Positions 1 to 64,000 of a stretch of DNA of 64,000 nt are shown piece after piece. Source of the stretch: Polaromonas sp. (GTDB lineage Bacteria; Pseudomonadota; Gammaproteobacteria; Burkholderiales; Burkholderiaceae_C); NCBI RefSeq assembly GCF_012927485.1, contig NZ_JABBPC010000008.1:1-64000 (forward strand), in the 5' to 3' direction. Below the pieces are notes generated by a model. That model had not been told where the DNA came from and ran no database searches. It worked only from the letters and a program-made list of their open reading frames with translations. The stretch's first letter is position 1. Each line of letters begins with the position of its first letter. The position numbers and the translations under genes were made by a program.

Positions 1-1306
1 GCGCCGCCAGACGGCTGGCGCGGCTGATGTCCTGGGTGTAGATCGAGGTCGCCAAGCCATACTTGGTGTCGTTGGCCATGCGCACGGCTTCTTCTTCGGT
101 GTCAAAGGGCTGGATGTGGCAGCAGGGGCCGAAGATTTCTTCGCGCACGACGGTCGCGGTTTCCGGCAGGCCGGTCCAGATGGTGGGCTGCACCCAGCAA
201 CCGTCCTTCAAGTCGTCCGGCATGTCGGGCACACCGCCGCCAAAGACGATGGTGGCGCCTTCCGCTTTGGCCTTGGCGTAGTAGGACAGCACTTTTTTCT
301 GGTGAATCTTGCTGACCAGCGGGCCAATCCTGGTGTCGGGGTCATTGGGGCGTCCCGGCTTCATGGTTTCGGCCTTTACCTTGAGCGCGGCCACGAACTT
401 GTCGAAGATCGGGCGCTCAACGTAGACCCGTTCAGTGCCCAGGCAGACCTGGCCGCAGTTCTCGAAGACCGAACGGGTGACGGTGTTGACAGCGTTCTCG
501 AAGTCGCAGTCGGTGAACACCACGGCAGCATTCTTGCCGCCCAGTTCCAGCGACACCGGACGGATGCCGTCGGCGGCGGCCTTCATGATGGCGGTGCCGG
601 TTTTGGTTTCGCCAGTGAAGGTGATGCCGTTCACATCCGGGTGTGCGGTCAGCATGGCGCCGGCGGAATTCACGCCGAAGCCGTTCACCACGTTGTAGAC
701 GCCGGGCGGCACGCCGACCTGGTTCATCACCTCGCCCAGCAGCGTGGCGGTGCCGGGGGTGACTTCGGACGGCTTGACAACCACGGTGTTGCCGCAGGCC
801 AGCGCCGGGCCGACCTTCCAGGTCATCAGCAGCAGCGGCAGGTTCCATGGGCAGACTACGGCAATGACGCCGCGCGGGGTGCGCACGCCGTAGCTGCGCG
901 CGGTCTTGCCATCGTGGGTGCGCATTTCGAACGATTCGGTCGAGGCGTTTTTGATGGTGTCGGCAAAAAGCTTGAAATTGGCGGCGCCGCGCGGGATGTC
1001 GATGTGCGACGCCAGACTCAGCGGCTTGCCGGTGTCGGCAATTTCGGCTTGCAGGAAGTCATCGAACCGACGGTTTATCTCGTTGGCTACCGCATCGAGC
1101 ATGGCGACCCGGTCCACCACCGACAACTGGCCCCAGGGGCCGTGCAATGCGGCCTTGGCGGCTGCCACGGCGGCATCGACTTCCGGCTGGCCGGCCTCAT
1201 AGACGTTGCCGATCAGCGCGTTGTCGACCGGATTGCGCTTCTCGTAGGTCTTGCCGCTGACGTTGGTGACGTACTCGCCGTTGATGAAGTTCTTGAAGTC
1301 TTTCAT
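1..1306 (-). CDS. dmpC: 2-hydroxymuconic semialdehyde dehydrogenase, C-terminus beyond window
   Basis: NAD-dependent aldehyde dehydrogenase that oxidises 2-hydroxymuconate semialdehyde, the ring-cleavage product of catechol, in the oxalocrotonate branch of the meta pathway. The ATG at 1304-1306 opens a frame that runs off the left edge after about 435 codons; family members are about 485 residues, so roughly 50 residues are missing. Visible signatures are the SLELGGK motif carrying the general-base Glu and the NCGQVCLG segment carrying the nucleophilic Cys. It is the most downstream gene of the phenol operon seen here, 38 bp after the GlcG-like gene. The substrate assignment comes from operon context plus family resemblance; a related betaine or other aldehyde dehydrogenase specificity cannot be excluded from sequence alone. 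Confidence 0.9.
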   Translation of the reverse strand, partial: MKDFKNFINGEYVTNVSGKTYEKRNPVDNALIGNVYEAGQPEVDAAVAAAKAALHGPWGQLSVVDRVAMLDAVANEINRRFDDFLQAEIADTGKPLSLASHIDIPRGAANFKLFADTIKNASTESFEMRTHDGKTARSYGVRTPRGVIAVVCPWNLPLLLMTWKVGPALACGNTVVVKPSEVTPGTATLLGEVMNQVGVPPGVYNVVNGFGVNSAGAMLTAHPDVNGITFTGETKTGTAIMKAAADGIRPVSLELGGKNAAVVFTDCDFENAVNTVTRSVFENCGQVCLGTERVYVERPIFDKFVAALKVKAETMKPGRPNDPDTRIGPLVSKIHQKKVLSYYAKAKAEGATIVFGGGVPDMPDDLKDGCWVQPTIWTGLPETATVVREEIFGPCCHIQPFDTEEEAVRMANDTKYGLATSIYTQDISRASRLAA

Positions 1307-1344
1307 ATTTTTTTGCTCGTGAAGGGGTGCTTGGCTTTTCGCCC

Positions 1345-1797
1345 TTAGTTGTTCAATCCGATAGCCGTCAGCCCGGCGCGGGCGCAGGCTTCGTCCTGCT
1401 GCTCCGAGCCACCGGAGACGCCGATGCCGCCGATGCGCTGGCCGTTCTCGATCACCGGCAGCCCGCCGCCAAAAGCGACGAAGCGGGGCCTGAGCACCAG
1501 GCCTTCCCGCACCGCGGCGGAATGCTGCTGCAATGCTTCGGGCCACTGGCTCGTCGCCAAGCCGAAGCTCGCGGCGGTGTAGGCCTTGTCGATGGCAATC
1601 TCGACCGAATGCAGCGGCGCACCCGGCATGCGCAAAAAAGCCGCCAGCACGCCGGAAGCGTCCACCACCGCCACATTGACGCGCACGCCCAGGGCCTCGG
1701 CGGCTTGCACTGCCGCACCGATGGCTTGGTAGGCCGCGTGCCAGTCAATCGTTGGTACGCTGACGCTGAGCGGTCGCCTGTTCGCTTCCGGCTTCAT
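1345..1797 (-). CDS. GlcG/HbpS-family (DUF336) protein of the phenol operon
   Basis: A 150-residue protein of the GlcG/HbpS fold, with the typical early AEALGVRVNVAVVDASG stretch, a central FVAFGGGLPV segment and the near-terminal IGGIGVSGG loop. Members are small heme-binding or unknown-function proteins often carried in catabolic operons. No signal peptide is visible, so it should be cytoplasmic here. It lies 2 bp downstream of the outer-membrane protein gene and upstream of the semialdehyde dehydrogenase gene, so it is cotranscribed with ring-cleavage genes. Its role in aromatic metabolism is not established; an accessory function such as binding a toxic intermediate or cofactor is only inference. 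Confidence 0.8.
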   Translation of the reverse strand: MKPEANRRPLSVSVPTIDWHAAYQAIGAAVQAAEALGVRVNVAVVDASGVLAAFLRMPGAPLHSVEIAIDKAYTAASFGLATSQWPEALQQHSAAVREGLVLRPRFVAFGGGLPVIENGQRIGGIGVSGGSEQQDEACARAGLTAIGLNN

Positions 1798-1799
1798 GC

Positions 1800-2678
1800 T
1801 TAAAACGCTTTCACCACCGTGAAGCGAAACAAGTTGCCGATGGTCTCGGGGTTGCTGCCCGCCTCGGACCGGTACTCTTTATAGGCGGCGGCCTTCAGGA
1901 ACACGCCGGCACTCAGGATCGGCAGCACGACCTCGGCGCCAATGGCGTGACGCGACGAGTTGTTGCCGGAGGCACCGGGGCCGCTGTCGTTGCTGACCTG
2001 TATCTGGTCGTAGCCGACCACGCCGACCTGCACGGTTTGCAGCATCTTGGCAATGCCCCACTCCACTGTGACCTGGTTGCCTGGCTTGAAGCCACCCGAC
2101 TTCTCAGAGTTGGTTTCAAACCGCATCAACGCCGAGCCCGAGATTTTCTTGTCAGCGTCGAAGTAGTAAGTCGCCCCACCTGTGAGCATGGTCGATTTGT
2201 AGCCCTTGCCAGGGGCGGCGGGCGTTGAGTGGGTGGCGTTGTCGAGCCAGATACCGGCTGCGGCGACCGCATCCCAGTTGGCGCCGTGCCAGCCGAGAAC
2301 GACAGGGCCGAGGTAAACGTCACCAATACCCGTGGTGCTTTCCGAGATACCGGGGGTGTTGAAAGTCAATGACGTGCGCAGCACCGGGACGATGGTCTCC
2401 ATGCCGAAGTCCGCGCCCAGGAATTTGGTGTTTGAAATCCAGACCACTCGGTTGGCGAGTGCCACCACGGTACCGGTGTTGCTGCCGGGGATATCGTTGC
2501 GGGTGCCAGGTGCTTTCAGTTTTTCAATGTTGTAGTCCACCAGATAGCCGAGATAGTAGGTGCCGGGGGGCGGCACGCTGGCGGCCTGAATGCCTTCGAC
2601 GCCCGGGACGTAGTGTCCGCCCGCAGAGGCGCTCAGGGCGACGACCAAGGTGGCCATCGCAAAAATGATTTTTTTCAT
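1800..2678 (-). CDS. Outer-membrane MetA-pathway phenol degradation protein
   Basis: A 292-residue protein with a cleavable signal peptide (MKKIIFAMATLVVALSASAGG) followed by alternating short beta-strand-like segments and ending in aromatic FRFTVVKAF, as expected for an outer-membrane beta-barrel. It resembles the Phenol_MetA_deg family, found next to meta-cleavage genes and thought to help uptake of aromatic substrates across the outer membrane. It sits between catechol 2,3-dioxygenase and the GlcG-like gene, all on the minus strand with short gaps, so it belongs to the phenol operon. The family assignment is good. Transport activity is inferred from topology and context. Confidence 0.85.
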   Translation of the reverse strand: MKKIIFAMATLVVALSASAGGHYVPGVEGIQAASVPPPGTYYLGYLVDYNIEKLKAPGTRNDIPGSNTGTVVALANRVVWISNTKFLGADFGMETIVPVLRTSLTFNTPGISESTTGIGDVYLGPVVLGWHGANWDAVAAAGIWLDNATHSTPAAPGKGYKSTMLTGGATYYFDADKKISGSALMRFETNSEKSGGFKPGNQVTVEWGIAKMLQTVQVGVVGYDQIQVSNDSGPGASGNNSSRHAIGAEVVLPILSAGVFLKAAAYKEYRSEAGSNPETIGNLFRFTVVKAF

Positions 2679-2724
2679 GACTTGTTATTCGTTCCGAAAA
2701 TTGATGCCCCAAAGTGAATGATAT

Positions 2725-3669
2725 TCATGTGTACACCTCGGTGAACGACGACACCATCTCACCGGTGTGAAAGAAGATGCCGCTGCCCAAATGGTCTTCC
2801 GACCAGGTGGTGACGGGCCGGTCGCGCTGTGCCAGGTAGCCCAGCCCGGCGAAGGTTTCGTTGCGGTTGCCGCTTGGGTCAAAGAAGTAGATCGTCTCAC
2901 CGCGTGTGATGCCGTGGCGCGTGGGGGCGACGTCGATTTTGGTCTTGGTCTTGCCCATGATGTCGGCGGCCTTCAGAATGTCGTTCCACGAATCGAGGTA
3001 GAAGGCAATGTGGTGCAAGCCCATGCGCGGGCCACCGACAAAAGCAATGTCGTGCGGCGTGGTGGTGCGAGACAGCCAAGTGGCGGCCTGCATGTCGCCA
3101 GCGGGGCCAACCAGGATTTGCTCGGTGAGGAAGAAGTCCAGTACTTCCATCACAAACCTGGTGTTCTCGGCGACTTTGTTGACGCCGGTCTCCGGATTCA
3201 GTTCGCACATCAGCAGGCAGTGATCGAGCCAGTGCGCGCCAGCACCTTTGATGTTGTCGGGCCACGGGTCCGGGTTTTGGGTGCCGACTTCGGTGCCGAC
3301 GTATTCTTTCATCGCATACAGCCGCATCTCGTGGCCGCTGGGCAGCTTGAACTGCAGCATGCGGCCAGTCGACGGCAGCGTGCCTTCAGGGAGAAACTTA
3401 GTGGCGGTGCCGTAGGCTTGGACCCTCTTTTGCAGATCGTCCAGGTCGGCATCGTTCTCGACCTTGTAGGCCACATGGTTCATGCCGGCCTGGTCGGACG
3501 GGGTCAGTATCACCGAGTATTTATCCCACTCGTCCCAGCACTTGAGGTACACGTTGCCGTGCTTGTCCTCCATCGTTTTTTTCATGCCCAGCACGTTTTC
3601 ATAATGCTTGAGCGCGGCGGCCATGTCCATCACCCGAATGCTGATGTGACCAATACGTGAAATACCCAT
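2725..3669 (-). CDS. dmpB: Catechol 2,3-dioxygenase (extradiol)
   Basis: Fe(II)-dependent extradiol dioxygenase that cleaves catechol to 2-hydroxymuconate semialdehyde in the cytoplasm. The 314 residues match the usual two-domain vicinal-oxygen-chelate length (XylE/DmpB about 307). The expected metal ligands are visible: His150 in AHWLDH, the GLHHIAF motif near 217-223, and Glu271 in NRNETF. Its substrate catechol comes from the phenol hydroxylase encoded upstream. The gene follows the ferredoxin gene that in related operons reactivates this enzyme by re-reducing oxidised iron. Start choice is supported by the gap to the ferredoxin and an upstream GAGGAGACATC ribosome-binding sequence. Confidence 0.96.
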
Positions 3670-3695
3670 TTGATGTCTCCTCGTTGTAGAAATAT

Positions 3696-4043
3696 TTATG
3701 GATTTACCGTGAAGGAAAATCCTTTGCTGAACGGCTTTTCAAATTTGCCCGCTACCGTCAACTCAATGGCGGTGACGGGCGCAACACGACAGGCCAGCGT
3801 CAAGCCGTCTGCCTCTTCCTCGGCACTGACGTGCGCGCGGCTGATGGGGCCCAAGGGGCGACATTGCCCCTCAAGAACATGAACCTTGCAGACACCACAG
3901 CCGCCGTTGACGCAGCCCACCGGAATGCTCTTGCGGCCCAGGCGCAACATGCCTCGCAACAGACTCTCGTCATGCGCGCACAGAAAGGTCTCGTCGGTTT
4001 GCGTGACGTGAACGCTGAGCTTGGGGCGGGTGTCGAACAACAT
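3696..4043 (-). CDS. dmpQ: Plant-type [2Fe-2S] ferredoxin of the meta pathway (DmpQ/XylT-like)
   Basis: A 115-residue chloroplast-type ferredoxin. The cluster-binding pattern is Cys44, Cys49, Cys52 ([10 protein letters not shown]) and Cys85. Homologues XylT and DmpQ reactivate catechol 2,3-dioxygenase after inactivation by substituted catechols by reducing its Fe(III). Position directly between the phenol hydroxylase reductase (12 bp away) and catechol 2,3-dioxygenase (26 bp away) is the conserved place for this function. It is cytoplasmic; no signal peptide is seen. The short N-terminal extension before the beta-grasp fold is normal for this group. Confidence 0.93.
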
Positions 4044-4055
4044 GGTGATGACTCC

Positions 4056-5129
4056 TCACACTCGCTTGAACAAGGGGCTGCGCGTCTGATTGGCATCGGC
4101 CGCCGAAATGAATTTTTCGGTATAGATATCGCGCTCAAACAGGCGCCCCTGCATCAGCGTGCTGATGCAGGCTTCAATCATGATCGGCGGTCCGCACAGG
4201 TAGGCTTTGCGACCACGAAAGTCGTTGGCGAAATGCGCTTTGGCGGCCTCGTGCACCATGCCGCGCGCGCCGGTCCAACCCGTGTCTGGTGGCTCATTCG
4301 AAAGCACCGGCACGTAGTCGAAGTTGGGGTGCTGCTCGGTCAGCGCCACGAACTCGTCGTGGTGGTACAGCTCGGCCTGGTAGCGCGCGCCGTTGACCAG
4401 CGCGATAGGGCGCGTGCAATCCTGCGCCAGCAAATCCAGAATCATCGAGCGCGGACTCGACAGGCCGGAACCGCCGGCCAGAAACAGGTAGGGCAGTTGC
4501 TCCGCCTGGTGTTGCGACTGGCGCACAAAAAAGCGTCCGTAAGGTCCGCTGAAGCGCACGTTGTCGCCGACCTTGAGCGTGTCATGCACCCAGCCGGTGG
4601 CCGCGCCGCCAGGCACGCGCCGGATATTGAGTTCGATCTCGCCACTCTGCGAGGGCGCACTGGCGATGGAGAAGGCCCGGCTCTGCGCCTCGCCCGGCAC
4701 CACCAGGTTGATGTACTGACCGGCCTGGAACACTATGTGTTGAGGTGCGTCCAGTTCGATCCAGACGCCCTTGACGGTCGGCGTCAGATCGACCAGACGC
4801 GACACCGTGCCGCGGTAGTCCTGCACCGGCAGATTCAGGGCATCGGGCTCTTCCTCGATCTCGGCGTCGATGGTCACGTCCGATTGCAGCGTGGCGCAGC
4901 AGGCCAGGCACTTGCCTTCTTCGCGCTCATAGTCCATCAACGCAAAATTTGAAGCCGCGCCGTGATCGACTTCGCCCTCGGTGACATCGATCTTGCAAGT
5001 CGCGCACAGGCCATGGCAGCAGGCGTGCGGCAAGTAGATGCCGGAGCGCAGGGCGGCGTCGAGGATGGTTTGCCCCTCCTCGACCTCCAGCACCTGCCCG
5101 GTCGACTCAAAGGTGAGTTGGTAGCTCAT
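4056..5129 (-). CDS. dmpP: Phenol 2-monooxygenase P5, NADH-ferredoxin reductase subunit
   Basis: Electron-transfer subunit of the multicomponent phenol hydroxylase. At 357 residues it is close to DmpP (353). An N-terminal plant-type [2Fe-2S] domain shows Cys37, Cys42 and Cys45 (HACCHGLCATC) and a fourth Cys near 77. It is followed by an FAD-binding barrel (RAFSIAS) and an NAD-binding domain (LFLAGGSGLS). It passes electrons from NADH through FAD and the iron-sulfur cluster to the di-iron centre of the P3 subunit. It lies 15 bp after the P4 gene and 12 bp before the ferredoxin gene. Confidence 0.96.
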   Translation of the reverse strand: MSYQLTFESTGQVLEVEEGQTILDAALRSGIYLPHACCHGLCATCKIDVTEGEVDHGAASNFALMDYEREEGKCLACCATLQSDVTIDAEIEEEPDALNLPVQDYRGTVSRLVDLTPTVKGVWIELDAPQHIVFQAGQYINLVVPGEAQSRAFSIASAPSQSGEIELNIRRVPGGAATGWVHDTLKVGDNVRFSGPYGRFFVRQSQHQAEQLPYLFLAGGSGLSSPRSMILDLLAQDCTRPIALVNGARYQAELYHHDEFVALTEQHPNFDYVPVLSNEPPDTGWTGARGMVHEAAKAHFANDFRGRKAYLCGPPIMIEACISTLMQGRLFERDIYTEKFISAADANQTRSPLFKRV

Positions 5130-5144
5130 CTGCGTCTCGTCAAC

Positions 5145-5501
5145 TCAGTTGCACGAACCCTGCAGGCCGTTCAGGCCCGGGGTGCGAAAACGGATCACGT
5201 CCTTGTGACCCAGGCCGTTCTCTGCCAGCGATTTCTCGGCATCGGGCGTCCAGGTCTTGCCAGACTTGAACCATTCGGTTTTGTTCCAATCGATCTTTGC
5301 GAAATCCGGGTGCGCGCCAAAGAGGCGAGGAAGGCTGCCTGTGAGCATGTCGCCGAACTTCAGGGTCGGCGGCATCGGCACACAAAACGGGGCGCAAAAC
5401 ATCAGGTGGTTTTCCCAGCCGATGTAGAGCAGCGGCACCGGGAACTTGTCCACGGTGTCCTTCTGGATGAAGGGGTAGGGGCGAACAGAAGCAATAGCCA
5501 T
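5145..5501 (-). CDS. dmpO: Phenol 2-monooxygenase P4 subunit
   Basis: The 118-residue P4 (gamma) subunit of the oxygenase complex. It starts MAIASVRPYPF and contains the conserved LYIGWENHLMFCAPFCVP block. The frame is open much further upstream (to 5753), but that part overlaps the P3 gene. The ATG at 5499-5501 gives the family length (about 119) and has GGAG about 10 bases upstream, so this start was chosen. It forms the (alpha-beta-gamma)2 oxygenase with P1 and P3 and is required for activity. It lies 25 bp after the P3 stop. Confidence 0.93.
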   Translation of the reverse strand: MAIASVRPYPFIQKDTVDKFPVPLLYIGWENHLMFCAPFCVPMPPTLKFGDMLTGSLPRLFGAHPDFAKIDWNKTEWFKSGKTWTPDAEKSLAENGLGHKDVIRFRTPGLNGLQGSCN

Positions 5502-5526
5502 GATGAGTCGGTCTCCTGGAAAGGGC

Positions 5527-7074
5527 TCAGTTGCCGGTGGCGAGATCACGCCAGGCCTTGAAGTTTTTCTGGTCCTGCGAGCCTTCAAAATCAAGGTTGT
5601 CGCGGCCCATCTCGATGCGGTACCACTTGAGCACCTCGGCCAGCGGATCGAAGCCGGGCACGGTCGGGTCGGTATCAGGCGGGAAGCAATTGCCCTGATA
5701 AATCTGGTGCACCGGCAACCAGGCCTGCATATATTTTTCGGGCTCGTGGTCAAAGATATCTTTGCAGCCGTCGGAACAAAAGTGGTACTTCATGCCGCTG
5801 TAGTCGGACTCGCGGTAGCAGATCTTGGTCGGGTCGTCAGGCTCGGTGAAGACCATCGGAATCTGGCAGACCTGACATAACATCGGCAGCGTGCCGTTGT
5901 AGAAGCGCTCGCCTTCTTCCGCTTCTTTCGCCCAGTGCTCGAAGCGGGGCCGGTAGTGCTTGTCAAAGGTGTCGGGGTACTTGCTTGAGAGCCACTCCAT
6001 TTCCGACTCGGTCGGCGTCCAGGTGTGGAATGCGGCCGCCGCGCCGTAGTTGTAGAAGGTGGACCAGGCTTGGTGCGACAAATGGTCCTTGTCCTTGCAC
6101 GCTTGCGCCCAGCCCTTGGGGATGGTGATGCCGTAGCGTGCCAGGTCGGCAAACAAGGCACCGCCGTTGGCTTCGGCATAGGTCTCCCAGGCTTCCTTCC
6201 AGCTCATCACGCGCTTGGGCAGCATGTAGTCCATCATCATGGCCACCAGCGTCAGCACGCGGTAGCCGCGCCAGAACCATTTGTCGATCCAGCGCTGCAC
6301 GATCGGCAGGTTGTCCGGGTCTTGCTCGAGGATGAACTTGATCATCTCCAGGCCCAGCGTCATGTGGCGCGCCTCATCGGACTGCGCCGAGAAACCGAAC
6401 GCCATCGCCGCCATGTCGCCGTTGTAGGCGGCACCCGAAATGAAGGGAACAAACAACAGGTTGGTCAGCACGTATTCAAACGCAAAACCAATCGACACCA
6501 TGAACTCAAACGGGCCGGCGGTGACGGCATCGTCAAAGAAGGACTTGGGTACCGACAGGTACCAGACCCGGTCGTTCTGGTGATGCCAGTTCTGGAAGCC
6601 GTTGTAGAACTTGTTGTAGTTCGACATCGAATGAATCTGCGTCTGCGAGTGGCGGATTTCATCGAGCGACTGCATCATGCAGGCGACGCGCGGGCCGGCA
6701 CCGGCGAACTGGCGACCAACGTGGGCAAAGCCCCGGTGCGCCATATATTCAGCGGGCGAGATGCCGGTCATGAACAGCTTGAGCGCATTGATGTAGCGCG
6801 CATCGGTCACTTGCAAATGGCCGTTGTTCTGGTTGAAGGCGTCGATGATGGCGTAGAGCTTGCGTTCTTTTTCCGACTGGTATTTCCAGTAGGCGTCCAT
6901 CGTCAGACGGAACGGGTCTTCAAACTTGTCCCAGTCATGGATCTTGATGCCCTCGTACTCCAGGTGCGGAAAAATGTCGTTCTTCTTCTGGTAACTGGGT
7001 TCCCAGTCGAGATCGCGCGTCAGCAGGTTGTAGCGATCTTTCAGGTTCAACTTCTTGTTGACTTTCATGTCCAT
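5527..7074 (-). CDS. dmpN: Phenol 2-monooxygenase P3, di-iron oxygenase alpha subunit
   Basis: Catalytic subunit that hydroxylates phenol to catechol at a carboxylate-bridged di-iron centre. It has 515 residues, the family length. All six expected iron ligands can be read: Glu109, Glu139 and His142 (DEIRH), Glu200, Glu234 and His237 (DEARH), with the same spacing as toluene monooxygenases. The C-terminal part has a CQVCQIP pair and a later Cys pair (HFCSDGC), a likely structural zinc site. It works with P1 and P4 as oxygenase, P5 as reductase and P2 as effector. The start, MDMKVNKKLNLKDRYN, matches the family N-terminus. Confidence 0.97.
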   Translation of the reverse strand: MDMKVNKKLNLKDRYNLLTRDLDWEPSYQKKNDIFPHLEYEGIKIHDWDKFEDPFRLTMDAYWKYQSEKERKLYAIIDAFNQNNGHLQVTDARYINALKLFMTGISPAEYMAHRGFAHVGRQFAGAGPRVACMMQSLDEIRHSQTQIHSMSNYNKFYNGFQNWHHQNDRVWYLSVPKSFFDDAVTAGPFEFMVSIGFAFEYVLTNLLFVPFISGAAYNGDMAAMAFGFSAQSDEARHMTLGLEMIKFILEQDPDNLPIVQRWIDKWFWRGYRVLTLVAMMMDYMLPKRVMSWKEAWETYAEANGGALFADLARYGITIPKGWAQACKDKDHLSHQAWSTFYNYGAAAAFHTWTPTESEMEWLSSKYPDTFDKHYRPRFEHWAKEAEEGERFYNGTLPMLCQVCQIPMVFTEPDDPTKICYRESDYSGMKYHFCSDGCKDIFDHEPEKYMQAWLPVHQIYQGNCFPPDTDPTVPGFDPLAEVLKWYRIEMGRDNLDFEGSQDQKNFKAWRDLATGN

Positions 7075-7125
7075 GATTTGTCTCCGGTTGGCTTGTTAGG
7101 GCTCTATAGGAATAGGGTTTTGCTG

Positions 7126-7395
7126 TCAGTGTTTCCAGCTCAGCGTGAACTCGTCATCGGTCTCGTCGATGTGGCCGGTCAGCGTGATCAGGTTGATGTG
7201 CAGCTCTTGCAGATTGAACGGGCGGCCGATCTGCTCTTCCACCGATTCGCGGCGAATCACCATGGTGTCGGGGGCATCGACCTTGACCATGGCGGGCTGC
7301 ATGTTGACCACGGCGTGCGGGTTGTCGGCCAGGATGGCGTCGACGATGCAGCGGGTTTCTTCGTTGCGCTGGAAGGCGATAAATACGTTGGACAT
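7126..7395 (-). CDS. dmpM: Phenol 2-monooxygenase P2, effector/activator protein
   Basis: An 89-residue cofactorless coupling protein (MmoB/DmpM family) that binds the oxygenase and is needed for efficient hydroxylation. It begins MSNVFIAFQRNEETR and ends DETDDEFTLSWKH, which agrees with DmpM in length (90) and layout. The frame is open further upstream into the P1 gene, but the ATG at 7393-7395 fits the family start and the operon spacing. It lies 19 bp after P1 and 51 bp before P3. Confidence 0.94.
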   Translation of the reverse strand: MSNVFIAFQRNEETRCIVDAILADNPHAVVNMQPAMVKVDAPDTMVIRRESVEEQIGRPFNLQELHINLITLTGHIDETDDEFTLSWKH

Positions 7396-7414
7396 AGTGG
7401 GTGCTCCGGTGCGA

Positions 7415-8407
7415 TCAGGCGAGGAGGCCGGCCTTGGCCAGCCGGGTATCAAGGCGTGCGCCAACACGCGCCAGGGCAGCTTCACCCTCGGTTCCAAGCG
7501 CCATGCTGGCCAGCGGCTGCAGCGCCGTCAAGGCACGGCCACGCCAATGGGCAATCCACGCTTGCAACTGGGCCTTGTTTTCCGGGTTTTCGGCGGCTGC
7601 CACGCGCAGGCAGGCATCGACCCATTTGCTGCTGTCTTCAAACAACTCGGTTTGAAAGCGGGTCAACAGCGACGCCGTGGGCCCAGCCTTGTCATTGAGT
7701 GCCTGATCGACTTCTTTGTAAGCCAGGCCGAACAGCAAACCGTCCAGCGCGACGTGCTGGGCGACAAACATTTCAAACCAGTCCTTGATGACTAGCGTGT
7801 CTTCGACGTAGCGGCGCAGTTCCTGCCACTGCGGCTGGTCCAGCCAGGCTTTTTTGGCCGCCTGCACTTCACCCAGATCACCCAGCACCAGACCCATGCG
7901 GGTCAGGTATTGCGCCACGCCGAGCTGGTCCATACCCTGGTACAAGCACGGTTGCGTGATGGCGGTGCCAAAACCGTAGGCGCACATGGAGGCGCCGTTC
8001 ATATTGGCGCCCCAGGCGACGTGCCGCAGCGGCACATAGAAGTCGAGCGCGGTGCGACGGGCGGTTTCGGCGTAACTCTCGGCCAGACCGCGGGTCTCAA
8101 CGAATTCAAAATCCGCTTCGGCGGTTTCCTGCATGCGGGCGCGCGAGGCGGTGTAGGCGCCGTAATAGAACTGACGCGGGTCCTTCAAGGCGTACCAGTC
8201 TTTCATGGTGATGGCGGTGCGCGAGGCGTCGAAGATCTCGTGCTCCGGGTCCCAGGTCGGCCGGTAATGGAAGTTGGTTTCGGGCTGAACATCCATCGTG
8301 CCTTCGAGGTAGCGCGAGGCCGGCTTGTTGTCGCCGATGCGCGCGGCAATGTGGTCGAAGGTTTGCCGCAGTGGTTCGATGCTGACGGTGCGAAGGTCGA
8401 TATGCAT
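7415..8407 (-). CDS. dmpL: Phenol 2-monooxygenase P1, oxygenase beta subunit
   Basis: The 330-residue beta subunit of the oxygenase, related in fold to the alpha subunit but lacking the di-iron ligand pattern. Its beginning, MHIDLRTVSIEPLRQTFDHIA, and the later LRHVAWGANMNGASMCAYGFG block are typical of DmpL. It supports the P3 subunit structurally in the alpha2-beta2-gamma2 oxygenase. It is preceded by an AGGAG-type ribosome-binding sequence and lies 33 bp downstream of P0. Confidence 0.95.
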   Translation of the reverse strand: MHIDLRTVSIEPLRQTFDHIAARIGDNKPASRYLEGTMDVQPETNFHYRPTWDPEHEIFDASRTAITMKDWYALKDPRQFYYGAYTASRARMQETAEADFEFVETRGLAESYAETARRTALDFYVPLRHVAWGANMNGASMCAYGFGTAITQPCLYQGMDQLGVAQYLTRMGLVLGDLGEVQAAKKAWLDQPQWQELRRYVEDTLVIKDWFEMFVAQHVALDGLLFGLAYKEVDQALNDKAGPTASLLTRFQTELFEDSSKWVDACLRVAAAENPENKAQLQAWIAHWRGRALTALQPLASMALGTEGEAALARVGARLDTRLAKAGLLA

Positions 8408-8440
8408 TTCAGTAGGTCTCCTCTTGGTTTTGGTCTGGGT

Positions 8441-8719
8441 TCAGGCCCTGTTGTCGTGACGGAGGTGCTGCTCGCGCGCAGCGCGCAGGCTCCAGTCCCA
8501 TTCCTGCTCTTCAGGGCTTTGCACTGCGGCGAGGCGACCCTGGGTGGGGGTGACGCCGTGCATGACACAGAGCTGGTCAAACTGCGCCTGCGCCATTAAC
8601 AATTCAACGAACAACTCGGGTTCGCCGACCGCAAATTCAAACTCGACCAGCCCATTGGCGTGCTGCTCAATGATTCGCACGAACTTGAGGCTGAGGTTGA
8701 AGTTGGGTGTGTTGCTCAT
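8441..8719 (-). CDS. dmpK: Phenol 2-monooxygenase P0, assembly subunit
   Basis: First gene of the operon, encoding a 92-residue P0 protein (MSNTPNFNLSLKFVRI). In the Pseudomonas CF600 system P0 is not part of the active enzyme but is required to form it, probably by helping iron loading of the oxygenase. An in-frame ATG lies 15 codons further upstream (8764), but it overlaps the -24 promoter element, so translation should start at 8719. The predicted transcription start (about 8738) leaves a leader of roughly 20 nt. Confidence 0.9.
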   Translation of the reverse strand: MSNTPNFNLSLKFVRIIEQHANGLVEFEFAVGEPELFVELLMAQAQFDQLCVMHGVTPTQGRLAAVQSPEEQEWDWSLRAAREQHLRHDNRA

Positions 8720-8748
8720 GGTGTGACGGGTGTAATGAGCAGGACTTT

Positions 8749-8764
8749 GCAAGGAGCCTGCCAA
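8749..8764 (-). promoter_or_regulatory. Sigma-54 (-24/-12) promoter of the phenol operon
   Basis: Read on the minus strand, the site is TTGGCAG, five bases, then CTTGCAA. The invariant GG (8762-8761) and GC (8750-8749) are separated by exactly ten bases, as required for sigma-54 RNA polymerase. It lies about 30 bp upstream of the P0 start codon and faces the operon. The divergent gene encodes a sigma-54 activator, so the pair forms a complete phenol-inducible switch. Confidence 0.9.
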
Positions 8765-8882
8765 ACTTGGCCTCAGCTACTAAATTCTCGAGATTTGCGA
8801 GGGAAAACACCTATCTTTTGGATCCAAACTTTTGGAGCGTTGAGCAAGAAATGGTCTCTGCCAGGGTTTTCCCTTAGGGCTG

Positions 8883-8928
8883 TCAACCGTTGAATGGCGC
8901 GCTAAATTGAGCATTTGAAGCAGTCAAT
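8883..8928. promoter_or_regulatory. Candidate upstream activator sites for the DmpR-type regulator
   Basis: Two palindromes lie upstream of the sigma-54 promoter. One has arms TCAAC/GTTGA around a single C (8883-8893). The other has arms ATTGA/TCAAT separated by 13 bases (8906-8928). They are about 145-190 bp from the predicted transcription start, the usual range for XylR/DmpR enhancer sites, and their TTGA/TCAA half-sites resemble those of that family. Binding is inferred, not shown; a lone TTGAGCAA half-site also occurs at 8840-8847. Confidence 0.5.
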
Positions 8929-9049
8929 CCCGCTGGAATTAACCAAATGATTAAATGCAACGGTATGCCGGCTAAATTGGCGTAGCATGACAAGCTGAAA
9001 AAAATATCGAGAAAATGGCGTTTTGGCCTTATCCCAGAAGTGATGTTCC

Positions 9050-10759
9050 ATGACTCTCAAATACCCGCCGGACAGTGATTTGCGCCGCCTGTTGCGCTTC
9101 GAGCCGGACAGCGGCGCCATCTGGATGGGCGACCGGCGCATGGTGCTGATGCACACCATGGCGCTGGCCGCGTTGCGCCAGGATCTGCTGAGTTCGATCG
9201 GCCCGGAACATGCGCGGCGCATCCTGACACGCATGGGTTACGCCTCGGGTCTGTGCGACGCTGAGTACGCCAAGAAGATGCGCCCGGGCGAGTCGCTGAA
9301 GGACAGCTTTCTGATCGGCCCGCAACTGCACATGCTGGAAGGCGCGGCGCGCGTCACGCCCGTCAAGCTCACGTTCGATATACCGGCGGGTCAGTTTTAT
9401 GGCGAGTTCCGCTGGGACCATTCCTGGGAGGCGTATGCCCACCAGCAAAAATTCGGCGTGGTGGTGGAGGCGGCCTGCTGGACGCTGCTGGGCTATGCCA
9501 GCGGCTACACCAGCGCCTTCATGGGGCGACTGATCCTGTTCAAAGAAACGATTTGCGCGGCCTGTGGTGCCGATCATTGCCACATCGTTGGGCGACCGAT
9601 CGAGCAATGGCCAGACGGTGAAGCACACCGGGTTTATTTCGGCGACGATTCGTTGGTTGAAAAGATGGAAATCTTGCAGCTGCAGGTCGAGGCGCTCAAG
9701 TCCTCCCTCGAACCGACCGTCCCGGTAGGCCGCCTGGTGGGCGCGTCAGACGCTTTTCGGAAGGCTTACACGCTGATGGGAAAAGTTGCCCAGACCCAGG
9801 TCACCGTGCTGCTGACTGGCGAAACCGGCGTCGGCAAAGAGCGCTTCTCCCGTGCCTTGCACGAACTCTCCGCGCGCAGCGCTGGGCCGTTCGTGGCGGT
9901 GAACTGTGCGGCCCTGCCGTCGGAGTTGATTGAAGCGGAGCTGTTCGGTGTTGAAAAAGGAGCCTACACCGGTGCCCATGCTTCGCGCAGCGGTCGCTTT
10001 GAACGGGCCGATGGTGGCACCTTGTTACTCGACGAGGTGGGTGAGTTGCCGTTGGCGGCGCAAGCTAAATTGTTGCGTGTGCTGCAGGAAGGCGAGATCG
10101 AGCGCGTCGGCGGCGAGACCACGCGCAAGATCGATGTGCGGCTGGTGGCCGCGACCAACATTGATCTTGAAGAAGCGGTGCGTGCCGGGCGCTTTCGGCG
10201 CGACCTGATGTACCGGCTCAACGTGTATCCGATCTGCATCCCCTCGTTGCGCGAACGCCGCGCGGATATCGAGCCTCTCGCGCAAAGCATGCTGGCGCGC
10301 TTCTCTGCGCTACACCACAAGCGGGTGGCTGGTTTTGGCGAGCGCGCGATGCAAGCGCTGCAGCAGCATGACTGGCCGGGCAACGTACGCGAGCTTGAAA
10401 ACTTGGTCGAGCGTGGCGTGATCCTTGCTAATCAGGGTGGCATGATTGAAGTTGAGCATCTGTTTCCTAATCAGCCTGAGACGGCGCCCACCGGGCTGGA
10501 CGCGCACGGCCAACTGGCCCAGCTGCCGAGCGCCGGTGATGACGAGTTGTGCGCGCGCATCCTTGAAAGCGGTCGTTCGCTTCAGGAGGTTGAGGCACAG
10601 TTGCTCGACTTTGCCGTGACGCGGGCCCGTGGCAACCTGTCCGAGGCGGCCCGACTGCTGGGGCTGACGCGGGCGCAACTGGCTTATCGGCAAAAGAGTC
10701 ATCACGCCAAGGCTGACAGGGCTGACGCGGACCGACCACACGACTTAGGAGGCGTCTGA
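9050..10759 (+). CDS. dmpR: Sigma-54-dependent phenol-responsive activator (DmpR/XylR/PoxR family)
   Basis: A 569-residue enhancer-binding protein expected to turn on the divergent phenol operon when it binds a phenolic effector. Residues about 20-180 form the XylR-N and V4R sensor region, ending in a Cys cluster (Cys169, Cys172, Cys177). A linker follows at about 200-225. The AAA+ domain has Walker A GETGVGKE (257-264), the sigma-54 contact loop as GAYTGA (304-309, Tyr instead of the common Phe) and Walker [10 protein letters not shown] Fis-type helix-turn-helix ends the protein ([17 protein letters not shown]). Its stop codon overlaps the start of the GntR gene by one base. The exact effector range cannot be told from sequence. 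Confidence 0.93.
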
Positions 10760-11559
10760 TGCTCGCTTTGAATAATCATCTCAACCCTTACCATGAGTCT
10801 GAGAGCGCACCACCTCGCACGCTGGTGGAGCGGGCCTATCTGGGGCTACGTCGTGACGTGGTGTGCGGCAAGCTAAGCCCCGGCGAGCGGCTGCGCGTGG
10901 AGCATCTGAAGGACCAATACCAGGTGGGCGCTGGAACGCTGCGAGAGGCGCTCTCGCTGCTGGTATCGGACGCGCTGGTGACTGTGGAGGGGCAACGGGG
11001 CTTTCGCGTCGCGCCGATTGCACTGGAGGACCTGGAAGACCTGACGCGACTGCGGCTGCACATCGAGATCGAGGCGTTGCGTCAGTCGATCCGCCACGGT
11101 GATGCGCGGTGGCGAGAGAAGCTGCAGCGCGCCTATGACGAGATCTCGGCGGTCGAGCAGCCGATCCAGCCCGAGAGCCGGCAGCGTTGGGAGCTACTGA
11201 ACATGCGCTTTCACGAGTCGCTGATCGAGGGATATGGGTCGCGCTGGACGCTGAACTTGCTGAGGCTGTTAGCGCGGCACGGCGAGCGCTACCGCTGCTA
11301 CACCATGGCGCTTCCAGATTCTGCCCGCGATGTGCATGCAGAGCATCGCGAGATTTTTGAAATGGCGATGACTGGGCAGGAAGCTCGCGCAGCACTGGCG
11401 CTGGAAGCGCATATACGAAACACGCTCGACATCCTGCGCCGGGCGCAACGCCAGGGGATCGACGTGTTTCGCCGGGGCGATGCGGCGCTCGCGTCGTCAA
11501 CAGCAGCTGTTGGCAAGGTGCCCCGGGTCCCGGGCCGTGAACAAGGGGTGGATGCCTGC

Positions 11560-11589
<30 letters not shown>
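10759..11589 (+). CDS. GntR/FCD-family regulator coupled to the phenol activator gene
   Basis: A 276-residue GntR-family regulator. A winged helix-turn-helix occupies about residues 20-90 ([18 protein letters not shown] is the recognition region), and an all-helical FCD ligand domain about 100-225 ([20 protein letters not shown]). A perfect AGGAGG lies just before the ATG, which overlaps the activator stop codon as TGATG, so the two regulators are translationally coupled. A GntR repressor (AphS) controls phenol genes in Comamonas testosteroni, and this gene may play that part; this is inference from context. The last 40 or so residues are low-complexity and the final 30 bp overlap the convergent ABC ATPase gene. 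Confidence 0.88.
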
Positions 11590-12255
<666 letters not shown>

Positions 12256-12270
12256 AGCTTGACTGCAGCG

Positions 12271-13536
12271 CTAACTGCGAATCGCCTGCACCGGGTCCAT
12301 GCGCGCTGCGCTGCGCGCCGGAATCACCGCCGCAGCCAGCCCGACGCCGCAGGCCACCAATGAGGCCAGCACGACCAGCATCGGGTCGAGCTGCGCTGCA
12401 AACAGCGAGCTACCGTCCGGGCTCTTGAAAATGTGTGAGAACACGACCAGCAGCGCGTAGGCCAGCACCGATCCAAGCAGGGAGCCCACCAGCCCGACGA
12501 GACCGCCCTGTAGCAAAAAGACCGCCATGATGCGGCGGCGTCCTGCGCCCATGGCCCGCAAAATACCGATCTCGCGGCGCTTCTGCACCACGCTAACCAC
12601 CAGCACGCTCGAAATACCCAGCGCCACGATGATGACGACGAAGCTGCGGATCAGGTTGTTCGAAACGGTCTGGTTGGACAGCGCATTGAGAAGCCCCGAG
12701 TTGGTCTGCATCCAGCTGTCCACGGTGAGATCGGTCTGCGCGCGCAGGGTGTCGGCAACCTGGTTGGCGCTGAACAAGTCCGTCAGCGTGAGGTCGATGT
12801 TGGACACCCCGCCGGGTAAATCCAGCAAGGTTTGTGCGAGCTTGAGCGTGACGAAAACCCAGCGGCGATTCAGGTCGCGGTTGCCCATGTCAAACAGGCC
12901 CGTGATGTCCAGCGTCTCGCTTCGGCCACCGGCGCTGGTCACGCGCAGCTTGTCGCCCACCGTTACCCCCAAATCCTGCGCCAGATCGATGCCGATCAGC
13001 GTATTGGTGCCCGTCACGTCAAAGCGGCCACGGGTCATGTAGTTGTCCATACGCACGACCCGGCGATAGGCTTCGGGTTCGACGCCCAGAATGGCCACGC
13101 TTTTGTTGCTGTTGCCGCGCGATGCGAAAGCTGGGCCGCTGACCACCGGGGACACCGCCAGCACGCCGGATGTGGCTGCCGCCAGCGCGGCTATACGCTC
13201 CCACTGATCGACGGAGCGCAGGCGTTGCTCACGCGGTTGCACCAGGGCCGCGATGGAGCGATTGGCGTCTGGCGTGAGGACGCGCTGTGTGAGCTCTTCG
13301 AGCGGGCGGATCACCACATGCGCCTGGGAGCCCATCACGCGGTCAATGATGGTACTTTGGAGTTGGTTGATCAGTTGAGTGAGAAAGATGATGACCGCCA
13401 CCCCACCCGTCACGCCCGCCAGGATCAGTGCGCTCTGCATGCGGCCTTCGCGCAGAAAGCGCAAGGCCACAAGCAGCTCGAAAGGCATCCAGCGGGTCCA
13501 TGAACTGGCGGCGGGACGGTGGTGGGCAGAGAACAT
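12271..13536 (-). CDS. ABC transporter permease, FtsX/MacB family
   Basis: A 421-residue inner-membrane permease. It has one N-terminal membrane helix (about 35-55), a large periplasmic MacB_PCD domain (about 55-280), and three C-terminal helices including the conserved VVSVVQKRREIGILRAMGAG segment before helix 3. That is the normal MacB/LolC/DevC layout without a fused ATPase. The ATPase is the next gene and the adaptor the previous one. An internal ATG 16 codons in (MPFELLVALRFLREG, position 13488) resembles the usual family start better, so the true start could be there. The substrate cannot be predicted. Confidence 0.88.
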   Translation of the reverse strand: MFSAHHRPAASSWTRWMPFELLVALRFLREGRMQSALILAGVTGGVAVIIFLTQLINQLQSTIIDRVMGSQAHVVIRPLEELTQRVLTPDANRSIAALVQPREQRLRSVDQWERIAALAAATSGVLAVSPVVSGPAFASRGNSNKSVAILGVEPEAYRRVVRMDNYMTRGRFDVTGTNTLIGIDLAQDLGVTVGDKLRVTSAGGRSETLDITGLFDMGNRDLNRRWVFVTLKLAQTLLDLPGGVSNIDLTLTDLFSANQVADTLRAQTDLTVDSWMQTNSGLLNALSNQTVSNNLIRSFVVIIVALGISSVLVVSVVQKRREIGILRAMGAGRRRIMAVFLLQGGLVGLVGSLLGSVLAYALLVVFSHIFKSPDGSSLFAAQLDPMLVVLASLVACGVGLAAAVIPARSAARMDPVQAIRS

Positions 13537-13547
13537 GCGGAGGCGGC

Positions 13548-14792
13548 TCAGCGGGAGATGAACGTTGGCACTTCCATGCCTTTGTTGGCCGCAGCGGTGG
13601 GGCCGCGCCTCACCCGGTCACCGGGGGCGGCTTTTTCGGTCTGCGGAATAGCCTCATCACCTTCCTTGAGTCCGGCCACAATTTCCACGGCGCCCACGCC
13701 GCGCAGGCCGAGCTTGACGGGGACGCGCACGGCGAGGTTGCCTTGCAACACCAGCACCCAGGGCGCCTCCCGGTCGGCATCGCGCACGGCGCCTGAAGGC
13801 AGCACCATTGCGTTCTTTTTGGTCCCTCCCAGCAGTTCAACCGATACCGTCATGTCGGGCCTGAGAAAGACCGGCGGCTTGGGCACCGCAAGTCGCACCT
13901 CCACCGTGCCGCGCTGCGGATCGACAGCGGGTGCGATGTAACTCAGCTGCGCCTCGAACGACTGGCCAGGGTAGGCATCCGCCACCGCCCGGGCGGGCAT
14001 GCCAAGCGACAGCGTACGCAGATTCTTTTCATCCACGCCCGCGTCGATGCGCAAGCCGCCTTGCGCCGCGAGCGTGAGTAGCACGCGGCCGGGCTGAGCC
14101 ATGCTGCCGGGCTCCACGTTGCGGGTCAGCACCAGGGCATCGACTGGGCTGGTGATGGCCAGGCGCTCCAAACGGGCTTGTGTGATCTCGACTGCGGCCT
14201 CGGCCTGGGCCACACGCGACACTGCCAATACGCGCTCCACGCCGCTGGTCTGGTTGGCTTGCGCCTGTACGCGCGCTGATTCCAGCGCGCTACGGGCCGT
14301 GTCCAGCGCGCGTTGCGCGTCATCGAGTTTTTGCTGGGAAAAGAAGCCTTGCGCGACAAGGTCACGTGCGCGCTGGTACTCGCGCTCGGCGGACGTAAAA
14401 GCGGCTTGGGCCTGCACCACGGCCTGTGAGGCCACCGGTGCCGCGACGGTCGCCTGTTGGGTCGCGCGTCCGCGGGCTTCAGTCAGTGCGGCGCGGGCTT
14501 GCTGCATCGCCGCGCGGGCTTCGGCATCTGAAAGGCGGACGAGCAAGTCGCCCTTCTTGACGAGGTTGCCTTCTCGCACGCGCACTTCCACCACTGTGGC
14601 GGTGACTTCAGCGCCGATGTCCATGCGCGCCGGAGCATTCAGTCGCCCGGTGGCCACCACCGACTGCACGATGCCGCTGCGCGTCACCGGGACGACTTGC
14701 ACGGGCGTGCCGCGCTGACCGGCCAGTACAGCGGCAGCAACCAGGGCCAGCACAACCAAGCCGACTGCGCTCCATTTGACAAGCGGTTTCAT
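13548..14792 (-). CDS. Periplasmic adaptor (MacA/HlyD membrane-fusion family)
   Basis: A 414-residue membrane-fusion protein. An N-terminal hydrophobic anchor (about 8-24) is followed by a barrel-sandwich half (GRLNAPARMDIGAEVTATV), a long Ala/Gln-rich alpha-helical hairpin (about 95-200), the second lipoyl half and a beta-barrel domain. It should bridge the FtsX-type permease to an outer-membrane channel. It is the first gene of a three-gene operon with the permease and ATPase downstream. No outer-membrane factor is encoded nearby, so a shared TolC-like channel is probable. Confidence 0.9.
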   Translation of the reverse strand: MKPLVKWSAVGLVVLALVAAAVLAGQRGTPVQVVPVTRSGIVQSVVATGRLNAPARMDIGAEVTATVVEVRVREGNLVKKGDLLVRLSDAEARAAMQQARAALTEARGRATQQATVAAPVASQAVVQAQAAFTSAEREYQRARDLVAQGFFSQQKLDDAQRALDTARSALESARVQAQANQTSGVERVLAVSRVAQAEAAVEITQARLERLAITSPVDALVLTRNVEPGSMAQPGRVLLTLAAQGGLRIDAGVDEKNLRTLSLGMPARAVADAYPGQSFEAQLSYIAPAVDPQRGTVEVRLAVPKPPVFLRPDMTVSVELLGGTKKNAMVLPSGAVRDADREAPWVLVLQGNLAVRVPVKLGLRGVGAVEIVAGLKEGDEAIPQTEKAAPGDRVRRGPTAAANKGMEVPTFISR

Positions 14793-14856
14793 GCCGTGAG
14801 CGTGTGTGGCGCTGCGGTTTTACGAGTGCGCTGGTCGATTCCGATAAGGCCGGCTT

Positions 14857-15423
14857 TCACTCGGAAGCCGCTTGCGCCATTTTCTCGCTCTTCCAGTACA
14901 CATCGTCGCCGCCGTTCATGCGGTTGAGCACGCGGGAGAGCACAAACATCAGGTCGGAGAGACGGTTGAGGTACTGGCGCGGCGTGTCTTTAAGGGCCTC
15001 TTCATTGCCCAACGCCACCACGGCGCGCTCGGCGCGACGCGCCACAGTGCGGCAAACATGGGCGACTGACGCAGCGCGGCTCCCGGCGGGAAGAATAAAT
15101 TCCTGCAGGCGTGGCAAATGCTCGTTGTGCGTGGCCAGCGCCGCGTCGAGCGCCAGCACGGCCTCTGGCTTCAGCAACTCAAAGCCGGGGATGGAAAGCT
15201 CGCCGCCCAGATTAAATAACTGGTGCTGGATTTCGACCAACAAGGCGCGCACCTCCGGTGTCATCTCTTCACACAGTAATACGCCGACGTTTGAATTGAG
15301 TTCGTCCACCTCGCCCATGGCATGCACGCGCAGACTATTCTTGGAAACCCGGGTGTTGTCGCCCAGGCCTGTAGTGCCGTTATCACCGGTGCGGGTGGCG
15401 ATTTGAGTCAGGCGGTTGCCCAT
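14857..15423 (-). CDS. Cob(I)yrinic acid a,c-diamide adenosyltransferase, PduO type
   Basis: A 188-residue ATP:cob(I)alamin adenosyltransferase that makes coenzyme B12. The N-terminal TRTGDNGTTGLGD motif binds ATP. The helical bundle contains RVHAMGEVDELNS and, near the C-terminus, the conserved RTVARRAERAVVAL and LNRLSDLMFVLSRVLN segments. The length agrees with PduO-type enzymes. It appears to be a single gene; no cobalamin biosynthesis genes are next to it. Confidence 0.93.
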   Translation of the reverse strand: MGNRLTQIATRTGDNGTTGLGDNTRVSKNSLRVHAMGEVDELNSNVGVLLCEEMTPEVRALLVEIQHQLFNLGGELSIPGFELLKPEAVLALDAALATHNEHLPRLQEFILPAGSRAASVAHVCRTVARRAERAVVALGNEEALKDTPRQYLNRLSDLMFVLSRVLNRMNGGDDVYWKSEKMAQAASE

Positions 15424-15805
15424 GGTGTGTCCTTGTAGAGTGTCTTTTAGGTGTGAGCAGATTGTGCGTCACATCCGGCAGGGTTGCACCATGGAGACGT
15501 GGCGACTATCTCCCCGACACGGTTGGCGCCTTAAAGGCCGCCTGAAGAAATGGAAGCAAGGCCATCAGTCGGCGCTTTATTGCCGACCCCAACCTGCCCG
15601 CTCGGCTGAAAAATGACTGGCGACTCAAGGAACTGCAGCTCGCCATCTCATTTGGCGGCACCGCCGAAGGGTATACGAACCAGCTGGTGCATCAGAAACC
15701 CGAAGAAGGTGAAATGAGTGTGCGCGTCGAGGTACTGTCAAGGCCGAACTTACCCCCTGATCGCCGTCAAATAAGTCTGTAATCAATGTCCACTGAAAGT
15801 CGCAC
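15424..15805. other. Intergenic region with a possible decayed reading frame
   Basis: This 382-bp stretch lies between two divergent genes. On the plus strand, one frame (codons in phase with 15603) is open on both sides of a single TGA at 15543-15545 and ends with TAA at 15777-15779. The residues read like ordinary protein (for example RRFIADPNLPARLKNDW), but no ATG precedes them and the family was not recognised. It may be a gene remnant or chance. Promoters for both flanking genes must also lie here; none is clear enough to mark. Confidence 0.4.
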
Positions 15806-16816
15806 ATGAAAGCCATTGGATACCGCCGGCCCGGCCCGCTGACCGCAGACAGCCTGATCGACATTGAGCTGCCTCGTCCAGAGGCGACGGCACACGACCT
15901 GTTGGTGGAAGTGCGGGCTATTTCGGTTAATCCGGTGGACACCAAACTCAGAATCGGTGCCGCGCCTGTTGCCGGCGAGTACAAGGTGCTCGGCTATGAC
16001 GCGGTCGGTATCGTGCGCGAGGTCGGCACAGACGTCACGTTGTTTAAGGCTGGCGACGAAGTCTGGTATGCGGGCGCCATCGATCGCGCGGGCTGCAATA
16101 GCGAGTTTCATCTGGTGGACGAACGCCTCGTCGGTCACAAGCCGCGCTCGATTTCTGCAGCCGACGCCGCTGCGCTGCCCCTGACCGGCATCACCGCCTG
16201 GGAACTGTTGTTCGACCGCTTGCAGATTCCGTTGGCGGGCGGCGGGCAACCCAGCACTTTACTGATTGTGGGCGCGGCCGGCGGTGTCGGTTCCATCTTG
16301 ATCCAGCTGGCGCGTCAGCTGACTGACCTGACGGTGGTGGCAACAGCTTCACGGCCTGAAAGCCAGCGCTGGGCCAAAGCGATGGGCGCCCATCAGGTCA
16401 TTAATCACCGCGAGCCGATGGCGGCGCAGATCACCGACCAGAAGCTGCCACCCGTCCACCATGTCATCAGCCTGACGCAGACCGACAAATACCTGGCCCA
16501 GCTGGTCGAAATTCTTGCGCCGCAAGGCAAGCTCGCATTGATTGACGACCCGGGACCCTTCGATGCCCGACTGCTCAAGCGTAAAAGCCTGAGCTTGCAT
16601 TGGGAACTGATGTTCACTCGCTCGCTTTATCAAACCACCGACATGCAGGCGCAGCACAAACTCCTGAACGAGTTGGCGAACTTGGTGGACCAAGGTATTG
16701 TGCGCACCACCGCCCAACAAAATCTTGGGAAGATCAACGCAGCCAACCTGCTGCAAGCCCACCGCTTGCTGGAAAGTGGCGAGGTTATTGGTAAAGTCGT
16801 GCTCGAAGGATTTTGA
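15806..16816 (+). CDS. Zinc-type alcohol dehydrogenase-like / quinone oxidoreductase family protein
   Basis: A 336-residue MDR-superfamily NAD(P)H oxidoreductase. The N-terminal GroES-like domain contains VNPVDTKLR, and the Rossmann domain shows the nucleotide motif VGAAGGVGSI near residue 155. The classical catalytic and structural zinc cysteines are absent, as in the ZinQ/quinone-oxidoreductase branch. The probable activity is NADPH-dependent reduction of quinones or enones. It is followed 56 bp later by an old-yellow-enzyme gene on the same strand, so the two may be cotranscribed. The substrate is unknown. Confidence 0.88.
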   Translation: MKAIGYRRPGPLTADSLIDIELPRPEATAHDLLVEVRAISVNPVDTKLRIGAAPVAGEYKVLGYDAVGIVREVGTDVTLFKAGDEVWYAGAIDRAGCNSEFHLVDERLVGHKPRSISAADAAALPLTGITAWELLFDRLQIPLAGGGQPSTLLIVGAAGGVGSILIQLARQLTDLTVVATASRPESQRWAKAMGAHQVINHREPMAAQITDQKLPPVHHVISLTQTDKYLAQLVEILAPQGKLALIDDPGPFDARLLKRKSLSLHWELMFTRSLYQTTDMQAQHKLLNELANLVDQGIVRTTAQQNLGKINAANLLQAHRLLESGEVIGKVVLEGF

Positions 16817-16872
16817 CAAACCACGCGGCCCTGACCGCCTTGCGGTCTTGCACACTCTGTCTGGAATAAATT

Positions 16873-17985
16873 ATGAGTTTCCTGTTTTCTCCCTTTGCGC
16901 TCGGCCCGCTTGCGCTGAAAAACCGCATCGTGATTGCGCCGATGTGCCAGTACTCTGCAGAGAACGGTAACGCGACGGACTGGCACCTGATTCATCTGGG
17001 GCATTTGGCGCTCTCAGGTGCCGGCTTGCTCATCGTCGAAGCGACTTCTGTCGCACCGGAAGGACGCATCTCTCCGGGCGACCTCGGGCTATGGTCGGAC
17101 GAGAACGAAGCGGCCCTGAAAAAGGTGCTCATTGCCGTTCGCAAGTATTCATCCATTCCCCTTGGCATTCAGCTTTCGCACGCCGGCCGCAAAGCCTCTA
17201 GCCGCGTGCCGTGGGAGGGTGGCCAGTTGATCCCGCCAGGGCAAGGCGGCTGGCGTCCTTTGGCGCCCTCGGCTATCGCCTATAGTCCGGAGGAACCAGC
17301 GCCGGAAGCGCTCGACGACGCGGGGCTGGAACATGTGTTGCAAGCTTTTGTGCTGGCCGCGCAGCGTGCGTATCGTCTCGGCCTTGATGCGATCGAGCTG
17401 CATGCGGCGCACGGCTATCTGCTCCACCAATTTCTCTCACCGCTGTCGAATGCCCGCTCGGATGCTTATGGCGGTTCGCTGGACAAGCGCATGCGCTTTC
17501 CCCTCATGGTTTTTGAGGCGGTGCGGGCCGCGGTACCACCAAAAATGGCGGTTGGTGTGCGTATTTCTGGCACGGACTGGGTCGAAGGCGGCTGGGATGT
17601 CGAGCAAAGTGTCGTGTTTGGCCATGCCTTGCGCCAGCGCGGCTGCACCTTTGTGCACCTGACCAGCGGTGGCGTGTCGCCGCTGCAGCAAATTCCGGTG
17701 GGCCAGAATTATCAAGTTCCGTTGGCGGAGAGAGTTCGGACTGAGACCGGCCTACCGACCATCGCGGTCGGCTTGATCACCGAGCCGGAACAGGCGGAGG
17801 CGATCATTGCCGAAGGCCGTGCCGATCTGGTGGCGCTGGCGCGGGGGATGTTGTTTGACCCGCGCTGGCCTTGGCATGCAGCAGCGAAGCTGGGCGCGCA
17901 AGTGGAGGCTCCGCCCCAGTACTGGCGCTCCCAACCGCGCGGTTCGAAGGCGCTGTTTGGGGACGCAAAAATCGGTCAGCGCTGA
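16873..17985 (+). CDS. NADH:flavin oxidoreductase, old yellow enzyme (YqjM/XenA-like)
   Basis: A 370-residue FMN-dependent ene-reductase. Visible features are the start FSPFALGPLALKNRIVIAPM, the active-site pair in AIELHAAHGYLLHQFLSP, and the FMN phosphate-binding end ADLVALARGML. The CQYSAENG segment near the N-terminus has the Cys typical of the YqjM/XenA class, which uses a Cys to tune the flavin. It probably reduces activated C=C bonds in alpha,beta-unsaturated carbonyls or nitro compounds. It ends close to the convergent parB gene (26 bp). Confidence 0.92.
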   Translation: MSFLFSPFALGPLALKNRIVIAPMCQYSAENGNATDWHLIHLGHLALSGAGLLIVEATSVAPEGRISPGDLGLWSDENEAALKKVLIAVRKYSSIPLGIQLSHAGRKASSRVPWEGGQLIPPGQGGWRPLAPSAIAYSPEEPAPEALDDAGLEHVLQAFVLAAQRAYRLGLDAIELHAAHGYLLHQFLSPLSNARSDAYGGSLDKRMRFPLMVFEAVRAAVPPKMAVGVRISGTDWVEGGWDVEQSVVFGHALRQRGCTFVHLTSGGVSPLQQIPVGQNYQVPLAERVRTETGLPTIAVGLITEPEQAEAIIAEGRADLVALARGMLFDPRWPWHAAAKLGAQVEAPPQYWRSQPRGSKALFGDAKIGQR

Positions 17986-18011
17986 AGCCTTCGGCAGGTC
18001 GAAACTCCGGC

Positions 18012-18947
18012 TTAATTGCCGCCGCGCAAGCGCTCGATCAAACCATTCAACTCATCCATTGAGGCAAACTGAATGGCCAGTTCGCCGACGTCTTCGCGAC
18101 GGCCGTTGCGCTTCACCTGCTTTTTAATGCGGACTTCTACCTCAGCCATGAGCAAGTCAGCCAATTCTTCTTCTACGCGGCGGGTGTCGCGCGACTTTTC
18201 CTTCCCTGCTTTTTGCGGTTTAAGCGAGAAGTCGGCACCGATTTTCTTAACCAGGCTTTCAGCCTCACGAACCGACATTTTCTTGGCCGATATCTGATTG
18301 GCGGCGGTAATCTGCGTCGCGCGGTCTAGCGCCAGCAGTGCCCGTGCATGGCCCATGTCGAGGTCGCCAGCCATCAGCATGGTTTGCACCGGATCGGCCA
18401 GGTTCAGCAGGCGCAGCAGATTGGACGCTGCGCTGCGCGAGCGGCCGACGGCCTGCGCCGCAAGCTCGTGAGTGAGCCCAAACTCCTTTACCAGGCGTTG
18501 CAGGCCTTGAGCCTCCTCTAATGGGTTGAGATCTTCGCGCTGAATATTTTCAATCAACGACATCGCTGCAGCGGCCTCGTCGGGCACGTCGCGCACCAGT
18601 ACCGGCACGCTGTCCAGCCCGGCCAGCTTGGCGGCTCTGAAGCGCCGCTCACCCGCTATGATTTCGTATTTGCCATCGTTTGCGCCGCTGTTTAAGCGTC
18701 GCACCAGAATCGGCTGGATGATGCCTTGGGCCTTGATGGATTCGGCCAGTTCGTAAAGGGCACCCTCGTCCATTCGAGTGCGCGGTTGATACTGGCCTGG
18801 TACCAGGTCGGTAAGCTGCAGCGTCGCCGACAGGCCGGGGCTGGTCGTGCTGCTGTTGGCATTGTCCGGGTCTGAGAAATCATTGACTTTGGGGCCGAGC
18901 AAAGCTTCGAGTCCACGTCCGAGGCCTTTGGGCTTTTTGGTAACCAT
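18012..18947 (-). CDS. parB: Chromosome partition protein ParB
   Basis: A 311-residue ParB/Spo0J that binds parS, spreads on DNA and loads SMC for origin segregation. The N-terminus MVTKKPKGLGRGLEALLG is the ParA-contact peptide. The CTP-binding nuclease-like domain has the GERRFRAAKLAGL motif. The central helix-turn-helix (LTHELAAQAVGRSRSAASNLLRLL) reads parS, and a Lys-rich C-terminal dimerisation domain follows. Three parS sites lie 2-4 kb upstream, in rsmG and mnmG. It forms a unit with parA, with a small hydrolase gene in between. Confidence 0.97.
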   Translation of the reverse strand: MVTKKPKGLGRGLEALLGPKVNDFSDPDNANSSTTSPGLSATLQLTDLVPGQYQPRTRMDEGALYELAESIKAQGIIQPILVRRLNSGANDGKYEIIAGERRFRAAKLAGLDSVPVLVRDVPDEAAAAMSLIENIQREDLNPLEEAQGLQRLVKEFGLTHELAAQAVGRSRSAASNLLRLLNLADPVQTMLMAGDLDMGHARALLALDRATQITAANQISAKKMSVREAESLVKKIGADFSLKPQKAGKEKSRDTRRVEEELADLLMAEVEVRIKKQVKRNGRREDVGELAIQFASMDELNGLIERLRGGN

Positions 18948-19011
18948 AATTTGTCTTGTCTTTCTCAGTTCAAAGTGGCAAAGCCTGGCGCTTTAGAAAG
19001 CCGGAGAGCGA

Positions 19012-19557
19012 TCAGGGCGTCAGGCGGATGAGTTGCAGCAGCTGCTCGTAGGCGAGCGGCCAGTCCCCCAAGCCGCTCTCGCCATTAAGGTGGCCGCGTG
19101 GGCCAGCGTCTACAAAATCAGCGTTCCAGGCCGCCGCGAAATGTCTGGCCCGTTCTGGCGTGCAATAAGGGTCGTCGCTGCTGGCGAACAGTACTGTTTT
19201 AAAGGGTAGCGGTTGCAAAGGAATCGGCGCCCAGCTGGTTAGCCTCTGACGCATCTCGTGACTTTCTACGTCGGGGGGGGCCACCAGCAATGCGGCGTTA
19301 ACGCGATGCAAATTTTGGGACCGTGAAGCCCACGCCGCCACGTTCATACAACCCAGGCTATGGGCCACCAACACGGCCGGTTCATCGCAAGAGAGCAGGA
19401 CATCTTCGAGCCGCGAAATCCAGTCGCCACGCAGTGGCCGCATCCAGTCGTGTTGCTCCACGCGCGTGTAGCCCTGCGTGCGCTGCCAGCGGCTTTGCCA
19501 GTGGTCGGGGCCGCTGTTTTGCCAGCCCGGAAGAATCAGTACGTTGTGTGGTTTCAT
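19012..19557 (-). CDS. RBBP9/YdeN-family alpha/beta hydrolase
   Basis: A 181-residue serine hydrolase of the RBBP9/YdeN family. It begins NVLILPGWQNSGPDHWQSRW, has the nucleophile elbow AHSLGC near residue 67, an Asp in ASSDDPYC and a late His in GPRGHLN, forming a plausible Ser-Asp-His triad. It is inserted between parA and parB on the same strand. No role in partitioning is known, and the substrate is unpredicted. Confidence 0.88.
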   Translation of the reverse strand: MKPHNVLILPGWQNSGPDHWQSRWQRTQGYTRVEQHDWMRPLRGDWISRLEDVLLSCDEPAVLVAHSLGCMNVAAWASRSQNLHRVNAALLVAPPDVESHEMRQRLTSWAPIPLQPLPFKTVLFASSDDPYCTPERARHFAAAWNADFVDAGPRGHLNGESGLGDWPLAYEQLLQLIRLTP

Positions 19558-19649
19558 TTATTTGCAATGCTTATGTGCTATTGTTTTAATAGCTAGTTAT
19601 GCAAGGCGCACCTAACACACAGCCATTATTCTTATGCGGAAAGAGAAAT

Positions 19650-20435
19650 TTACATGCCCTTGATGCGTTCGACCATTTCTTCAGCAAAAGTCACAAACGC
19701 CTGCGCCCCTTTTGAGGCAGGGTCAAACACGACGCCTGGCAAACCGTAGCTGGGCGCTTCGGCAAGACGCACATTGCGCGGAATCACGGTGTTGAACACT
19801 TTTTCGGCAAAATGCTCCTTGAGCTGGTCGCTAACCTGCTGCTGCAGCGTGATACGCGGATCAAACATCATGCGCAACAACCCAATGATCTGCAAATCCT
19901 TGTTGAGGTTGGCATGCACCTGCTTGATGGTGTTGACTAGGTCCGTCAGCCCTTCGAGTGCGAAGTACTCACATTGCATGGGGACCACGACGCCATGCGC
20001 AGAGCAAAGACCATTGAGCGTGAGCATGGAAAGAGACGGGGGGCAGTCGATCAGCACAAAATCGTAGTCGTTGTCGACCACAGCCAGAGCCAGCTTGAGT
20101 CGCTTTTCGCGACGCTCAAGCTGGACCAACTCGACCTCGGCACCGGCCAGTTCCCGGTTCGCGCCCAGCACGTCATAGCCACACCCTGCCGCGATTAATT
20201 TTTCACTCTTCACGCAGGCCTCGGCAATCGTTGCCGACTCGATCAGCACGTCGTACACCGTGAGCGCCAGCTTGCGCTTGTCCACGCCCGAACCCATGGT
20301 GGCGTTTCCTTGCGGGTCGAGATCGATCATCAGCACACGTTGACCAATTTTGGCCAAGCCTGCTGCCAGATTCACCGTGGTGGTCGTCTTGCCCACTCCG
20401 CCTTTTTGGTTGGCAACGCAGAATATTTTAGCCAT
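19650..20435 (-). CDS. parA: Chromosome partition ATPase ParA (Soj)
   Basis: A 261-residue Walker-type ATPase that positions origins together with ParB. The deviant Walker A is KGGVGKTTT near residue 10, switch I/II regions include DLDPQGNAT and LIDCPPSL. The frame is open upstream to 20534, but the ATG at 20433-20435 gives the standard start MAKIFCVANQKGG, so it was chosen. It lies downstream of a LysE gene and upstream of the hydrolase and parB, all on the minus strand. Confidence 0.96.
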   Translation of the reverse strand: MAKIFCVANQKGGVGKTTTTVNLAAGLAKIGQRVLMIDLDPQGNATMGSGVDKRKLALTVYDVLIESATIAEACVKSEKLIAAGCGYDVLGANRELAGAEVELVQLERREKRLKLALAVVDNDYDFVLIDCPPSLSMLTLNGLCSAHGVVVPMQCEYFALEGLTDLVNTIKQVHANLNKDLQIIGLLRMMFDPRITLQQQVSDQLKEHFAEKVFNTVIPRNVRLAEAPSYGLPGVVFDPASKGAQAFVTFAEEMVERIKGM

Positions 20436-20481
20436 GGATGATTTAATTGTTGTTTTGTAAAATGAAAACTTCGAACCAAAC

Positions 20482-21108
20482 TTATTTGCTAAGCGCCAGC
20501 TTGAGGCCAAAACCGATAAGAAATACGCCGGCACCTTTATGAAAGGCGGTTGAAATTCTTGGGTTTGCCCGAAGCTGCCCAGCCAGATAATGGGTGATCA
20601 ACACTGCAGTTAGCCCGTACAGAAAGGTGAGCCCCGCAATAGTTGCAGCCATCACCCCGAAAGTTTTGAACCCTTGATGCTGGGCCGGATCCACAAACAG
20701 TGGAAAAAAGGCCAGATAGAAAACAATGGCTTTCGGGTTGAGCAGGGTAATTAACAGCGCCTGTCTAAAGTAGTGTCGCGGTTTGATGTTCAAAATTGGC
20801 GCATCGCCGGATTTGGTTTTCAACATTCTGATGCCTAGCCAGATCAAATAGGCTGCGCCCAGCCACTGCACAGCACGGAAGGCTGCGGGATAGGTGGTCA
20901 TCACAGCCGATACGCCTGCCACAGCCGCCCAGAGCAAGACCTGGTCGCCTGCGATTACGCCGAATGTAGCTGCCAAGCCGCCGGCGACGAAGCCCTTGCT
21001 GGTGGAGGTGATCAAAGCAAGGTTGCCGGGTCCTGGAAGGGCCAGGAAAACGAGAACAGCGACGATAAACGCGCCGTAGTCGGTGACGCCGACAAATGAG
21101 CCCAGCAT
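20482..21108 (-). CDS. LysE-family amino-acid exporter
   Basis: A 208-residue inner-membrane protein with about six hydrophobic segments. The family signature LALPGPGNLALITSTS is near the N-terminus, and LLNPKAIVFYLAFFPLFV is in the middle. LysE/RhtB proteins export amino acids or derivatives by proton exchange. It is located between rsmG and parA, a placement probably dictated by genome history rather than function. The substrate cannot be predicted. Confidence 0.92.
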   Translation of the reverse strand: MLGSFVGVTDYGAFIVAVLVFLALPGPGNLALITSTSKGFVAGGLAATFGVIAGDQVLLWAAVAGVSAVMTTYPAAFRAVQWLGAAYLIWLGIRMLKTKSGDAPILNIKPRHYFRQALLITLLNPKAIVFYLAFFPLFVDPAQHQGFKTFGVMAATIAGLTFLYGLTAVLITHYLAGQLRANPRISTAFHKGAGVFLIGFGLKLALSK

Positions 21109-21193
21109 GGAATTTCCCCTGATATCGAGGATTCGAGTTTACGACAGAGGTGTAGCTAAACCACCACCAAAGCGGGTTTTGTTTGTGCTTTAG

Positions 21194-21865
21194 CTACTGT
21201 GAAGCCGTCGCCCGCATCCATAAAAGACAGCGCTCGGCATCGAGACCGGGAACCTGCAACTGTTCCACGTGAAACATCTCAACGGTTGGAGGAAGGACAG
21301 TCAATTCCGCAGCGGGGTATTTCCCCTTCATGGCCATCCAGACGCCATGCTTTGCCAATGCGTTGGCGGACCAATTAGTGAAATCGGCCAGCGAGGCAAA
21401 CGCGCGGGAAGTGATTACATCAAATGGGTGCTCGATGTTTTCTACCCGTGCGTGCAGTCCGGCGAGATTGGGGAGTTGCAAGGCTAGCCCCACTTGTTTA
21501 ATAAAGGCGGCCTTTTTGGCCACGGTATCGACGCATGTGACATCAACCATCGGACAGCAGATGGCGATCACCACGCCAGGTAAACCCGCCCCCGAGCCGA
21601 CATCGAGCAGGCGACCGCCACGTTCCAGACCGACTTTTTGCAGATATTGTCGTAGTGGCGCAATGACCGCCAGACTATCCAGCAGATGATGGGTCATCAT
21701 CTCGGCGGGATGGCGCACAGCGGTAAGGTTATAAACCTGCGTCCATTTAGCGATCAATCCTTGAAAATCCATCAGTTGATTGATCTGCTGTTCGCTCAGA
21801 TCAAGCTGCAACGCCTGCAATCCCGCTAACAATACCGCGCGGAGATCTTGTTCAGCGGCCTGCAT
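21194..21865 (-). CDS. rsmG: 16S rRNA m7G527 methyltransferase RsmG (GidB)
   Basis: A 223-residue SAM-dependent methyltransferase that makes 7-methylguanosine at G527 of 16S rRNA. The SAM motif LLDVGSGAGLPGVVIAI is near residue 78, and VTCVDTVAKKAAFIKQV follows. The start codon overlaps the mnmG stop by one base, so the two are coupled. Near the C-terminus the residues MFHVEQ are encoded by a parS site. Confidence 0.96.
   Translation of the reverse strand: MQAAEQDLRAVLLAGLQALQLDLSEQQINQLMDFQGLIAKWTQVYNLTAVRHPAEMMTHHLLDSLAVIAPLRQYLQKVGLERGGRLLDVGSGAGLPGVVIAICCPMVDVTCVDTVAKKAAFIKQVGLALQLPNLAGLHARVENIEHPFDVITSRAFASLADFTNWSANALAKHGVWMAMKGKYPAAELTVLPPTVEMFHVEQLQVPGLDAERCLLWMRATASQ
21261..21276. 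promoter_or_regulatory. parS site 1 (inside rsmG)
   Basis: TGTTCCACGTGAAACA, a 16-bp sequence that matches the ParB-binding consensus TGTTNCACGTGAAACA at every defined position. It lies within the 3' part of rsmG, encoding part of MFHVEQ, 2.3 kb from the parB gene. Confidence 0.93.
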
Positions 21866-23859
21866 CAGCCGGCAACTTCTTCAGCGGAGGACACCGGAAG
21901 CGTGTTCTTCCATAAATTCTTTTTCAGATGCACCAACAGAAGCGATACCGTCGCAGGCGTTACCCCCTGAATTCGGGAGGCAATGCCCAAGGTTTCGGGT
22001 CGGTGCTTGGCCAAGGTTTGCCTGGCCTCAAAGCTCAATGCCGATACTTGCAAGTAATCCAGATTGGCGGGCAATTTGAGATTCTCGTAATGGGCGGCAC
22101 GCTCAACCTCGATCTTTTGCTGATCGATGTAGCCCGCGTACCTTGCCGTGATTTCGATTTGTTCAATCACGCTACGCGCCAAGCTCTCAGGCAAGACTGT
22201 TTCACGTGAAACAGTCGTCGGCGTGCCAAGAATATCGGGGTTGGCATATTTCCCCTCGCTCAATGACATCAGCCCTGCATAATTCACGTCGGGCCGGCGT
22301 AGTAAATCGGCCAGATTGTATTCGCGCTCAATCGCTTTCCCCAACACACGCTCCGCTTCTGCCGCAGGCAGGTTGTTGGGATTGACCCAGATGGACCGCA
22401 GCCGCTCTGTTTCACGTGAAACGGCATCGCGTTTTCGGTTAAAAGCATCCCACCGCTCATCGTCAACCAGGCCTAGTTCCCTCCCCTTTTCGGTCAGACG
22501 CATGTCGGCGTTGTCCTCGCGAAGCATCAAACGGAATTCCGCCCGACTGGTAAACATGCGGTAGGGCTCGGTCACGCCCTTCGTGATCAGATCATCGACT
22601 AAAACGCCCAAATAGGCTTCGTCACGGCGAGGGAGCCAGGCTTCCCTGCCTTGACATTGCAGCGCGGCATTGATGCCCGCGAACATGCCTTGCGCCGCCG
22701 CCTCCTCATAACCGGTCGTGCCGTTGATTTGTCCGGCGAAAAACAGACCGCCGACGGCCCGCGTTTCAAAGCTGGCTTTCAGCGCGCGGGGATCAAAGTA
22801 GTCGTATTCAATGGCGTAACCAGGCCGCAAAATGTGGGCGTTTTCCAGGCCCGATATGGAGCGCACCAAGGCGTATTGAATATCGAAAGGCAGGCTGGTT
22901 GAGATGCCATTCGGATAAATCTCATGGGTCGTGAGACCTTCGGGCTCCAAAAAAATCTGGTGGCTGGCCTTGTCGGCGAAGCGATTAATTTTGTCCTCCA
23001 CACTCGGGCAATAGCGGGGCCCTACGCCGTCAATCTTGCCGGTGAACATGGGACTGCGATCAAAACCAGAGCGGATGATTTCGTGTGTGCGCTCGTTGGT
23101 ATGGGTAATCCAGCACGGCATCTGCTGCGGATGCGCAATGGCGTTTCCCATGAAGCTGAACACTGGAACTGACCCCCCCACGCCGCCTGGCATACCGTCA
23201 CCAGGCTGCACAGTGCATTGGCTGAAGTCGATCGTGCGCCCGTCGATACGCGGTGGTGTTCCGGTTTTCAAGCGACCTTGAGGAAGTTTAAGTTCTTTCA
23301 GGCGGGCGCTGAGCGACACTGCCGGCGGATCACCCGCCCTGCCCGCCGCAAAATTGTTCAAGCCGACATGAATCTTTCCGTCCAGAAAGGTTCCGGCTGT
23401 CAGGACTACCGTGCGGGCGCGAAACTTGATGCCGATCTGAGTCACTGCGCCGGTCACCCGGTCACCTTCCACCATCAGGTCATCGACAGCCTGCTGGAAC
23501 AGCCACAAGTTAGGCTGGTTTTCCAGCTTGCGGCGAATGGATGCCTTGTATAAGACACGGTCGGCCTGGGCACGGGTAGCGCGCACAGCCGGTCCCTTGC
23601 TGGAGTTCAAAATCCGAAACTGTATGCCGCTTTCGTCGGTCGCGAGCGCCATTGCCCCCCCCATGGCATCCACCTCCTTAACCAAATGGCCCTTGCCAAT
23701 TCCGCCGATAGACGGGTTGCAGCTCATCTGGCCGAGCGTTTCAATATTGTGTGAGAGCAGCAAGGTCTTGCAGCCCATGCGAGCGGCAGCCAACGCCGCC
23801 TCTGTGCCGGCATGACCGCCACCGACCACGATCACATCAAATTCTTGTGGATAATACAT
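21865..23859 (-). CDS. mnmG: tRNA uridine-5-carboxymethylaminomethyl modification enzyme MnmG (GidA)
   Basis: A 664-residue FAD protein that, with MnmE, modifies the wobble uridine of several tRNAs. The N-terminal Rossmann motif is [19 protein letters not shown]. The family block [22 protein letters not shown] and the two conserved Cys regions are present. The C-terminal helical domain contacts MnmE and tRNA. The start codon context holds a TTATCCACA DnaA-type nonamer. Two parS sites fall in the coding sequence and encode VSRET at two places. It is the first gene of the mnmG-rsmG unit. Confidence 0.97.
22198..22213. promoter_or_regulatory. parS site 2 (inside mnmG)
   Basis: TGTTTCACGTGAAACA, a perfect 16-bp palindrome identical to the canonical parS. 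It lies in the mnmG coding region, where it encodes VSRET. Confidence 0.96.
22408..22423. promoter_or_regulatory. parS site 3 (inside mnmG)
   Basis: TGTTTCACGTGAAACG, 15 of 16 positions identical to the canonical parS, with the last base changed. It lies 210 bp from site 2 and again encodes VSRET. Confidence 0.9.
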
Positions 23860-24248
23860 TTGAAGCCTCTATCAATTCAGTGTTGAAGCGGGTAGCGTGT
23901 GCCGCCTAAACCCGACGCCGACTGGCGTTAACAAACAACTCGATCTGCACCGTACCAATATGCAAAAATCTCGCGTCCGGCAGGCGGTTGGCCTTCTTCT
24001 TTTTATCGAATGCGTTCCTAGCCGGCTGCCCGGCACCACCAGCATGGCGCGAAACACGCGCAGGTCGTCTGTGTGCGCCAAATTATCGTTGGCACAGAGA
24101 TTGGTGGAAAGGCCACTTAAAGACGGCATAGGCATGTTGGCAATTTTGGGCAGCCCTATATTTTAGTGATTTAGGGAAACCCTGTGAATCAAATCCTAAG
24201 CGACCGGCTCCGAACTTCTCCCCCCATTGAATAGTCTCCTGACCTCGC
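23860..24248. other. Intergenic region between divergent mnmG and lysE-type genes
   Basis: 389 bp without a recognisable gene. It must hold the mnmG promoter and the promoter of the divergent exporter. The single perfect DnaA nonamer nearby (23846-23854) lies just inside mnmG. No cluster of DnaA boxes or AT-rich unwinding element was seen here, so this is not an evident oriC. Confidence 0.5.
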
Positions 24249-24875
24249 ATGCCCTCAATCGAAACCCTCGTCACTTTCTTTGGCGTCTCCGTTCTGCTCG
24301 GCCTCTCACCCGGCCCTGACAATTTGTTTGTATTGATGCAATCGGCGCTGCGCGGGCGACGCGCCGGCCTGTTTGTGGTGATGGGCCTGTGCACCGGCCT
24401 GATGGTTCACACAGCGGCCGTAGCGCTCGGTCTGGCGGCAATTTTCGCCGCTTCCATCCTCGCGTTTACGCTATTAAAGCTTGGCGGTGCGGCCTACCTG
24501 GCTTACCTCGCCTGGCAGGCGTTTCGCGCACCGGTCGGCAGCGCAACCTTATCCGGCTGCCGACCTTTGGCTGCGGCGCACATGTATCGGCGCGGCGTCC
24601 TCCTCAACCTGACCAACCCCAAGGTGGTGATCTTCTTCTTGGCGTTTCTGCCCCAGTTTGTGAACCCTGCAGACGGCGGGGTTGGGCGGCAAATCCTCTG
24701 GTTGGGCTTTGTTTTCATCCTGGCCACATTGCTCACATTCGGCACTATTGCTTGGTTTTCCGCATCGGTAGGCCACATTCTCCGGCGCTCCGCGCGGACT
24801 CAGCAAGTCTTAAATAAACTTTCAGGATTCGTATTTTTAGGGCTTGCAGTAAGGTTGGCGGTTTCAGAACGATAA
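24249..24875 (+). CDS. LysE/RhtB-family exporter
   Basis: A second 208-residue LysE-type exporter, on the opposite strand to the one near parA and clearly divergent from it. The signature is LLGLSPGPDNLFVLMQSALRG, with LLNLTNPKVVIFFLAFLPQFV in the middle and about six membrane segments. It probably exports amino acids such as homoserine, threonine or related compounds. It is followed by an FMN reductase gene 55 bp downstream. Confidence 0.92.
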   Translation: MPSIETLVTFFGVSVLLGLSPGPDNLFVLMQSALRGRRAGLFVVMGLCTGLMVHTAAVALGLAAIFAASILAFTLLKLGGAAYLAYLAWQAFRAPVGSATLSGCRPLAAAHMYRRGVLLNLTNPKVVIFFLAFLPQFVNPADGGVGRQILWLGFVFILATLLTFGTIAWFSASVGHILRRSARTQQVLNKLSGFVFLGLAVRLAVSER

Positions 24876-24930
24876 GTGACCGCAAACTAACTACCATTAA
24901 ACCCATCGCTAAACCCTTTGCGCCATCGCC

Positions 24931-25509
24931 ATGAAACTACTCATCTTCGCAGGCAGTACCCGCCTGAACTCCTTCAACCGAAAACTGGCTCACGTTGCTG
25001 CTCAGCTGGCCCGCGCCGGCGGCGCTGACGTGACCCACCTCGAATTGGTGGACTTCGACCTTCCGATGTACAACGCCGATCTTGAAGCTCAAGGCACCCC
25101 TCGCGACGTGATGAGGCTTAAGCAGCTGATGTATGAACACCCGGCCTGGATCATCTGCTCGCCGGAATACAACGGCAGCTACACCGCATTGCTCAAGAAC
25201 ACGATTGATTGGGCCTCCAGCCCGGTCAAAAGTGACGTTGCCTGGCAGGAGGGATTTAAGTCCTTCAGCGGCAAGGTGGTGGGACTACTCAGCGCCTCAC
25301 CCGGCGCTCTCGGCGGCCTGCGCTCACAAAGCCACCTCGCGCCCTTGCTACTCAACGCGCAATGCTGGGTGGCGCCCAGGGCGTTTGCACTGAGTCACGC
25401 GAGTGACGCATTTGACGCACGAGGCCAGCTACTGAATGACGCCCACCGGAGCAACGTGCAGGCGGTGATCGACCAGGTGCTGTTTGCGGCCGAGCGTTTG
25501 ACCACGTAA
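24931..25509 (+). CDS. NADPH-dependent FMN reductase family protein
   Basis: A 192-residue flavodoxin-like protein. The phosphate-binding loop is GSTRLNSFNRKL (residues 8-19), and the flavin-ring loop SPEYNGSYTALLKNTIDW lies near 77-95, both standard for the NADPH-dependent FMN/quinone/azo reductase family. It is probably a soluble flavoprotein that reduces quinones or flavins. No partner gene is evident. Confidence 0.9.
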   Translation: MKLLIFAGSTRLNSFNRKLAHVAAQLARAGGADVTHLELVDFDLPMYNADLEAQGTPRDVMRLKQLMYEHPAWIICSPEYNGSYTALLKNTIDWASSPVKSDVAWQEGFKSFSGKVVGLLSASPGALGGLRSQSHLAPLLLNAQCWVAPRAFALSHASDAFDARGQLLNDAHRSNVQAVIDQVLFAAERLTT

Positions 25510-25751
25510 AGATCCTGCGTAGGCGCTTTGTCTTGATGCCGTTCGGGGGTTGATCGCGATTCGGGGAGTGCAAAAAATTGCTTTGTATCAAAATGCTGAG
25601 GTCCATCCAGCCCTAGACTTCACAAGTATGGGCCCGGCATCCCTGCCAGCGCGCTGTCAGCGGTTGCCCGGAACGGGGCGAGATGATGAGTCCGTTGGCG
25701 GCAGTGCCGCTCTGCATGTTAGTTTGCTGATTGGCGCCGATTGGAATACCT

Positions 25752-28442
25752 ATGGACAAACACTACCTCACCCCTCTTTTCTCCCCAGAGTCCATCGTTG
25801 TTTTTGCGGGCAAGGTCGACGACCCCGCCACGCAGACCACGCAGGGCAAGGCGCTGCACCATGCCTTGCGTGCCCAGCGCTACAGCGGCACCTTGACCTT
25901 TCTCGATATTCACACCAGCGGCACCTTGGCGGAGTTGGCGCAGACGCGAGCGGATCTTGCCATCATCGCGCTGCCGCCGCAGGACTTGGCGGCCGCGCTG
26001 GAGGTCGCGGGCCGTATGGCGTGCCGCGCCGCACTGGTGATTTCGAGTGGCATCGACGTCGACAAGGCGGCTGAACTGAAGCGAATTGCACACCGTGAAG
26101 GCGTTCATCTGCTCGGCCCTAACGGCCTCGGTTTGCAGCGCCCACAACTCCAGCTCAACGCCAGCGCAGCCGGGCCGCTAGCCAAGGCCGGCTCCTTGGC
26201 GCTGGTGTCGCAATCGGGGGCACTAACGTCCTCAATCCTTGATTGGGCCAGTAATAATGGGGTCGGCTTTTCGTCGGTCGTATCGCTTGGACCCAACACC
26301 TCTGTGGACATTGCCCAGGTACTCGATTTTCTGGCGAACGATGCACAAACCCAAAGTATCGTCGTCTATCTGGAAGGCATTTCCAACGCGCGCCGGTTCA
26401 TGAGTGCGTTGCGCTCGGCGGCGAATGCCAAGCCCGTGGTGGTGCTCAAGGCCGGCCGAAAACCAGCCGGGAACGAGGCTGCGCAGACCCACAGCGGCGC
26501 CATCGTCGGCAGCGATGATGTCTTTGACGCCGCCCTGCGCCGAGCCGGTGCGGTGCGCGTGCGTTCTTTTGTCCAGCTGTTCTCAGCCGCCAAGTGTCTG
26601 GCTTCGCGTTATCGCCCGGTCGGGCGGCGATTGGCCATCGTCACCAACGGCGGCGGGCCCGGCGTGCTGGCAGCCGACTGGGTCAACGAAATATTTTTGC
26701 ATTTGGGAAAGCTCTCGCCCGAGTCTGTAAGAGCTCTTCGGCCGCTACTGCCCGAACTCGCGTCTTTGTCGGACCTCATTGACTTGTCTGAAGAGGCCAC
26801 ACCAGAACACTATCGAGTGGCGATAGAAGCTGCTTGCAAGGACCGTCAAGTCGACGGCGTGCTGGCTATCTATTCTCCTAAAGTCGGGGCCGACCCCTCC
26901 GAGGTCGCGCGCGCCTTGGTGGAGGTCAAACGCTCAATGGGCAAGCCCTTGCTGTCGTGCTGGATGGGAGATACCTCCGTGGTCATGGCGCGCAGCATTC
27001 TCAACGAGGCGGCTATTCCCAGCTTTCGCACGCCCGAGGCGGCCGTGGGCGCCTTCGGCAACATCGCCTCGTTTTATCAAAATCAGCAGCTGCTGTTGCA
27101 AACCCCGCCGCCTTTATCCGCGCTGGCCAAGCCCGACATCGAGGGCGCGCGTCTGGTGATTGAAAGCGTGCTGGCAGAGCGGCGCAATGTACTGACCGAG
27201 ATGGAGTCCAAAACACTGCTCGCATCCTTTCATATTCCGGTCACCAAAACCATCCTCGCACGCAGTGCCCACGAGGCGATGATGATTGCGACACAGCTGG
27301 GTTTCCCGGTGGCACTCAAGATTGATTCACCCGATATCAGCCATAAATCGGACGTGCAGGGTGTGGCACTCAACATCATGAACGGCGCCACGGCGCGCGA
27401 CACCTACACCGACATGGTGCAGCGCGTCACTCGCCTGCAACCGAATGCTCGCATCAACGGCGTGACGGTTCAAAACATGGCGAGCGCTCGTCGTGGCCGA
27501 GAGATCTACATCGGTCTGGTCACCGACGACCCATTTGGCCCCGTGATCGCGTTCGGCGCCGGCGGAACCATGATCGAACTCATCGATGACCGCGCCATGG
27601 AACTGCCGCCGCTGAATCAGTTTCTCGCACGCCGGCTGATCGAACGCTCCCGTGTGGCAGAAACACTCGGCGAATGGCGAGGCGCCAGCGCCGTGAATAT
27701 GGACGCGCTGGAACAGGTGCTGCTACGGGTGTCGGAAATGGTGTGCGAGTTGCCCCAGCTGCGCGAGATGGACATCAATCCCATTATTGTGGACGAATCG
27801 GGCGCCGTCGCAGTCGACGCGCGCATTGTCATTGGCCATGCGCCGCAGGCCGTCAATGGCCGTGCCAACAATTACAACCACCTGGCGATACTGCCCTATC
27901 CTGCCCGCTACGAACACGTGTGGCCGCAGCGCGGTGGCGGCGAGTACACCGTGCGCCCCATCCACCCGGACGATGCGGACATGCTGCAAGACCTGATGCA
28001 CCATCTGTCTTCCGAGAGTCGCTATTTCCGATTCGTCTCGTCCATCGTCGAACTGCCGCCCTCCATGCTGGCGCGCTTCACGCTGATCGACTATGACCGC
28101 GAAATGGCGTTGGTGGCCGTGTTCAAGGAACGCGTGGCCGGGCCGGATGGCGAGATCCTGGAGACCAAGCGCATCGTCGGCGTGTCGCGCTACATCACCA
28201 ACCCCGACCAGTCCAGCTGCGAATTTGCGCTTGTCGTGGCAGACGACTTTAACGGCAAGGGCCTGGGCTCGCGCTTGATGCAAAGCATCATGGATGTGGC
28301 GCGTGAAAAGGGGTTGACCGAGATGGACGGGCTGGTGTTGGCCAACAATCCCGCCATGATCAAGCTCATGAAAGGCCTGGGCTTTGGCGTCAAACCGTTT
28401 GCCGAAGATCCAGATTTCAAGCTCGTCACGCACGCACTGTGA
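25752..28442 (+). CDS. Bifunctional NDP-forming acyl-CoA synthetase / GNAT acetyltransferase (Pat-like)
   Basis: An 896-residue fusion. It comprises a CoA-binding domain (about 1-130), a succinyl-CoA-synthetase-like flavodoxin domain (about 150-300), a Ligase-CoA segment (about 300-455), an ATP-grasp domain (about 480-690) and a C-terminal GNAT domain (about 730-890, with GKGLGSRLMQSIMD as the acetyl-CoA loop). The order matches PatZ/YfiQ protein acetyltransferases, which modify acetyl-CoA synthetase and other enzymes. The AAQTHSGAIVGSD loop retains a His at the place of the phosphohistidine of ADP-forming synthetases. An in-frame TTG lies 7 codons upstream, but the ATG is preferred. Confidence 0.9.
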   Translation: MDKHYLTPLFSPESIVVFAGKVDDPATQTTQGKALHHALRAQRYSGTLTFLDIHTSGTLAELAQTRADLAIIALPPQDLAAALEVAGRMACRAALVISSGIDVDKAAELKRIAHREGVHLLGPNGLGLQRPQLQLNASAAGPLAKAGSLALVSQSGALTSSILDWASNNGVGFSSVVSLGPNTSVDIAQVLDFLANDAQTQSIVVYLEGISNARRFMSALRSAANAKPVVVLKAGRKPAGNEAAQTHSGAIVGSDDVFDAALRRAGAVRVRSFVQLFSAAKCLASRYRPVGRRLAIVTNGGGPGVLAADWVNEIFLHLGKLSPESVRALRPLLPELASLSDLIDLSEEATPEHYRVAIEAACKDRQVDGVLAIYSPKVGADPSEVARALVEVKRSMGKPLLSCWMGDTSVVMARSILNEAAIPSFRTPEAAVGAFGNIASFYQNQQLLLQTPPPLSALAKPDIEGARLVIESVLAERRNVLTEMESKTLLASFHIPVTKTILARSAHEAMMIATQLGFPVALKIDSPDISHKSDVQGVALNIMNGATARDTYTDMVQRVTRLQPNARINGVTVQNMASARRGREIYIGLVTDDPFGPVIAFGAGGTMIELIDDRAMELPPLNQFLARRLIERSRVAETLGEWRGASAVNMDALEQVLLRVSEMVCELPQLREMDINPIIVDESGAVAVDARIVIGHAPQAVNGRANNYNHLAILPYPARYEHVWPQRGGGEYTVRPIHPDDADMLQDLMHHLSSESRYFRFVSSIVELPPSMLARFTLIDYDREMALVAVFKERVAGPDGEILETKRIVGVSRYITNPDQSSCEFALVVADDFNGKGLGSRLMQSIMDVAREKGLTEMDGLVLANNPAMIKLMKGLGFGVKPFAEDPDFKLVTHAL

Positions 28443-28691
28443 GCGCGACCCGCAGGAGCGGGCTCACGCGTCATCCAGGCAAGCCAACACGGCTATTTAT
28501 TCGTAGCGGCTGGCGGCTGTTCTCAGCGGCAGGCAATACTTTTTGCGTGAGGAAATAGGTAGATCAGGGGCGATTACCCTCTTCCCTCTGAGCGTCGTGC
28601 CATACTGATTTGCCTTGATGTGAGTCCGCTGGCTGTAGAAAAGCTGAGCGACCTCTTACGCGGCCCATTTTTAACTACTGGAGACACTCCC

Positions 28692-29876
28692 ATGAACCGT
28701 GAAGTCGTTGTTGTAAGCGGTGTACGCACCGCCATTGGAACCTTTGGCGGCAGTCTAAAGGACAGCCCTCCCACGGAACTGGCCGCGCTGGTGGTACGAG
28801 AGTCGCTGGCACGCGCTAACGTTGACGGCAAAGACGTTGGCCACGTGGTGTTCGGCCACGTCGTCAACACCGAACCCAAAGACATGTACTTGTCGCGCGT
28901 GGCAGCCGTCAACGGCGGCTGTGGCGAAGGCACGCCAGCCTTCAACGTGAACCGTCTTTGCGGCTCCGGCCTGCAGGCCATCATTTCCGCCAGCCAGAGT
29001 ATCTTGCTGGGCGATACCGACATCGCGATTGGTGGCGGGGCCGAGAACATGAGCCGAGCGCCCTACGCCAGCCTGAACATGCGCTGGGGTGCCCGCATGG
29101 GAGATACCAAGATGGTCGACATGGTGGTCGGCGCACTGCACGACCCGTTCCACACCGTTCACATGGGCGTCACTGCAGAGAACATCGCCGCTAAATGGGG
29201 CATCACGCGCGAAGACCAAGACAAACTGGCGGTTGAAAGCCATAACCGTGCGCAGCGCGCCATCGAAGCCGGCTACTTCAAAGAGCAGATCGTTCCGGTG
29301 ATCCTTAAAAGTTGAAAAGGTGATGTGGCTTACGACACGGATGAGCATTTCCGTCCTAACTGCACCTTGGCCGATTTGGCCAAGCTCAAGCCCGTGTTCA
29401 TCAAAGAAAATGGTACCGTGACCGCCGGCAATGCCTCAGGCATCAACGACGCGGCCGCGGCCGTGGTGCTGATGGAAGCTGCCACGGCCAAAGCACGTGG
29501 TCTGAAGCCGCTAGCCCGTTTGGTGGCATACGCCCACGCGGGTGTGGACCCCAAATACATGGGCATCGGTCCCGTGCCCGCGACCCAGCTCGCGCTTAAA
29601 AAGGCCGGACTGACCATCAAGGACCTCGACGTGATCGAGGCCAACGAAGCCTTCGCCGCCCAAGCCTGCGCCGTCAGCCGCGACCTCGGTTTTGACCCTG
29701 CCAAAGTCAACCCCAACGGATCCGGCATCTCGCTGGGGCACCCGATCGGGGCCACGGGTGCCCTGCTTACCGTTAAAGCGGTGTACGAGTTGCAGCGCAT
29801 CCAGGGCCGATACGCATTGGTGACGATGTGTATTGGGGGCGGCCAGGGCATTGCGGCGATCTTTGAGCGGATCTGA
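28692..29876 (+). pseudogene. Acetyl-CoA acetyltransferase (thiolase) interrupted by an in-frame TGA
   Basis: Both halves of a full-length thiolase are present in one frame, separated only by TGA at 29313-29315. The 5' part (207 codons) starts MNREVVVVSGVRTAIG after a GGAG and includes the acylated Cys in NRLCGSG. The 3' part resumes at once with KGDVAYDTDEHF and includes NEAFAAQA, GHPIGATGA and the second Cys in CIGGGQG. Joined, the length is 394 codons, normal for biosynthetic or beta-oxidation thiolases. There is no other damage, so the event is recent, a sequencing error, or read through. A GTG at 29325 with AAAAGG upstream could restart translation, but a C-terminal half alone should be inactive. 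A CGA-to-TGA change is the simplest origin. Confidence 0.85.
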
Positions 29877-29923
29877 TCTCACAACGCCGTCCTTAACGCT
29901 ATTTATTAATAGCATCTTCTGGG

Positions 29924-29946
29924 CACCCTCCGGAGGCCGGAGGGTG
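29924..29946. terminator. Perfect hairpin between convergent genes
   Basis: CACCCTCCGG and CCGGAGGGTG form a 10-bp perfect stem with a 3-nt loop, 48 bp after the thiolase stop and 63 bp before the end of the convergent CoA-transferase gene. No T-run follows on either strand, so it may act as a bidirectional stop with help from Rho or be a processing hairpin. Confidence 0.55.
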
Positions 29947-30008
29947 TGACGGAAAAAGCGACGTAAGGAAGGAAATCCGAATCTGCGTACTCCAATGAGC
30001 GGGCCGCG

Positions 30009-31304
30009 TCAGAGGAGATTCATCTTCTTGGCGGCTTCGCGCAGTTCCCCCCGGAAATCGGGATGTGCGATGTCTATTAATGCTTCGCAGCGCTGATGGG
30101 CGGTCTTGCCCCGCAACTGGACCACCCCGTATTCCGTCACCACATAATTGATGTCGTTTTTGCTGGTGGATACGTGCGTGCCGGTGGACAGGGTTGGCAC
30201 AATCCGCGAGATGGTGTCGTGCTTCGCAGTCGAGGGCAGGACGATGAAGGCCTTTCCACCGTTTGAGCGATTGGCGGCGCGCACGAAGTCGGTTTGGCCG
30301 CCCGTGCCAGAGTAGGGTGAAAACCCGAGGCTTTCCGAGCCGCACTGGCCCATGAAATCGATCTGCATGGTGGCATTGATGGCGTGCAGATTGTCGTTCT
30401 GGCCCGCTAGCCACGGATCGTTGGTGAAACCGACAGGGTGCATTTCGACCGCCGGATTGCGATGCAAAAACTCGTAAAGCTTCTTTGATCCGAGTGCGAA
30501 GGTGGCCAGCATCTTGCCGTTGTGGTAATTCTTTTTGCGGTTAGTCACCACGCCAGCCTCCACCAGCGTCATGATGCCGTCGCCAATCATTTCGGTGTGA
30601 ATTCCCAAGTCGTGCTTGTGAATCAGTTGCATGACCACCGCATCGGGAATGCCGCCGTACCCGATTTGCAGCGTCGCGCCGTCGGGGATCATCTCGGCAA
30701 CGTACCTGCCGATGGCCTCTTGTACCGGACCTATCTTAGGCAGACCCACTTCAAGAAGCGGGTCCTCACTCTCCACCAGAGCCGCCACCTGCGAGATATG
30801 GATGTGGCAGTTGCCATTGGCGAACGGCACATGGGGATTGACTTCCAATACCACGGCACGGGCCTTGTCGATTGCCGCCATCGTGTAATCAGGCGCCAGC
30901 GAGAGGGAGAAGAATCCGTGTTCGTCCATTGGTGAGGCCATGGAGAACACCACATCGGCCGGAATCAGGTTGCGCTTGATCAGTTCTGGCAGTTCAGAAA
31001 AATTAGCCGGAATGAAGTCGACCCAGCCTTCCTGACCGCCCGCTCGCGAAATGCCGCTGAAAAAATACGCGATATGTCGGACGTGCTCCGTAGTTTCAGG
31101 ATCGAAATAATCGTACTTTCGTACGGGGAGGATTTGCGACACCCGCACATTCCGAAAACCGCGTCGAGCTTCGGAGAGTGCCGTTAATAGGGTTGGAGGC
31201 TCGCCCACTGCGGTGGGGATAACCACGGTATCGCCATTTGTGACGACGCCAATCGCATCGGCAGCGGACATGCGTTTTTGCTGATACTGGGTATGAACGG
31301 ACAT
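30009..31304 (-). CDS. Acetyl-CoA hydrolase/transferase (4-hydroxybutyrate CoA-transferase-like)
   Basis: A 431-residue class I CoA-transferase of the acetyl-CoA hydrolase/transferase family, single-chain with fused alpha-beta halves. Motifs are GDTVVIPTAVGEPPTLL near the N-terminus, LQIGYGGIPDAV near residue 220 and TEMIGDGIMTLVEAGVV, which carries the catalytic Glu. Family members move CoA between acetate, succinate, propionate, butyrate or 4-hydroxybutyrate. It is convergent with the broken thiolase gene, hinting at short-chain acyl-CoA metabolism, but the substrate is uncertain. Confidence 0.9.
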   Translation of the reverse strand: MSVHTQYQQKRMSAADAIGVVTNGDTVVIPTAVGEPPTLLTALSEARRGFRNVRVSQILPVRKYDYFDPETTEHVRHIAYFFSGISRAGGQEGWVDFIPANFSELPELIKRNLIPADVVFSMASPMDEHGFFSLSLAPDYTMAAIDKARAVVLEVNPHVPFANGNCHIHISQVAALVESEDPLLEVGLPKIGPVQEAIGRYVAEMIPDGATLQIGYGGIPDAVVMQLIHKHDLGIHTEMIGDGIMTLVEAGVVTNRKKNYHNGKMLATFALGSKKLYEFLHRNPAVEMHPVGFTNDPWLAGQNDNLHAINATMQIDFMGQCGSESLGFSPYSGTGGQTDFVRAANRSNGGKAFIVLPSTAKHDTISRIVPTLSTGTHVSTSKNDINYVVTEYGVVQLRGKTAHQRCEALIDIAHPDFRGELREAAKKMNLL

Positions 31305-31674
31305 GGCAGCTTTCTCTTTGAATTATTTTGAATAACTTTCGATTATCAAATAATGATCAGATCAGAAATCTGACAAAAAGAAATTCATGCGCAATTGGAA
31401 GTTAAATACCAATAACCCATCAGCGTCCGGCACGACGGACTTGCCACTTCTGGCGACTTCCAGAAGTTATTGAGAAGCCGACTCTGTTCGGCCCGGGGGC
31501 CGCTATATGACACGGTGCGTCTGCAAGATCGGCTAAAAAAGCAATAGCCGCCAGCGCGCCGTCAGAAAGCTGGAAGGGTTTTCCCAAGTGGTCCTGGCGA
31601 GCGCCCGGGTGGGGTTCACCTGGGCAATTCACGCTGAGTAAGCAAGGCTCGCCAAGACTCCGGCGCAGCGTGCG
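31305..31674. other. Intergenic region upstream of the CoA-transferase
   Basis: 370 bp with no supported gene. The AT-rich part next to the CoA-transferase (31310-31390) should contain its promoter. A perfect hairpin (ACTTCTGG and CCAGAAGT, 6-nt loop) lies at 31446-31467. The remainder to 31674 borders the end of the upstream minus-strand gene. Confidence 0.45.
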
Positions 31675-32229
31675 TTACAAGCTCCTAAGGACCTCGGCGC
31701 CGCTTTGACGCAATATTTCCTTGGCTGCAACTGTTTGCTTCGCATCGGTCGGATGCACGATGACTGCCCAGCGATTTTCCGTGAGGGCGCTGCGGACCTT
31801 GGTGATGAGCCAGACATGGTCGGGCCGCATGGCGACCAATCCGCCCAACAGCAAACCAAACGTAATACCAAACCCTAGGATAGCGATGAACGCGAGTAGC
31901 GGGCTGCTTATGACCATGGGCTGATTCCCCTGGTAGAACCAGGCGAATAGCAGCAGCCCTGCCAGTGCGCCGGCCAGGCCAGTGATGCCGTGTGCAAAGA
32001 ACACGGTTTTGAAGATGCCGTGTTGCTCCGGCTCCAAGGTGCGGCCGAACAGGTCCCGATGGGAGATTTTTGCGTCTTGCGGGCCGAGCACGCGCGCCTG
32101 ACCTTGGATCATGCCTTGTGCTTTTAAAACACTCGTGACAGCGGCGTCAGCTTCGTTTTTATTGGCAAACAGGCCGACCACCTTGGTAAGCGACTTTTCA
32201 CCAAACATGCCTTTCAAAATGTATTCCAC
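31675..32229 (-). CDS. Putative membrane protein with an N-terminal stress-protein-like domain
   Basis: A protein of about 184 residues with a soluble N-terminal segment (KVVGLFANKNEADAAVTSVLKAQG), two hydrophobic helices (about 83-108 and 118-144) rich in Gly and Leu, and a soluble C-terminal region (NRWAVIVHPTDAKQTVAAKEIL). The N- and C-terminal parts resemble the alternating helix-strand pattern of general-stress proteins of the YflT type, but the family is not certain. GTG at 32227-32229 is preferred because AGGAG sits 7 bases upstream; an ATG 7 codons later (32208) is the alternative. Function unknown. Confidence 0.7.
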   Translation of the reverse strand: MEYILKGMFGEKSLTKVVGLFANKNEADAAVTSVLKAQGMIQGQARVLGPQDAKISHRDLFGRTLEPEQHGIFKTVFFAHGITGLAGALAGLLLFAWFYQGNQPMVISSPLLAFIAILGFGITFGLLLGGLVAMRPDHVWLITKVRSALTENRWAVIVHPTDAKQTVAAKEILRQSGAEVLRSL

Positions 32230-32390
32230 GGAAATACTCCTCTTTAAAGCCGCCAAACCCCCGCATCGGGGCCGAAGGCGGATGACTCGGTTGCCACCGG
32301 AGGTCGACTATTCCCATGCGGTGTATCCAACGGTGCATTTTTATATTATTCCCCCGGTACAGCCAAAGCTGTAGGACACAGGCCCTATAA

Positions 32391-32690
32391 CTAGCCCCCA
32401 CCGCGCTGCATATAGAGGTCAAATCGCTTCATGAAAAGATAGCGCTCCCCCGCGTCCAGCCCGGCAAAAGCAAAGCACACCAGCAAACGCGGAATGCGGA
32501 CCTGGCCGAGCGCGCGGGGTGGGGCTGCATGCCAGTGGATCTGCAAAGAACCCGGACCAATCACAATCTGGACTGAAGCACCGTCACGTTGCCAGAAGTT
32601 ATCTCCGAGTGCTGCCGGCAACCACCCCAGCCATTCCGCTTCGGTGCAGCCCATGTCACGCTCGAACTGCTCGGCGTAGTGCGCCTGCAC
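32391..32690 (-). CDS. Small unknown protein of the aldehyde oxidoreductase cluster (AorE position)
   Basis: A protein of 99 residues starting with GTG three bases after the MoaD-like gene stop. It is rich in aromatics and basic residues (QIHWHAAPPRALGQVRIPRLLV, with GERYLFMKRFDLYMQRGGG at the end) and ends in three Gly. No domain was recognised. Tight spacing makes it the last gene of the aor-type operon, in the position of aorE in Aromatoleum, whose role is accessory. Possible part in tungsten-cofactor insertion is inference. Confidence 0.65.
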   Translation of the reverse strand: MQAHYAEQFERDMGCTEAEWLGWLPAALGDNFWQRDGASVQIVIGPGSLQIHWHAAPPRALGQVRIPRLLVCFAFAGLDAGERYLFMKRFDLYMQRGGG

Positions 32691-32693
32691 GGC

Positions 32694-32948
32694 TTACCCG
32701 CCAGCAATCGGTGGCCAGATGGCGAGCACGTCGCCCTCGATCAGCGTGGTGGTCAGGCGCTGGGCGGGTTCAATGTAGCGGCCATTGACCAGTACCAGAT
32801 GAACCAGCTTGGGAGGTAGTCCGAAGGGCGCGATGATCTGGCTGATGGAGGCGTCGGACGCGATGTCCAGCTCGACGATATTGCTGCGGCGCGCCGATAC
32901 AGGAAGATAGTCGGTGAGGGTCGCAAACAGTTTGAAAGTGATTTTCAC
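32694..32948 (-). CDS. MoaD/ThiS-family sulfur carrier of the AOR cluster (AorD-like)
   Basis: An 84-residue ubiquitin-like protein ending in the Gly-Gly tail (WPPIAGG) needed for thiocarboxylate formation. It begins with GTG at 32946-32948, which overlaps the TGA of the upstream FAD gene as GTGA; a longer start upstream is open but would overlap that gene. MoaD-like proteins are found in AOR operons and probably serve pterin cofactor assembly. This one is separate from the thiS of the thiamin operon at 43.3 kb. Confidence 0.85.
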   Translation of the reverse strand: MKITFKLFATLTDYLPVSARRSNIVELDIASDASISQIIAPFGLPPKLVHLVLVNGRYIEPAQRLTTTLIEGDVLAIWPPIAGG

Positions 32949-34246
32949 CGTCGTCGCTCGTCCGTTGCGCCGCTCCACTGTCCCTGCGCCTGCGCGCTCG
33001 CCAGATAGGCCTCCATCAATTTGGTGGGGTCCCGGGTCAACGTGTCTTTCCAGGGGCCAAGGCGAATGGCGCCTTCGACCAGCCCGCGCATCACGCCCAC
33101 ATGGTCGGTCCAGCCCACGCTGTTGCAGCCCACCATGACATCGTCCTTGAACTGCAGGCTCAGATGACGGCCTTTGCCGCCGTCCGCTTGCCGGTCGGTT
33201 AACTCCACCTGCTCGCCACCCGGCAAACCTTCCCAGTTACCGAAGCTGGTGGAAATCAGACCCAGGGTGTCCAGCACGTTAATCTGGGTGACGCCCTTGA
33301 GCTCGGCCTGCGGTTGACCGAGCAATCCCACCATATTCAGCGCGGCCACCCGCGCTTGCTCGGCCGCATTGGGTTGAATGGCGCTAACGATCGTTTTACC
33401 GCTGACCTTGTCAAAGGCTTCTGCGCAATCGCCTGCCGCATAGACGCCCGGGACGTTGGTTTGCAGATGCTCGTCGGTCAGCACGCCCTGCAGGCAGGTG
33501 ATGCCGGAATGCTCCAAAAATCCGATGTTGGGTTTCACACCCGTGGCACTGATCACCAAGTCAGCCTCGACGATCTGCCCGTCCGAGAGGCGCACCTTCA
33601 GCGGCGCGCCGGGTTCAATCGCCTCGACCTTGGTCCCGGTGAACACCGTCACGCCTTGGGACTCGCACCAGTCGCGAATCATGCCGCCGGCCATCGGGCC
33701 CATCATCCGCGGCACCATGCGGTCGCCCATCTCGACCACGCTCAAGTGCACGCCGCGCTGCATCAGGGCCTCCATGATGATGCAGCCGATGAAGCCGGCG
33801 CCCATCTGAAGCACGCGCGCGCCGGGCTGCGCCAGCGCCATGATCTGGCGGGCATCTTCCAGTGTCCAGCAGGGGTGAACGCCTGCGGACTCGATGCCCG
33901 CAATCGGCGGGCGCACCGGGCGTGAGCCAGTGGCGATCAGCAGCCGGTCATAGCTCAGGCTGTGGTTGTCGTCCAACACAATGCTTTTAGTAGCGATTTC
34001 TACAGACTTGACGCGAGCATGCAGGTGACTAATTTGCAAGGACTCAAAGTGATCCGGATTTTTGCGCAGGTAGGTACCGCGCTCATCAATGTTGCCCATC
34101 AACAGGTAAGGAATGGCCATGCGCGAATACGGTGGTTCGGCTTCGTCGCCGACCAGCGTAATGGTGTCGTGCGGCGCGTGCTTGCGAATCGTTTCTGCGG
34201 CAATCACACCGGCTGGGCCGGCGCCCAAAATGACGTGGTGAGTCAT
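32945..34246 (-). CDS. FAD/NAD-dependent oxidoreductase subunit of the AOR complex (AorC-like)
   Basis: A 433-residue NAD(P)H:acceptor oxidoreductase fold of the nitrite-reductase/rubredoxin-reductase type. The N-terminal FAD motif is ILGAGPAGVIAAETI, a second dinucleotide motif is GARVLQMGAGFIGCIIMEAL near residue 145, and GVYAAGDCAEAFD binds the flavin ribityl. In Aromatoleum AOR the corresponding AorC subunit transfers electrons from the tungsten enzyme to NAD. A TTG 5 codons upstream is possible, but ATG at 34246 gives the standard start. It overlaps the MoaD-like gene and is separated from the catalytic subunit by a terminator-bearing gap. Confidence 0.87.
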   Translation of the reverse strand: MTHHVILGAGPAGVIAAETIRKHAPHDTITLVGDEAEPPYSRMAIPYLLMGNIDERGTYLRKNPDHFESLQISHLHARVKSVEIATKSIVLDDNHSLSYDRLLIATGSRPVRPPIAGIESAGVHPCWTLEDARQIMALAQPGARVLQMGAGFIGCIIMEALMQRGVHLSVVEMGDRMVPRMMGPMAGGMIRDWCESQGVTVFTGTKVEAIEPGAPLKVRLSDGQIVEADLVISATGVKPNIGFLEHSGITCLQGVLTDEHLQTNVPGVYAAGDCAEAFDKVSGKTIVSAIQPNAAEQARVAALNMVGLLGQPQAELKGVTQINVLDTLGLISTSFGNWEGLPGGEQVELTDRQADGGKGRHLSLQFKDDVMVGCNSVGWTDHVGVMRGLVEGAIRLGPWKDTLTRDPTKLMEAYLASAQAQGQWSGATDERRR

Positions 34247-34344
34247 GGGAAAGCGATCCAAAAAGCCGTCTCAGGGTGAACATTTGCCCACTCGGGGGAC
34301 GGGGAACAACAATGAGTGTGGGGGACCATGGCATCTCCAGAATT

Positions 34345-34378
34345 AAAAAAAGGGTGGGCGTGCATGCAGCACCCACCC
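34345..34378 (-). terminator. Intrinsic terminator between AOR catalytic and FAD subunits
   Basis: Read on the minus strand, GGGTGGG (from 34378) and CCCACCC (to 34352) form a stem around a 13-nt loop, followed at once by seven T residues (34351-34345). It lies about 25 bp after the AOR large-subunit stop and 100 bp before the FAD-subunit start, inside what would otherwise be one operon. Confidence 0.75.
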
Positions 34379-34403
34379 CCACCCTCCGGGGAGGGAATAA
34401 GCT

Positions 34404-36251
34404 TTACAGGCTCAAACGCGCCCGGGTCTCCGCAGTGGGGCGGCCTTCGGTGTCCCAACCGCGCGCGGCGTAATACTTGGGCAGCATCTCGGCCAACATG
34501 TTGACCTTGCCTTTGGCGGGCCCCGTTTTGGCGGGTTCGGTCAACAGCCGTTTGGGCAGCGAGTCGTCGGCTTTGGTAAAGCCGGCGGCGTTGTTGAATT
34601 CGCGCTCCATGTTCCAGATGCGCTCACCGATTTTTTCAAGCTCTTCGGTGGTGTACTGCTCTCCGCAAGCCGCTTGCAACTGCGGCGCCAGGTCGGCCAA
34701 GCCCCAGGCGAAAGTGGTGAACACGCACAGCCCGGAGGAGTCAAAAGCGGCCGTCGCGTCCTGGAAGGCCTTGACCAGTTCGGGCTTGCCCTCATGCTCC
34801 AGCGGGTCGGTCTTGACCGGGATGCCCAGAACTTCGGACGCGATGGTGTAGCCGCGCAAATGGCAACCGCCGCGGTTGGAGGTGGCATAGGCCAGCCCAA
34901 TGCCCTGGATGGCCCGCCCATCGTAGGCCGGAAACTCCTGCCCCTTGGAGGTCATGGATAAATCAGGGTAGCCGTACTTGGCAGTCAGGCGCTTGGAGCC
35001 TTGGCCAATTTCCTTGCCAAAGCCGCGACTGTTCACTGTTTCCTCGGCAAAAAAAGCCAGCGCTTCGGCCGAGCCAAAGGGCGCTTCGGTGCCAAGCTGT
35101 TCTTTGGTCAGTACGCCCATTTCGTACAGCTCCATCACCGCACCAAGGGTGGCCCCAAAGCTGATCGGGTCGATACCTTCCTCGTTGCACAACATGGTGA
35201 CGTATTGCAATGTCTCCAGATCTTTGACGCCATTGGCTGCACCCAGCGCCCAGGCGGCTTCGTACTCCAATCCGCCAGAGGCGCCCCAGTACTGGGGCTT
35301 GTTGGCGACCGTGAAATGGGTCTCGTCCATCTTGCTGATGCGGCCGCAGGCGATGGTGCAACCAAAGCAGGCCTGGTTGGTCACCAGTTGCGCTTTGCCG
35401 TCGGTCTCGCGCGGCGCCGCCATGGCTTCGGCCGAGATATCCTTCGCGCTTTCAAACTGTACGTCTCGGTGGTTGCGAGTGGGCAACCCGCCGATTTCGT
35501 TGATCACGTTCATCAGCACCTGAGTGCCGAAGGTAGGCAGCCCCTGGCCGGTGACGGCGTTGTCATGCAGGATCTTCTTCTTTTCGTAGGTGACTTTCAT
35601 GAAGGCCTTGGGATCGCGGATATTGCCCACACCCTTGGTGCCGCGCACTGCAATCGCCTTCAGGTTTTTACTTCCCATGACGGTGCCCACGCCGGATCGG
35701 CCGGCAGCGCGGTGCAGATCGTTGACCACCGCGGCATACAGCACGCCGTTTTCACCGGCCTTGCCAATGCTGGAAACGCGCACCAGTGGGTCTTGCAGGC
35801 CCTTCTTGAGAATCGCCTCGGTCTGCCAGACGCTCTTGCCCCACAGATGGCTCGCGTCACGTAGTTCGGCCGTGTCGTCGTTGATGTACAGGTAAACCGG
35901 CTTTTCCGATTTTCCCTCGAAAATAATCATGTCCCAGCCGGCCATCTTGAGTTCGGCGCCCCAGTAGCCGCCCGAATTAGAGCAGGCAATCGCACCGGTC
36001 AGCGGGCTCTTGGTGATGACGGTGTAACGCCCCCCGGTTGAAGCCATGGTGCCCGTCAGTGGACCGGTAGCCCAGATGATTTTGTTGGCTGGTGACAGCG
36101 GGTCTACCTTGGGGTCCACTTCGGACACCAGATATTTGCTGCCCAGGCCACGCGAGCCCAGATAGGTTTGCGCCCAATCCATGTTAAGAGGTTCAGACTT
36201 GACGGTTCCTGCAGTCAAGTCAACGCGGAGGATTTTTTTTGCCCAAGACAT
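34404..36251 (-). CDS. Tungsten-type aldehyde ferredoxin oxidoreductase, large subunit (AorB-like)
   Basis: A 615-residue catalytic subunit that oxidises aldehydes to carboxylic acids, or the reverse, at a bis-pterin tungsten centre with a [4Fe-4S] cluster. The N-terminal domain has TGPLTGTMASTGGRYTVITK, and the pterin-binding AAGRSGVGTVMGSKNLKAIAV is near residue 185. The cluster Cys motif is ACFGCTIAC (about 293-301) with a further Cys near residue 502. The length agrees with archaeal and Aromatoleum AOR. AGGAG lies 8 bases before the ATG. Its gene follows the ferredoxin subunit by 12 bp. Substrates may include phenylacetaldehyde, benzaldehyde or aliphatic aldehydes. Confidence 0.92.
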   Translation of the reverse strand: MSWAKKILRVDLTAGTVKSEPLNMDWAQTYLGSRGLGSKYLVSEVDPKVDPLSPANKIIWATGPLTGTMASTGGRYTVITKSPLTGAIACSNSGGYWGAELKMAGWDMIIFEGKSEKPVYLYINDDTAELRDASHLWGKSVWQTEAILKKGLQDPLVRVSSIGKAGENGVLYAAVVNDLHRAAGRSGVGTVMGSKNLKAIAVRGTKGVGNIRDPKAFMKVTYEKKKILHDNAVTGQGLPTFGTQVLMNVINEIGGLPTRNHRDVQFESAKDISAEAMAAPRETDGKAQLVTNQACFGCTIACGRISKMDETHFTVANKPQYWGASGGLEYEAAWALGAANGVKDLETLQYVTMLCNEEGIDPISFGATLGAVMELYEMGVLTKEQLGTEAPFGSAEALAFFAEETVNSRGFGKEIGQGSKRLTAKYGYPDLSMTSKGQEFPAYDGRAIQGIGLAYATSNRGGCHLRGYTIASEVLGIPVKTDPLEHEGKPELVKAFQDATAAFDSSGLCVFTTFAWGLADLAPQLQAACGEQYTTEELEKIGERIWNMEREFNNAAGFTKADDSLPKRLLTEPAKTGPAKGKVNMLAEMLPKYYAARGWDTEGRPTAETRARLSL

Positions 36252-36263
36252 GTTCGTTGCTCC

Positions 36264-36740
36264 TTAAGCGGCGGAAGGACGGTTGCCAAGCTTGTCGGCC
36301 CACTGCTGCATCTTGCCCAAACCGGTCCAGTTCGCATCAATAAAAGTGATCGCCTGCGTCGGGCAAGCCTCCGCACAGGCGGGCTCACCGCCACACAGGT
36401 CACACTTTTGCACTTTTCCGGTTTCCTGCACGTAGTTGATGGTGCCGAATGGGCAGGCAATGGTGCAGACCTTGCAACCTACGCAGGTGGTTTCGTTGAC
36501 GACTTTGGCGCCCGTGACCCGGTCCACGGTGATGGCTTCGACCGGGCAGGCATGCAAGCACCAGGCTTCGTCGCACTGGGTGCAGGTGTAGGGCACCTTC
36601 TTGCCGGTGTCGTGGAAGTCGAATACCTTGATGCGCGACTTCGCAGGTGCAAAGACGCCGTAGTTCTCGAAAGAACAGGCCATCTCGCACTGCAAACAGC
36701 CAGTGCATTTATCCGGGTTGATGTGCAACACCTTCTGCAT
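36264..36740 (-). CDS. Four-[4Fe-4S] ferredoxin subunit of the AOR complex (AorA-like)
   Basis: A 158-residue polyferredoxin of the HycB/AorA type with exactly sixteen cluster cysteines, in the groups CTGCLQCEMAC, CTQCDEAWCLHAC, CVGCKVCTIAC and CDLCGGEPACAEAC, hence four [4Fe-4S] clusters. It would form the electron wire between the tungsten subunit and the FAD subunit. It is the first gene of the cluster, with AGGAG before the ATG. The promoter should lie in the 357-bp divergent region upstream. Confidence 0.92.
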   Translation of the reverse strand: MQKVLHINPDKCTGCLQCEMACSFENYGVFAPAKSRIKVFDFHDTGKKVPYTCTQCDEAWCLHACPVEAITVDRVTGAKVVNETTCVGCKVCTIACPFGTINYVQETGKVQKCDLCGGEPACAEACPTQAITFIDANWTGLGKMQQWADKLGNRPSAA

Positions 36741-37097
36741 GAGGTCTCCTTGGGAAGCGGCGAAGCTGATTTGCTATGAATTAGTCTGCATAGCCATTAT
36801 TGAAATCAGCTCTCTTAAAACACCTAGGACAAACCCTGATGCGGGATTCACGTCGCGTGGGAATTCTCAAATTGAGACAGTGACTGGTCGCGGAGGCTGG
36901 AGGCATAAGCGGCCATCAGGCGGTAATTGGATGACAGCGCTTTTCTCTGGATGGTTGCGCTTGCCTATAGTTCTTATGAACGATAGGGCGGAGACTGGTG
37001 TCTCTCGGAAGCCTCACCACTAGCTCTCTGGAAGGATAGCAGTAAGCACCTGTAATTCCTATACTGAAATTGTTTCCCACTTATACAGAGCCTCCTG
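36741..37097. other. Divergent intergenic region upstream of the AOR cluster
   Basis: 357 bp holding the promoters for the aldehyde oxidoreductase cluster and the PilJ-domain gene. An imperfect operator-like repeat is at 36965-36986 (CTAT, one base, GTTC, four bases, GAAC, one base, ATAG). No coding frame is convincing here. Confidence 0.5.
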
Positions 37098-37919
37098 ATG
37101 CACACCCTGTCGCCTGTCGGCCTGCGCCGCAGAACCTTGCTTCAATCCGGGTCTGCCCTGCTGATTCCAATTTCCCCCTGGGTTTTCGCGGAGCCAAGGG
37201 CGCCACTGGCTTTAAGCATTTCGATCAATCGGGCGGGCAGGATGCGGGCGTTTTCGCAGCGCGGTTCCAAGGCCTATATTCAGGCCACGCTCAACGTGCT
37301 GTCAGCAAAAGCGCGAGACATCATGCTCGCAACCCAACACCTGATCACCGTTAGCCTGGAGGAACTGACGGCCGGAAATCCGGCGCCCGAGGTACGAAAG
37401 TTGATACAAGCGCTGGAAAGAGACTGCTACGTGTTCAGTTCCCTCCTTGCCTCCACGCCGCGGAAAGAGCGGATCGTGGAAGTGACGCGCGCTGCGGATG
37501 TCATGCTGGAGTCCGCCGACCGGCTCACCAAGGCATATGAGGGCCTGTCTCAGCAAGTCAGCGCAAAAATCGTAAATATCGCGGGTCGCCAGCGCATGTT
37601 GTCACAGCGGGCTGCGCGCGCCTTTTTCCTGCTTGCGGCCGGGCAAGACACCCCGGCATTCAACAAGCAGCTCGTCACTGCCCGGGCCGAGTTCAACCAA
37701 GGGTTGGTTACGCTCCAGGCTACCCCTATTTCGACGCCGGCTATCCGCAACGAATTGGAACTTGCTAAAGGCCAGTGGCTGTTTTACGAAGCGGCGCTGA
37801 ATAAAACCGCCAGTGCAGAGGGCCTACAAAACATAGCCACCACCAGCGAGCGGGTGTTCGAGGTGATGGATAACCTCACCTCGTTGTACGACGCGGCCCT
37901 GCGCGATATCCTTGGTTGA
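37098..37919 (+). CDS. Tat-exported protein with two PilJ/nitrate-sensor-like domains
   Basis: A 273-residue protein with a twin-arginine-type signal (LRRRTLLQSGSALLIPISP, cleavage near AEP), then two copies of the type IV pilus methyl-accepting PilJ domain. Each begins with the INxAGRxRMxSQR motif: INRAGRMRAFSQRG near residue 43 and NIAGRQRMLSQRAARA near 159. This motif is similar to the ligand P-box of NarX nitrate sensors. No transducer, kinase or transmembrane output domain follows, so it may be a free periplasmic ligand-binding protein. It is divergent from the AOR cluster. Function unknown. Confidence 0.8.
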   Translation: MHTLSPVGLRRRTLLQSGSALLIPISPWVFAEPRAPLALSISINRAGRMRAFSQRGSKAYIQATLNVLSAKARDIMLATQHLITVSLEELTAGNPAPEVRKLIQALERDCYVFSSLLASTPRKERIVEVTRAADVMLESADRLTKAYEGLSQQVSAKIVNIAGRQRMLSQRAARAFFLLAAGQDTPAFNKQLVTARAEFNQGLVTLQATPISTPAIRNELELAKGQWLFYEAALNKTASAEGLQNIATTSERVFEVMDNLTSLYDAALRDILG

Positions 37920-38110
37920 GGCGGCTGTCACTTGTGCAACTGGTACCAAACGCCGTGGCATAAAACCGGCCAACGTTTTGGTTGGTGTCTCGAGTGGTAC
38001 AGCACGGGTTTGCCAACATGGCGTACGCTGTGGGTTGGATCGCTGACTGAGCTTGCTCGTTTGTTTGGCAAGTCGGTTTTGTCAGCCCTAGTCACACTCA
38101 GGAGACCACC

Positions 38111-38890
38111 ATGCCTACCCTCGAAATAAAGTCACTCAAGGAAATCGTCAGTGCCGAAGAATGGCAACTCCGTTGCGACCTCGCTGCGTGCTACCGGCTG
38201 GTAGCCCTGTACGGGTGGAGCGACCTGGTTTTTACGCACATTACCGCCAAGCTGCCCGAGTCGGTCTCCGGGGCGGGTGCTCACCACTTCCTGATTAACC
38301 CCTATGGTTTGATGTTTGACGAAATCACGGCTTCCAGCCTGGTCAAGGTCGACGAACACTGCAACAAGGTGATTGATTCTCCCTTCCCTGTCAACCCCGC
38401 TGGCTTCGTGATTCACAGCGCCGTGCACGCCGCGCGCGCCGATGCTGGGTGCGTGCTGCACACCCATACGCGTGCCGGGGTTGCCGTGAGCGCGCAAGCG
38501 TGTGGCTTGTTGCCCATCAGCCAGCAGTCCACTTTTGTGCTGGCGTCGCTGGCGTATCACGCGTACGAGGGCGTGGCCTTTCGCGATGAAGAAAAGCCGC
38601 GCCTGCAGGCTGACTTGGGGCATGCCAACTTCCTAATGCTCCGCAACCACGGCTTGTTGGTGGTGGGAAAGACCATTGCAGATGCCTTTTTGAGCATGTA
38701 TACATTTGAAAATAGCTGCCGCATTCAGCTAGACGCCCAGAGCGGAGGGGAGCTAATCCAGGTTAACCCGTTGATCGTCAAGGGCGTGGCAGAAGCTATG
38801 CGCGTACAGACCGGTGGCATGGGCGGTGCGTTTGCCTGGCCGTCGCTGATCCGCAAGCTGGACCGGCTTGACCAGAGCTACCGCTTATAG
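38111..38890 (+). CDS. Class II aldolase/adducin family protein
   Basis: A 259-residue zinc-dependent aldolase-fold protein. The metal-binding region is seen as LHTHTRAGVAVSA near residue 116 and LRNHGLLVVGKT near 176. Members include fuculose-phosphate aldolases and decarboxylases of unknown substrate. GGAG lies 8 bases before the ATG. No sugar-phosphate genes are nearby, so the substrate is open. Confidence 0.88.
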   Translation: MPTLEIKSLKEIVSAEEWQLRCDLAACYRLVALYGWSDLVFTHITAKLPESVSGAGAHHFLINPYGLMFDEITASSLVKVDEHCNKVIDSPFPVNPAGFVIHSAVHAARADAGCVLHTHTRAGVAVSAQACGLLPISQQSTFVLASLAYHAYEGVAFRDEEKPRLQADLGHANFLMLRNHGLLVVGKTIADAFLSMYTFENSCRIQLDAQSGGELIQVNPLIVKGVAEAMRVQTGGMGGAFAWPSLIRKLDRLDQSYRL

Positions 38891-39093
38891 GTAACACCGC
38901 TTCTTCTCAAACAATCAAAGCGACGGACCTCGTTTTTGAGCAGCCGTCGGCTCCAGTAAGCCGAGCGCGTGCAATGAGTCAATGTGGCTGGCATCTGCGT
39001 TCTGGTAGGAGAAACCGCGTTGCCCTTAAACGATCATGAACTTGCCTGCTCTTGTCTTGCTCTGTTAAAGAGCCGAGCGGGACATGGGGTAAT
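38891..39093. other. Intergenic sequence after the aldolase gene
   Basis: About 200 bp with no supported feature; weak reading frames on both strands show no motif. It joins the uncertain minus-strand frame that begins at 39390. Confidence 0.4.
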
Positions 39094-39390
39094 TCAAATC
39101 CGCGGCCGGTGATCGCTGCGTTTATTGTCGACGGGAGCAAACCAGTTTTTACAAGTGATAAAGACGATGTGCGCTGCGCGCTCCAGTACATCTGCGGTAG
39201 GCGCCACTCGACGGCGCGCACGGAGTCGGCTGATGAGCAAAAACTCGGCAATATTCGCCTGGAACCGTACCTGCTTCGGAGCCGGCAAACGCGGCACCGT
39301 GGCATCGCTCTGGTGGGACCACGGTTGGAAAAGCCGCTGCCGGAAGCGGGACAGCATCGTATTGGCAGGGGCTTCGATGTCGGAGGTCAT
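39094..39390 (-). CDS. Uncertain hypothetical protein
   Basis: A 98-codon frame whose ATG directly follows the TAA of the DUF1328 gene without a gap. Composition is Arg/Ala-rich without hydrophobic segments or a recognised domain (VRFQANIAEFLLISRLRARR). The tight join argues for translation; the lack of any motif and overlapping frames on the other strand argue against. It is kept as a low-confidence gene. Confidence 0.3.
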   Translation of the reverse strand: MTSDIEAPANTMLSRFRQRLFQPWSHQSDATVPRLPAPKQVRFQANIAEFLLISRLRARRRVAPTADVLERAAHIVFITCKNWFAPVDNKRSDHRPRI

Positions 39391-39576
39391 TTATTTGAGT
39401 GCTTTTCTGGCAACGCCGACACCTAAAGCCGCCAACACCACAAAAATCACCGCCAGAATCAGAAACAATCCAAACAGGATCTTGGCAATGCCGGCAGCGC
39501 CTGCGGCGACACCGCCAAAACCGAGGGCACCAGCGATCAGTGAAATAACCACAAAAATAATCGCGTATTTAAGCAT
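39391..39576 (-). CDS. DUF1328 small membrane protein (YtjA-like)
   Basis: A 61-residue inner-membrane protein with two hydrophobic helices, [20 protein letters not shown] followed by [30 protein letters not shown] in two parts. It matches the UPF0391/DUF1328 family, small stress-associated proteins of unknown function. Two adjacent ATGs (39579 and 39576) are usable; GGAG is upstream, and the second gives the family start. Confidence 0.88.
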
Positions 39577-39892
39577 CATGGTCTCCAATGCTGTGTAGCG
39601 CCACCCGGTTCAGAATGACGCAGGTTGAAATATTGAGCATCACCACAGTAAAAGCCTATGTGGCACCGCTTGATGCTAAAAGTCTGTGTTGCGGCAACGA
39701 ATCAGCAGCGCCCCCATGCCGCTGTAGGACAAAGCCTCCGTCAAGCCCCACTGATATCCGGGCGGGCAGGGCTTTTGCAGATCTGAGTCTTTGAGTACTC
39801 CAGAGTACTGCACTTTGGCACAATCCGCGTCGTGCAGCTAGGATGGAGTGCTGCGTTCACACAACTTCTATTCAAAAAATCCAAGGATACCC
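39577..39892. other. Intergenic region with a perfect inverted repeat before the GST gene
   Basis: 316 bp without a gene. AGTACTC and GAGTACT, separated by CA, form a 16-bp perfect palindrome at 39794-39809, about 85 bp before the glutathione transferase ATG, a position suited to an operator. The DUF1328 promoter must lie at the other end. Confidence 0.5.
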
Positions 39893-40501
39893 ATGAAGCT
39901 CTACTACTCGCCCGGCGCTTGTTCCCTGTCTCCGCACATCACATTGCACGAGTCGGGGCTAAAGTTCGAGCATGTGCTCGCCCCCACCAAAAATCATAAG
40001 CTGCAAGACGGCACCGATTACTACACGATCAACCCGCTCGGCTATGTTCCCCTCCTGGAGCTGGACGACGGCACGCGCTTGAGGGAAGGCCCGGCCATCG
40101 TGCAGTACATTGCTGACCAGGTGCCCGACAAAGCGCTCGCGCCGGCCAATGGCACCATTGAACGTGCCCAATTGCAAGCCTGGCTCAACTTCATCAGCAC
40201 TGAACTGCACCAGCGCTTCAGCCCGCTGTTCAGCCCTGAAACGCCAGCGGACTACAAGCCCATGGTCACTACAAAATTATTGTCTCGCCTGAAGTGGGTG
40301 GACGGTGAGCTGGCTGGCAAACAGTACCTGATGGGCGACCACTTCAGCGTGGCCGATCCTTACCTCTTTACCGTGACCAACTGGGCGGCTTACGTGCGCG
40401 TGGATATTTCCGGCTTTGCCAACATTGCCGCGTTCCGCGCACGCATGGCCGCCCGACCCGCCGTGCAGGCTGCGATGAAGGAAGAAGGCTTGCTCAAGTA
40501 A
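39893..40501 (+). CDS. Glutathione S-transferase
   Basis: A 202-residue cytosolic beta-class-like glutathione transferase. The thioredoxin-fold half starts MKLYYSPGACSLSPHITLHE, with Cys10 at the catalytic position, and carries the LREGPAIVQYIAD glutathione-binding segment. The helical half follows, with MGDHFSVADPYLFTV. AAGGA lies 5 bases before the ATG. The frame is open 15 codons upstream, but the start here matches the family. Likely role: detoxification of electrophiles. Confidence 0.92.
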   Translation: MKLYYSPGACSLSPHITLHESGLKFEHVLAPTKNHKLQDGTDYYTINPLGYVPLLELDDGTRLREGPAIVQYIADQVPDKALAPANGTIERAQLQAWLNFISTELHQRFSPLFSPETPADYKPMVTTKLLSRLKWVDGELAGKQYLMGDHFSVADPYLFTVTNWAAYVRVDISGFANIAAFRARMAARPAVQAAMKEEGLLK

Positions 40502-40611
40502 GCGGTCATAGCGCACGCCCACCCTGGTAACAGAAATCAAACAGTCCATGTTGAGTAGACTGATTCACATCAGCGCACACTGCAAGCTGTTTTTAACACT
40601 GGAAGTTTTCC

Positions 40612-41718
40612 ATGCCCTCTTTATTTGACACCGTTCAAGCCGGCGCCCTGCAGCTCCCCAATCGCATCGTGATGGCCCCTCTGACGCGTAACCGCGCACC
40701 CGACGCCATTCCGACCCCGCTCATGATTGAGTATTACGCTCAGCGTGCCAGTGCTGGCTTGCTAATTACTGAAGCCACCGCCATCAGCCATCAGGGTCAG
40801 GGCTATTCCGACGTTCCTGGCCTGTACGGCACCGAGCAACTTGATGGGTGGAAGCGCATCACTGAAGCCGTTCACGACAAAGGCGGAAGAATTGTGGTGC
40901 AACTTTGGCATGTGGGGCGGGTCTCCCACACTGACTTGCAGCCGCATGGGGGTAAACCTGTGGCGCCTTCGGCGATCGCCGCCAAGACCAAAACCGTGTT
41001 GATCAAGGATGGCGTTCCGACCTTCGTAGAGACTTCCGAGCCGCGCGCCCTGGACTTGGCAGAACTGCCCGACATCGTGCACAGCTACCAGGCGGCCGCG
41101 CGTAATGCCGTGGAGACAGCTGGTTTCGACGGTGTTGAAATCCACGGCGCCAACGGCTATTTACTCGACCAGTTCCTTAAAAGCGGGTCCAATCAGCGCA
41201 CCGACGACTACGGTGGCAGCATCAAGAACCGTGCGCGCTTGTTGCTCGAGGTGGTGCGCGCCGTCACCGGGGCTATTGGCGGCGGAAGGACCGGTATTCG
41301 CCTGTCGCCCGTGACGCCTGCCAACGACGCGCACGACGACGATCCGCAACCGCTGTTTGATTACGTCGTTAGGCAACTTGCGAAGTTGGATCTGGCCTAC
41401 ATTCACATCATTGAAGGGGCAACCGGCGGCCCTCGTGATATGCCCGACCGCCCGTTTGACTACGCAGAGTTGAAGGCCGCCTACCGCGCCGCAGGCGGCC
41501 AAGGCGCCTGGATGGTCAACAACGGTTACGACAAGGCCATGGCGGAGCAAGCGGTGAAGGACGGTGCCGACCTGGTCGCCTTTGGCAAACCATATATTGC
41601 CAACCCCGACCTGGTCGAGCGCCTGCGCAGCAATGCACCGCTCAACAAGCCGGACCAAGCCACCTTTTATGGTGGCGGTGCCAAGGGCTACACCGATTAC
41701 CCTGCGCTAGCTAATTAA
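40612..41718 (+). CDS. Alkene reductase, old yellow enzyme (NemA type)
   Basis: A 368-residue FMN ene-reductase of the classical OYE/NemA class. Features are LPNRIVMAPLTRNRA near the N-terminus, VVQLWHVGRVSH, the catalytic GVEIHGANGYLLDQFL near residue 180 and DLVAFGKPYIANPDLV near the C-terminus. It reduces N-ethylmaleimide, enones and nitro compounds. It is a different OYE class from the YqjM-like gene at 16.9 kb. A good terminator follows. Confidence 0.94.
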   Translation: MPSLFDTVQAGALQLPNRIVMAPLTRNRAPDAIPTPLMIEYYAQRASAGLLITEATAISHQGQGYSDVPGLYGTEQLDGWKRITEAVHDKGGRIVVQLWHVGRVSHTDLQPHGGKPVAPSAIAAKTKTVLIKDGVPTFVETSEPRALDLAELPDIVHSYQAAARNAVETAGFDGVEIHGANGYLLDQFLKSGSNQRTDDYGGSIKNRARLLLEVVRAVTGAIGGGRTGIRLSPVTPANDAHDDDPQPLFDYVVRQLAKLDLAYIHIIEGATGGPRDMPDRPFDYAELKAAYRAAGGQGAWMVNNGYDKAMAEQAVKDGADLVAFGKPYIANPDLVERLRSNAPLNKPDQATFYGGGAKGYTDYPALAN

Positions 41719-41740
41719 TAGCAGCTTGCTCGGCAATACT

Positions 41741-41780
41741 GGGCTGCAAGGCATGTTTGTGCGCTGCAGCCCTTTTTATT
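41741..41780 (+). terminator. Intrinsic terminator after the alkene reductase gene
   Basis: GGGCTGCA and TGCAGCCC pair across a 16-nt loop and are followed by TTTTTATT, a standard plus-strand terminator 22 bp after the stop codon. It also lies at the end of the convergent thiamin operon. Confidence 0.8.
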
Positions 41781-42453
41781 GCGAATCCCGCTGCAGTCCC
41801 AAAAGTCGCACCCCGGAGAGCGCCGCCTGGCGGGGGTCGGTTGCCTGCGTTACCGCGCTGACCACCGCGACGCCGTCTACTCCGCAGGCCAGCACGCCCG
41901 GTATCAAGGCCAGAGAAATGCCGCCTATAGCGACCACCGGGAAGGGCGCGGCTTGCGCCGCCCAGTCGCTTAACCGTGCCAAACCAACCGGTTCATACGG
42001 CATGACCTTCAGCGTGGTCGGGTAGATTGGGCCGATGGCCAGATAAGACGGCCGCACCCCTCGGGCACGCGCCAGTTCCTGCGGGGTGTGGGTACTCAAG
42101 CCGAGTCGAACGCCCGCATCACGCAAGCTGTTCAGGTCTGCTTTGGACAAGTCCTCCTGACCCAGATGCACCCCGTAGGCACCTTCCGCTAAAGCCAACT
42201 CCCAGTGATCGTTGATAAACACTTGTGCGCCCGGCACGGCACGACCGGCGGCAATGGCGAAGCGCACCTGCTGCTCGATCTCGGTGAAAGACGTGTGACC
42301 ATCGGCCTTGATGCGCAGTTGAACCGTTCGCACTCCCCAGCCCAGCAACCGCTGCACCCATGCGGCGTCTGGCACTACCGGATAGAAGCCTGTCGGCCCG
42401 GACAGGGCTGCGAAAGCCGGCAAAGAACTCGCGGGGAAAGCGGATGGCGTCAT
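41776..42453 (-). CDS. thiE: Thiamine-phosphate synthase
   Basis: A 225-residue TIM-barrel enzyme joining HMP-PP and the thiazole phosphate to give thiamin phosphate. Motifs are TVQLRIK near the N-terminal part, VFINDHWELA and GVHLGQEDL (both active-site loops), GPIYPTTLK and VVAIGGIS at the phosphate loop. ATG at 42453 is chosen 14 bp after the thiG stop; an upstream ATG at 42483 would overlap thiG. It is the last gene of the thiCOSGE operon. Confidence 0.92.
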   Translation of the reverse strand: MTPSAFPASSLPAFAALSGPTGFYPVVPDAAWVQRLLGWGVRTVQLRIKADGHTSFTEIEQQVRFAIAAGRAVPGAQVFINDHWELALAEGAYGVHLGQEDLSKADLNSLRDAGVRLGLSTHTPQELARARGVRPSYLAIGPIYPTTLKVMPYEPVGLARLSDWAAQAAPFPVVAIGGISLALIPGVLACGVDGVAVVSAVTQATDPRQAALSGVRLLGLQRDSQ

Positions 42454-42467
42454 TGGATTAATTTGCG

Positions 42468-43313
42468 TCAGGAAACATGCCAAAAAGGCACGCCCACGGT
42501 AGCGGTGGAGGCCTGCGCTGCTGCGCGTTCAGGCATAGGGGTCGATTCGTACGCTGAACGACCCGCAGCGATGCCATCGGCAAAAGCCCGGGCCATGCGG
42601 ACCGGGTCGCCAGCCTGCGCCACAGCGGTGTTCAGCAGCACGGCGTCGAACCCCAGCTCCATCACCTGCGCGGCATGAGAGGGCCGGCCCAAGCCGGCGT
42701 CCACTATCAACACGGCATCAGGCAAACGGCGGCGCATGGTTTCCAGCGCGTACGGGTTCACGGGACCGCGTCCGGTGCCAATTGGCGCTGCCCAAGGCAT
42801 CACGGCGACGCAGCCCGCGCCGTGCAGCCGCTGAGCCATGACCAGGTCATCCGTGGTGTAGGCAAACACTGAAAAACCTTCGCGCACCAGCACCGTTGCA
42901 GCCTGCAAAGTGGCCACGGTATCGGGCTGCAGCGTGTAGTCGTCGCCAATGACTTCCAGCTTGATCCACGCCGTACCAAAAATCTCGCGCGCCATCTGCG
43001 CCAGCGTAATGGCTTCCTCTGCGCTATGGCAGCCCGCTGTGTTGGGCAGGATGTGGCGTCCCATCGCCTGAATGCGTTGCCAAAAACTGTTACCACCGCC
43101 GGTTTCGGGTTGAAGACGACGCAAGCCGACTGTTAACACCTCGGTGCCACTGGCCCGCACCGAATCGCCCAACACTTGCGGCGACGGGTAATGCGAAGTG
43201 CCCAGAAGGAAACGGCTCGACAACGTGGTACCCGCTACGGTCCACGGACCGCCATGCGCAACGGAAAAGACGGAGGCGGGGGTCATGGTGTTCGATGTTC
43301 TCTCATGGGTCAT
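42468..43313 (-). CDS. thiG: Thiazole synthase
   Basis: A 281-residue TIM-barrel enzyme that makes the thiazole ring from dehydroglycine, DXP and ThiS thiocarboxylate. [10 protein letters not shown] carries the Schiff-base Lys, and [23 protein letters not shown] and [13 protein letters not shown] are family blocks. The ATG at 43313 sits two bases after the thiS stop; the AGGAGG ribosome-binding site lies inside the codons for the ThiS Gly-Gly tail. Confidence 0.95.
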
Positions 43314-43314
43314 T

Positions 43315-43524
43315 TCAACCTCCTGCAATCGGTGTAATGACGTCAATGCAGTCGCCGGAATGCAACGTGCATTCGGGCCACTGGCTGCGTGGCACAAAAG
43401 CGTGATTGACGGCACAGGCAAACGCACCCTGCAGTTCATAACCCCGCGTCAGTAGCAGCACCTGTAGCGTAGGGGCTTGCGTCGGCAGGCGCTCGCCGTT
43501 CAAGGAAATCTCGAACGTGGTCAT
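43315..43524 (-). CDS. thiS: Sulfur carrier protein ThiS
   Basis: A 69-residue ubiquitin-like sulfur carrier ending in the Gly-Gly tail (VITPIAGG), which is adenylated and thiocarboxylated. The start overlaps the thiO stop as ATGA, and the stop nearly abuts thiG. It donates sulfur to ThiG. Confidence 0.94.
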
Positions 43525-44609
43525 GTCACTTCTTCTTCAATACCAAGCTTCACTTGGGTACCGAGAAGTTTTTGCGCAAGCTCATCCACGACCGCAGGGG
43601 CGCATAGATAGCCATGTCGGTACAAGCCATTGATATGCCACACGCCGTCCCGCAGTGCTACGGCAGGCCGATGATCGTCCAGTGCGGGCCGCAGCGCGGC
43701 GGCCAGTCGCAACACGCGTGCCTCGCCGAAAGCAGGGTGCAGGCTGTGCAACGCGCTGCCCAACTCTAGCGTGGAACGAAGTGTCACCGGCCCGAGGTCT
43801 TCTGACTCCAGCTCGGTCGCGCCCACCACAAACTGGTGACCTGGCCGCGGCGCCACATAGATCTGATAGCGCGGATGCATCAAACGAACCGGGCGCTGCA
43901 AGGTCACACCGTGGCACTCCACCGTCATGACTTCGCCCCGCACGCCGCGCAGTTGCGGCCATTGCGCTTTGCTGCCCACACCGCGCGCATCGACGGCCAC
44001 ATCGACCGCATGCACGCCATCCGCGCAAACCATGCGCTGCGCTTCCACTCTCTCGACTGTCAGCCCTTCGTGCCAGCGCCCGCCTAGTCGGTCAATCTCA
44101 GTTGCCAACGCAGCCATCCACTGGTCATTTGCGAGTTGCCCTTCGCTGTCCAAAAACAGGCCACCACCAAAGCGCCCCGCCAACGCCGGCTCATGCTCCG
44201 CGAGACTCGCGCTAGTGAGCGTATGGACCTGAGCGCGACTGGCTTCTGGCAGCTTGTGGTGCAGCAGGCGAGTGAAGTGCTCCAGTGAGGCCTGGTCGGG
44301 CGCGTGAGCCACTACCAGCGTGCCTCGCTGCCGAAAATAAACCGACTGGCCGCCGCTTGCCTCCAGTTCCGCAATCCAGCGCGGCCACAGTTGCATCGAA
44401 CGCTGGCCCAACGCAAACACCACGTCGTCCGACACCGCCAGTTCGGCCAGGGGCGACAGCATAGCCGCCGCTGTCAGGGATGCGGTGTCCAGATCGGCGC
44501 GATGTCGCGAATCAAACAAACTCACGCGGCGTCCCGCTCGCAATAAGCGCCAGGCCAATGTGCGGCCGGCCAGACCGGCGCCTGCAATACCAATATGTTG
44601 TGTTGTCAT
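43521..44609 (-). CDS. thiO: Glycine oxidase (FAD)
   Basis: A 362-residue DAO-family flavoenzyme that oxidises glycine to dehydroglycine for thiazole formation. The N-terminal FAD motif is IGIAGAGLAGRTLAWRLLRAG, and the C-terminal GLYRHGYLCAP is typical. The frame continues far upstream (to 44795) into thiC, but ATG at 44609 gives the family start. Presence of thiO instead of thiH implies the aerobic thiazole route. Confidence 0.93.
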   Translation of the reverse strand: MTTQHIGIAGAGLAGRTLAWRLLRAGRRVSLFDSRHRADLDTASLTAAAMLSPLAELAVSDDVVFALGQRSMQLWPRWIAELEASGGQSVYFRQRGTLVVAHAPDQASLEHFTRLLHHKLPEASRAQVHTLTSASLAEHEPALAGRFGGGLFLDSEGQLANDQWMAALATEIDRLGGRWHEGLTVERVEAQRMVCADGVHAVDVAVDARGVGSKAQWPQLRGVRGEVMTVECHGVTLQRPVRLMHPRYQIYVAPRPGHQFVVGATELESEDLGPVTLRSTLELGSALHSLHPAFGEARVLRLAAALRPALDDHRPAVALRDGVWHINGLYRHGYLCAPAVVDELAQKLLGTQVKLGIEEEVT

Positions 44610-44617
44610 GGAAGGAT

Positions 44618-47046
<2,429 letters not shown>

Positions 47047-47595
47047 ATGAAATCCGTTTTTAAACCAGTGAGTTCAATCAGCAGTCTCGTCCTCGCCGGT
47101 CTACTGGCTACGGCCAGCATGGGCGCCATGGCCCAAGGCATGCCCGCAGCACCTGCTGCCGGTACGCCGGGCATGTCCGCAGGCATGAGCGCCGGCCGCA
47201 TGGGTCGAGAAGACCCGGCCAAAATGCAGGCATGGATGGCAAAACGCCAGGCGGATATGAAAGTCAAACTGAAGATCACGCCAGCTCAGGAAGGCGCTTG
47301 GACCACCTTCACCGCCGCGATGCAGCCGATGGCTCGCGACGCCCGTCCTGCGCCCGAGCAGCGCGCTGAATTGGACAAGCTGACCACGCCCGACCGGATA
47401 GACAAGATGCGCACCTTGCGCACCCAACGCATGGCCGACATGAGCGCCGCCATGGACAAACGCGGCGAGGCGACCAAAGCCTTCTATGCAGTATTGACAC
47501 CTGAGCAGCAAAAGACCTTCGACGCGGAGCACAACAAAATGGGCCAGTACGAGGGCCGCGGTCGCCACCAAGGCGGCATGCCGTACAAAGGCTGA
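47047..47595 (+). CDS. Spy/CpxP-like periplasmic LTXXQ protein
   Basis: A 182-residue exported protein. The signal peptide runs to about residue 29 (GLLATASMGAMAQ). A Met/Gly/Ala-rich stretch (APAAGTPGMSAGMSAGRMG) follows, then a helical core with two LTXXQ-type motifs, ITPAQEGAW near residue 78 and LTPEQQKTF near residue 151. Family members act as periplasmic chaperones or stress/metal sensors. It is a single gene followed by a strong terminator. Confidence 0.85.
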   Translation: MKSVFKPVSSISSLVLAGLLATASMGAMAQGMPAAPAAGTPGMSAGMSAGRMGREDPAKMQAWMAKRQADMKVKLKITPAQEGAWTTFTAAMQPMARDARPAPEQRAELDKLTTPDRIDKMRTLRTQRMADMSAAMDKRGEATKAFYAVLTPEQQKTFDAEHNKMGQYEGRGRHQGGMPYKG

Positions 47596-47628
47596 TAGGG
47601 TTCGAGGGACTGACGTTCCAACTTCGGT

Positions 47629-47677
47629 AATGCCTGCACGGGCACTGTCCTTGACGGTGCCCGTGCAGGCATTTCTA
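47629..47677. terminator. Strong hairpin terminator
   Basis: A 17-bp perfect stem (arms starting AATGCCTGCACGG and ending CAGGCATT) with an 11-nt loop, followed by TCT on the plus strand and an A/T-rich start on the other. It ends the LTXXQ-protein transcript. Confidence 0.8.
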
Positions 47678-47846
47678 ATGCGCCGTGCCCCCGCAAACGT
47701 TCTTTGTTTTGATAGAAGAGGTGGGCCGTAGTCGCTGCACATGGCGGTGTCTTTTACGAATGCATTGACCCGACATTCTCCCAGGCCGGTGTAGGACGGT
47801 TTCCAGAGTCCATTTGAACGCGTTGTTGTCTGACTAGACTGACGGC

Positions 47847-48917
47847 ATGACTGAAATCCGCAAAGGCCAGGCGCCAGCCGTTTTGTCGCGCACTGTGTTC
47901 CATGAACGCTTCATGCAATCGTTTATGGACCCAAGCTTTCGAACCGAAGATGAGGCGATTTCTCGGGTAGAGGCGATTGCCTGGGACGCCTATCAAGCAG
48001 GTCGCAAGTCGCCCGTCACCCGGAAAGCGGGTCCCGGCTTTGCAGACCCGAATTACGACCTGTCGGTAGAGTGGCTCGCCACCAAAAATCGAATTGAAAA
48101 GGCCCACGCGACGTGGAACGAGCCCGCCTCAAAATCCCGTGTGCTGTTAATTTGCGGCTCGGCACGAAACGATGGCAGCTGTCCCGGGGAAATGTCAAAA
48201 ACCTTTCGCATGGTCCAGTGGACTCAGGAGACGCTAGCGCAGGCGCAGCTCGAGACCGACGTGCTCGACTTGAGCTTGCTGACGTCCAGCTACCACCTCA
48301 ATATCCACCCCTGTAAGGGCTGCGTCTCAACCGCCATGCCCTTGTGTCATTGGCCTTGCAGCTGCTACCCCAACCATTCGCTGGGACAAACTAGTGACTG
48401 GATGGCAGAAATTTACGAGCGCTGGACCGCTGCTCACGCAGTCATCATCGTGACGCCGGTCTACTGGTATCAGTCGCCGAGCCCACTCAAACTGATGATC
48501 GACCGTTTGGTGTGCGCCGATGGCGGCAACCCCGATCCCTCGTCTACCCATGGTAAAAAACCAGCCGAGGCGAAAGTGCTTGAAATGGAAGGTTGGGACT
48601 ATCCCAAGCACATGGCCGGTCGCGCTTACGGTTTGGTGGTGCACGGCGATGTCGCAGGCATTGAAGGCTCGCGGCGTAGCTTGTCGGACTGGCTTGACTG
48701 GATGGGTTTGATTGATGCGGGCAACCAGGCGCGCTTAGATCGTTTCGTCGGTTATTACGAGCCTTACGCGACCAGTCACGAGGCACTGGACAGCGACAAA
48801 GCGATGCAGGCCGAGGTGCGTAATGTTGCCAGCGCCGTGGCCAATGCCGTGAAGGCGTTGCGTGCCGGCAAGCTTTCGCAGCCTGACTATGGACTTCGCC
48901 AGCCGCGGCCCAAGTGA
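47847..48917 (+). CDS. Flavodoxin-fold NAD(P)H-dependent oxidoreductase with N-terminal extension
   Basis: A 356-residue protein. Residues about 95-320 are the NADPH-dependent FMN reductase fold with ICGSARNDGSC as flavin phosphate loop and VTPVYWYQSPSPLKLMIDRL around the isoalloxazine. A Cys-rich insertion (CKGCVSTAMPLCHWPCSC) might bind metal or a cluster. The first 90 residues form a helical extension not common in the family. Substrate unknown. Confidence 0.82.
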   Translation: MTEIRKGQAPAVLSRTVFHERFMQSFMDPSFRTEDEAISRVEAIAWDAYQAGRKSPVTRKAGPGFADPNYDLSVEWLATKNRIEKAHATWNEPASKSRVLLICGSARNDGSCPGEMSKTFRMVQWTQETLAQAQLETDVLDLSLLTSSYHLNIHPCKGCVSTAMPLCHWPCSCYPNHSLGQTSDWMAEIYERWTAAHAVIIVTPVYWYQSPSPLKLMIDRLVCADGGNPDPSSTHGKKPAEAKVLEMEGWDYPKHMAGRAYGLVVHGDVAGIEGSRRSLSDWLDWMGLIDAGNQARLDRFVGYYEPYATSHEALDSDKAMQAEVRNVASAVANAVKALRAGKLSQPDYGLRQPRPK

Positions 48918-49083
48918 CGCGGACTTTTTTCCACTCGGATTACAACCACGCACTGGCTAAAACCCTATTGTTGTTTTGGCGACAGCTGTCAGTTCCAAAA
49001 GCGGTTGAAAATTCTTTTCGATTTGTAAAGTTAGCTACTGCAGCGGCCAGCTAACGGCCGCCAAAGAAAGTAGCTAGAGAGTT

Positions 49084-49110
49084 GCTTGCGGATCTAATCA
49101 ACCCGCAAGC
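49084..49110. terminator. Hairpin between convergent genes
   Basis: GCTTGCGG and CCGCAAGC form an 8-bp stem with an 11-nt loop, placed between the flavodoxin-like gene and the end of the convergent repeat-protein gene. No T-run is present, so its strength is uncertain. Confidence 0.45.
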
Positions 49111-49127
49111 CATTCACTTTCGGAGGC

Positions 49128-49730
49128 TTACTTTGACGGGCTCGGCGCCGTGCCATCCATGTCACCCGACGGCGCTGGGCTTCCCATTCCCATGCTGCCT
49201 TCGCTTTTGTTTTTCTTCATGCGGGAAGCCCGCTTCGCCGCCTTTGACGCTTTCCTGTCAGCCTGGGCCGTAGCGCGCTCTTCTGCGGTCATTCCCTTGC
49301 CCGCCATCGGCGAGGGGCTCACGTTGTCCTTGCTATTCGTGGTCCCCGGGGTATGGGTCATGTTGGGGTCCTGAGGACTCATGTCAGTGGTGCCCTGCAT
49401 GCCCATGCGCGCACTGGAACCGTTGCCCGCCATCGGCTCGGGGCTTACGTTGTCCTTGCCTTTCGTCGTCCCTGGCGTAGCCGTCGCGCCCAGGTTCATG
49501 CCGCTACCCGAGTTGGTGTTCCCGTCTGCGCCTGCGCGCGCCGAGCTTCCGTTCCCAGCGCGCGGATCCGGGTTGGTGGCGTCCTTGCCATTGGTGGTGC
49601 CGCCGATACCTGTCGGAGCGTTGTTCATGGTCGCCGAGCCGGTTTGAGCTTGTGCTGGGGCCACAAGCATTAGCGCTGCGGTCATCGCTGCAGCAAGGGG
49701 GATAGCTTTCATCGTAGATTTCTTTAACAT
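49128..49730 (-). CDS. Secreted low-complexity protein with three internal repeats
   Basis: A 200-residue protein with a signal peptide (AAAMTAALMLVAPAQAQ) and a mature part rich in Gly, Asn, Ser, Thr, Pro and Met. A unit of about 22 residues recurs three times: TTNGKDATNPDPRAGNGSSA, TTKGKDNVSPEPMAGNGSSA and TTNSKDNVSPSPMAGKG. The tail is Lys/Arg/Ala-rich (ADRKASKAAKRASRMKKNK). No family was recognised; it should be periplasmic or extracellular and intrinsically disordered. Confidence 0.75.
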   Translation of the reverse strand: MLKKSTMKAIPLAAAMTAALMLVAPAQAQTGSATMNNAPTGIGGTTNGKDATNPDPRAGNGSSARAGADGNTNSGSGMNLGATATPGTTKGKDNVSPEPMAGNGSSARMGMQGTTDMSPQDPNMTHTPGTTNSKDNVSPSPMAGKGMTAEERATAQADRKASKAAKRASRMKKNKSEGSMGMGSPAPSGDMDGTAPSPSK

Positions 49731-50053
49731 GTCGATTCCTTCGTTGGCCTCAGAGGGCGGGTTAAAAAATACGCACGCCGCAAAGGGCTAACGCTAATTT
49801 CAATTTAGCGAACGCTGCTCGCCGGTCTTATCGGAGAGGCGCGCCGCAGCACGTAGGACACCGCGCTCGCCGGTTGTGGCTTTGAATGCGGTGTGTTGTG
49901 CGCTAGACACTCACTGTGCAATCGACGTCGGGTTTGTGCTGAACTATCGACGCGGTGGGGTGGGTCGCCGTAAAGAAGTTGCTGTCCTACAGCGGCGCGG
50001 TTCTTGAAGATTAACAATATGAGTTGGTTGTACCTTTCTGGTCCCACTTTCAT
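49731..50053. other. Divergent intergenic region before the ybhP-like gene
   Basis: 323 bp with no gene. A repeat CGCTAA, seven bases, TTAGCG lies at 49792-49810, near the start of the repeat-protein gene. No clear -35/-10 pair was assigned. Confidence 0.4.
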
Positions 50054-50950
50054 ATGCAACCTCCCTTTCCCGATTCATCCCCGCGCGGCGCGCCCGCCAC
50101 TCTGACTGTAGCGCCCGCTGTGCGCCCCCCAGTTACCCCGATTGATATGACCGCCGTAGAAACCGATACGCAAGTGGCACTTGCCGCGGTGAGCGCTGAG
50201 TCGTCGTTCTCGTTCAAAGTGCTCACGGTCAATATCCACAAAGGCTTCACATTTTTCAACCGTAAATTTATTCTTCCGGAATTGCGCGAAGCCGTGCGCG
50301 CCGTGGGTCCGGACGTGGTGTTCCTGCAGGAGGTGACCGGTAACCACCTTAAATATCCAGACAAATTCGACAACTACCCAGATACGCCGCACTACGAATT
50401 TCTGGCGGACACGATCTGGCCGCAGTTCGCTTACGGACGCAACGCGGTCTATAACAACGGCCATCATGGCAATGCGGTGTTGTCGAAATTTCCCATTGTG
50501 CGTTCCGAGAATCACGATGTATCGATCAGTGGACCTGAGAGGCGCGGCCTGTTGCATTGCGAGTTGCATATCCCGGGTCGCAGCGTCAATGTGCATGTCA
50601 TCTGCGTACATCTGGGACTGATCGAAGAACACCGTACGCAGCAAATGGATATGTTGTGCAAACTCGTCCACACGGACATCCCCGCTCACGCGCCGGTGGT
50701 GGTGGCCGGCGACTTCAATGACTGGCGCCATCGCGCCCACGCCCAGCTAGAACGCGGTGCCGGACTGTATGAGATATTTGTCCAGGCCCAAGGCCAGGCC
50801 GCACGAACTTTTCCGGCGCGTTTGCCCGTGCTTCGGCTGGATCGCATCTATGTGCGCAACGCCATCGGTCACGCACCGGTCGTTCTCCCGAGCAGGCCCT
50901 GGTCCCATTTGTCCGATCACGCGCCCCTCGCTGCGGAGATCGAGTTGTGA
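50054..50950 (+). CDS. ybhP: Endonuclease/exonuclease/phosphatase family protein (YbhP-like)
   Basis: A 298-residue EEP-superfamily metal-dependent phosphodiesterase. The core begins [16 protein letters not shown], continues VFLQEV (metal-binding Glu), [11 protein letters not shown] (Asp/Asn pair) and ends [10 protein letters not shown] (catalytic Asp-His). E. coli ybhP, clsB and ybhN form the same three-gene set. ATG at 50054 is used; upstream TTG and downstream ATG at 50150 are possible, because the first 50 residues are low-complexity. Confidence 0.85.
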
Positions 50951-50987
50951 GCCCAGCCCGCGCTGGGTGCGGCGCGGAGGCTTCTTA

Positions 50988-52274
50988 ATGCATCGATGGG
51001 TCGGCGGCAATCAATTCAAGCTGCTCGAAAATGGGGAAGAGTTTTTTCCCCGCGTCTTCGAATGCATTGCCGCAGCGCAACGCGAAGTCGTGATCGAAAC
51101 ATTTATTTTGTTTGAAGACAAGGTCGGTAAGGGGCTGCATGCTGCGTTGCTCCAGGCAGCCGGTCGCGGTGCACAAATAGACATCACCGTCGATGGCTAC
51201 GGTTCGCCCGACCTGTCGCCAGAATTCATTTCTTCGCTCACGCAGGTCGGCGTGCGGGTGCACGTGTTTGACCCCCGCCCCAAATTTTGGGGTTGGCGCA
51301 CCAATCTCTTTCGACGCCTGCACCGCAAGATCGTGGTAATCGATGGCGAGCGCGCTTTTGTCGGCGGCATTAATTTCGCCGCCGATCATTTGGCCGACTT
51401 CGGACCGTTGGCCAAGCAGGACTATGCCGTCGAAATTGAAGGCGCCATCGTCGCCGAGATTCACGAGTTTGTGCACCAGGCGCTGGAGGCGGGCCAGCGC
51501 AATGCGGGAGCGGCCTTCCCTGGTCCAATGCGCGCGCAATTTTCTGCCGACTTACAAACGCCGACCCGACCCTGGCGGCGCGCCACCCCGCCCCCTGCCG
51601 GTGACGCGGCGGCTATTTTTGTCACCCGGGACAATCGCAAACACACCAACGACATTGAGCAGCACTACCGCATTGCCATTCGCACCGCACGCCATCGCAT
51701 CGTGATCGCCAATGCCTATTTCTTTCCCGGTTACCGATTGCTCAAAGAGATGCGCAGGGCGGCGCAGCGCGGTGTCGATGTACAACTCATCCTGCAGGGT
51801 GAACCCGATATGGCCATTGTAAAAACAGCGGCAAGCATGCTTTACCACTACCTGCTGCGGGCGGGCGTGCGTATTTTTGAATATTCCGAGCGACCGTTGC
51901 ACGGCAAGGTCGCCGTGTCAGACGATGAATGGGCGACGGTGGGCTCCAGCAACCTGGATCCCTTGAGTCTGTCCTTGAACCTCGAAGCCAACGTCATCAT
52001 CAAAGATCGAGGGTTCAACCAGCTTTTAAGCGCTCGGCTAGACGACCTGATTCAGCACAGTTGCAAGCAGATTGGGCACGACGATTTAGTGGAATCCAGT
52101 GGCTGGCGCCTCGTTCGCAGCTTCCTTTTGTTTCACGTGCTTCGCCGCTACCCGGCCTGGGCCGGCTGGCTGCCGGCACATTCGCCGCGCATCACCTCGG
52201 CCAGTCCAAGCCCCCTTTCGCCCGGTGCGCTTTCTACCACTGCCGATCGGGTGAACCAGGCAGATCCCGCTTAA
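50988..52274 (+). CDS. clsB: Cardiolipin synthase B (phospholipase D family)
   Basis: A 428-residue enzyme with two HKD motifs, LHRKIVVIDGERAFVGGIN near residue 112 and LHGKVAVSDDEWATVGSSN near 305. It condenses phosphatidylglycerol (or with phosphatidylethanolamine) to cardiolipin at the inner membrane. GGAGG lies 7 bases before the ATG; the longer open frame upstream overlaps ybhP and is rejected. It lies between ybhP and ybhN homologues. Confidence 0.92.
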   Translation: MHRWVGGNQFKLLENGEEFFPRVFECIAAAQREVVIETFILFEDKVGKGLHAALLQAAGRGAQIDITVDGYGSPDLSPEFISSLTQVGVRVHVFDPRPKFWGWRTNLFRRLHRKIVVIDGERAFVGGINFAADHLADFGPLAKQDYAVEIEGAIVAEIHEFVHQALEAGQRNAGAAFPGPMRAQFSADLQTPTRPWRRATPPPAGDAAAIFVTRDNRKHTNDIEQHYRIAIRTARHRIVIANAYFFPGYRLLKEMRRAAQRGVDVQLILQGEPDMAIVKTAASMLYHYLLRAGVRIFEYSERPLHGKVAVSDDEWATVGSSNLDPLSLSLNLEANVIIKDRGFNQLLSARLDDLIQHSCKQIGHDDLVESSGWRLVRSFLLFHVLRRYPAWAGWLPAHSPRITSASPSPLSPGALSTTADRVNQADPA

Positions 52275-52304
52275 GCGCCGGCTAGCCAGAAGGGTTTCCA
52301 GCCC

Positions 52305-53294
52305 ATGAATAAAGCGGCCTTGGCTTTTTCCGGAATGACCGATAGCGCCTGGTGGCCGTGGCTTAAGCGCGCCGCCGCCGCCGTTTTCTTTATATTGGTG
52401 GCGGGGCTGCTGGCCTCGCGGGCGCGCAGCATCGAATGGCGCCAGGTACTGACCTCGCTGCAGCACTACCCTCTAACGGCCGTGTGGGGTGCGGTGGGGC
52501 TGACCTTGGCCAGCTTCACGCTCTACAGCTGTTTTGATCTGCTGGGCCGCCACTATGTCGGCCATTCGCTGAGCACGCCAACGGTTATGACGGTTACTTT
52601 TATAAGTTACGCCTTCAACCTCAACCTGGGCTCAGTCGTCGGCGGTTTCGCCTTCCGTTACCGTCTCTATTCACGCCTGGGACTGGACAACGGTGTGATC
52701 ACGCGTATTTTGTCGCTGAGTATGCTGACCAACTGGACCGGCTATCTGCTTCTTGGCGGGTTGGTGTTCGCGCTGTATCCGCCGACGTTACCTGTCAGCT
52801 GGCCGATTGATGCCTCCCTTCTTCGCCTGATTGGACTGGCGTTGCTAACCACTTCAGTAGGCTACCTCAGCGTCTGTGCATTTTCCAGCAAGCGCACACT
52901 GCAGCTGCGGAGTCACGCGCTTGAATTACCGACGATCCGGATGGCCGGTCTGCAACTGCTCATGGGCGTCAGCAATTGGCTCCTGATGTCGGGCATTCTT
53001 TTTATCCTGCTGCAGCAGCGTGTTGAATTTCCCATGGTCGTCAGCGTATTACTGCTGGCTGCGATCGCCGGCGTCATCACGCATATTCCGGCTGGTCTGG
53101 GCGTACTGGAGGCGGTGTTTGTGGCCCTGCTATCGCATCAGATGCACCGGCATGACGTGCTGGCCGCGTTGGTGGCCTACCGCGTGATTTACTACCTGGT
53201 GCCGCTTGGCATTGCTACGGTGGTCTACCTTGCCATGGAAGCTAAAGTCAAACGAAGTACCAAAACGGCTCGCGAGCCCAAAAAATCTTTTTAG
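52305..53294 (+). CDS. ybhN: YbhN/UPF0104-family membrane protein
   Basis: A 329-residue integral membrane protein with about eight hydrophobic helices, related to the lysylphosphatidylglycerol synthase transmembrane domain. Family blocks are FISYAFNLNLGSVVGGFAFR and ITHIPAGLGVLEAVF. Located 30 bp after clsB, it likely aids lipid handling with that gene. The C-terminal tail is Lys/Arg-rich (KRSTKTAREPKKS). Confidence 0.9.
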   Translation: MNKAALAFSGMTDSAWWPWLKRAAAAVFFILVAGLLASRARSIEWRQVLTSLQHYPLTAVWGAVGLTLASFTLYSCFDLLGRHYVGHSLSTPTVMTVTFISYAFNLNLGSVVGGFAFRYRLYSRLGLDNGVITRILSLSMLTNWTGYLLLGGLVFALYPPTLPVSWPIDASLLRLIGLALLTTSVGYLSVCAFSSKRTLQLRSHALELPTIRMAGLQLLMGVSNWLLMSGILFILLQQRVEFPMVVSVLLLAAIAGVITHIPAGLGVLEAVFVALLSHQMHRHDVLAALVAYRVIYYLVPLGIATVVYLAMEAKVKRSTKTAREPKKSF

Positions 53295-53374
53295 CGGGCA
53301 AGGTTTCGGCGCGAAAAAACACCATCCTCGCGACAGGGACTCCTGCGAAAAGCACAAATAAAATTTGGCAACCA

Positions 53375-53390
53375 CTGTATATTATTACAG
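53375..53390 (+). promoter_or_regulatory. LexA-type SOS box overlapping the radical SAM gene start
   Basis: CTGTATATTATTACAG fits CTG-TN8A-CAG (CTGT, eight bases, ACAG) exactly, with an AT-rich core as in E. coli LexA boxes. Its last base is the first base of the GTG start codon, and ACTGT/ACAGT extends the symmetry to 53374-53391. A repressor bound here would block both transcription and access to the start. Confidence 0.75.
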
Positions 53391-54802
53391 TGCATATTCA
53401 ACAGAAACTTGCCATCCTTGCCGATGCGGCCAAATACGACGCGTCGTGTTCGTCCAGCGGCACCAGTAAACGCAATTCGGTAGGCGGAAAAGGCATTGGT
53501 TCGACGGAAGGGTCAGGTATTTGCCACAGCTACGCACCCGATGGTCGGTGCATTTCGCTGCTAAAGATTCTCTTCACCAATTTTTGCGTATACGACTGCC
53601 TGTACTGCGTTAACCGCGTCACGAGCAACGTCCCCCGGGCCCGCTTTACAGTCGATGAAGTAGTGGATCTGACGCTTGACTTTTACCGACGCAACTGCAT
53701 CGAAGGACTGTTTTTGTCGTCCGGCATTATCCAGAGCCCCGACTACACCATGGAACAGGTGGTGGAGGTGTCGCGCAAGCTGCGCGAAGATTACGACTTT
53801 CGCGGCTACATCCACCTCAAGACCATTCCTGACGCATCGCCGGAGCTCCTGGCCAGAGCCGGGCGTTACGCCGACCGGCTGAGCATCAACATTGAATTGC
53901 CCACGGTGCAAAGTCTCGAGGCGTTAGCGCCCGAAAAAAACAGCGCGGCCATTCGCCGCTCCATGGCGCATTTGCGCGTGCACATTGACGACGCCAAAGG
54001 GGCCGCCCGAGATGCCAGCCGAACGTCCGTTATATCGCTGCCTCATTCGCTCAAAGCGCACCGTGCGCGCCCGCCGCGCTTCGCACCGGGCGGGCAAAGT
54101 ACGCAGATGATTGTGGGTGCCGACGCGACCGATGACCGCACCATTCTTGCCACTAGCGCCACGCTGTACAGCGCCTACCAGTTGCGCCGAGTCTATTACT
54201 CGGCCTTTAGTCCCATTCCCGACGCCTCGTCCAGTCTGCCGCTGCGCCAGCCGCCATTGATTCGCGAGCATCGCCTTTACCAGGCCGATTGGTTGATCCG
54301 CTTTTACGGCTTTGCGCACGATGAAATCGTCCCGGAGGTCTCGGGTACAACTGCCAGCGCCGGAGCGGGCATGCTCGCACTCGACATCGACCCGAAACTG
54401 GCATGGGCACTGTCGCATCGTGAACAGTTTCCGGTGGATGTGAACCGCGCACCGCGTGAGCTGCTTTTGCGCGTGCCTGGCTTGGGAGTAAAGGCCGTTG
54501 TGCGCATCTTGCAGGCCCGACGCGTGCGCAAGATGCGTGCCGACGATTTGCTACGGCTGCACGTGCCGCTCAAGAAGGTGTTGCCGTTCGTGGTGCTGGC
54601 CGACCATCAACCGGGCGCGAGCCTGGATGCGCTCGATCTGGCGACCCGCTTACGGCCGGCCGCCGTGCAAGTGGATTTGTTCGACGAGCCTGATGCGAGC
54701 CCTCGTTTGCCCCTGCCGTTGCCACCGCCTTCTTTGTCTGCATCGCCTCCAAAATTAGAGCCGGTTGCAGGTGCAAAGTCAGCGTTTGACCTTACTTTGT
54801 AA
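53390..54802 (+). CDS. DNA modification/repair radical SAM protein (UdgX partner)
   Basis: A 470-residue radical SAM protein of the group that is always near UdgX-type uracil-DNA glycosylases. The cluster motif CVYDCLYC (CX3CX2C) starts at residue 66. The N-terminus HIQQKLAILADAAKYDASC matches the family start at GTG 53390. Near the C-terminus RVPGLGVKAVVRILQARR is a helix-hairpin-helix DNA-binding motif. It lies 51 bp before the glycosylase gene. The chemical role is unknown. Confidence 0.9.
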   Translation: MHIQQKLAILADAAKYDASCSSSGTSKRNSVGGKGIGSTEGSGICHSYAPDGRCISLLKILFTNFCVYDCLYCVNRVTSNVPRARFTVDEVVDLTLDFYRRNCIEGLFLSSGIIQSPDYTMEQVVEVSRKLREDYDFRGYIHLKTIPDASPELLARAGRYADRLSINIELPTVQSLEALAPEKNSAAIRRSMAHLRVHIDDAKGAARDASRTSVISLPHSLKAHRARPPRFAPGGQSTQMIVGADATDDRTILATSATLYSAYQLRRVYYSAFSPIPDASSSLPLRQPPLIREHRLYQADWLIRFYGFAHDEIVPEVSGTTASAGAGMLALDIDPKLAWALSHREQFPVDVNRAPRELLLRVPGLGVKAVVRILQARRVRKMRADDLLRLHVPLKKVLPFVVLADHQPGASLDALDLATRLRPAAVQVDLFDEPDASPRLPLPLPPPSLSASPPKLEPVAGAKSAFDLTL

Positions 54803-54853
54803 AAGATACAAGTTTGTCCAAATCTGTTTAGAGTGTGAAGAAAAAAGTACGGC

Positions 54854-56374
54854 ATGGACGTCACAAATGATCCGCTAACGAACGAGCTATTTCCGCAAGC
54901 CTTGATAGCCATCACGCTTCAGGGGGCCACAGATCTGGCGGGATTTCGCCAAGCGGCGCGTCGTTTATTGGCGCAGCAGATGCCGCCAGGTCAGGTGAGC
55001 TGGTTCAGTGCCGACACCCCCGCGCAGGATCTGTTCGCTCACGCAGACGGCGGCGTGTCAATCGACGCGCCGGCTGTGAATGTGCCCCCTGAATTTCTAG
55101 CGCTGTGTGAATCCGTGATTCTCCACAGTGATCCCAATCGGTTCGGCTTGTTGTATCGTCTTTTGTGGCGGCTATTAAAAGAGCCTGCATTACGACACGA
55201 CCCGCTGGACGCCGACAGGGTGCAGGCCCAGCGAATGGCGCAGGCGGTCCAGCGCGATAAACACAAAATGAAGGCCTTCGTGCGCTTTCGCACCGTACAG
55301 GATGAAGCGTTTAAAGCGTATCCAGACGGAGGCCCGCTGCACGTGGCGTGGTTTGAGCCCGAGCACCACATCGTTGAAGCGGTCGCGCCCTTTTTTGCGC
55401 GGCGCTTCACACAAATGCGCTGGGCCATCCTGACACCGGAACGCAGTGTGGAATGGAATGGTGCGCAACTGCATCTGGGCCCCGGCGCGCAACGCGAGCA
55501 GGCGCCGCCGCCCGACGCTGGCGAGCAGCTCTGGCTCACCTACTATCAGCACATCTTCAACCCCGCCCGGCTGAAGCTCAAAATGATGCAAAAGGAAATG
55601 CCGCGTCGCTACTGGAAAAACCTGCCCGAAGCGCAATTCATTAGCAGCTTGGCGGCGCAGGCGCCCGAACGGCGCATGAGCATGATCAGCCAGGCTCCCA
55701 GTATGCCGCGCCGCCGTATCCCGGTCAGTTCGGTCCTGCCAGCTGGCACTTCGGCTGCTGATTCGTCGCAAATTTCGCCGCTGACTCTGCCTGAACTGAA
55801 CAAAGCGGCACAACACTGCCGTGAATGTCCCATCGGACAGCACGCCACGCAGGCAGTGTGTGGTGAGGGCCGGATTGGCGCCCGCGTGATGGTGGTCGGC
55901 GAGCAACCCGGGGACCAGGAAGACCTGCGCGGCCGCCCCTTCGTAGGCCCAGCCGGGCAACTATTTGACCGCGCGCTTATCGATCTGGGTTGGGTGCGCG
56001 ATGACCTCTTTATTACCAACGCGGTCAAGCACTTTAAATACGAGCCGCGTGGTCGCCGCAGGATACACAAAACGCCCTCTCAGCAGGAAGCGGCGGCTTG
56101 CCTTCACTGGCTCGAGAGCGAGATTAGCCTGGTGCGACCCGCGGCGGTGATTGCGTTGGGCGCTACCGCAGCCGCTTCGCTGCTTGGCCGCCATGTGCCC
56201 GTCATGGCGGAGCGCGGACAATGGGTCACCCGTGCCGATGGCCTCCGCGTGCTGATCACCCTCCATCCCGCCGCGCTCTTGCGTACTGACGAACACCACC
56301 AACCAGCGGCCTATGAGGCATGGCTGAACGACTTGCGCCAAGTTAGTGCGTTCATGGACCCGCCCATCATTTAA
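54854..56374 (+). CDS. UdgX-type uracil-DNA glycosylase fused to DUF4130
   Basis: A 506-residue fusion. The N-terminal half (about 20-280) is the DUF4130 domain linked to the partner radical SAM protein, with RRFTQMRWAILTPERSVEW and WLTYYQHIFNPAR. The C-terminal half (about 310-500) is a family 4/5-like uracil-DNA glycosylase. Four Cys (CRECPIG and later Cys) bind [4Fe-4S], GEQPGDQEDLRGRPFVGPAG (about 347-366) is motif A, and the R-loop GRRRIHKTP near residue 402 contains the His that in UdgX forms a covalent bond with uracil sites. HPAALLRTD is motif B. Likely function: capture of uracil in single-stranded DNA. Confidence 0.92.
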   Translation: MDVTNDPLTNELFPQALIAITLQGATDLAGFRQAARRLLAQQMPPGQVSWFSADTPAQDLFAHADGGVSIDAPAVNVPPEFLALCESVILHSDPNRFGLLYRLLWRLLKEPALRHDPLDADRVQAQRMAQAVQRDKHKMKAFVRFRTVQDEAFKAYPDGGPLHVAWFEPEHHIVEAVAPFFARRFTQMRWAILTPERSVEWNGAQLHLGPGAQREQAPPPDAGEQLWLTYYQHIFNPARLKLKMMQKEMPRRYWKNLPEAQFISSLAAQAPERRMSMISQAPSMPRRRIPVSSVLPAGTSAADSSQISPLTLPELNKAAQHCRECPIGQHATQAVCGEGRIGARVMVVGEQPGDQEDLRGRPFVGPAGQLFDRALIDLGWVRDDLFITNAVKHFKYEPRGRRRIHKTPSQQEAAACLHWLESEISLVRPAAVIALGATAAASLLGRHVPVMAERGQWVTRADGLRVLITLHPAALLRTDEHHQPAAYEAWLNDLRQVSAFMDPPII

Positions 56375-56808
56375 GCGGGCTTTCGCTGCTGCCCAACCGA
56401 GGGGGAAACCCCGATCAATGCCGACCTGCTGGCGTTCCTCTGGCGTGGTGACTGAAATATTGGCTTGAATACCTTGATTTTTGCGATGGGATAACTGGTT
56501 CGGGCTAAGCCGGCTTCGTCGTCGCTTTCAGACGAGCAAAGTATCACCAAGAAGGCAGCGTTGCGTGCGCAGAAAACGAATGAAGCAAGGCGGTTACAAC
56601 TGGCAACGGCAAAAGCTCATAAAGTTCCGGGATAATAATTGTCAACCTTTACTTTTCACAAGGGCGCCGCCTGCCTGCATTCAATGCCTTCCACCTGCCA
56701 GGCAGAAAAAGGCGTTCATAACCCCGTTGATTTGGGCCCGCTTCTGTAACCGTTGGCTTTTGTTGTTTTAAATCAGGCGATCCCGTCCTTCCTGTTCATT
56801 CTCCACCC
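56375..56808. other. Intergenic region between udgX and minC
   Basis: 434 bp without a certain gene. A plus-strand open frame of 47 codons without ATG (56495-56635) ends in a lysine/alanine-rich C-terminal-like peptide (KKAALRAQKTNEARRLQL) and may be a remnant. The min promoter should be near 56640-56800. Confidence 0.4.
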
Positions 56809-57573
56809 ATGATTGTTGCCATGCGGGCTACTACCTCCGCCACCTTTGAAATCAAGAGCGCCAGCCTTCCGTTGGTCGCGCTGCTGCTTAAATCCCTGGA
56901 TTTGCAGGCTCTAGCGAGCGAGTTGAAGCTTAGGTTTGGTGATATTCCCGATTTCTTCGATCAAGATCCGCTGATGATCGATCTGTCGCCGCTAGAGGCG
57001 TCAGCGCACGCGGACGTCGGCCCGGCAGAGATCGATTTTTTGGCACTCGTGGCGTTGCTTCGCAGCTACCGTTTGGTACCCGTGGCCGTGAAAGGCGGTA
57101 GTCCTGCGCAGATGGCAGGGGCGCAGCAAGCGGGGCTACTGTTTGCGCCGGACGCGCATCTGGTGGGGGCCCGACCTGCCCCTCCCTCTACCGCAGCACC
57201 GGCTTTAGCCTCTTCCACGGCACCTCTTGGAGCGCTGGTTATCGACAAACCGCTGCGATCGGGTCAACAGGTGTATGCCCGCGGGCGGGATTTGGTGGTC
57301 ATGGCCATGGTCAATGCGGGGGCCGAGGTCATTGCCGACGGGCACATTCATGTTTACGCGCCATTGCGCGGTAAAGCCATGGCTGGCGCGCGAGGAAACA
57401 CCGATGCGCGCATTTTTGCGCTGGCGCTGGAGGCTGAGTTATTGTCTATCGCGGGTGTCTACCGCACCAGCGAAAATCCACTCCCACCCGGCGTGGCGGG
57501 CCAGCCTGCGCAGGTGCGGCTGCTACCCGGTCCTGACGGTGACAGGTTGGTTATGAGTGTCATGACCCACTGA
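56809..57573 (+). CDS. minC: Septum-site inhibitor MinC
   Basis: A 254-residue inhibitor of FtsZ polymerisation. The N-terminal domain (about 1-105) contacts FtsZ. The C-terminal beta-helix (about 140-250) has DLVVMAMVNAGAEVIADGHIHVYAPLRGKAMAGARG, broken here only by its own segment boundaries, and binds MinD. A second ATG at 56821 is possible. First gene of minCDE. Confidence 0.93.
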   Translation: MIVAMRATTSATFEIKSASLPLVALLLKSLDLQALASELKLRFGDIPDFFDQDPLMIDLSPLEASAHADVGPAEIDFLALVALLRSYRLVPVAVKGGSPAQMAGAQQAGLLFAPDAHLVGARPAPPSTAAPALASSTAPLGALVIDKPLRSGQQVYARGRDLVVMAMVNAGAEVIADGHIHVYAPLRGKAMAGARGNTDARIFALALEAELLSIAGVYRTSENPLPPGVAGQPAQVRLLPGPDGDRLVMSVMTH

Positions 57574-57670
57574 AAATGACGCTTCGCCGATCGTTACTGC
57601 CCGCAGTGCGCAACCGGGCGCACGCTCCGCACGAACACCTCTCTATTGTTTTCAAAAGGACTTTTATCTG

Positions 57671-58486
57671 ATGGCAAAAATTATTGTGGTCACCTCCGGC
57701 AAAGGCGGCGTGGGTAAAACCACCACCAGTGCCAGCTTTGCAACCGGCCTGGCCCTGCGGGGCCACAAAACTGCAGTGATCGACTTCGACGTCGGCTTGC
57801 GTAATCTGGACCTCATCATGGGCTGCGAACGTCGTGTGGTGTATGACCTGATCAACGTCATTCAGGGCGAGGCCACGCTCAACCAGGCGCTTATCAAAGA
57901 CAAGCAATGCCAGAACCTCTATGTGTTGGCGGCCTCGCAAACTCGAGATAAAGACGCTCTCACCAAAGACGGCGTGGAAAAAATTCTGAAAGACCTCGCC
58001 GCGATGGAGTTTGAATACATCGTCTGCGACTCGCCCGCGGGCATTGAAACCGGTGCGTTGATGGCGATGCACTTCGCCGATGAAGCGCTGGTAGTCACCA
58101 ACCCGGAGGTGTCGTCGGTGCGCGATTCGGACCGTATTCTGGGCATGCTGTCCAGCAAGACCAAACGGGCGATTGACGGCGGTGATCCCATCAAAGAGCA
58201 CCTGCTCATCACCCGCTACAACCCGAGCCGCGTCGATCAGGGGCAAATGCTCTCGCTGGAAGACATCAAAGACATTCTGCGCATCAAGCTGATTGGCGTA
58301 ATTCCCGAGTCCGAGGCGGTGCTGCAAGCCTCCAATCAAGGCGTGCCGGCCGTCCATATGCAGGGCAGCGATGTGTCTGAAGCCTACAAAGATGTGATTG
58401 ATCGCTTTCTGGGCGAAGACAAGCCAATGCGATTTATTGATCCGCAAAAGCCCAATTTCCTAAAACGCTTGTTCGGAGGGAAATAA
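57671..58486 (+). CDS. minD: Septum-site determining ATPase MinD
   Basis: A 271-residue membrane-binding ATPase with KGGVGKTTTSA near residue 11, DFDVGLRNLD and the C-terminal amphipathic helix (NFLKRLFGGK). It recruits MinC to the membrane and oscillates with MinE. It lies 97 bp after minC and 6 bp before minE. Confidence 0.97.
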   Translation: MAKIIVVTSGKGGVGKTTTSASFATGLALRGHKTAVIDFDVGLRNLDLIMGCERRVVYDLINVIQGEATLNQALIKDKQCQNLYVLAASQTRDKDALTKDGVEKILKDLAAMEFEYIVCDSPAGIETGALMAMHFADEALVVTNPEVSSVRDSDRILGMLSSKTKRAIDGGDPIKEHLLITRYNPSRVDQGQMLSLEDIKDILRIKLIGVIPESEAVLQASNQGVPAVHMQGSDVSEAYKDVIDRFLGEDKPMRFIDPQKPNFLKRLFGGK

Positions 58487-58492
58487 AGCGTC

Positions 58493-58756
58493 ATGACTTC
58501 ATTCCTGTCCTTTCTGCTGGGCGAAAAGAAAAAAACTGCCAGCGTCGCCAAAGAGCGGCTGCAGATCATCCTGGCGCACGAACGTTCTGGCCGAAATAGC
58601 CATCAGCCCGACTACCTGCCTGCGCTGCAGCGCGACCTGATTGCCGTGATTTCCAAGTACATCAATATCAATCCCACCGACATCAAGGTAAATCTTGAGC
58701 GTCAAGACAACCTCGACGTGCTCGAAGTCAAGATCGAGCTGCCGGACGCTAAATAA
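58493..58756 (+). CDS. minE: Cell division topological specificity factor MinE
   Basis: An 87-residue MinE with the anti-MinCD N-terminal helix ([14 protein letters not shown]) and the topological-specificity C-terminal domain ([17 protein letters not shown]). It triggers MinD ATPase and confines MinC to the poles. Last gene of minCDE. Confidence 0.96.
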
Positions 58757-58783
58757 GCGGCCGCCCGCCCGCAACCCAGTTAG

Positions 58784-58804
58784 CGCGGGTTTCAATAAAC
58801 CGCG
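58784..58804 (+). terminator. Weak hairpin after minE
   Basis: CGCGGGTTT and AAACCGCG pair with one bulged base across a 4-nt loop about 28 bp after minE. No T-run follows, so termination is uncertain. Confidence 0.35.
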
Positions 58805-58892
58805 TTCGCTATGCTGCGCGTACAAGCCTTCGCCTGACAAACGTTGCGTACGGGCGCATTCCCGTTGCCGTTAAGTAGATAAACGGCAAAAG

Positions 58893-58908
58893 CGTGATTT
58901 AGGTCACG
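58893..58908. promoter_or_regulatory. CRP/FNR-like palindrome before the ice-binding-like gene
   Basis: CGTGA, six bases, TCACG forms a perfect 16-bp inverted repeat with the TGTGA-N6-TCACA spacing of CRP sites, one base off in each arm. It is 90 bp upstream of the next start codon, in a good place for an activator. Confidence 0.5.
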
Positions 58909-58997
58909 GTTCAGACTTAAATGTTTTGCACACTACCGTTGACTAAGTCCGAATGACTCGGTAAATCCTAGCAACTTTAAGTGAAAGCAAAAAGAAA

Positions 58998-60176
58998 ATG
59001 AACAGATTCCAAAGCTTATTCAAGCCGCTGATGTGGCTGATGGCATTACTATTGGCCGGTTTTGCAGCCGGATGCGGCGGTGGAGGAGGAAATCAGATTG
59101 GCGCCGCTGCAGGCGCAAGCCCCTCGGCGGATGCCGCAAGCGGGCCGATAGTGCTTTCGACCAGCCCCAGTAATGGGGCTACAAATGTGGCGACCCGCAC
59201 CAATAGCAGCGACAACGTTGTGACCGGGATCGCGGTGACAGCCACCTTTAGCCAGCCGATGGATCCGGCATCGATCAACTCGTTCCCGGCCGGAACGCTG
59301 CTAACGTTCACGCTGAAAGAGACCACCGGATTGAACGTCCCCGGCACTGTCGCCCTGAATGCCGCGAACACGGCCGCCACCTTTACGCCCACCGCGTCCG
59401 CGCTGATCCCGAATACCAACTACACCGCGACTGTGAGCACTGCGGCCAAGAACGCTGGCGGCACTCGGATGGCCAGTCCGGTTGTGTGGAGCTTTACGAC
59501 CAACGCCATCGCCTCCACCGCTCAGGCACCGGTTAACCTCGGAAGCGCTGGTACCTTCGCGATTCTGAGCAAAACCGGAATCACCGACGTCTATAAATCG
59601 GCCATTGTTGGGGATGTCGGAACAAGCCCCATCACCGGTGCGGCGCTCCTTCTCACATGCGGGGAAGTGACGGGCAAAATCTACGTCGTCGATGCTGCGG
59701 GCCCACTTCCCTGCGCAGTGACTGATGCTACCGCCCTGACGGCCGCAGTGGGCAGCATGGAAACCGCGTTCACCAGCGCAGCCGGACGGACCTTACCCAA
59801 TTTCACTGAGCTGGGTGCCGGGGAGATTGGCGGACTCACTTTGGCTCCCGGTCTCTATAAATGGGGTACCGATGTCCTGATTAGCACGGATGTCACGCTT
59901 TCGGGCGGTCCGAACGACGTCTGGATCTTCCAGGTAGCGGGTAAATTGGTCCAGGCCAATGCGAAACGGGTGACTTTGGCTGGCGGTGCGCTGGCGAAGA
60001 ATATCTTTTGGCAAGTCGCTGACGATGTGTCCATTGGAACAACGGCTCACTTTGAGGGCGTTCTTTTGGCTAAAAAACTCGTTGCCGTGAATACCGGCGC
60101 CTCTGCAAACGGCCGACTGCTGGCGCAAACTGCGGTCACGCTTCAATCGAGCGCCATCACACAGCCGGCCCCGTGA
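58998..60176 (+). CDS. Lipoprotein with Big_5 and ice-binding-like (DUF3494) domains
   Basis: A 392-residue envelope protein. The signal peptide ends in a lipobox (LLAGFAAGC) followed by five Gly, so it should be lipidated at Cys29 or so. A Big_5 Ig-like domain (about 50-170) is followed by the DUF3494 beta-helix (about 178-388), which begins VNLGSAGTFAILSKTGITD and contains LAPGLYKWGTDVLISTDVTL and VWIFQVAGKL, as in bacterial and fungal ice-binding proteins. Likely role: surface adhesion to ice or recrystallisation inhibition; DUF3494 proteins also occur in non-cold bacteria, so activity is inferred. Confidence 0.88.
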   Translation: MNRFQSLFKPLMWLMALLLAGFAAGCGGGGGNQIGAAAGASPSADAASGPIVLSTSPSNGATNVATRTNSSDNVVTGIAVTATFSQPMDPASINSFPAGTLLTFTLKETTGLNVPGTVALNAANTAATFTPTASALIPNTNYTATVSTAAKNAGGTRMASPVVWSFTTNAIASTAQAPVNLGSAGTFAILSKTGITDVYKSAIVGDVGTSPITGAALLLTCGEVTGKIYVVDAAGPLPCAVTDATALTAAVGSMETAFTSAAGRTLPNFTELGAGEIGGLTLAPGLYKWGTDVLISTDVTLSGGPNDVWIFQVAGKLVQANAKRVTLAGGALAKNIFWQVADDVSIGTTAHFEGVLLAKKLVAVNTGASANGRLLAQTAVTLQSSAITQPAP

Positions 60177-60381
60177 CGGAGCGAGAGCAACCGGACTAGA
60201 CCAGGGCGACGGCAACGCGTCCGTTTGGTCTGGTCTCCGAACTTTTGATTTCCTGAGGTGCCCCGAAAGTTTGAACAGCGCCCAGTGAAATGGAGCTTCA
60301 ATTGGGATGAACTAGGCCGTTTGCAGCCCTGCCGCACTTCGCCGCGACTGCTCAACGCTGTCGGCCTGGTTTGAAGACCGA

Positions 60382-61041
60382 CTAGCGCTTTTTTGTTATG
60401 TCTTGGCTGCCGACACCCAAGTTGGCGTCGCCACCAGCAGACACCCCGCCGCTGGCATCGCCCGCGCTTTGCTGACGATGTTTGCCGCTTCCTACACCGC
60501 CTCTCACGCCATGGGTCGCACGTTTGCCGGCTACCGCCGCATCGTCTCCGGTGGTTTTCGCCGTGTCGCGTACAGCGCCGAGCTCCCGGCCTACGCCGTC
60601 GGTGGCTCGGTTCACGGCGCCTGGGGCCTGTATCTCGCCGCCACCTTGTGCTCCGACGCTGGCCCCCCCTGCGCCCATGCGTTGGGCCTGTTCGTCAGAG
60701 CTGACATTGCCGCTGGCAGCTGCGGGCGAAACGGCAACACCTTCCGCGCCAGCGTTGATAGCGGCGTTTCCCTTCACGGCACCACTACCGGCATTGCCAC
60801 CAGTATTGGCACCCAGGCTTGCGCCACCACCTCCACCAAGTCCGGGGCCGGCCGCGATGGTCACGCCGGCGTTTGTACGCAAGACGCCATCGAGCCCTAA
60901 CACGCCAGCTTGGGAGGAGGCCCCCCATGCCATCGCCGTGGTTAGCACGACTAATGACGGAATGGCCCGTAAAAACCGAGGGCGGGCCACGCGAATGGGA
61001 ATTTGAAAGCTTGGGGACTGAGCGTGTTTAAAACCGTGCAT
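60382..61041 (-). CDS. Gly/Ala-rich secreted hypothetical protein
   Basis: A 219-residue protein. ATG at 61041 has AGGAG 6 bases upstream; a longer frame to 61092 is less likely. A basic N-terminus (RVARPRFLR) and hydrophobic stretch (AIPSLVVLTTAMAWGASSQA) look like a signal peptide. The mature part is almost entirely Gly, Ala, Asn, Ser and Val (LGGGGGASLGANTGGNAGSG), with a Lys/Arg-containing C-terminus. No family recognised. Probably periplasmic or extracellular and disordered. Confidence 0.65.
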   Translation of the reverse strand: MHGFKHAQSPSFQIPIRVARPRFLRAIPSLVVLTTAMAWGASSQAGVLGLDGVLRTNAGVTIAAGPGLGGGGGASLGANTGGNAGSGAVKGNAAINAGAEGVAVSPAAASGNVSSDEQAQRMGAGGASVGAQGGGEIQAPGAVNRATDGVGRELGAVRDTAKTTGDDAAVAGKRATHGVRGGVGSGKHRQQSAGDASGGVSAGGDANLGVGSQDITKKR

Positions 61042-61272
61042 TGGGGCTCCTGTGTTGAAGAAAAGTTCATCTTCCGCCTCCCCTATGTCCACGAAGTTTC
61101 TGGTTTGTTGACTTTGTAAGTCGATGCACAGTTACCGTTCTAATTGGTTTAATTGATAAGTGTGCGCATACATCGACAATGATCTTCACCATGCGGAACG
61201 ACATTACCGCCAGTGTGTAGTCGCTGTCAGGACCCGCAACAGGATGAACGCCCCCTGGCTCCGAAAAGCTGT

Positions 61273-61749
61273 CTACTTAGTAGCTGCACGCGACCGTTCT
61301 TTATCGGTCGGCGGCTGATCTATCCATCTTTTCGGCGCCAGTACCGCCATCGTGATGCGCGACACGCAACTCAGCTCGCCAGCGTCGTTGGTAAGCTCGA
61401 TCTGCCAGACTTGCGTGGTACGGCCTATGTGCACCGGGCGCGTGATGCCCGTCACCCAGCCATGCGTTGCGCCCTTGAGGTGGTTGGCGTTGATATCCAG
61501 TCCCACCGTACGGTGACCCTCAGGCGCCGCATACGCCGCGCCGCAGGAGCCCAGCGTTTCAGCCAGCACCACCGACACACCGCCGTGAAGCAAACCGTAA
61601 GGCTGGACAGTGCGGTGATCCACCGGCACGCGCGCGCGAATGAAATCATCGCCGACCTCCAAAAACTCTATACCGAGGTGGGCGACGGCCGTATTCGCGC
61701 TAATCGCGGTCAGCAATTCGACGGAGACGGGTTGTTTCCAGATGCGCAT
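61273..61749 (-). CDS. Hot-dog fold thioesterase (PaaI/YbdB-like)
   Basis: A 158-residue acyl-CoA thioesterase-like protein. HGGVSVVLAETLGS contains the catalytic Glu of the PaaI/EntH group, and GLDINANHLKGATHGWVTG is the typical CoA-binding strand region. Members hydrolyse aryl-CoA or DHNA-CoA thioesters. It is a single gene; the substrate is uncertain. Confidence 0.9.
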   Translation of the reverse strand: MRIWKQPVSVELLTAISANTAVAHLGIEFLEVGDDFIRARVPVDHRTVQPYGLLHGGVSVVLAETLGSCGAAYAAPEGHRTVGLDINANHLKGATHGWVTGITRPVHIGRTTQVWQIELTNDAGELSCVSRITMAVLAPKRWIDQPPTDKERSRAATK

Positions 61750-61960
61750 GGGGACTCCAGGGTTTGGGTGCCTCCACTATAAGGGGACTACCCTCAGCGG
61801 TCGGCTTGCGCCGGCCGGCGACGATCGTCAGGGTTGCCGCGCGGAACCATGAAGTTTCACGCAATGGGTAAAAAAATTCGGTATCGACCCAGGGCTGCAT
61901 CCACGTTTCGCAGGGCAAAATCCGGGCGTTGGCTCCAATTACTCTCCTCAACAGGCTCAC

Positions 61961-62596
61961 ATGCACAGAGTTACCCCCATTTTGCAGGCTGATGGTCTTT
62001 CTTTTGGCTACCCCAATGCCTCTGATGGCACCCTGTTCGATGGCCTGGACGTCCTTTTGCCACCCGGCGTGACTTGGGTGTCCGGGGATGAGGGTGCTGG
62101 CAAAACCACCTTGCTCCAACTGCTGGCGGGCGCCTTGCCGACGACCGGTCAGATCGAGATCAACGGGGTGAGCCTGCGGGAAAATGCGACGGCCTATAAA
62201 GAGCAGGTGGCCTGGTTCGATCCGCGTGACAACGCGCTGGACCAGCACACGGCCCGGCAACTCTTCTCCACCCTGCCCCAGCGCTACATCGGCTGCGACC
62301 TGGATTCCCTGCGCACCCATCTAGAGGGGCTGTCCCTCGCGCCCCATTTAGACAAGCCGCTTGCCACGCTCTCCACCGGCACCAGACGCAAAGTCTTGCT
62401 AGCCGCCGCCCTGGCCAGCCAGGCGGCCGTCATTCTGCTCGACCAACCCTTTATGGCGCTTGATCGGCCCTCCATCGATTATGTGCTGGGCGTGTTGGCG
62501 GAAGCGGCACGCCATCCAGACAGGGCTTGGGTTGTGGCCGATTACGAAGCCCCCATAAACGTCAGACTTGCAGGAGTTCTCAAGTTGAAGCAGTAA
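61961..62596 (+). CDS. Stand-alone ABC-transporter ATP-binding protein
   Basis: A 211-residue ABC ATPase with Walker A SGDEGAGKTT, a signature LSTGTRRKV (CcmA-like LSTGxR form rather than LSGGQ) and Walker B VILLDQPF, where Gln replaces the usual Glu after the Asp. There is no permease next to it. The Gln may lower hydrolysis, or the protein may work with a distant permease. Convergent with modC (25 bp). Confidence 0.82.
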   Translation: MHRVTPILQADGLSFGYPNASDGTLFDGLDVLLPPGVTWVSGDEGAGKTTLLQLLAGALPTTGQIEINGVSLRENATAYKEQVAWFDPRDNALDQHTARQLFSTLPQRYIGCDLDSLRTHLEGLSLAPHLDKPLATLSTGTRRKVLLAAALASQAAVILLDQPFMALDRPSIDYVLGVLAEAARHPDRAWVVADYEAPINVRLAGVLKLKQ

Positions 62597-62621
62597 GGAC
62601 AAAAGGGGAAGGAAAGAACCT

Positions 62622-63746
62622 TCAACGCTGCCGCACCGGCATGATGTGAACCGCTGCGGGTGGAATGTGCAAATACAGCACGGAGCCCGGGCTTGCGTTC
62701 AATTTCCGCAGCATCGCAGTGGACAAGTTCAGGGTGACGCGTTGGGACGGCAGTTGCAGCGGCACCAACGTACACAAGGTGATTTCCCCAAGCGGCAGCA
62801 CTTCACGCAGCGTACAGGCCAGGGTGTTGATCGCGCCTGCATCCGCCTGGACCTGCAAGTCCAGCAGCTCGCCAGCAACCACCCACGACACCTCGACGCC
62901 GTCGTCGATCCGATGTTTGTCAAGCACGCGCAAAGTAAGCGGCGGCTCGCACGAGACGTCCGTGTGCCACAGTAAGCGGCCGAAACCGGGTGCCTCGGCG
63001 GAACCATTCGAAAAAAACTGGCCTTTGAAATGATTTTGAATGCCCACCAGCTCGGCCACCCGGGCGTTGCGCGGACTGGCGAATACGCTGGCGGGCGGCC
63101 CGATCTGGAGCGACTCGCCCCGATCCAGAATCACGACCCGGTCAGCCAGCCGGCGAGCTTCCTCCAGATCGTGCGTAACCAACACCATCGGAATTGCCAC
63201 GCTTTGCCGTAGCGCTGCCAGCTCGCGATAAAGGGTCTGGCGTGTCGGCGCATCCACCGCCGAAAAGGGTTCGTCAAGTAGCAGCACCTGAGGTTCGCGA
63301 GCGAGCGCGCGCGCCAAGGCGACGCGCTGCTGCTGGCCACCGGACAGCTGGGACGGTCGACGGTTCTGGAGGCCCGTCAGACCCATGCGCTCAAATAAGG
63401 CGTCAAAATAATCGCTGGTCTTTTCAGGCCGGGCCGCAAGTGCGACATTTTCGAGCGCGGTGAGATGCGGAAACAGCGCGTAGTGCTGAAACACCAGTCC
63501 CACTCGGCGCTGCTGCGGTGCCTGCCAGAGGCCGCGTGTGCTGTCGAACCAGACCTCGTCGGGTTGTTCTCCGATACTGACCCGGCCCTGCAAACCAGGG
63601 GGTTTCAGCAGGCCGGCAATAGCGCGCAGCACACTGGTCTTGCCGCTGCCTGAAGGACCGACCAGCGCGAGTAACTCGCCTCGAGCGCAGCCAAACTCGG
63701 CGTTGAGCCGGATCGGCCCGTCATTTTTTAGTAAAACCTGCAGCAT
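62622..63746 (-). CDS. modC: Molybdate ABC transporter ATP-binding protein ModC
   Basis: A 374-residue ATPase with Walker [10 protein letters not shown], signature [15 protein letters not shown], Walker B LLLDEPF, His switch [14 protein letters not shown], and a C-terminal TOBE domain (about 290-370) typical for oxyanion sensing. ATG at 63746 is the family start; the longer open frame overlaps modB. It energises uptake of molybdate and possibly tungstate, both relevant to the AOR cluster in this window. Confidence 0.93.
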
Positions 63747-63771
63747 GAGCAATGAGGACGTGCGCAGTGCG

Positions 63772-64000
63772 CTATCTTTCTTGGAGTGGCCGGACTTTGT
63801 CCGCCGCAAAAACAAACACCAGCGCAGCGAGCGAGCACCCCACCAGTGTCAACGCCATGATGTGGGCAGCAGCCATGTCAAAGGCTTGTACGCGGTCATA
63901 AATGGCAATCGACAACGTCTTAGTTTCACCGGCGATGCTGCCGCCCACCATCAGCACCACACCAAACTCACCCAGCGTGTGCGCCATGGTCAGCGCCACG
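63772..64000 (-). CDS. modB: Molybdate ABC transporter permease ModB, C-terminal part
   Basis: The last 75 or so codons of a membrane permease cut by the window edge. The EAA-loop-like segment AHTLGEFGVVLMVGGSIAGET and following IYDRVQAFDMAAAHIMALTLV helix match ModB/CysT-type oxyanion permeases. It overlaps nothing and lies 25 bp before modC on the same strand. Confidence 0.92.
   Translation of the reverse strand, partial: VALTMAHTLGEFGVVLMVGGSIAGETKTLSIAIYDRVQAFDMAAAHIMALTLVGCSLAALVFVFAADKVRPLQER

What the first reader, a model, noticed from the sequence alone, without database searches (positions are those of the whole stretch)
53374..56374. SOS-type box overlaps the start of a radical SAM + UdgX cassette
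A perfect CTGT-N8-ACAG palindrome with AT-only core ends on the GTG start of the radical SAM gene, with no ribosome-binding sequence visible before it. The next gene encodes a UdgX-type glycosylase with the covalent-bond His in its R-loop, fused to DUF4130. LexA control would make this a damage-inducible uracil-capture system. The role of the radical SAM partner is still unknown.
Basis: partly seen in the sequence, partly recalled or inferred. Interest (0 to 1): 0.75.

Follow-up and report, generated by a model that had tools for sequence, protein, structure and literature searches.

The report
SOS-controlled radical SAM and UdgX operon
A two-gene DNA-repair cassette sits behind a likely binding site for the DNA-damage repressor LexA that also seems to hold the promoter and the first letter of the start codon; cassettes of this kind were already reported to be damage-controlled in other bacteria, so this is a well-supported new case with an unusually compact promoter.

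Summary
A CTGT-N8-ACAG box (53375-53390) ends on the GTG start of a radical SAM gene (TIGR03916), followed by a DUF4130-UdgX fusion. By count alone the box is not significant in this window, but comparison makes LexA control close to certain: 72 of 79 named relatives carry CTGT-N8-[AC]CAG upstream (0.12 expected), and 54 of 54 loci from other classes of the phylum carry the alpha-type LexA site instead. Two related genomes without a convincing LexA carry none.

In 60 of 80 loci, own copy included, the GTG overlaps the box, and a TANATT inside it would place transcription start on that GTG: probably a leaderless mRNA.

"Uracil capture" is only partly right. DUF4130 was found in 80 of 80 named loci, UdgX in 54 of 80 (some misses are cut contigs). 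Sixteen UdgX-lacking genomes searched whole have none over the cut-off. UdgX looks like an optional add-on to a core whose lesion is unknown.

SOS control of such a UDG pair is in print for Bacteroidetes, Verrucomicrobia and Alphaproteobacteria. New member of a known kind; the promoter geometry is the new detail.

The parts
53373..53392 (.). LexA operator, CACTGT-ATATTATT-ACAGTG (strict box CTGT-N8-ACAG at 53375-53390)
   Evidence: conserved in relatives
53378..53383 (+). inferred -10 element TATATT inside the operator (TANATT in relatives); predicted transcript start at 53390
   Evidence: position frequencies over 58 distinct flanks; the consensus sigma-70 scan found no promoter here, and no good -35 is visible
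53390..54802 (+). radical SAM gene, GTG start overlapping the operator; radical SAM core plus C-terminal helix-hairpin-helix motif; TIGR03916
53585..53608 (+). CX3CX2C radical SAM cluster motif (C66, C70, C73); C20, C45 and C54 are also invariant in 72 of 72 aligned rows
54854..56374 (+). fusion gene DUF4130 - UdgX, second gene of the inferred operon (51-nt gap, no second perfect box)
54926..55633 (+). DUF4130 domain (TIGR03915), residues 25-260, the constant partner of the radical SAM protein
55640..56344 (+). UdgX domain (TIGR03914), residues 263-497
56054..56068 (+). UdgX R-loop RRRIH, His405 = counterpart of the crosslinking His109 of M. smegmatis UdgX

Best explanation
This is a LexA-repressed SOS operon encoding a DNA-lesion-processing pair: a radical SAM protein with a helix-hairpin-helix motif, and DUF4130, here fused to a UdgX module. 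LexA sits on a box that contains the -10 element and the first base of the start codon, so it blocks RNA polymerase directly. When RecA* makes LexA cleave itself, transcription starts at or next to the G of the GTG and gives a leaderless mRNA. The radical SAM-DUF4130 core then acts on a lesion not yet identified. The optional UdgX module removes uracil and bonds covalently to the resulting abasic site, shielding it and holding the partner at the site. Shown by sequence: the box, its conservation, its change with LexA type, the overlap, the families and the catalytic motifs. Inferred: LexA binding, induction, the transcript start, leaderless translation, the operon, and the chemistry of the radical SAM and DUF4130 proteins. 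My sub-estimates: LexA control 0.95; leaderless in this clade 0.75; UdgX makes the covalent bond 0.85; radical SAM-DUF4130 acts on DNA lesions 0.65; uracil is the main target of the cassette 0.3.
For: CTGT-N8-[AC]CAG within 160 nt upstream in 72 of 79 named relatives; reversed control 0 of 79; 0.12 expected. Strict box in 11 of 18 loci of the order sample, own included. 15 of 18 loci of other orders of the class have CTGT-N8-[AC]CAG, and 54 of 54 loci of other classes have the alpha-type site and none the CTGT type. Two Neisseria-like genomes without a convincing LexA have no box, and three genomes with a divergent LexA have a divergent box resembling that of their own lexA. Own genome: lexA (225.4 bits) with two one-mismatch boxes, and imuA with a perfect box. 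Overlap with GTG in 60 of 80; core positions 5, 7, 8, 9 of the box (A, A, T, T) at 93-100% in 58 distinct flanks. UdgX fold and motifs. Prior reports of SOS control of a UDG-COG4277 pair.
Against: No binding or expression data. The bare pattern is not significant in the window, and the consensus scan found no sigma-70 promoter at the site. 7 of 79 named loci lack CTGT-N8-[AC]CAG (L043, L052, L076, L095, L100, L101, L108); 20 of 80 lack the overlap. Two loci in genomes with canonical LexA (L022, L039) and three gamma loci of one family (L195-L197) have no box, nor has L164. The first T of TANATT belongs to the CTGT arm used to pick the sites, so its 100% is partly by selection. Many relatives are close kin, so counts are not independent events. 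The radical SAM fold matches shown are led by HydE, biotin synthase and lipoyl synthase, with no spore photoproduct lyase among the 50 shown, so no DNA-lesion chemistry is shown.
Confidence: 0.82

Rival explanations
1. One reading: the operon exists to capture uracil in DNA; UdgX is the main actor and the radical SAM protein is its helper.
For: UdgX catalytic residues are intact (His405 in 48 of 50 rows); a UdgX hit lies near the radical SAM gene in 54 of 80 named loci and 11 of 20 diverse loci.
Against: UdgX was not found in 26 of 80 named loci, some of them cut short by contig ends, nor in 9 of 20 diverse loci (one cut short), while DUF4130 is present in all 100. 16 of the 26 were taken to whole genomes: 0 of 16 have UdgX over the cut-off; one has a 154-bit match below the 189.95 cut-off. 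CTGT-N8-[AC]CAG is still upstream in 23 of the 26, and in 15 of those 16. The host also has a canonical Ung.
Confidence: 0.25
2. The box is a LexA site but the gene is not leaderless: transcription starts upstream and an SD-less leader is translated from the GTG.
For: No good -35 at the spacing required by the embedded -10; 20 of 80 loci lack the overlap, most of them with a start further downstream.
Against: Box positions 5, 7, 8 and 9 are 93-100% conserved against 60-90% at 10-12, an asymmetry a -10 element would explain, and the spacing places +1 on the GTG; SD pairing is nearly absent in the overlapping class (1 of 60 at -4.5 kcal/mol or below; 2 of 20 in the rest).
Confidence: 0.2
3. The box is a chance AT-rich palindrome or the site of another regulator.
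For: Perfect boxes are not rare enough in one window.
Against: Position-specific conservation in relatives, exchange for the alpha-type LexA motif in other classes, and absence in two genomes without a convincing LexA.
Confidence: 0.02

Closest known systems
SOS-regulated UDG-COG4277 two-gene operon of Bacteroidetes, also reported for Verrucomicrobia and Alphaproteobacteria (PMC8565304 and its references 7 and 65; passages of PMC8565304 read, the two references not held)
   Same: Uracil-DNA glycosylase gene paired with a COG4277 gene under a LexA-type site. That COG4277 is the TIGR03916 kind is recalled; the HhH match fits it.
   Different: Here the LexA motif is CTGT-N8-ACAG, the host is Comamonadaceae-like (inferred from its nearest relatives), the UDG is fused to DUF4130, and the operator overlaps the start codon. 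The passages seen do not mention DUF4130 or UdgX crosslinking.
NCBIfam trio TIGR03916 / TIGR03915 / TIGR03914
   Same: All three models hit over their cut-offs.
   Different: The models are annotation families; nothing in the scan output concerns regulation.
Mycobacterium smegmatis UdgX (PDB 6ajo, 6l6s and others)
   Same: Fold (TM-score up to 0.94 by target length), 44-47% identity, GEQPG, R-loop His.
   Different: The solved chains hold the UdgX domain alone (191-229 residues); here it is fused to DUF4130 and next to a radical SAM gene.
splB under SOS control in alpha- and beta-Proteobacteria (PMC3323433, sections 7 and 8 read)
   Same: A predicted repair gene homologous to spore photoproduct lyase with LexA sites in these classes, Variovorax paradoxus among the species listed.
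   Different: Described as a homologue of B. subtilis spore photoproduct lyase. Whether any of those genes is a TIGR03916 gene could not be checked here.
Leaderless SOS gene: lexA of M. tuberculosis (PMC2897130, passages read)
   Different: Another gene and phylum; operator overlap with the start codon is not discussed in the passages seen.

Membership tests
LexA (SOS) regulon, CTGT-N8-ACAG type | consensus operator placed to block the promoter | tested here: met
   operator; the promoter itself is inferred (no match in the consensus scan)
LexA (SOS) regulon, CTGT-N8-ACAG type | host encodes a LexA with that specificity | tested here: met
   LexA 225.4 bits; its own promoter has CTGG-N8-ACAG twice, one mismatch each; imuA has a perfect box
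LexA (SOS) regulon, CTGT-N8-ACAG type | operator conserved in orthologues and changing with LexA type | tested here: met
   with the exceptions told under evidence against
LexA (SOS) regulon, CTGT-N8-ACAG type | LexA binding and RecA-dependent induction by DNA damage | not testable with these tools
   needs footprint and expression data
UdgX family | motif A GEQPG, R-loop KRRIH-like with the nucleophilic His, motif B HPS(S/A)(L/V)(L/V)R | tested here: met
   motif B reads HPAALLR (A in place of S, as in 6 of 50 rows of A2) and the R-loop RRRIH (R in place of K)
UdgX family | covalent, SDS-stable complex with uracil DNA | not testable with these tools
   needs purified protein
TIGR03916 radical SAM | score over cut-off, CX3CX2C, partner TIGR03915 next to it | tested here: met
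Spore photoproduct lyase (SplB) | fold or sequence relation to SplB | tested here: inconclusive
   no SPL entry among the 50 PDB fold matches shown (57 in all with E <= 0.001), the best being HydE, biotin synthase and lipoyl synthase; none among the 23 weak sequence matches
Leaderless transcript | transcription start at or within a few bases of the start codon | not testable with these tools
   predicted only, from the -10 position

The most novel reading that the evidence does not exclude
Radical SAM + DUF4130 is an unrecognised core repair enzyme of the SOS response across Pseudomonadota. Its lesion is not uracil, and UdgX is a detachable targeting module. In two clades with different LexA motifs (Comamonadaceae-like and, by inference, alpha-proteobacterial genomes) its promoter has been pressed into one element in which operator and -10 run into or up to the start codon, so that a damaged cell makes a leaderless mRNA.
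Probability: 0.4. Interest if true: 0.7.

Novelty: new member of a known kind. Interest (0 to 1): 0.45.

Why it matters
The physiological role of UdgX is called largely unknown in the 2023 paper (passages read), and I found no solved structure related in sequence to DUF4130 (E up to 0.01). Showing that the cassette, where present, nearly always carries the local LexA-type site in the Pseudomonadota genomes sampled, and that DUF4130 rather than UdgX is the constant partner, says which genes to delete and under which stress to test them. The overlapping operator, -10 and GTG make a compact, testable case of leaderless translation under damage.

Tried and rejected
Chance palindrome: rejected through conservation and the reversed-pattern controls, although the window count alone would not exclude it. 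Start far downstream: rejected for most of the family (56 of 60). SplB membership: not supported by the fold matches shown. Second look with VIA-align: library not available. RNA families in 53000-57000: none. Sigma-70 promoter scan of 53000-56900: nothing on the + strand. Literature: UdgX with radical SAM and UdgX with LexA gave 0 papers each; TIGR03914/03915/03916/DUF4130/rSAM_link_UDG gave 2 papers; COG4277 gave 1; LexA+SOS+radical SAM+uracil-DNA glycosylase gave 1. This library holds only CC0, CC BY and CC BY-SA papers, and the Verrucomicrobia, Caulobacter and noncanonical beta LexA papers were not held, so prior description in Betaproteobacteria is not excluded.

Flaws to know: in alignment A2, two of 50 rows (L088 and L104, 18-19% identity to the window) probably come from wrong-frame ORFs picked by my script and add noise to the conservation counts and to the model. 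The flank cut-offs differ: one search used 77 named loci (200 nt upstream needed), searches used 79. The two-mismatch near-box before recA was read by eye. The genomes are unnamed; calling them alpha, gamma or Neisseria-like is inferred from kinship labels, motif and recalled knowledge. LexA types were checked by a LexA search only in the order sample and the own genome, not in the phylum sample.
Full report
Observation. The box CTGTATATTATTACAG lies at 53375-53390 and its last base is the G of the GTG that opens the radical SAM frame. By pattern count alone it is not remarkable in this window: 2 matches, 0.64 expected. In the 3.5-Mb genome 27 such boxes exist against 12 of the reversed pattern; this is the only one of the 27 with an all-A/T core. 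One with 6 of 8 A/T lies 26 nt before imuA (189 bits to NF033429), a gene of a known SOS mutagenesis cassette (PMC3323433 lists imuA-imuB-dnaE2 in the conserved alpha and beta SOS core, section 7 read). One with 7 of 8 A/T lies inside an ORF (L005).

Proteins. The first gene is TIGR03916, and the second joins TIGR03915 (DUF4130) to TIGR03914 (UdgX), all over cut-off. The UdgX part keeps GEQPG, an RRRIH R-loop and HPAALLR, close to the signature set described for M. smegmatis UdgX (KRRIH; HPS(S/A)(L/V)(L/V)R, abstract and passages seen). Its model matches solved UdgX structures at 44-47% identity. The radical SAM protein has the CX3CX2C motif and three further cysteines (C20, C45, C54), each invariant in 72 of 72 aligned sequences, which could bind a second cluster (inference). 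Its C-terminal part has a helix-hairpin-helix motif (HHH_3 in 50 of 72 members at E up to 0.01, under Pfam's cut-off for the window's own protein).

LexA control. In the named relatives (best 80 of 465 found), 38 of 77 with enough flank have the perfect box, 35 more a one-mismatch box, and 4 neither, while 0.05 perfect boxes were expected. With the second arm allowed as ACAG or CCAG the count is 72 of 79, reversed control 0 of 79. In the order sample (TIGR03916 over cut-off in 18 of 300 genomes) 11 of 18 have the perfect box, the own copy included. In the phylum sample 84 of 398 genomes have TIGR03916 over cut-off and all 84 upstream regions were read: 10 were already in hand and 74 are. Of 18 loci of other orders of the class, 15 have CTGT-N8-[AC]CAG. 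Of 54 loci of other classes, 54 have GAAC-N7-GAAC or its complement and none has the CTGT type; the reversed alpha pattern occurs in 2 of 54 and the reversed CTGT pattern in 1 of 54. The alpha-type LexA motif is recalled knowledge. The other two of the 74 are L164, without a site, and L213 of the window's own family, with a perfect site. Loci of the order sample without a CTGT-type box include two Neisseria-like genomes with no convincing LexA (G262 none; G292 21.6 bits). Three genomes with a divergent LexA (98-100 bits, under cut-off) have a divergent box resembling the one before their own lexA; one of them (L021) is one mismatch from the CTGT type. Exceptions against the rule are L022 and L039 (canonical LexA, no box) and L195-L197 (one gamma family).

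Promoter geometry. In 60 of 80 loci (79 named plus the own copy) an in-frame GTG begins on the last G of the box (33 perfect boxes, 26 with one mismatch, 1 with two). In 56 of 60 no further ATG/GTG/TTG lies before the conserved N-terminus, and in 45 of 60 it is the only start in the frame. Box positions 4-9 read TANATT: over 58 distinct flanks T 1.00, A 1.00, N, A 0.93, T 0.93, T 1.00; positions 10-12 are C 0.60, A 0.71, T 0.90. The first T is part of the CTGT arm used to pick the sites, so only positions 5-9 are free evidence. Read as a -10 element, its usual distance to the transcript start (recalled) gives position 16, the G of the GTG. Shine-Dalgarno pairing is nearly absent (1 of 60 at -4.5 kcal/mol or below, 2 of 20 in the other loci). 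Of 40 loci with the GAAC-N7-GAAC orientation, 23 have the first in-frame start exactly 2 bases after the box, which suggests a similar design with another LexA motif; the other-class loci with only the opposite orientation were not measured there. In the gamma loci that carry a box the start lies further downstream. Against this: no good -35 is visible and the consensus scan found no promoter.

What the cassette is for. A DUF4130 hit lies in 80 of 80 named loci and 20 of 20 diverse loci; UdgX was found in 54 of 80 and 11 of 20. Some of the misses are cut contigs, so 16 of the 26 named misses were taken to whole genomes: none has UdgX over the cut-off, one has a 154-bit match below it. CTGT-N8-[AC]CAG is upstream in 23 of the 26, and in 15 of the 16. 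The host has a canonical Ung as well. So the constant unit is radical SAM + DUF4130 and UdgX is optional. My best reading is an SOS-induced enzyme pair acting on a DNA lesion not yet named, with UdgX as a covalent cap at uracil or abasic sites. The chemistry of the core is inference: the radical SAM fold matches HydE, biotin synthase and lipoyl synthase best, with modest scores (TM about 0.35 by query length).

Prior knowledge. PMC8565304 (passages) reports sites of SOS type before a UDG-COG4277 two-gene operon in Bacteroidetes and cites the same for Verrucomicrobia and Alphaproteobacteria. [quoted passage not shown] SOS control of this cassette is therefore not new in kind. What I did not find in the held papers is the Comamonadaceae case, the change of operator with LexA type for TIGR03916, and the operator/-10/start overlap (searches; listings, with passages or sections opened of seven papers: PMC8565304, PMC3765255, PMC10359453, PMC10776899 (no passage matched), PMC3323433, PMC1839093, PMC2897130); papers outside that library could hold them.

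Noticed in passing
window 58998-60176 (+): Ice-binding-like protein (PF11999, 203 bits) with a bacterial Ig-like domain, suggesting a cold-adapted host.
   Followed up: partly
window 50024-53294 (+): Endonuclease/exonuclease/phosphatase family gene, cardiolipin synthase ClsB and an MprF-type flippase-domain gene in a row; this recalls the E. coli ybhP-ybhO-ybhN cluster (recalled).
   Followed up: partly
window 53390-54802: Three cysteines outside the radical SAM motif (C20, C45, C54) are invariant in 72 of 72 homologues, possibly ligands of a second iron-sulfur cluster.
   Followed up: partly
L020, L021, L023, L134-L136: One family of the order has a divergent LexA (98-100 bits), with TGTACATTCGTACA-like sites before lexA and related ACGNNCGTACAA sites before the radical SAM gene: the operator seems to have co-evolved.
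   Followed up: partly
L183-L186, L190, L191, L215: In one group of other-class genomes the LexA-type site is GTTCATGATATGTTC in all seven and begins 96-99 nt before the nearest ATG, with a leader, unlike the near-leaderless layout of many others.
   Followed up: no
L044, L045: Two Polaromonas loci carry two LexA boxes before the radical SAM gene, the second overlapping the GTG.
   Followed up: no
L156 1501-1516: A perfect CTGT-N8-ACAG box (core 5 of 8 A/T) of the own genome lies 67 nt before a 418-aa ORF whose function I did not look up; a possible further SOS gene or chance.
   Followed up: no
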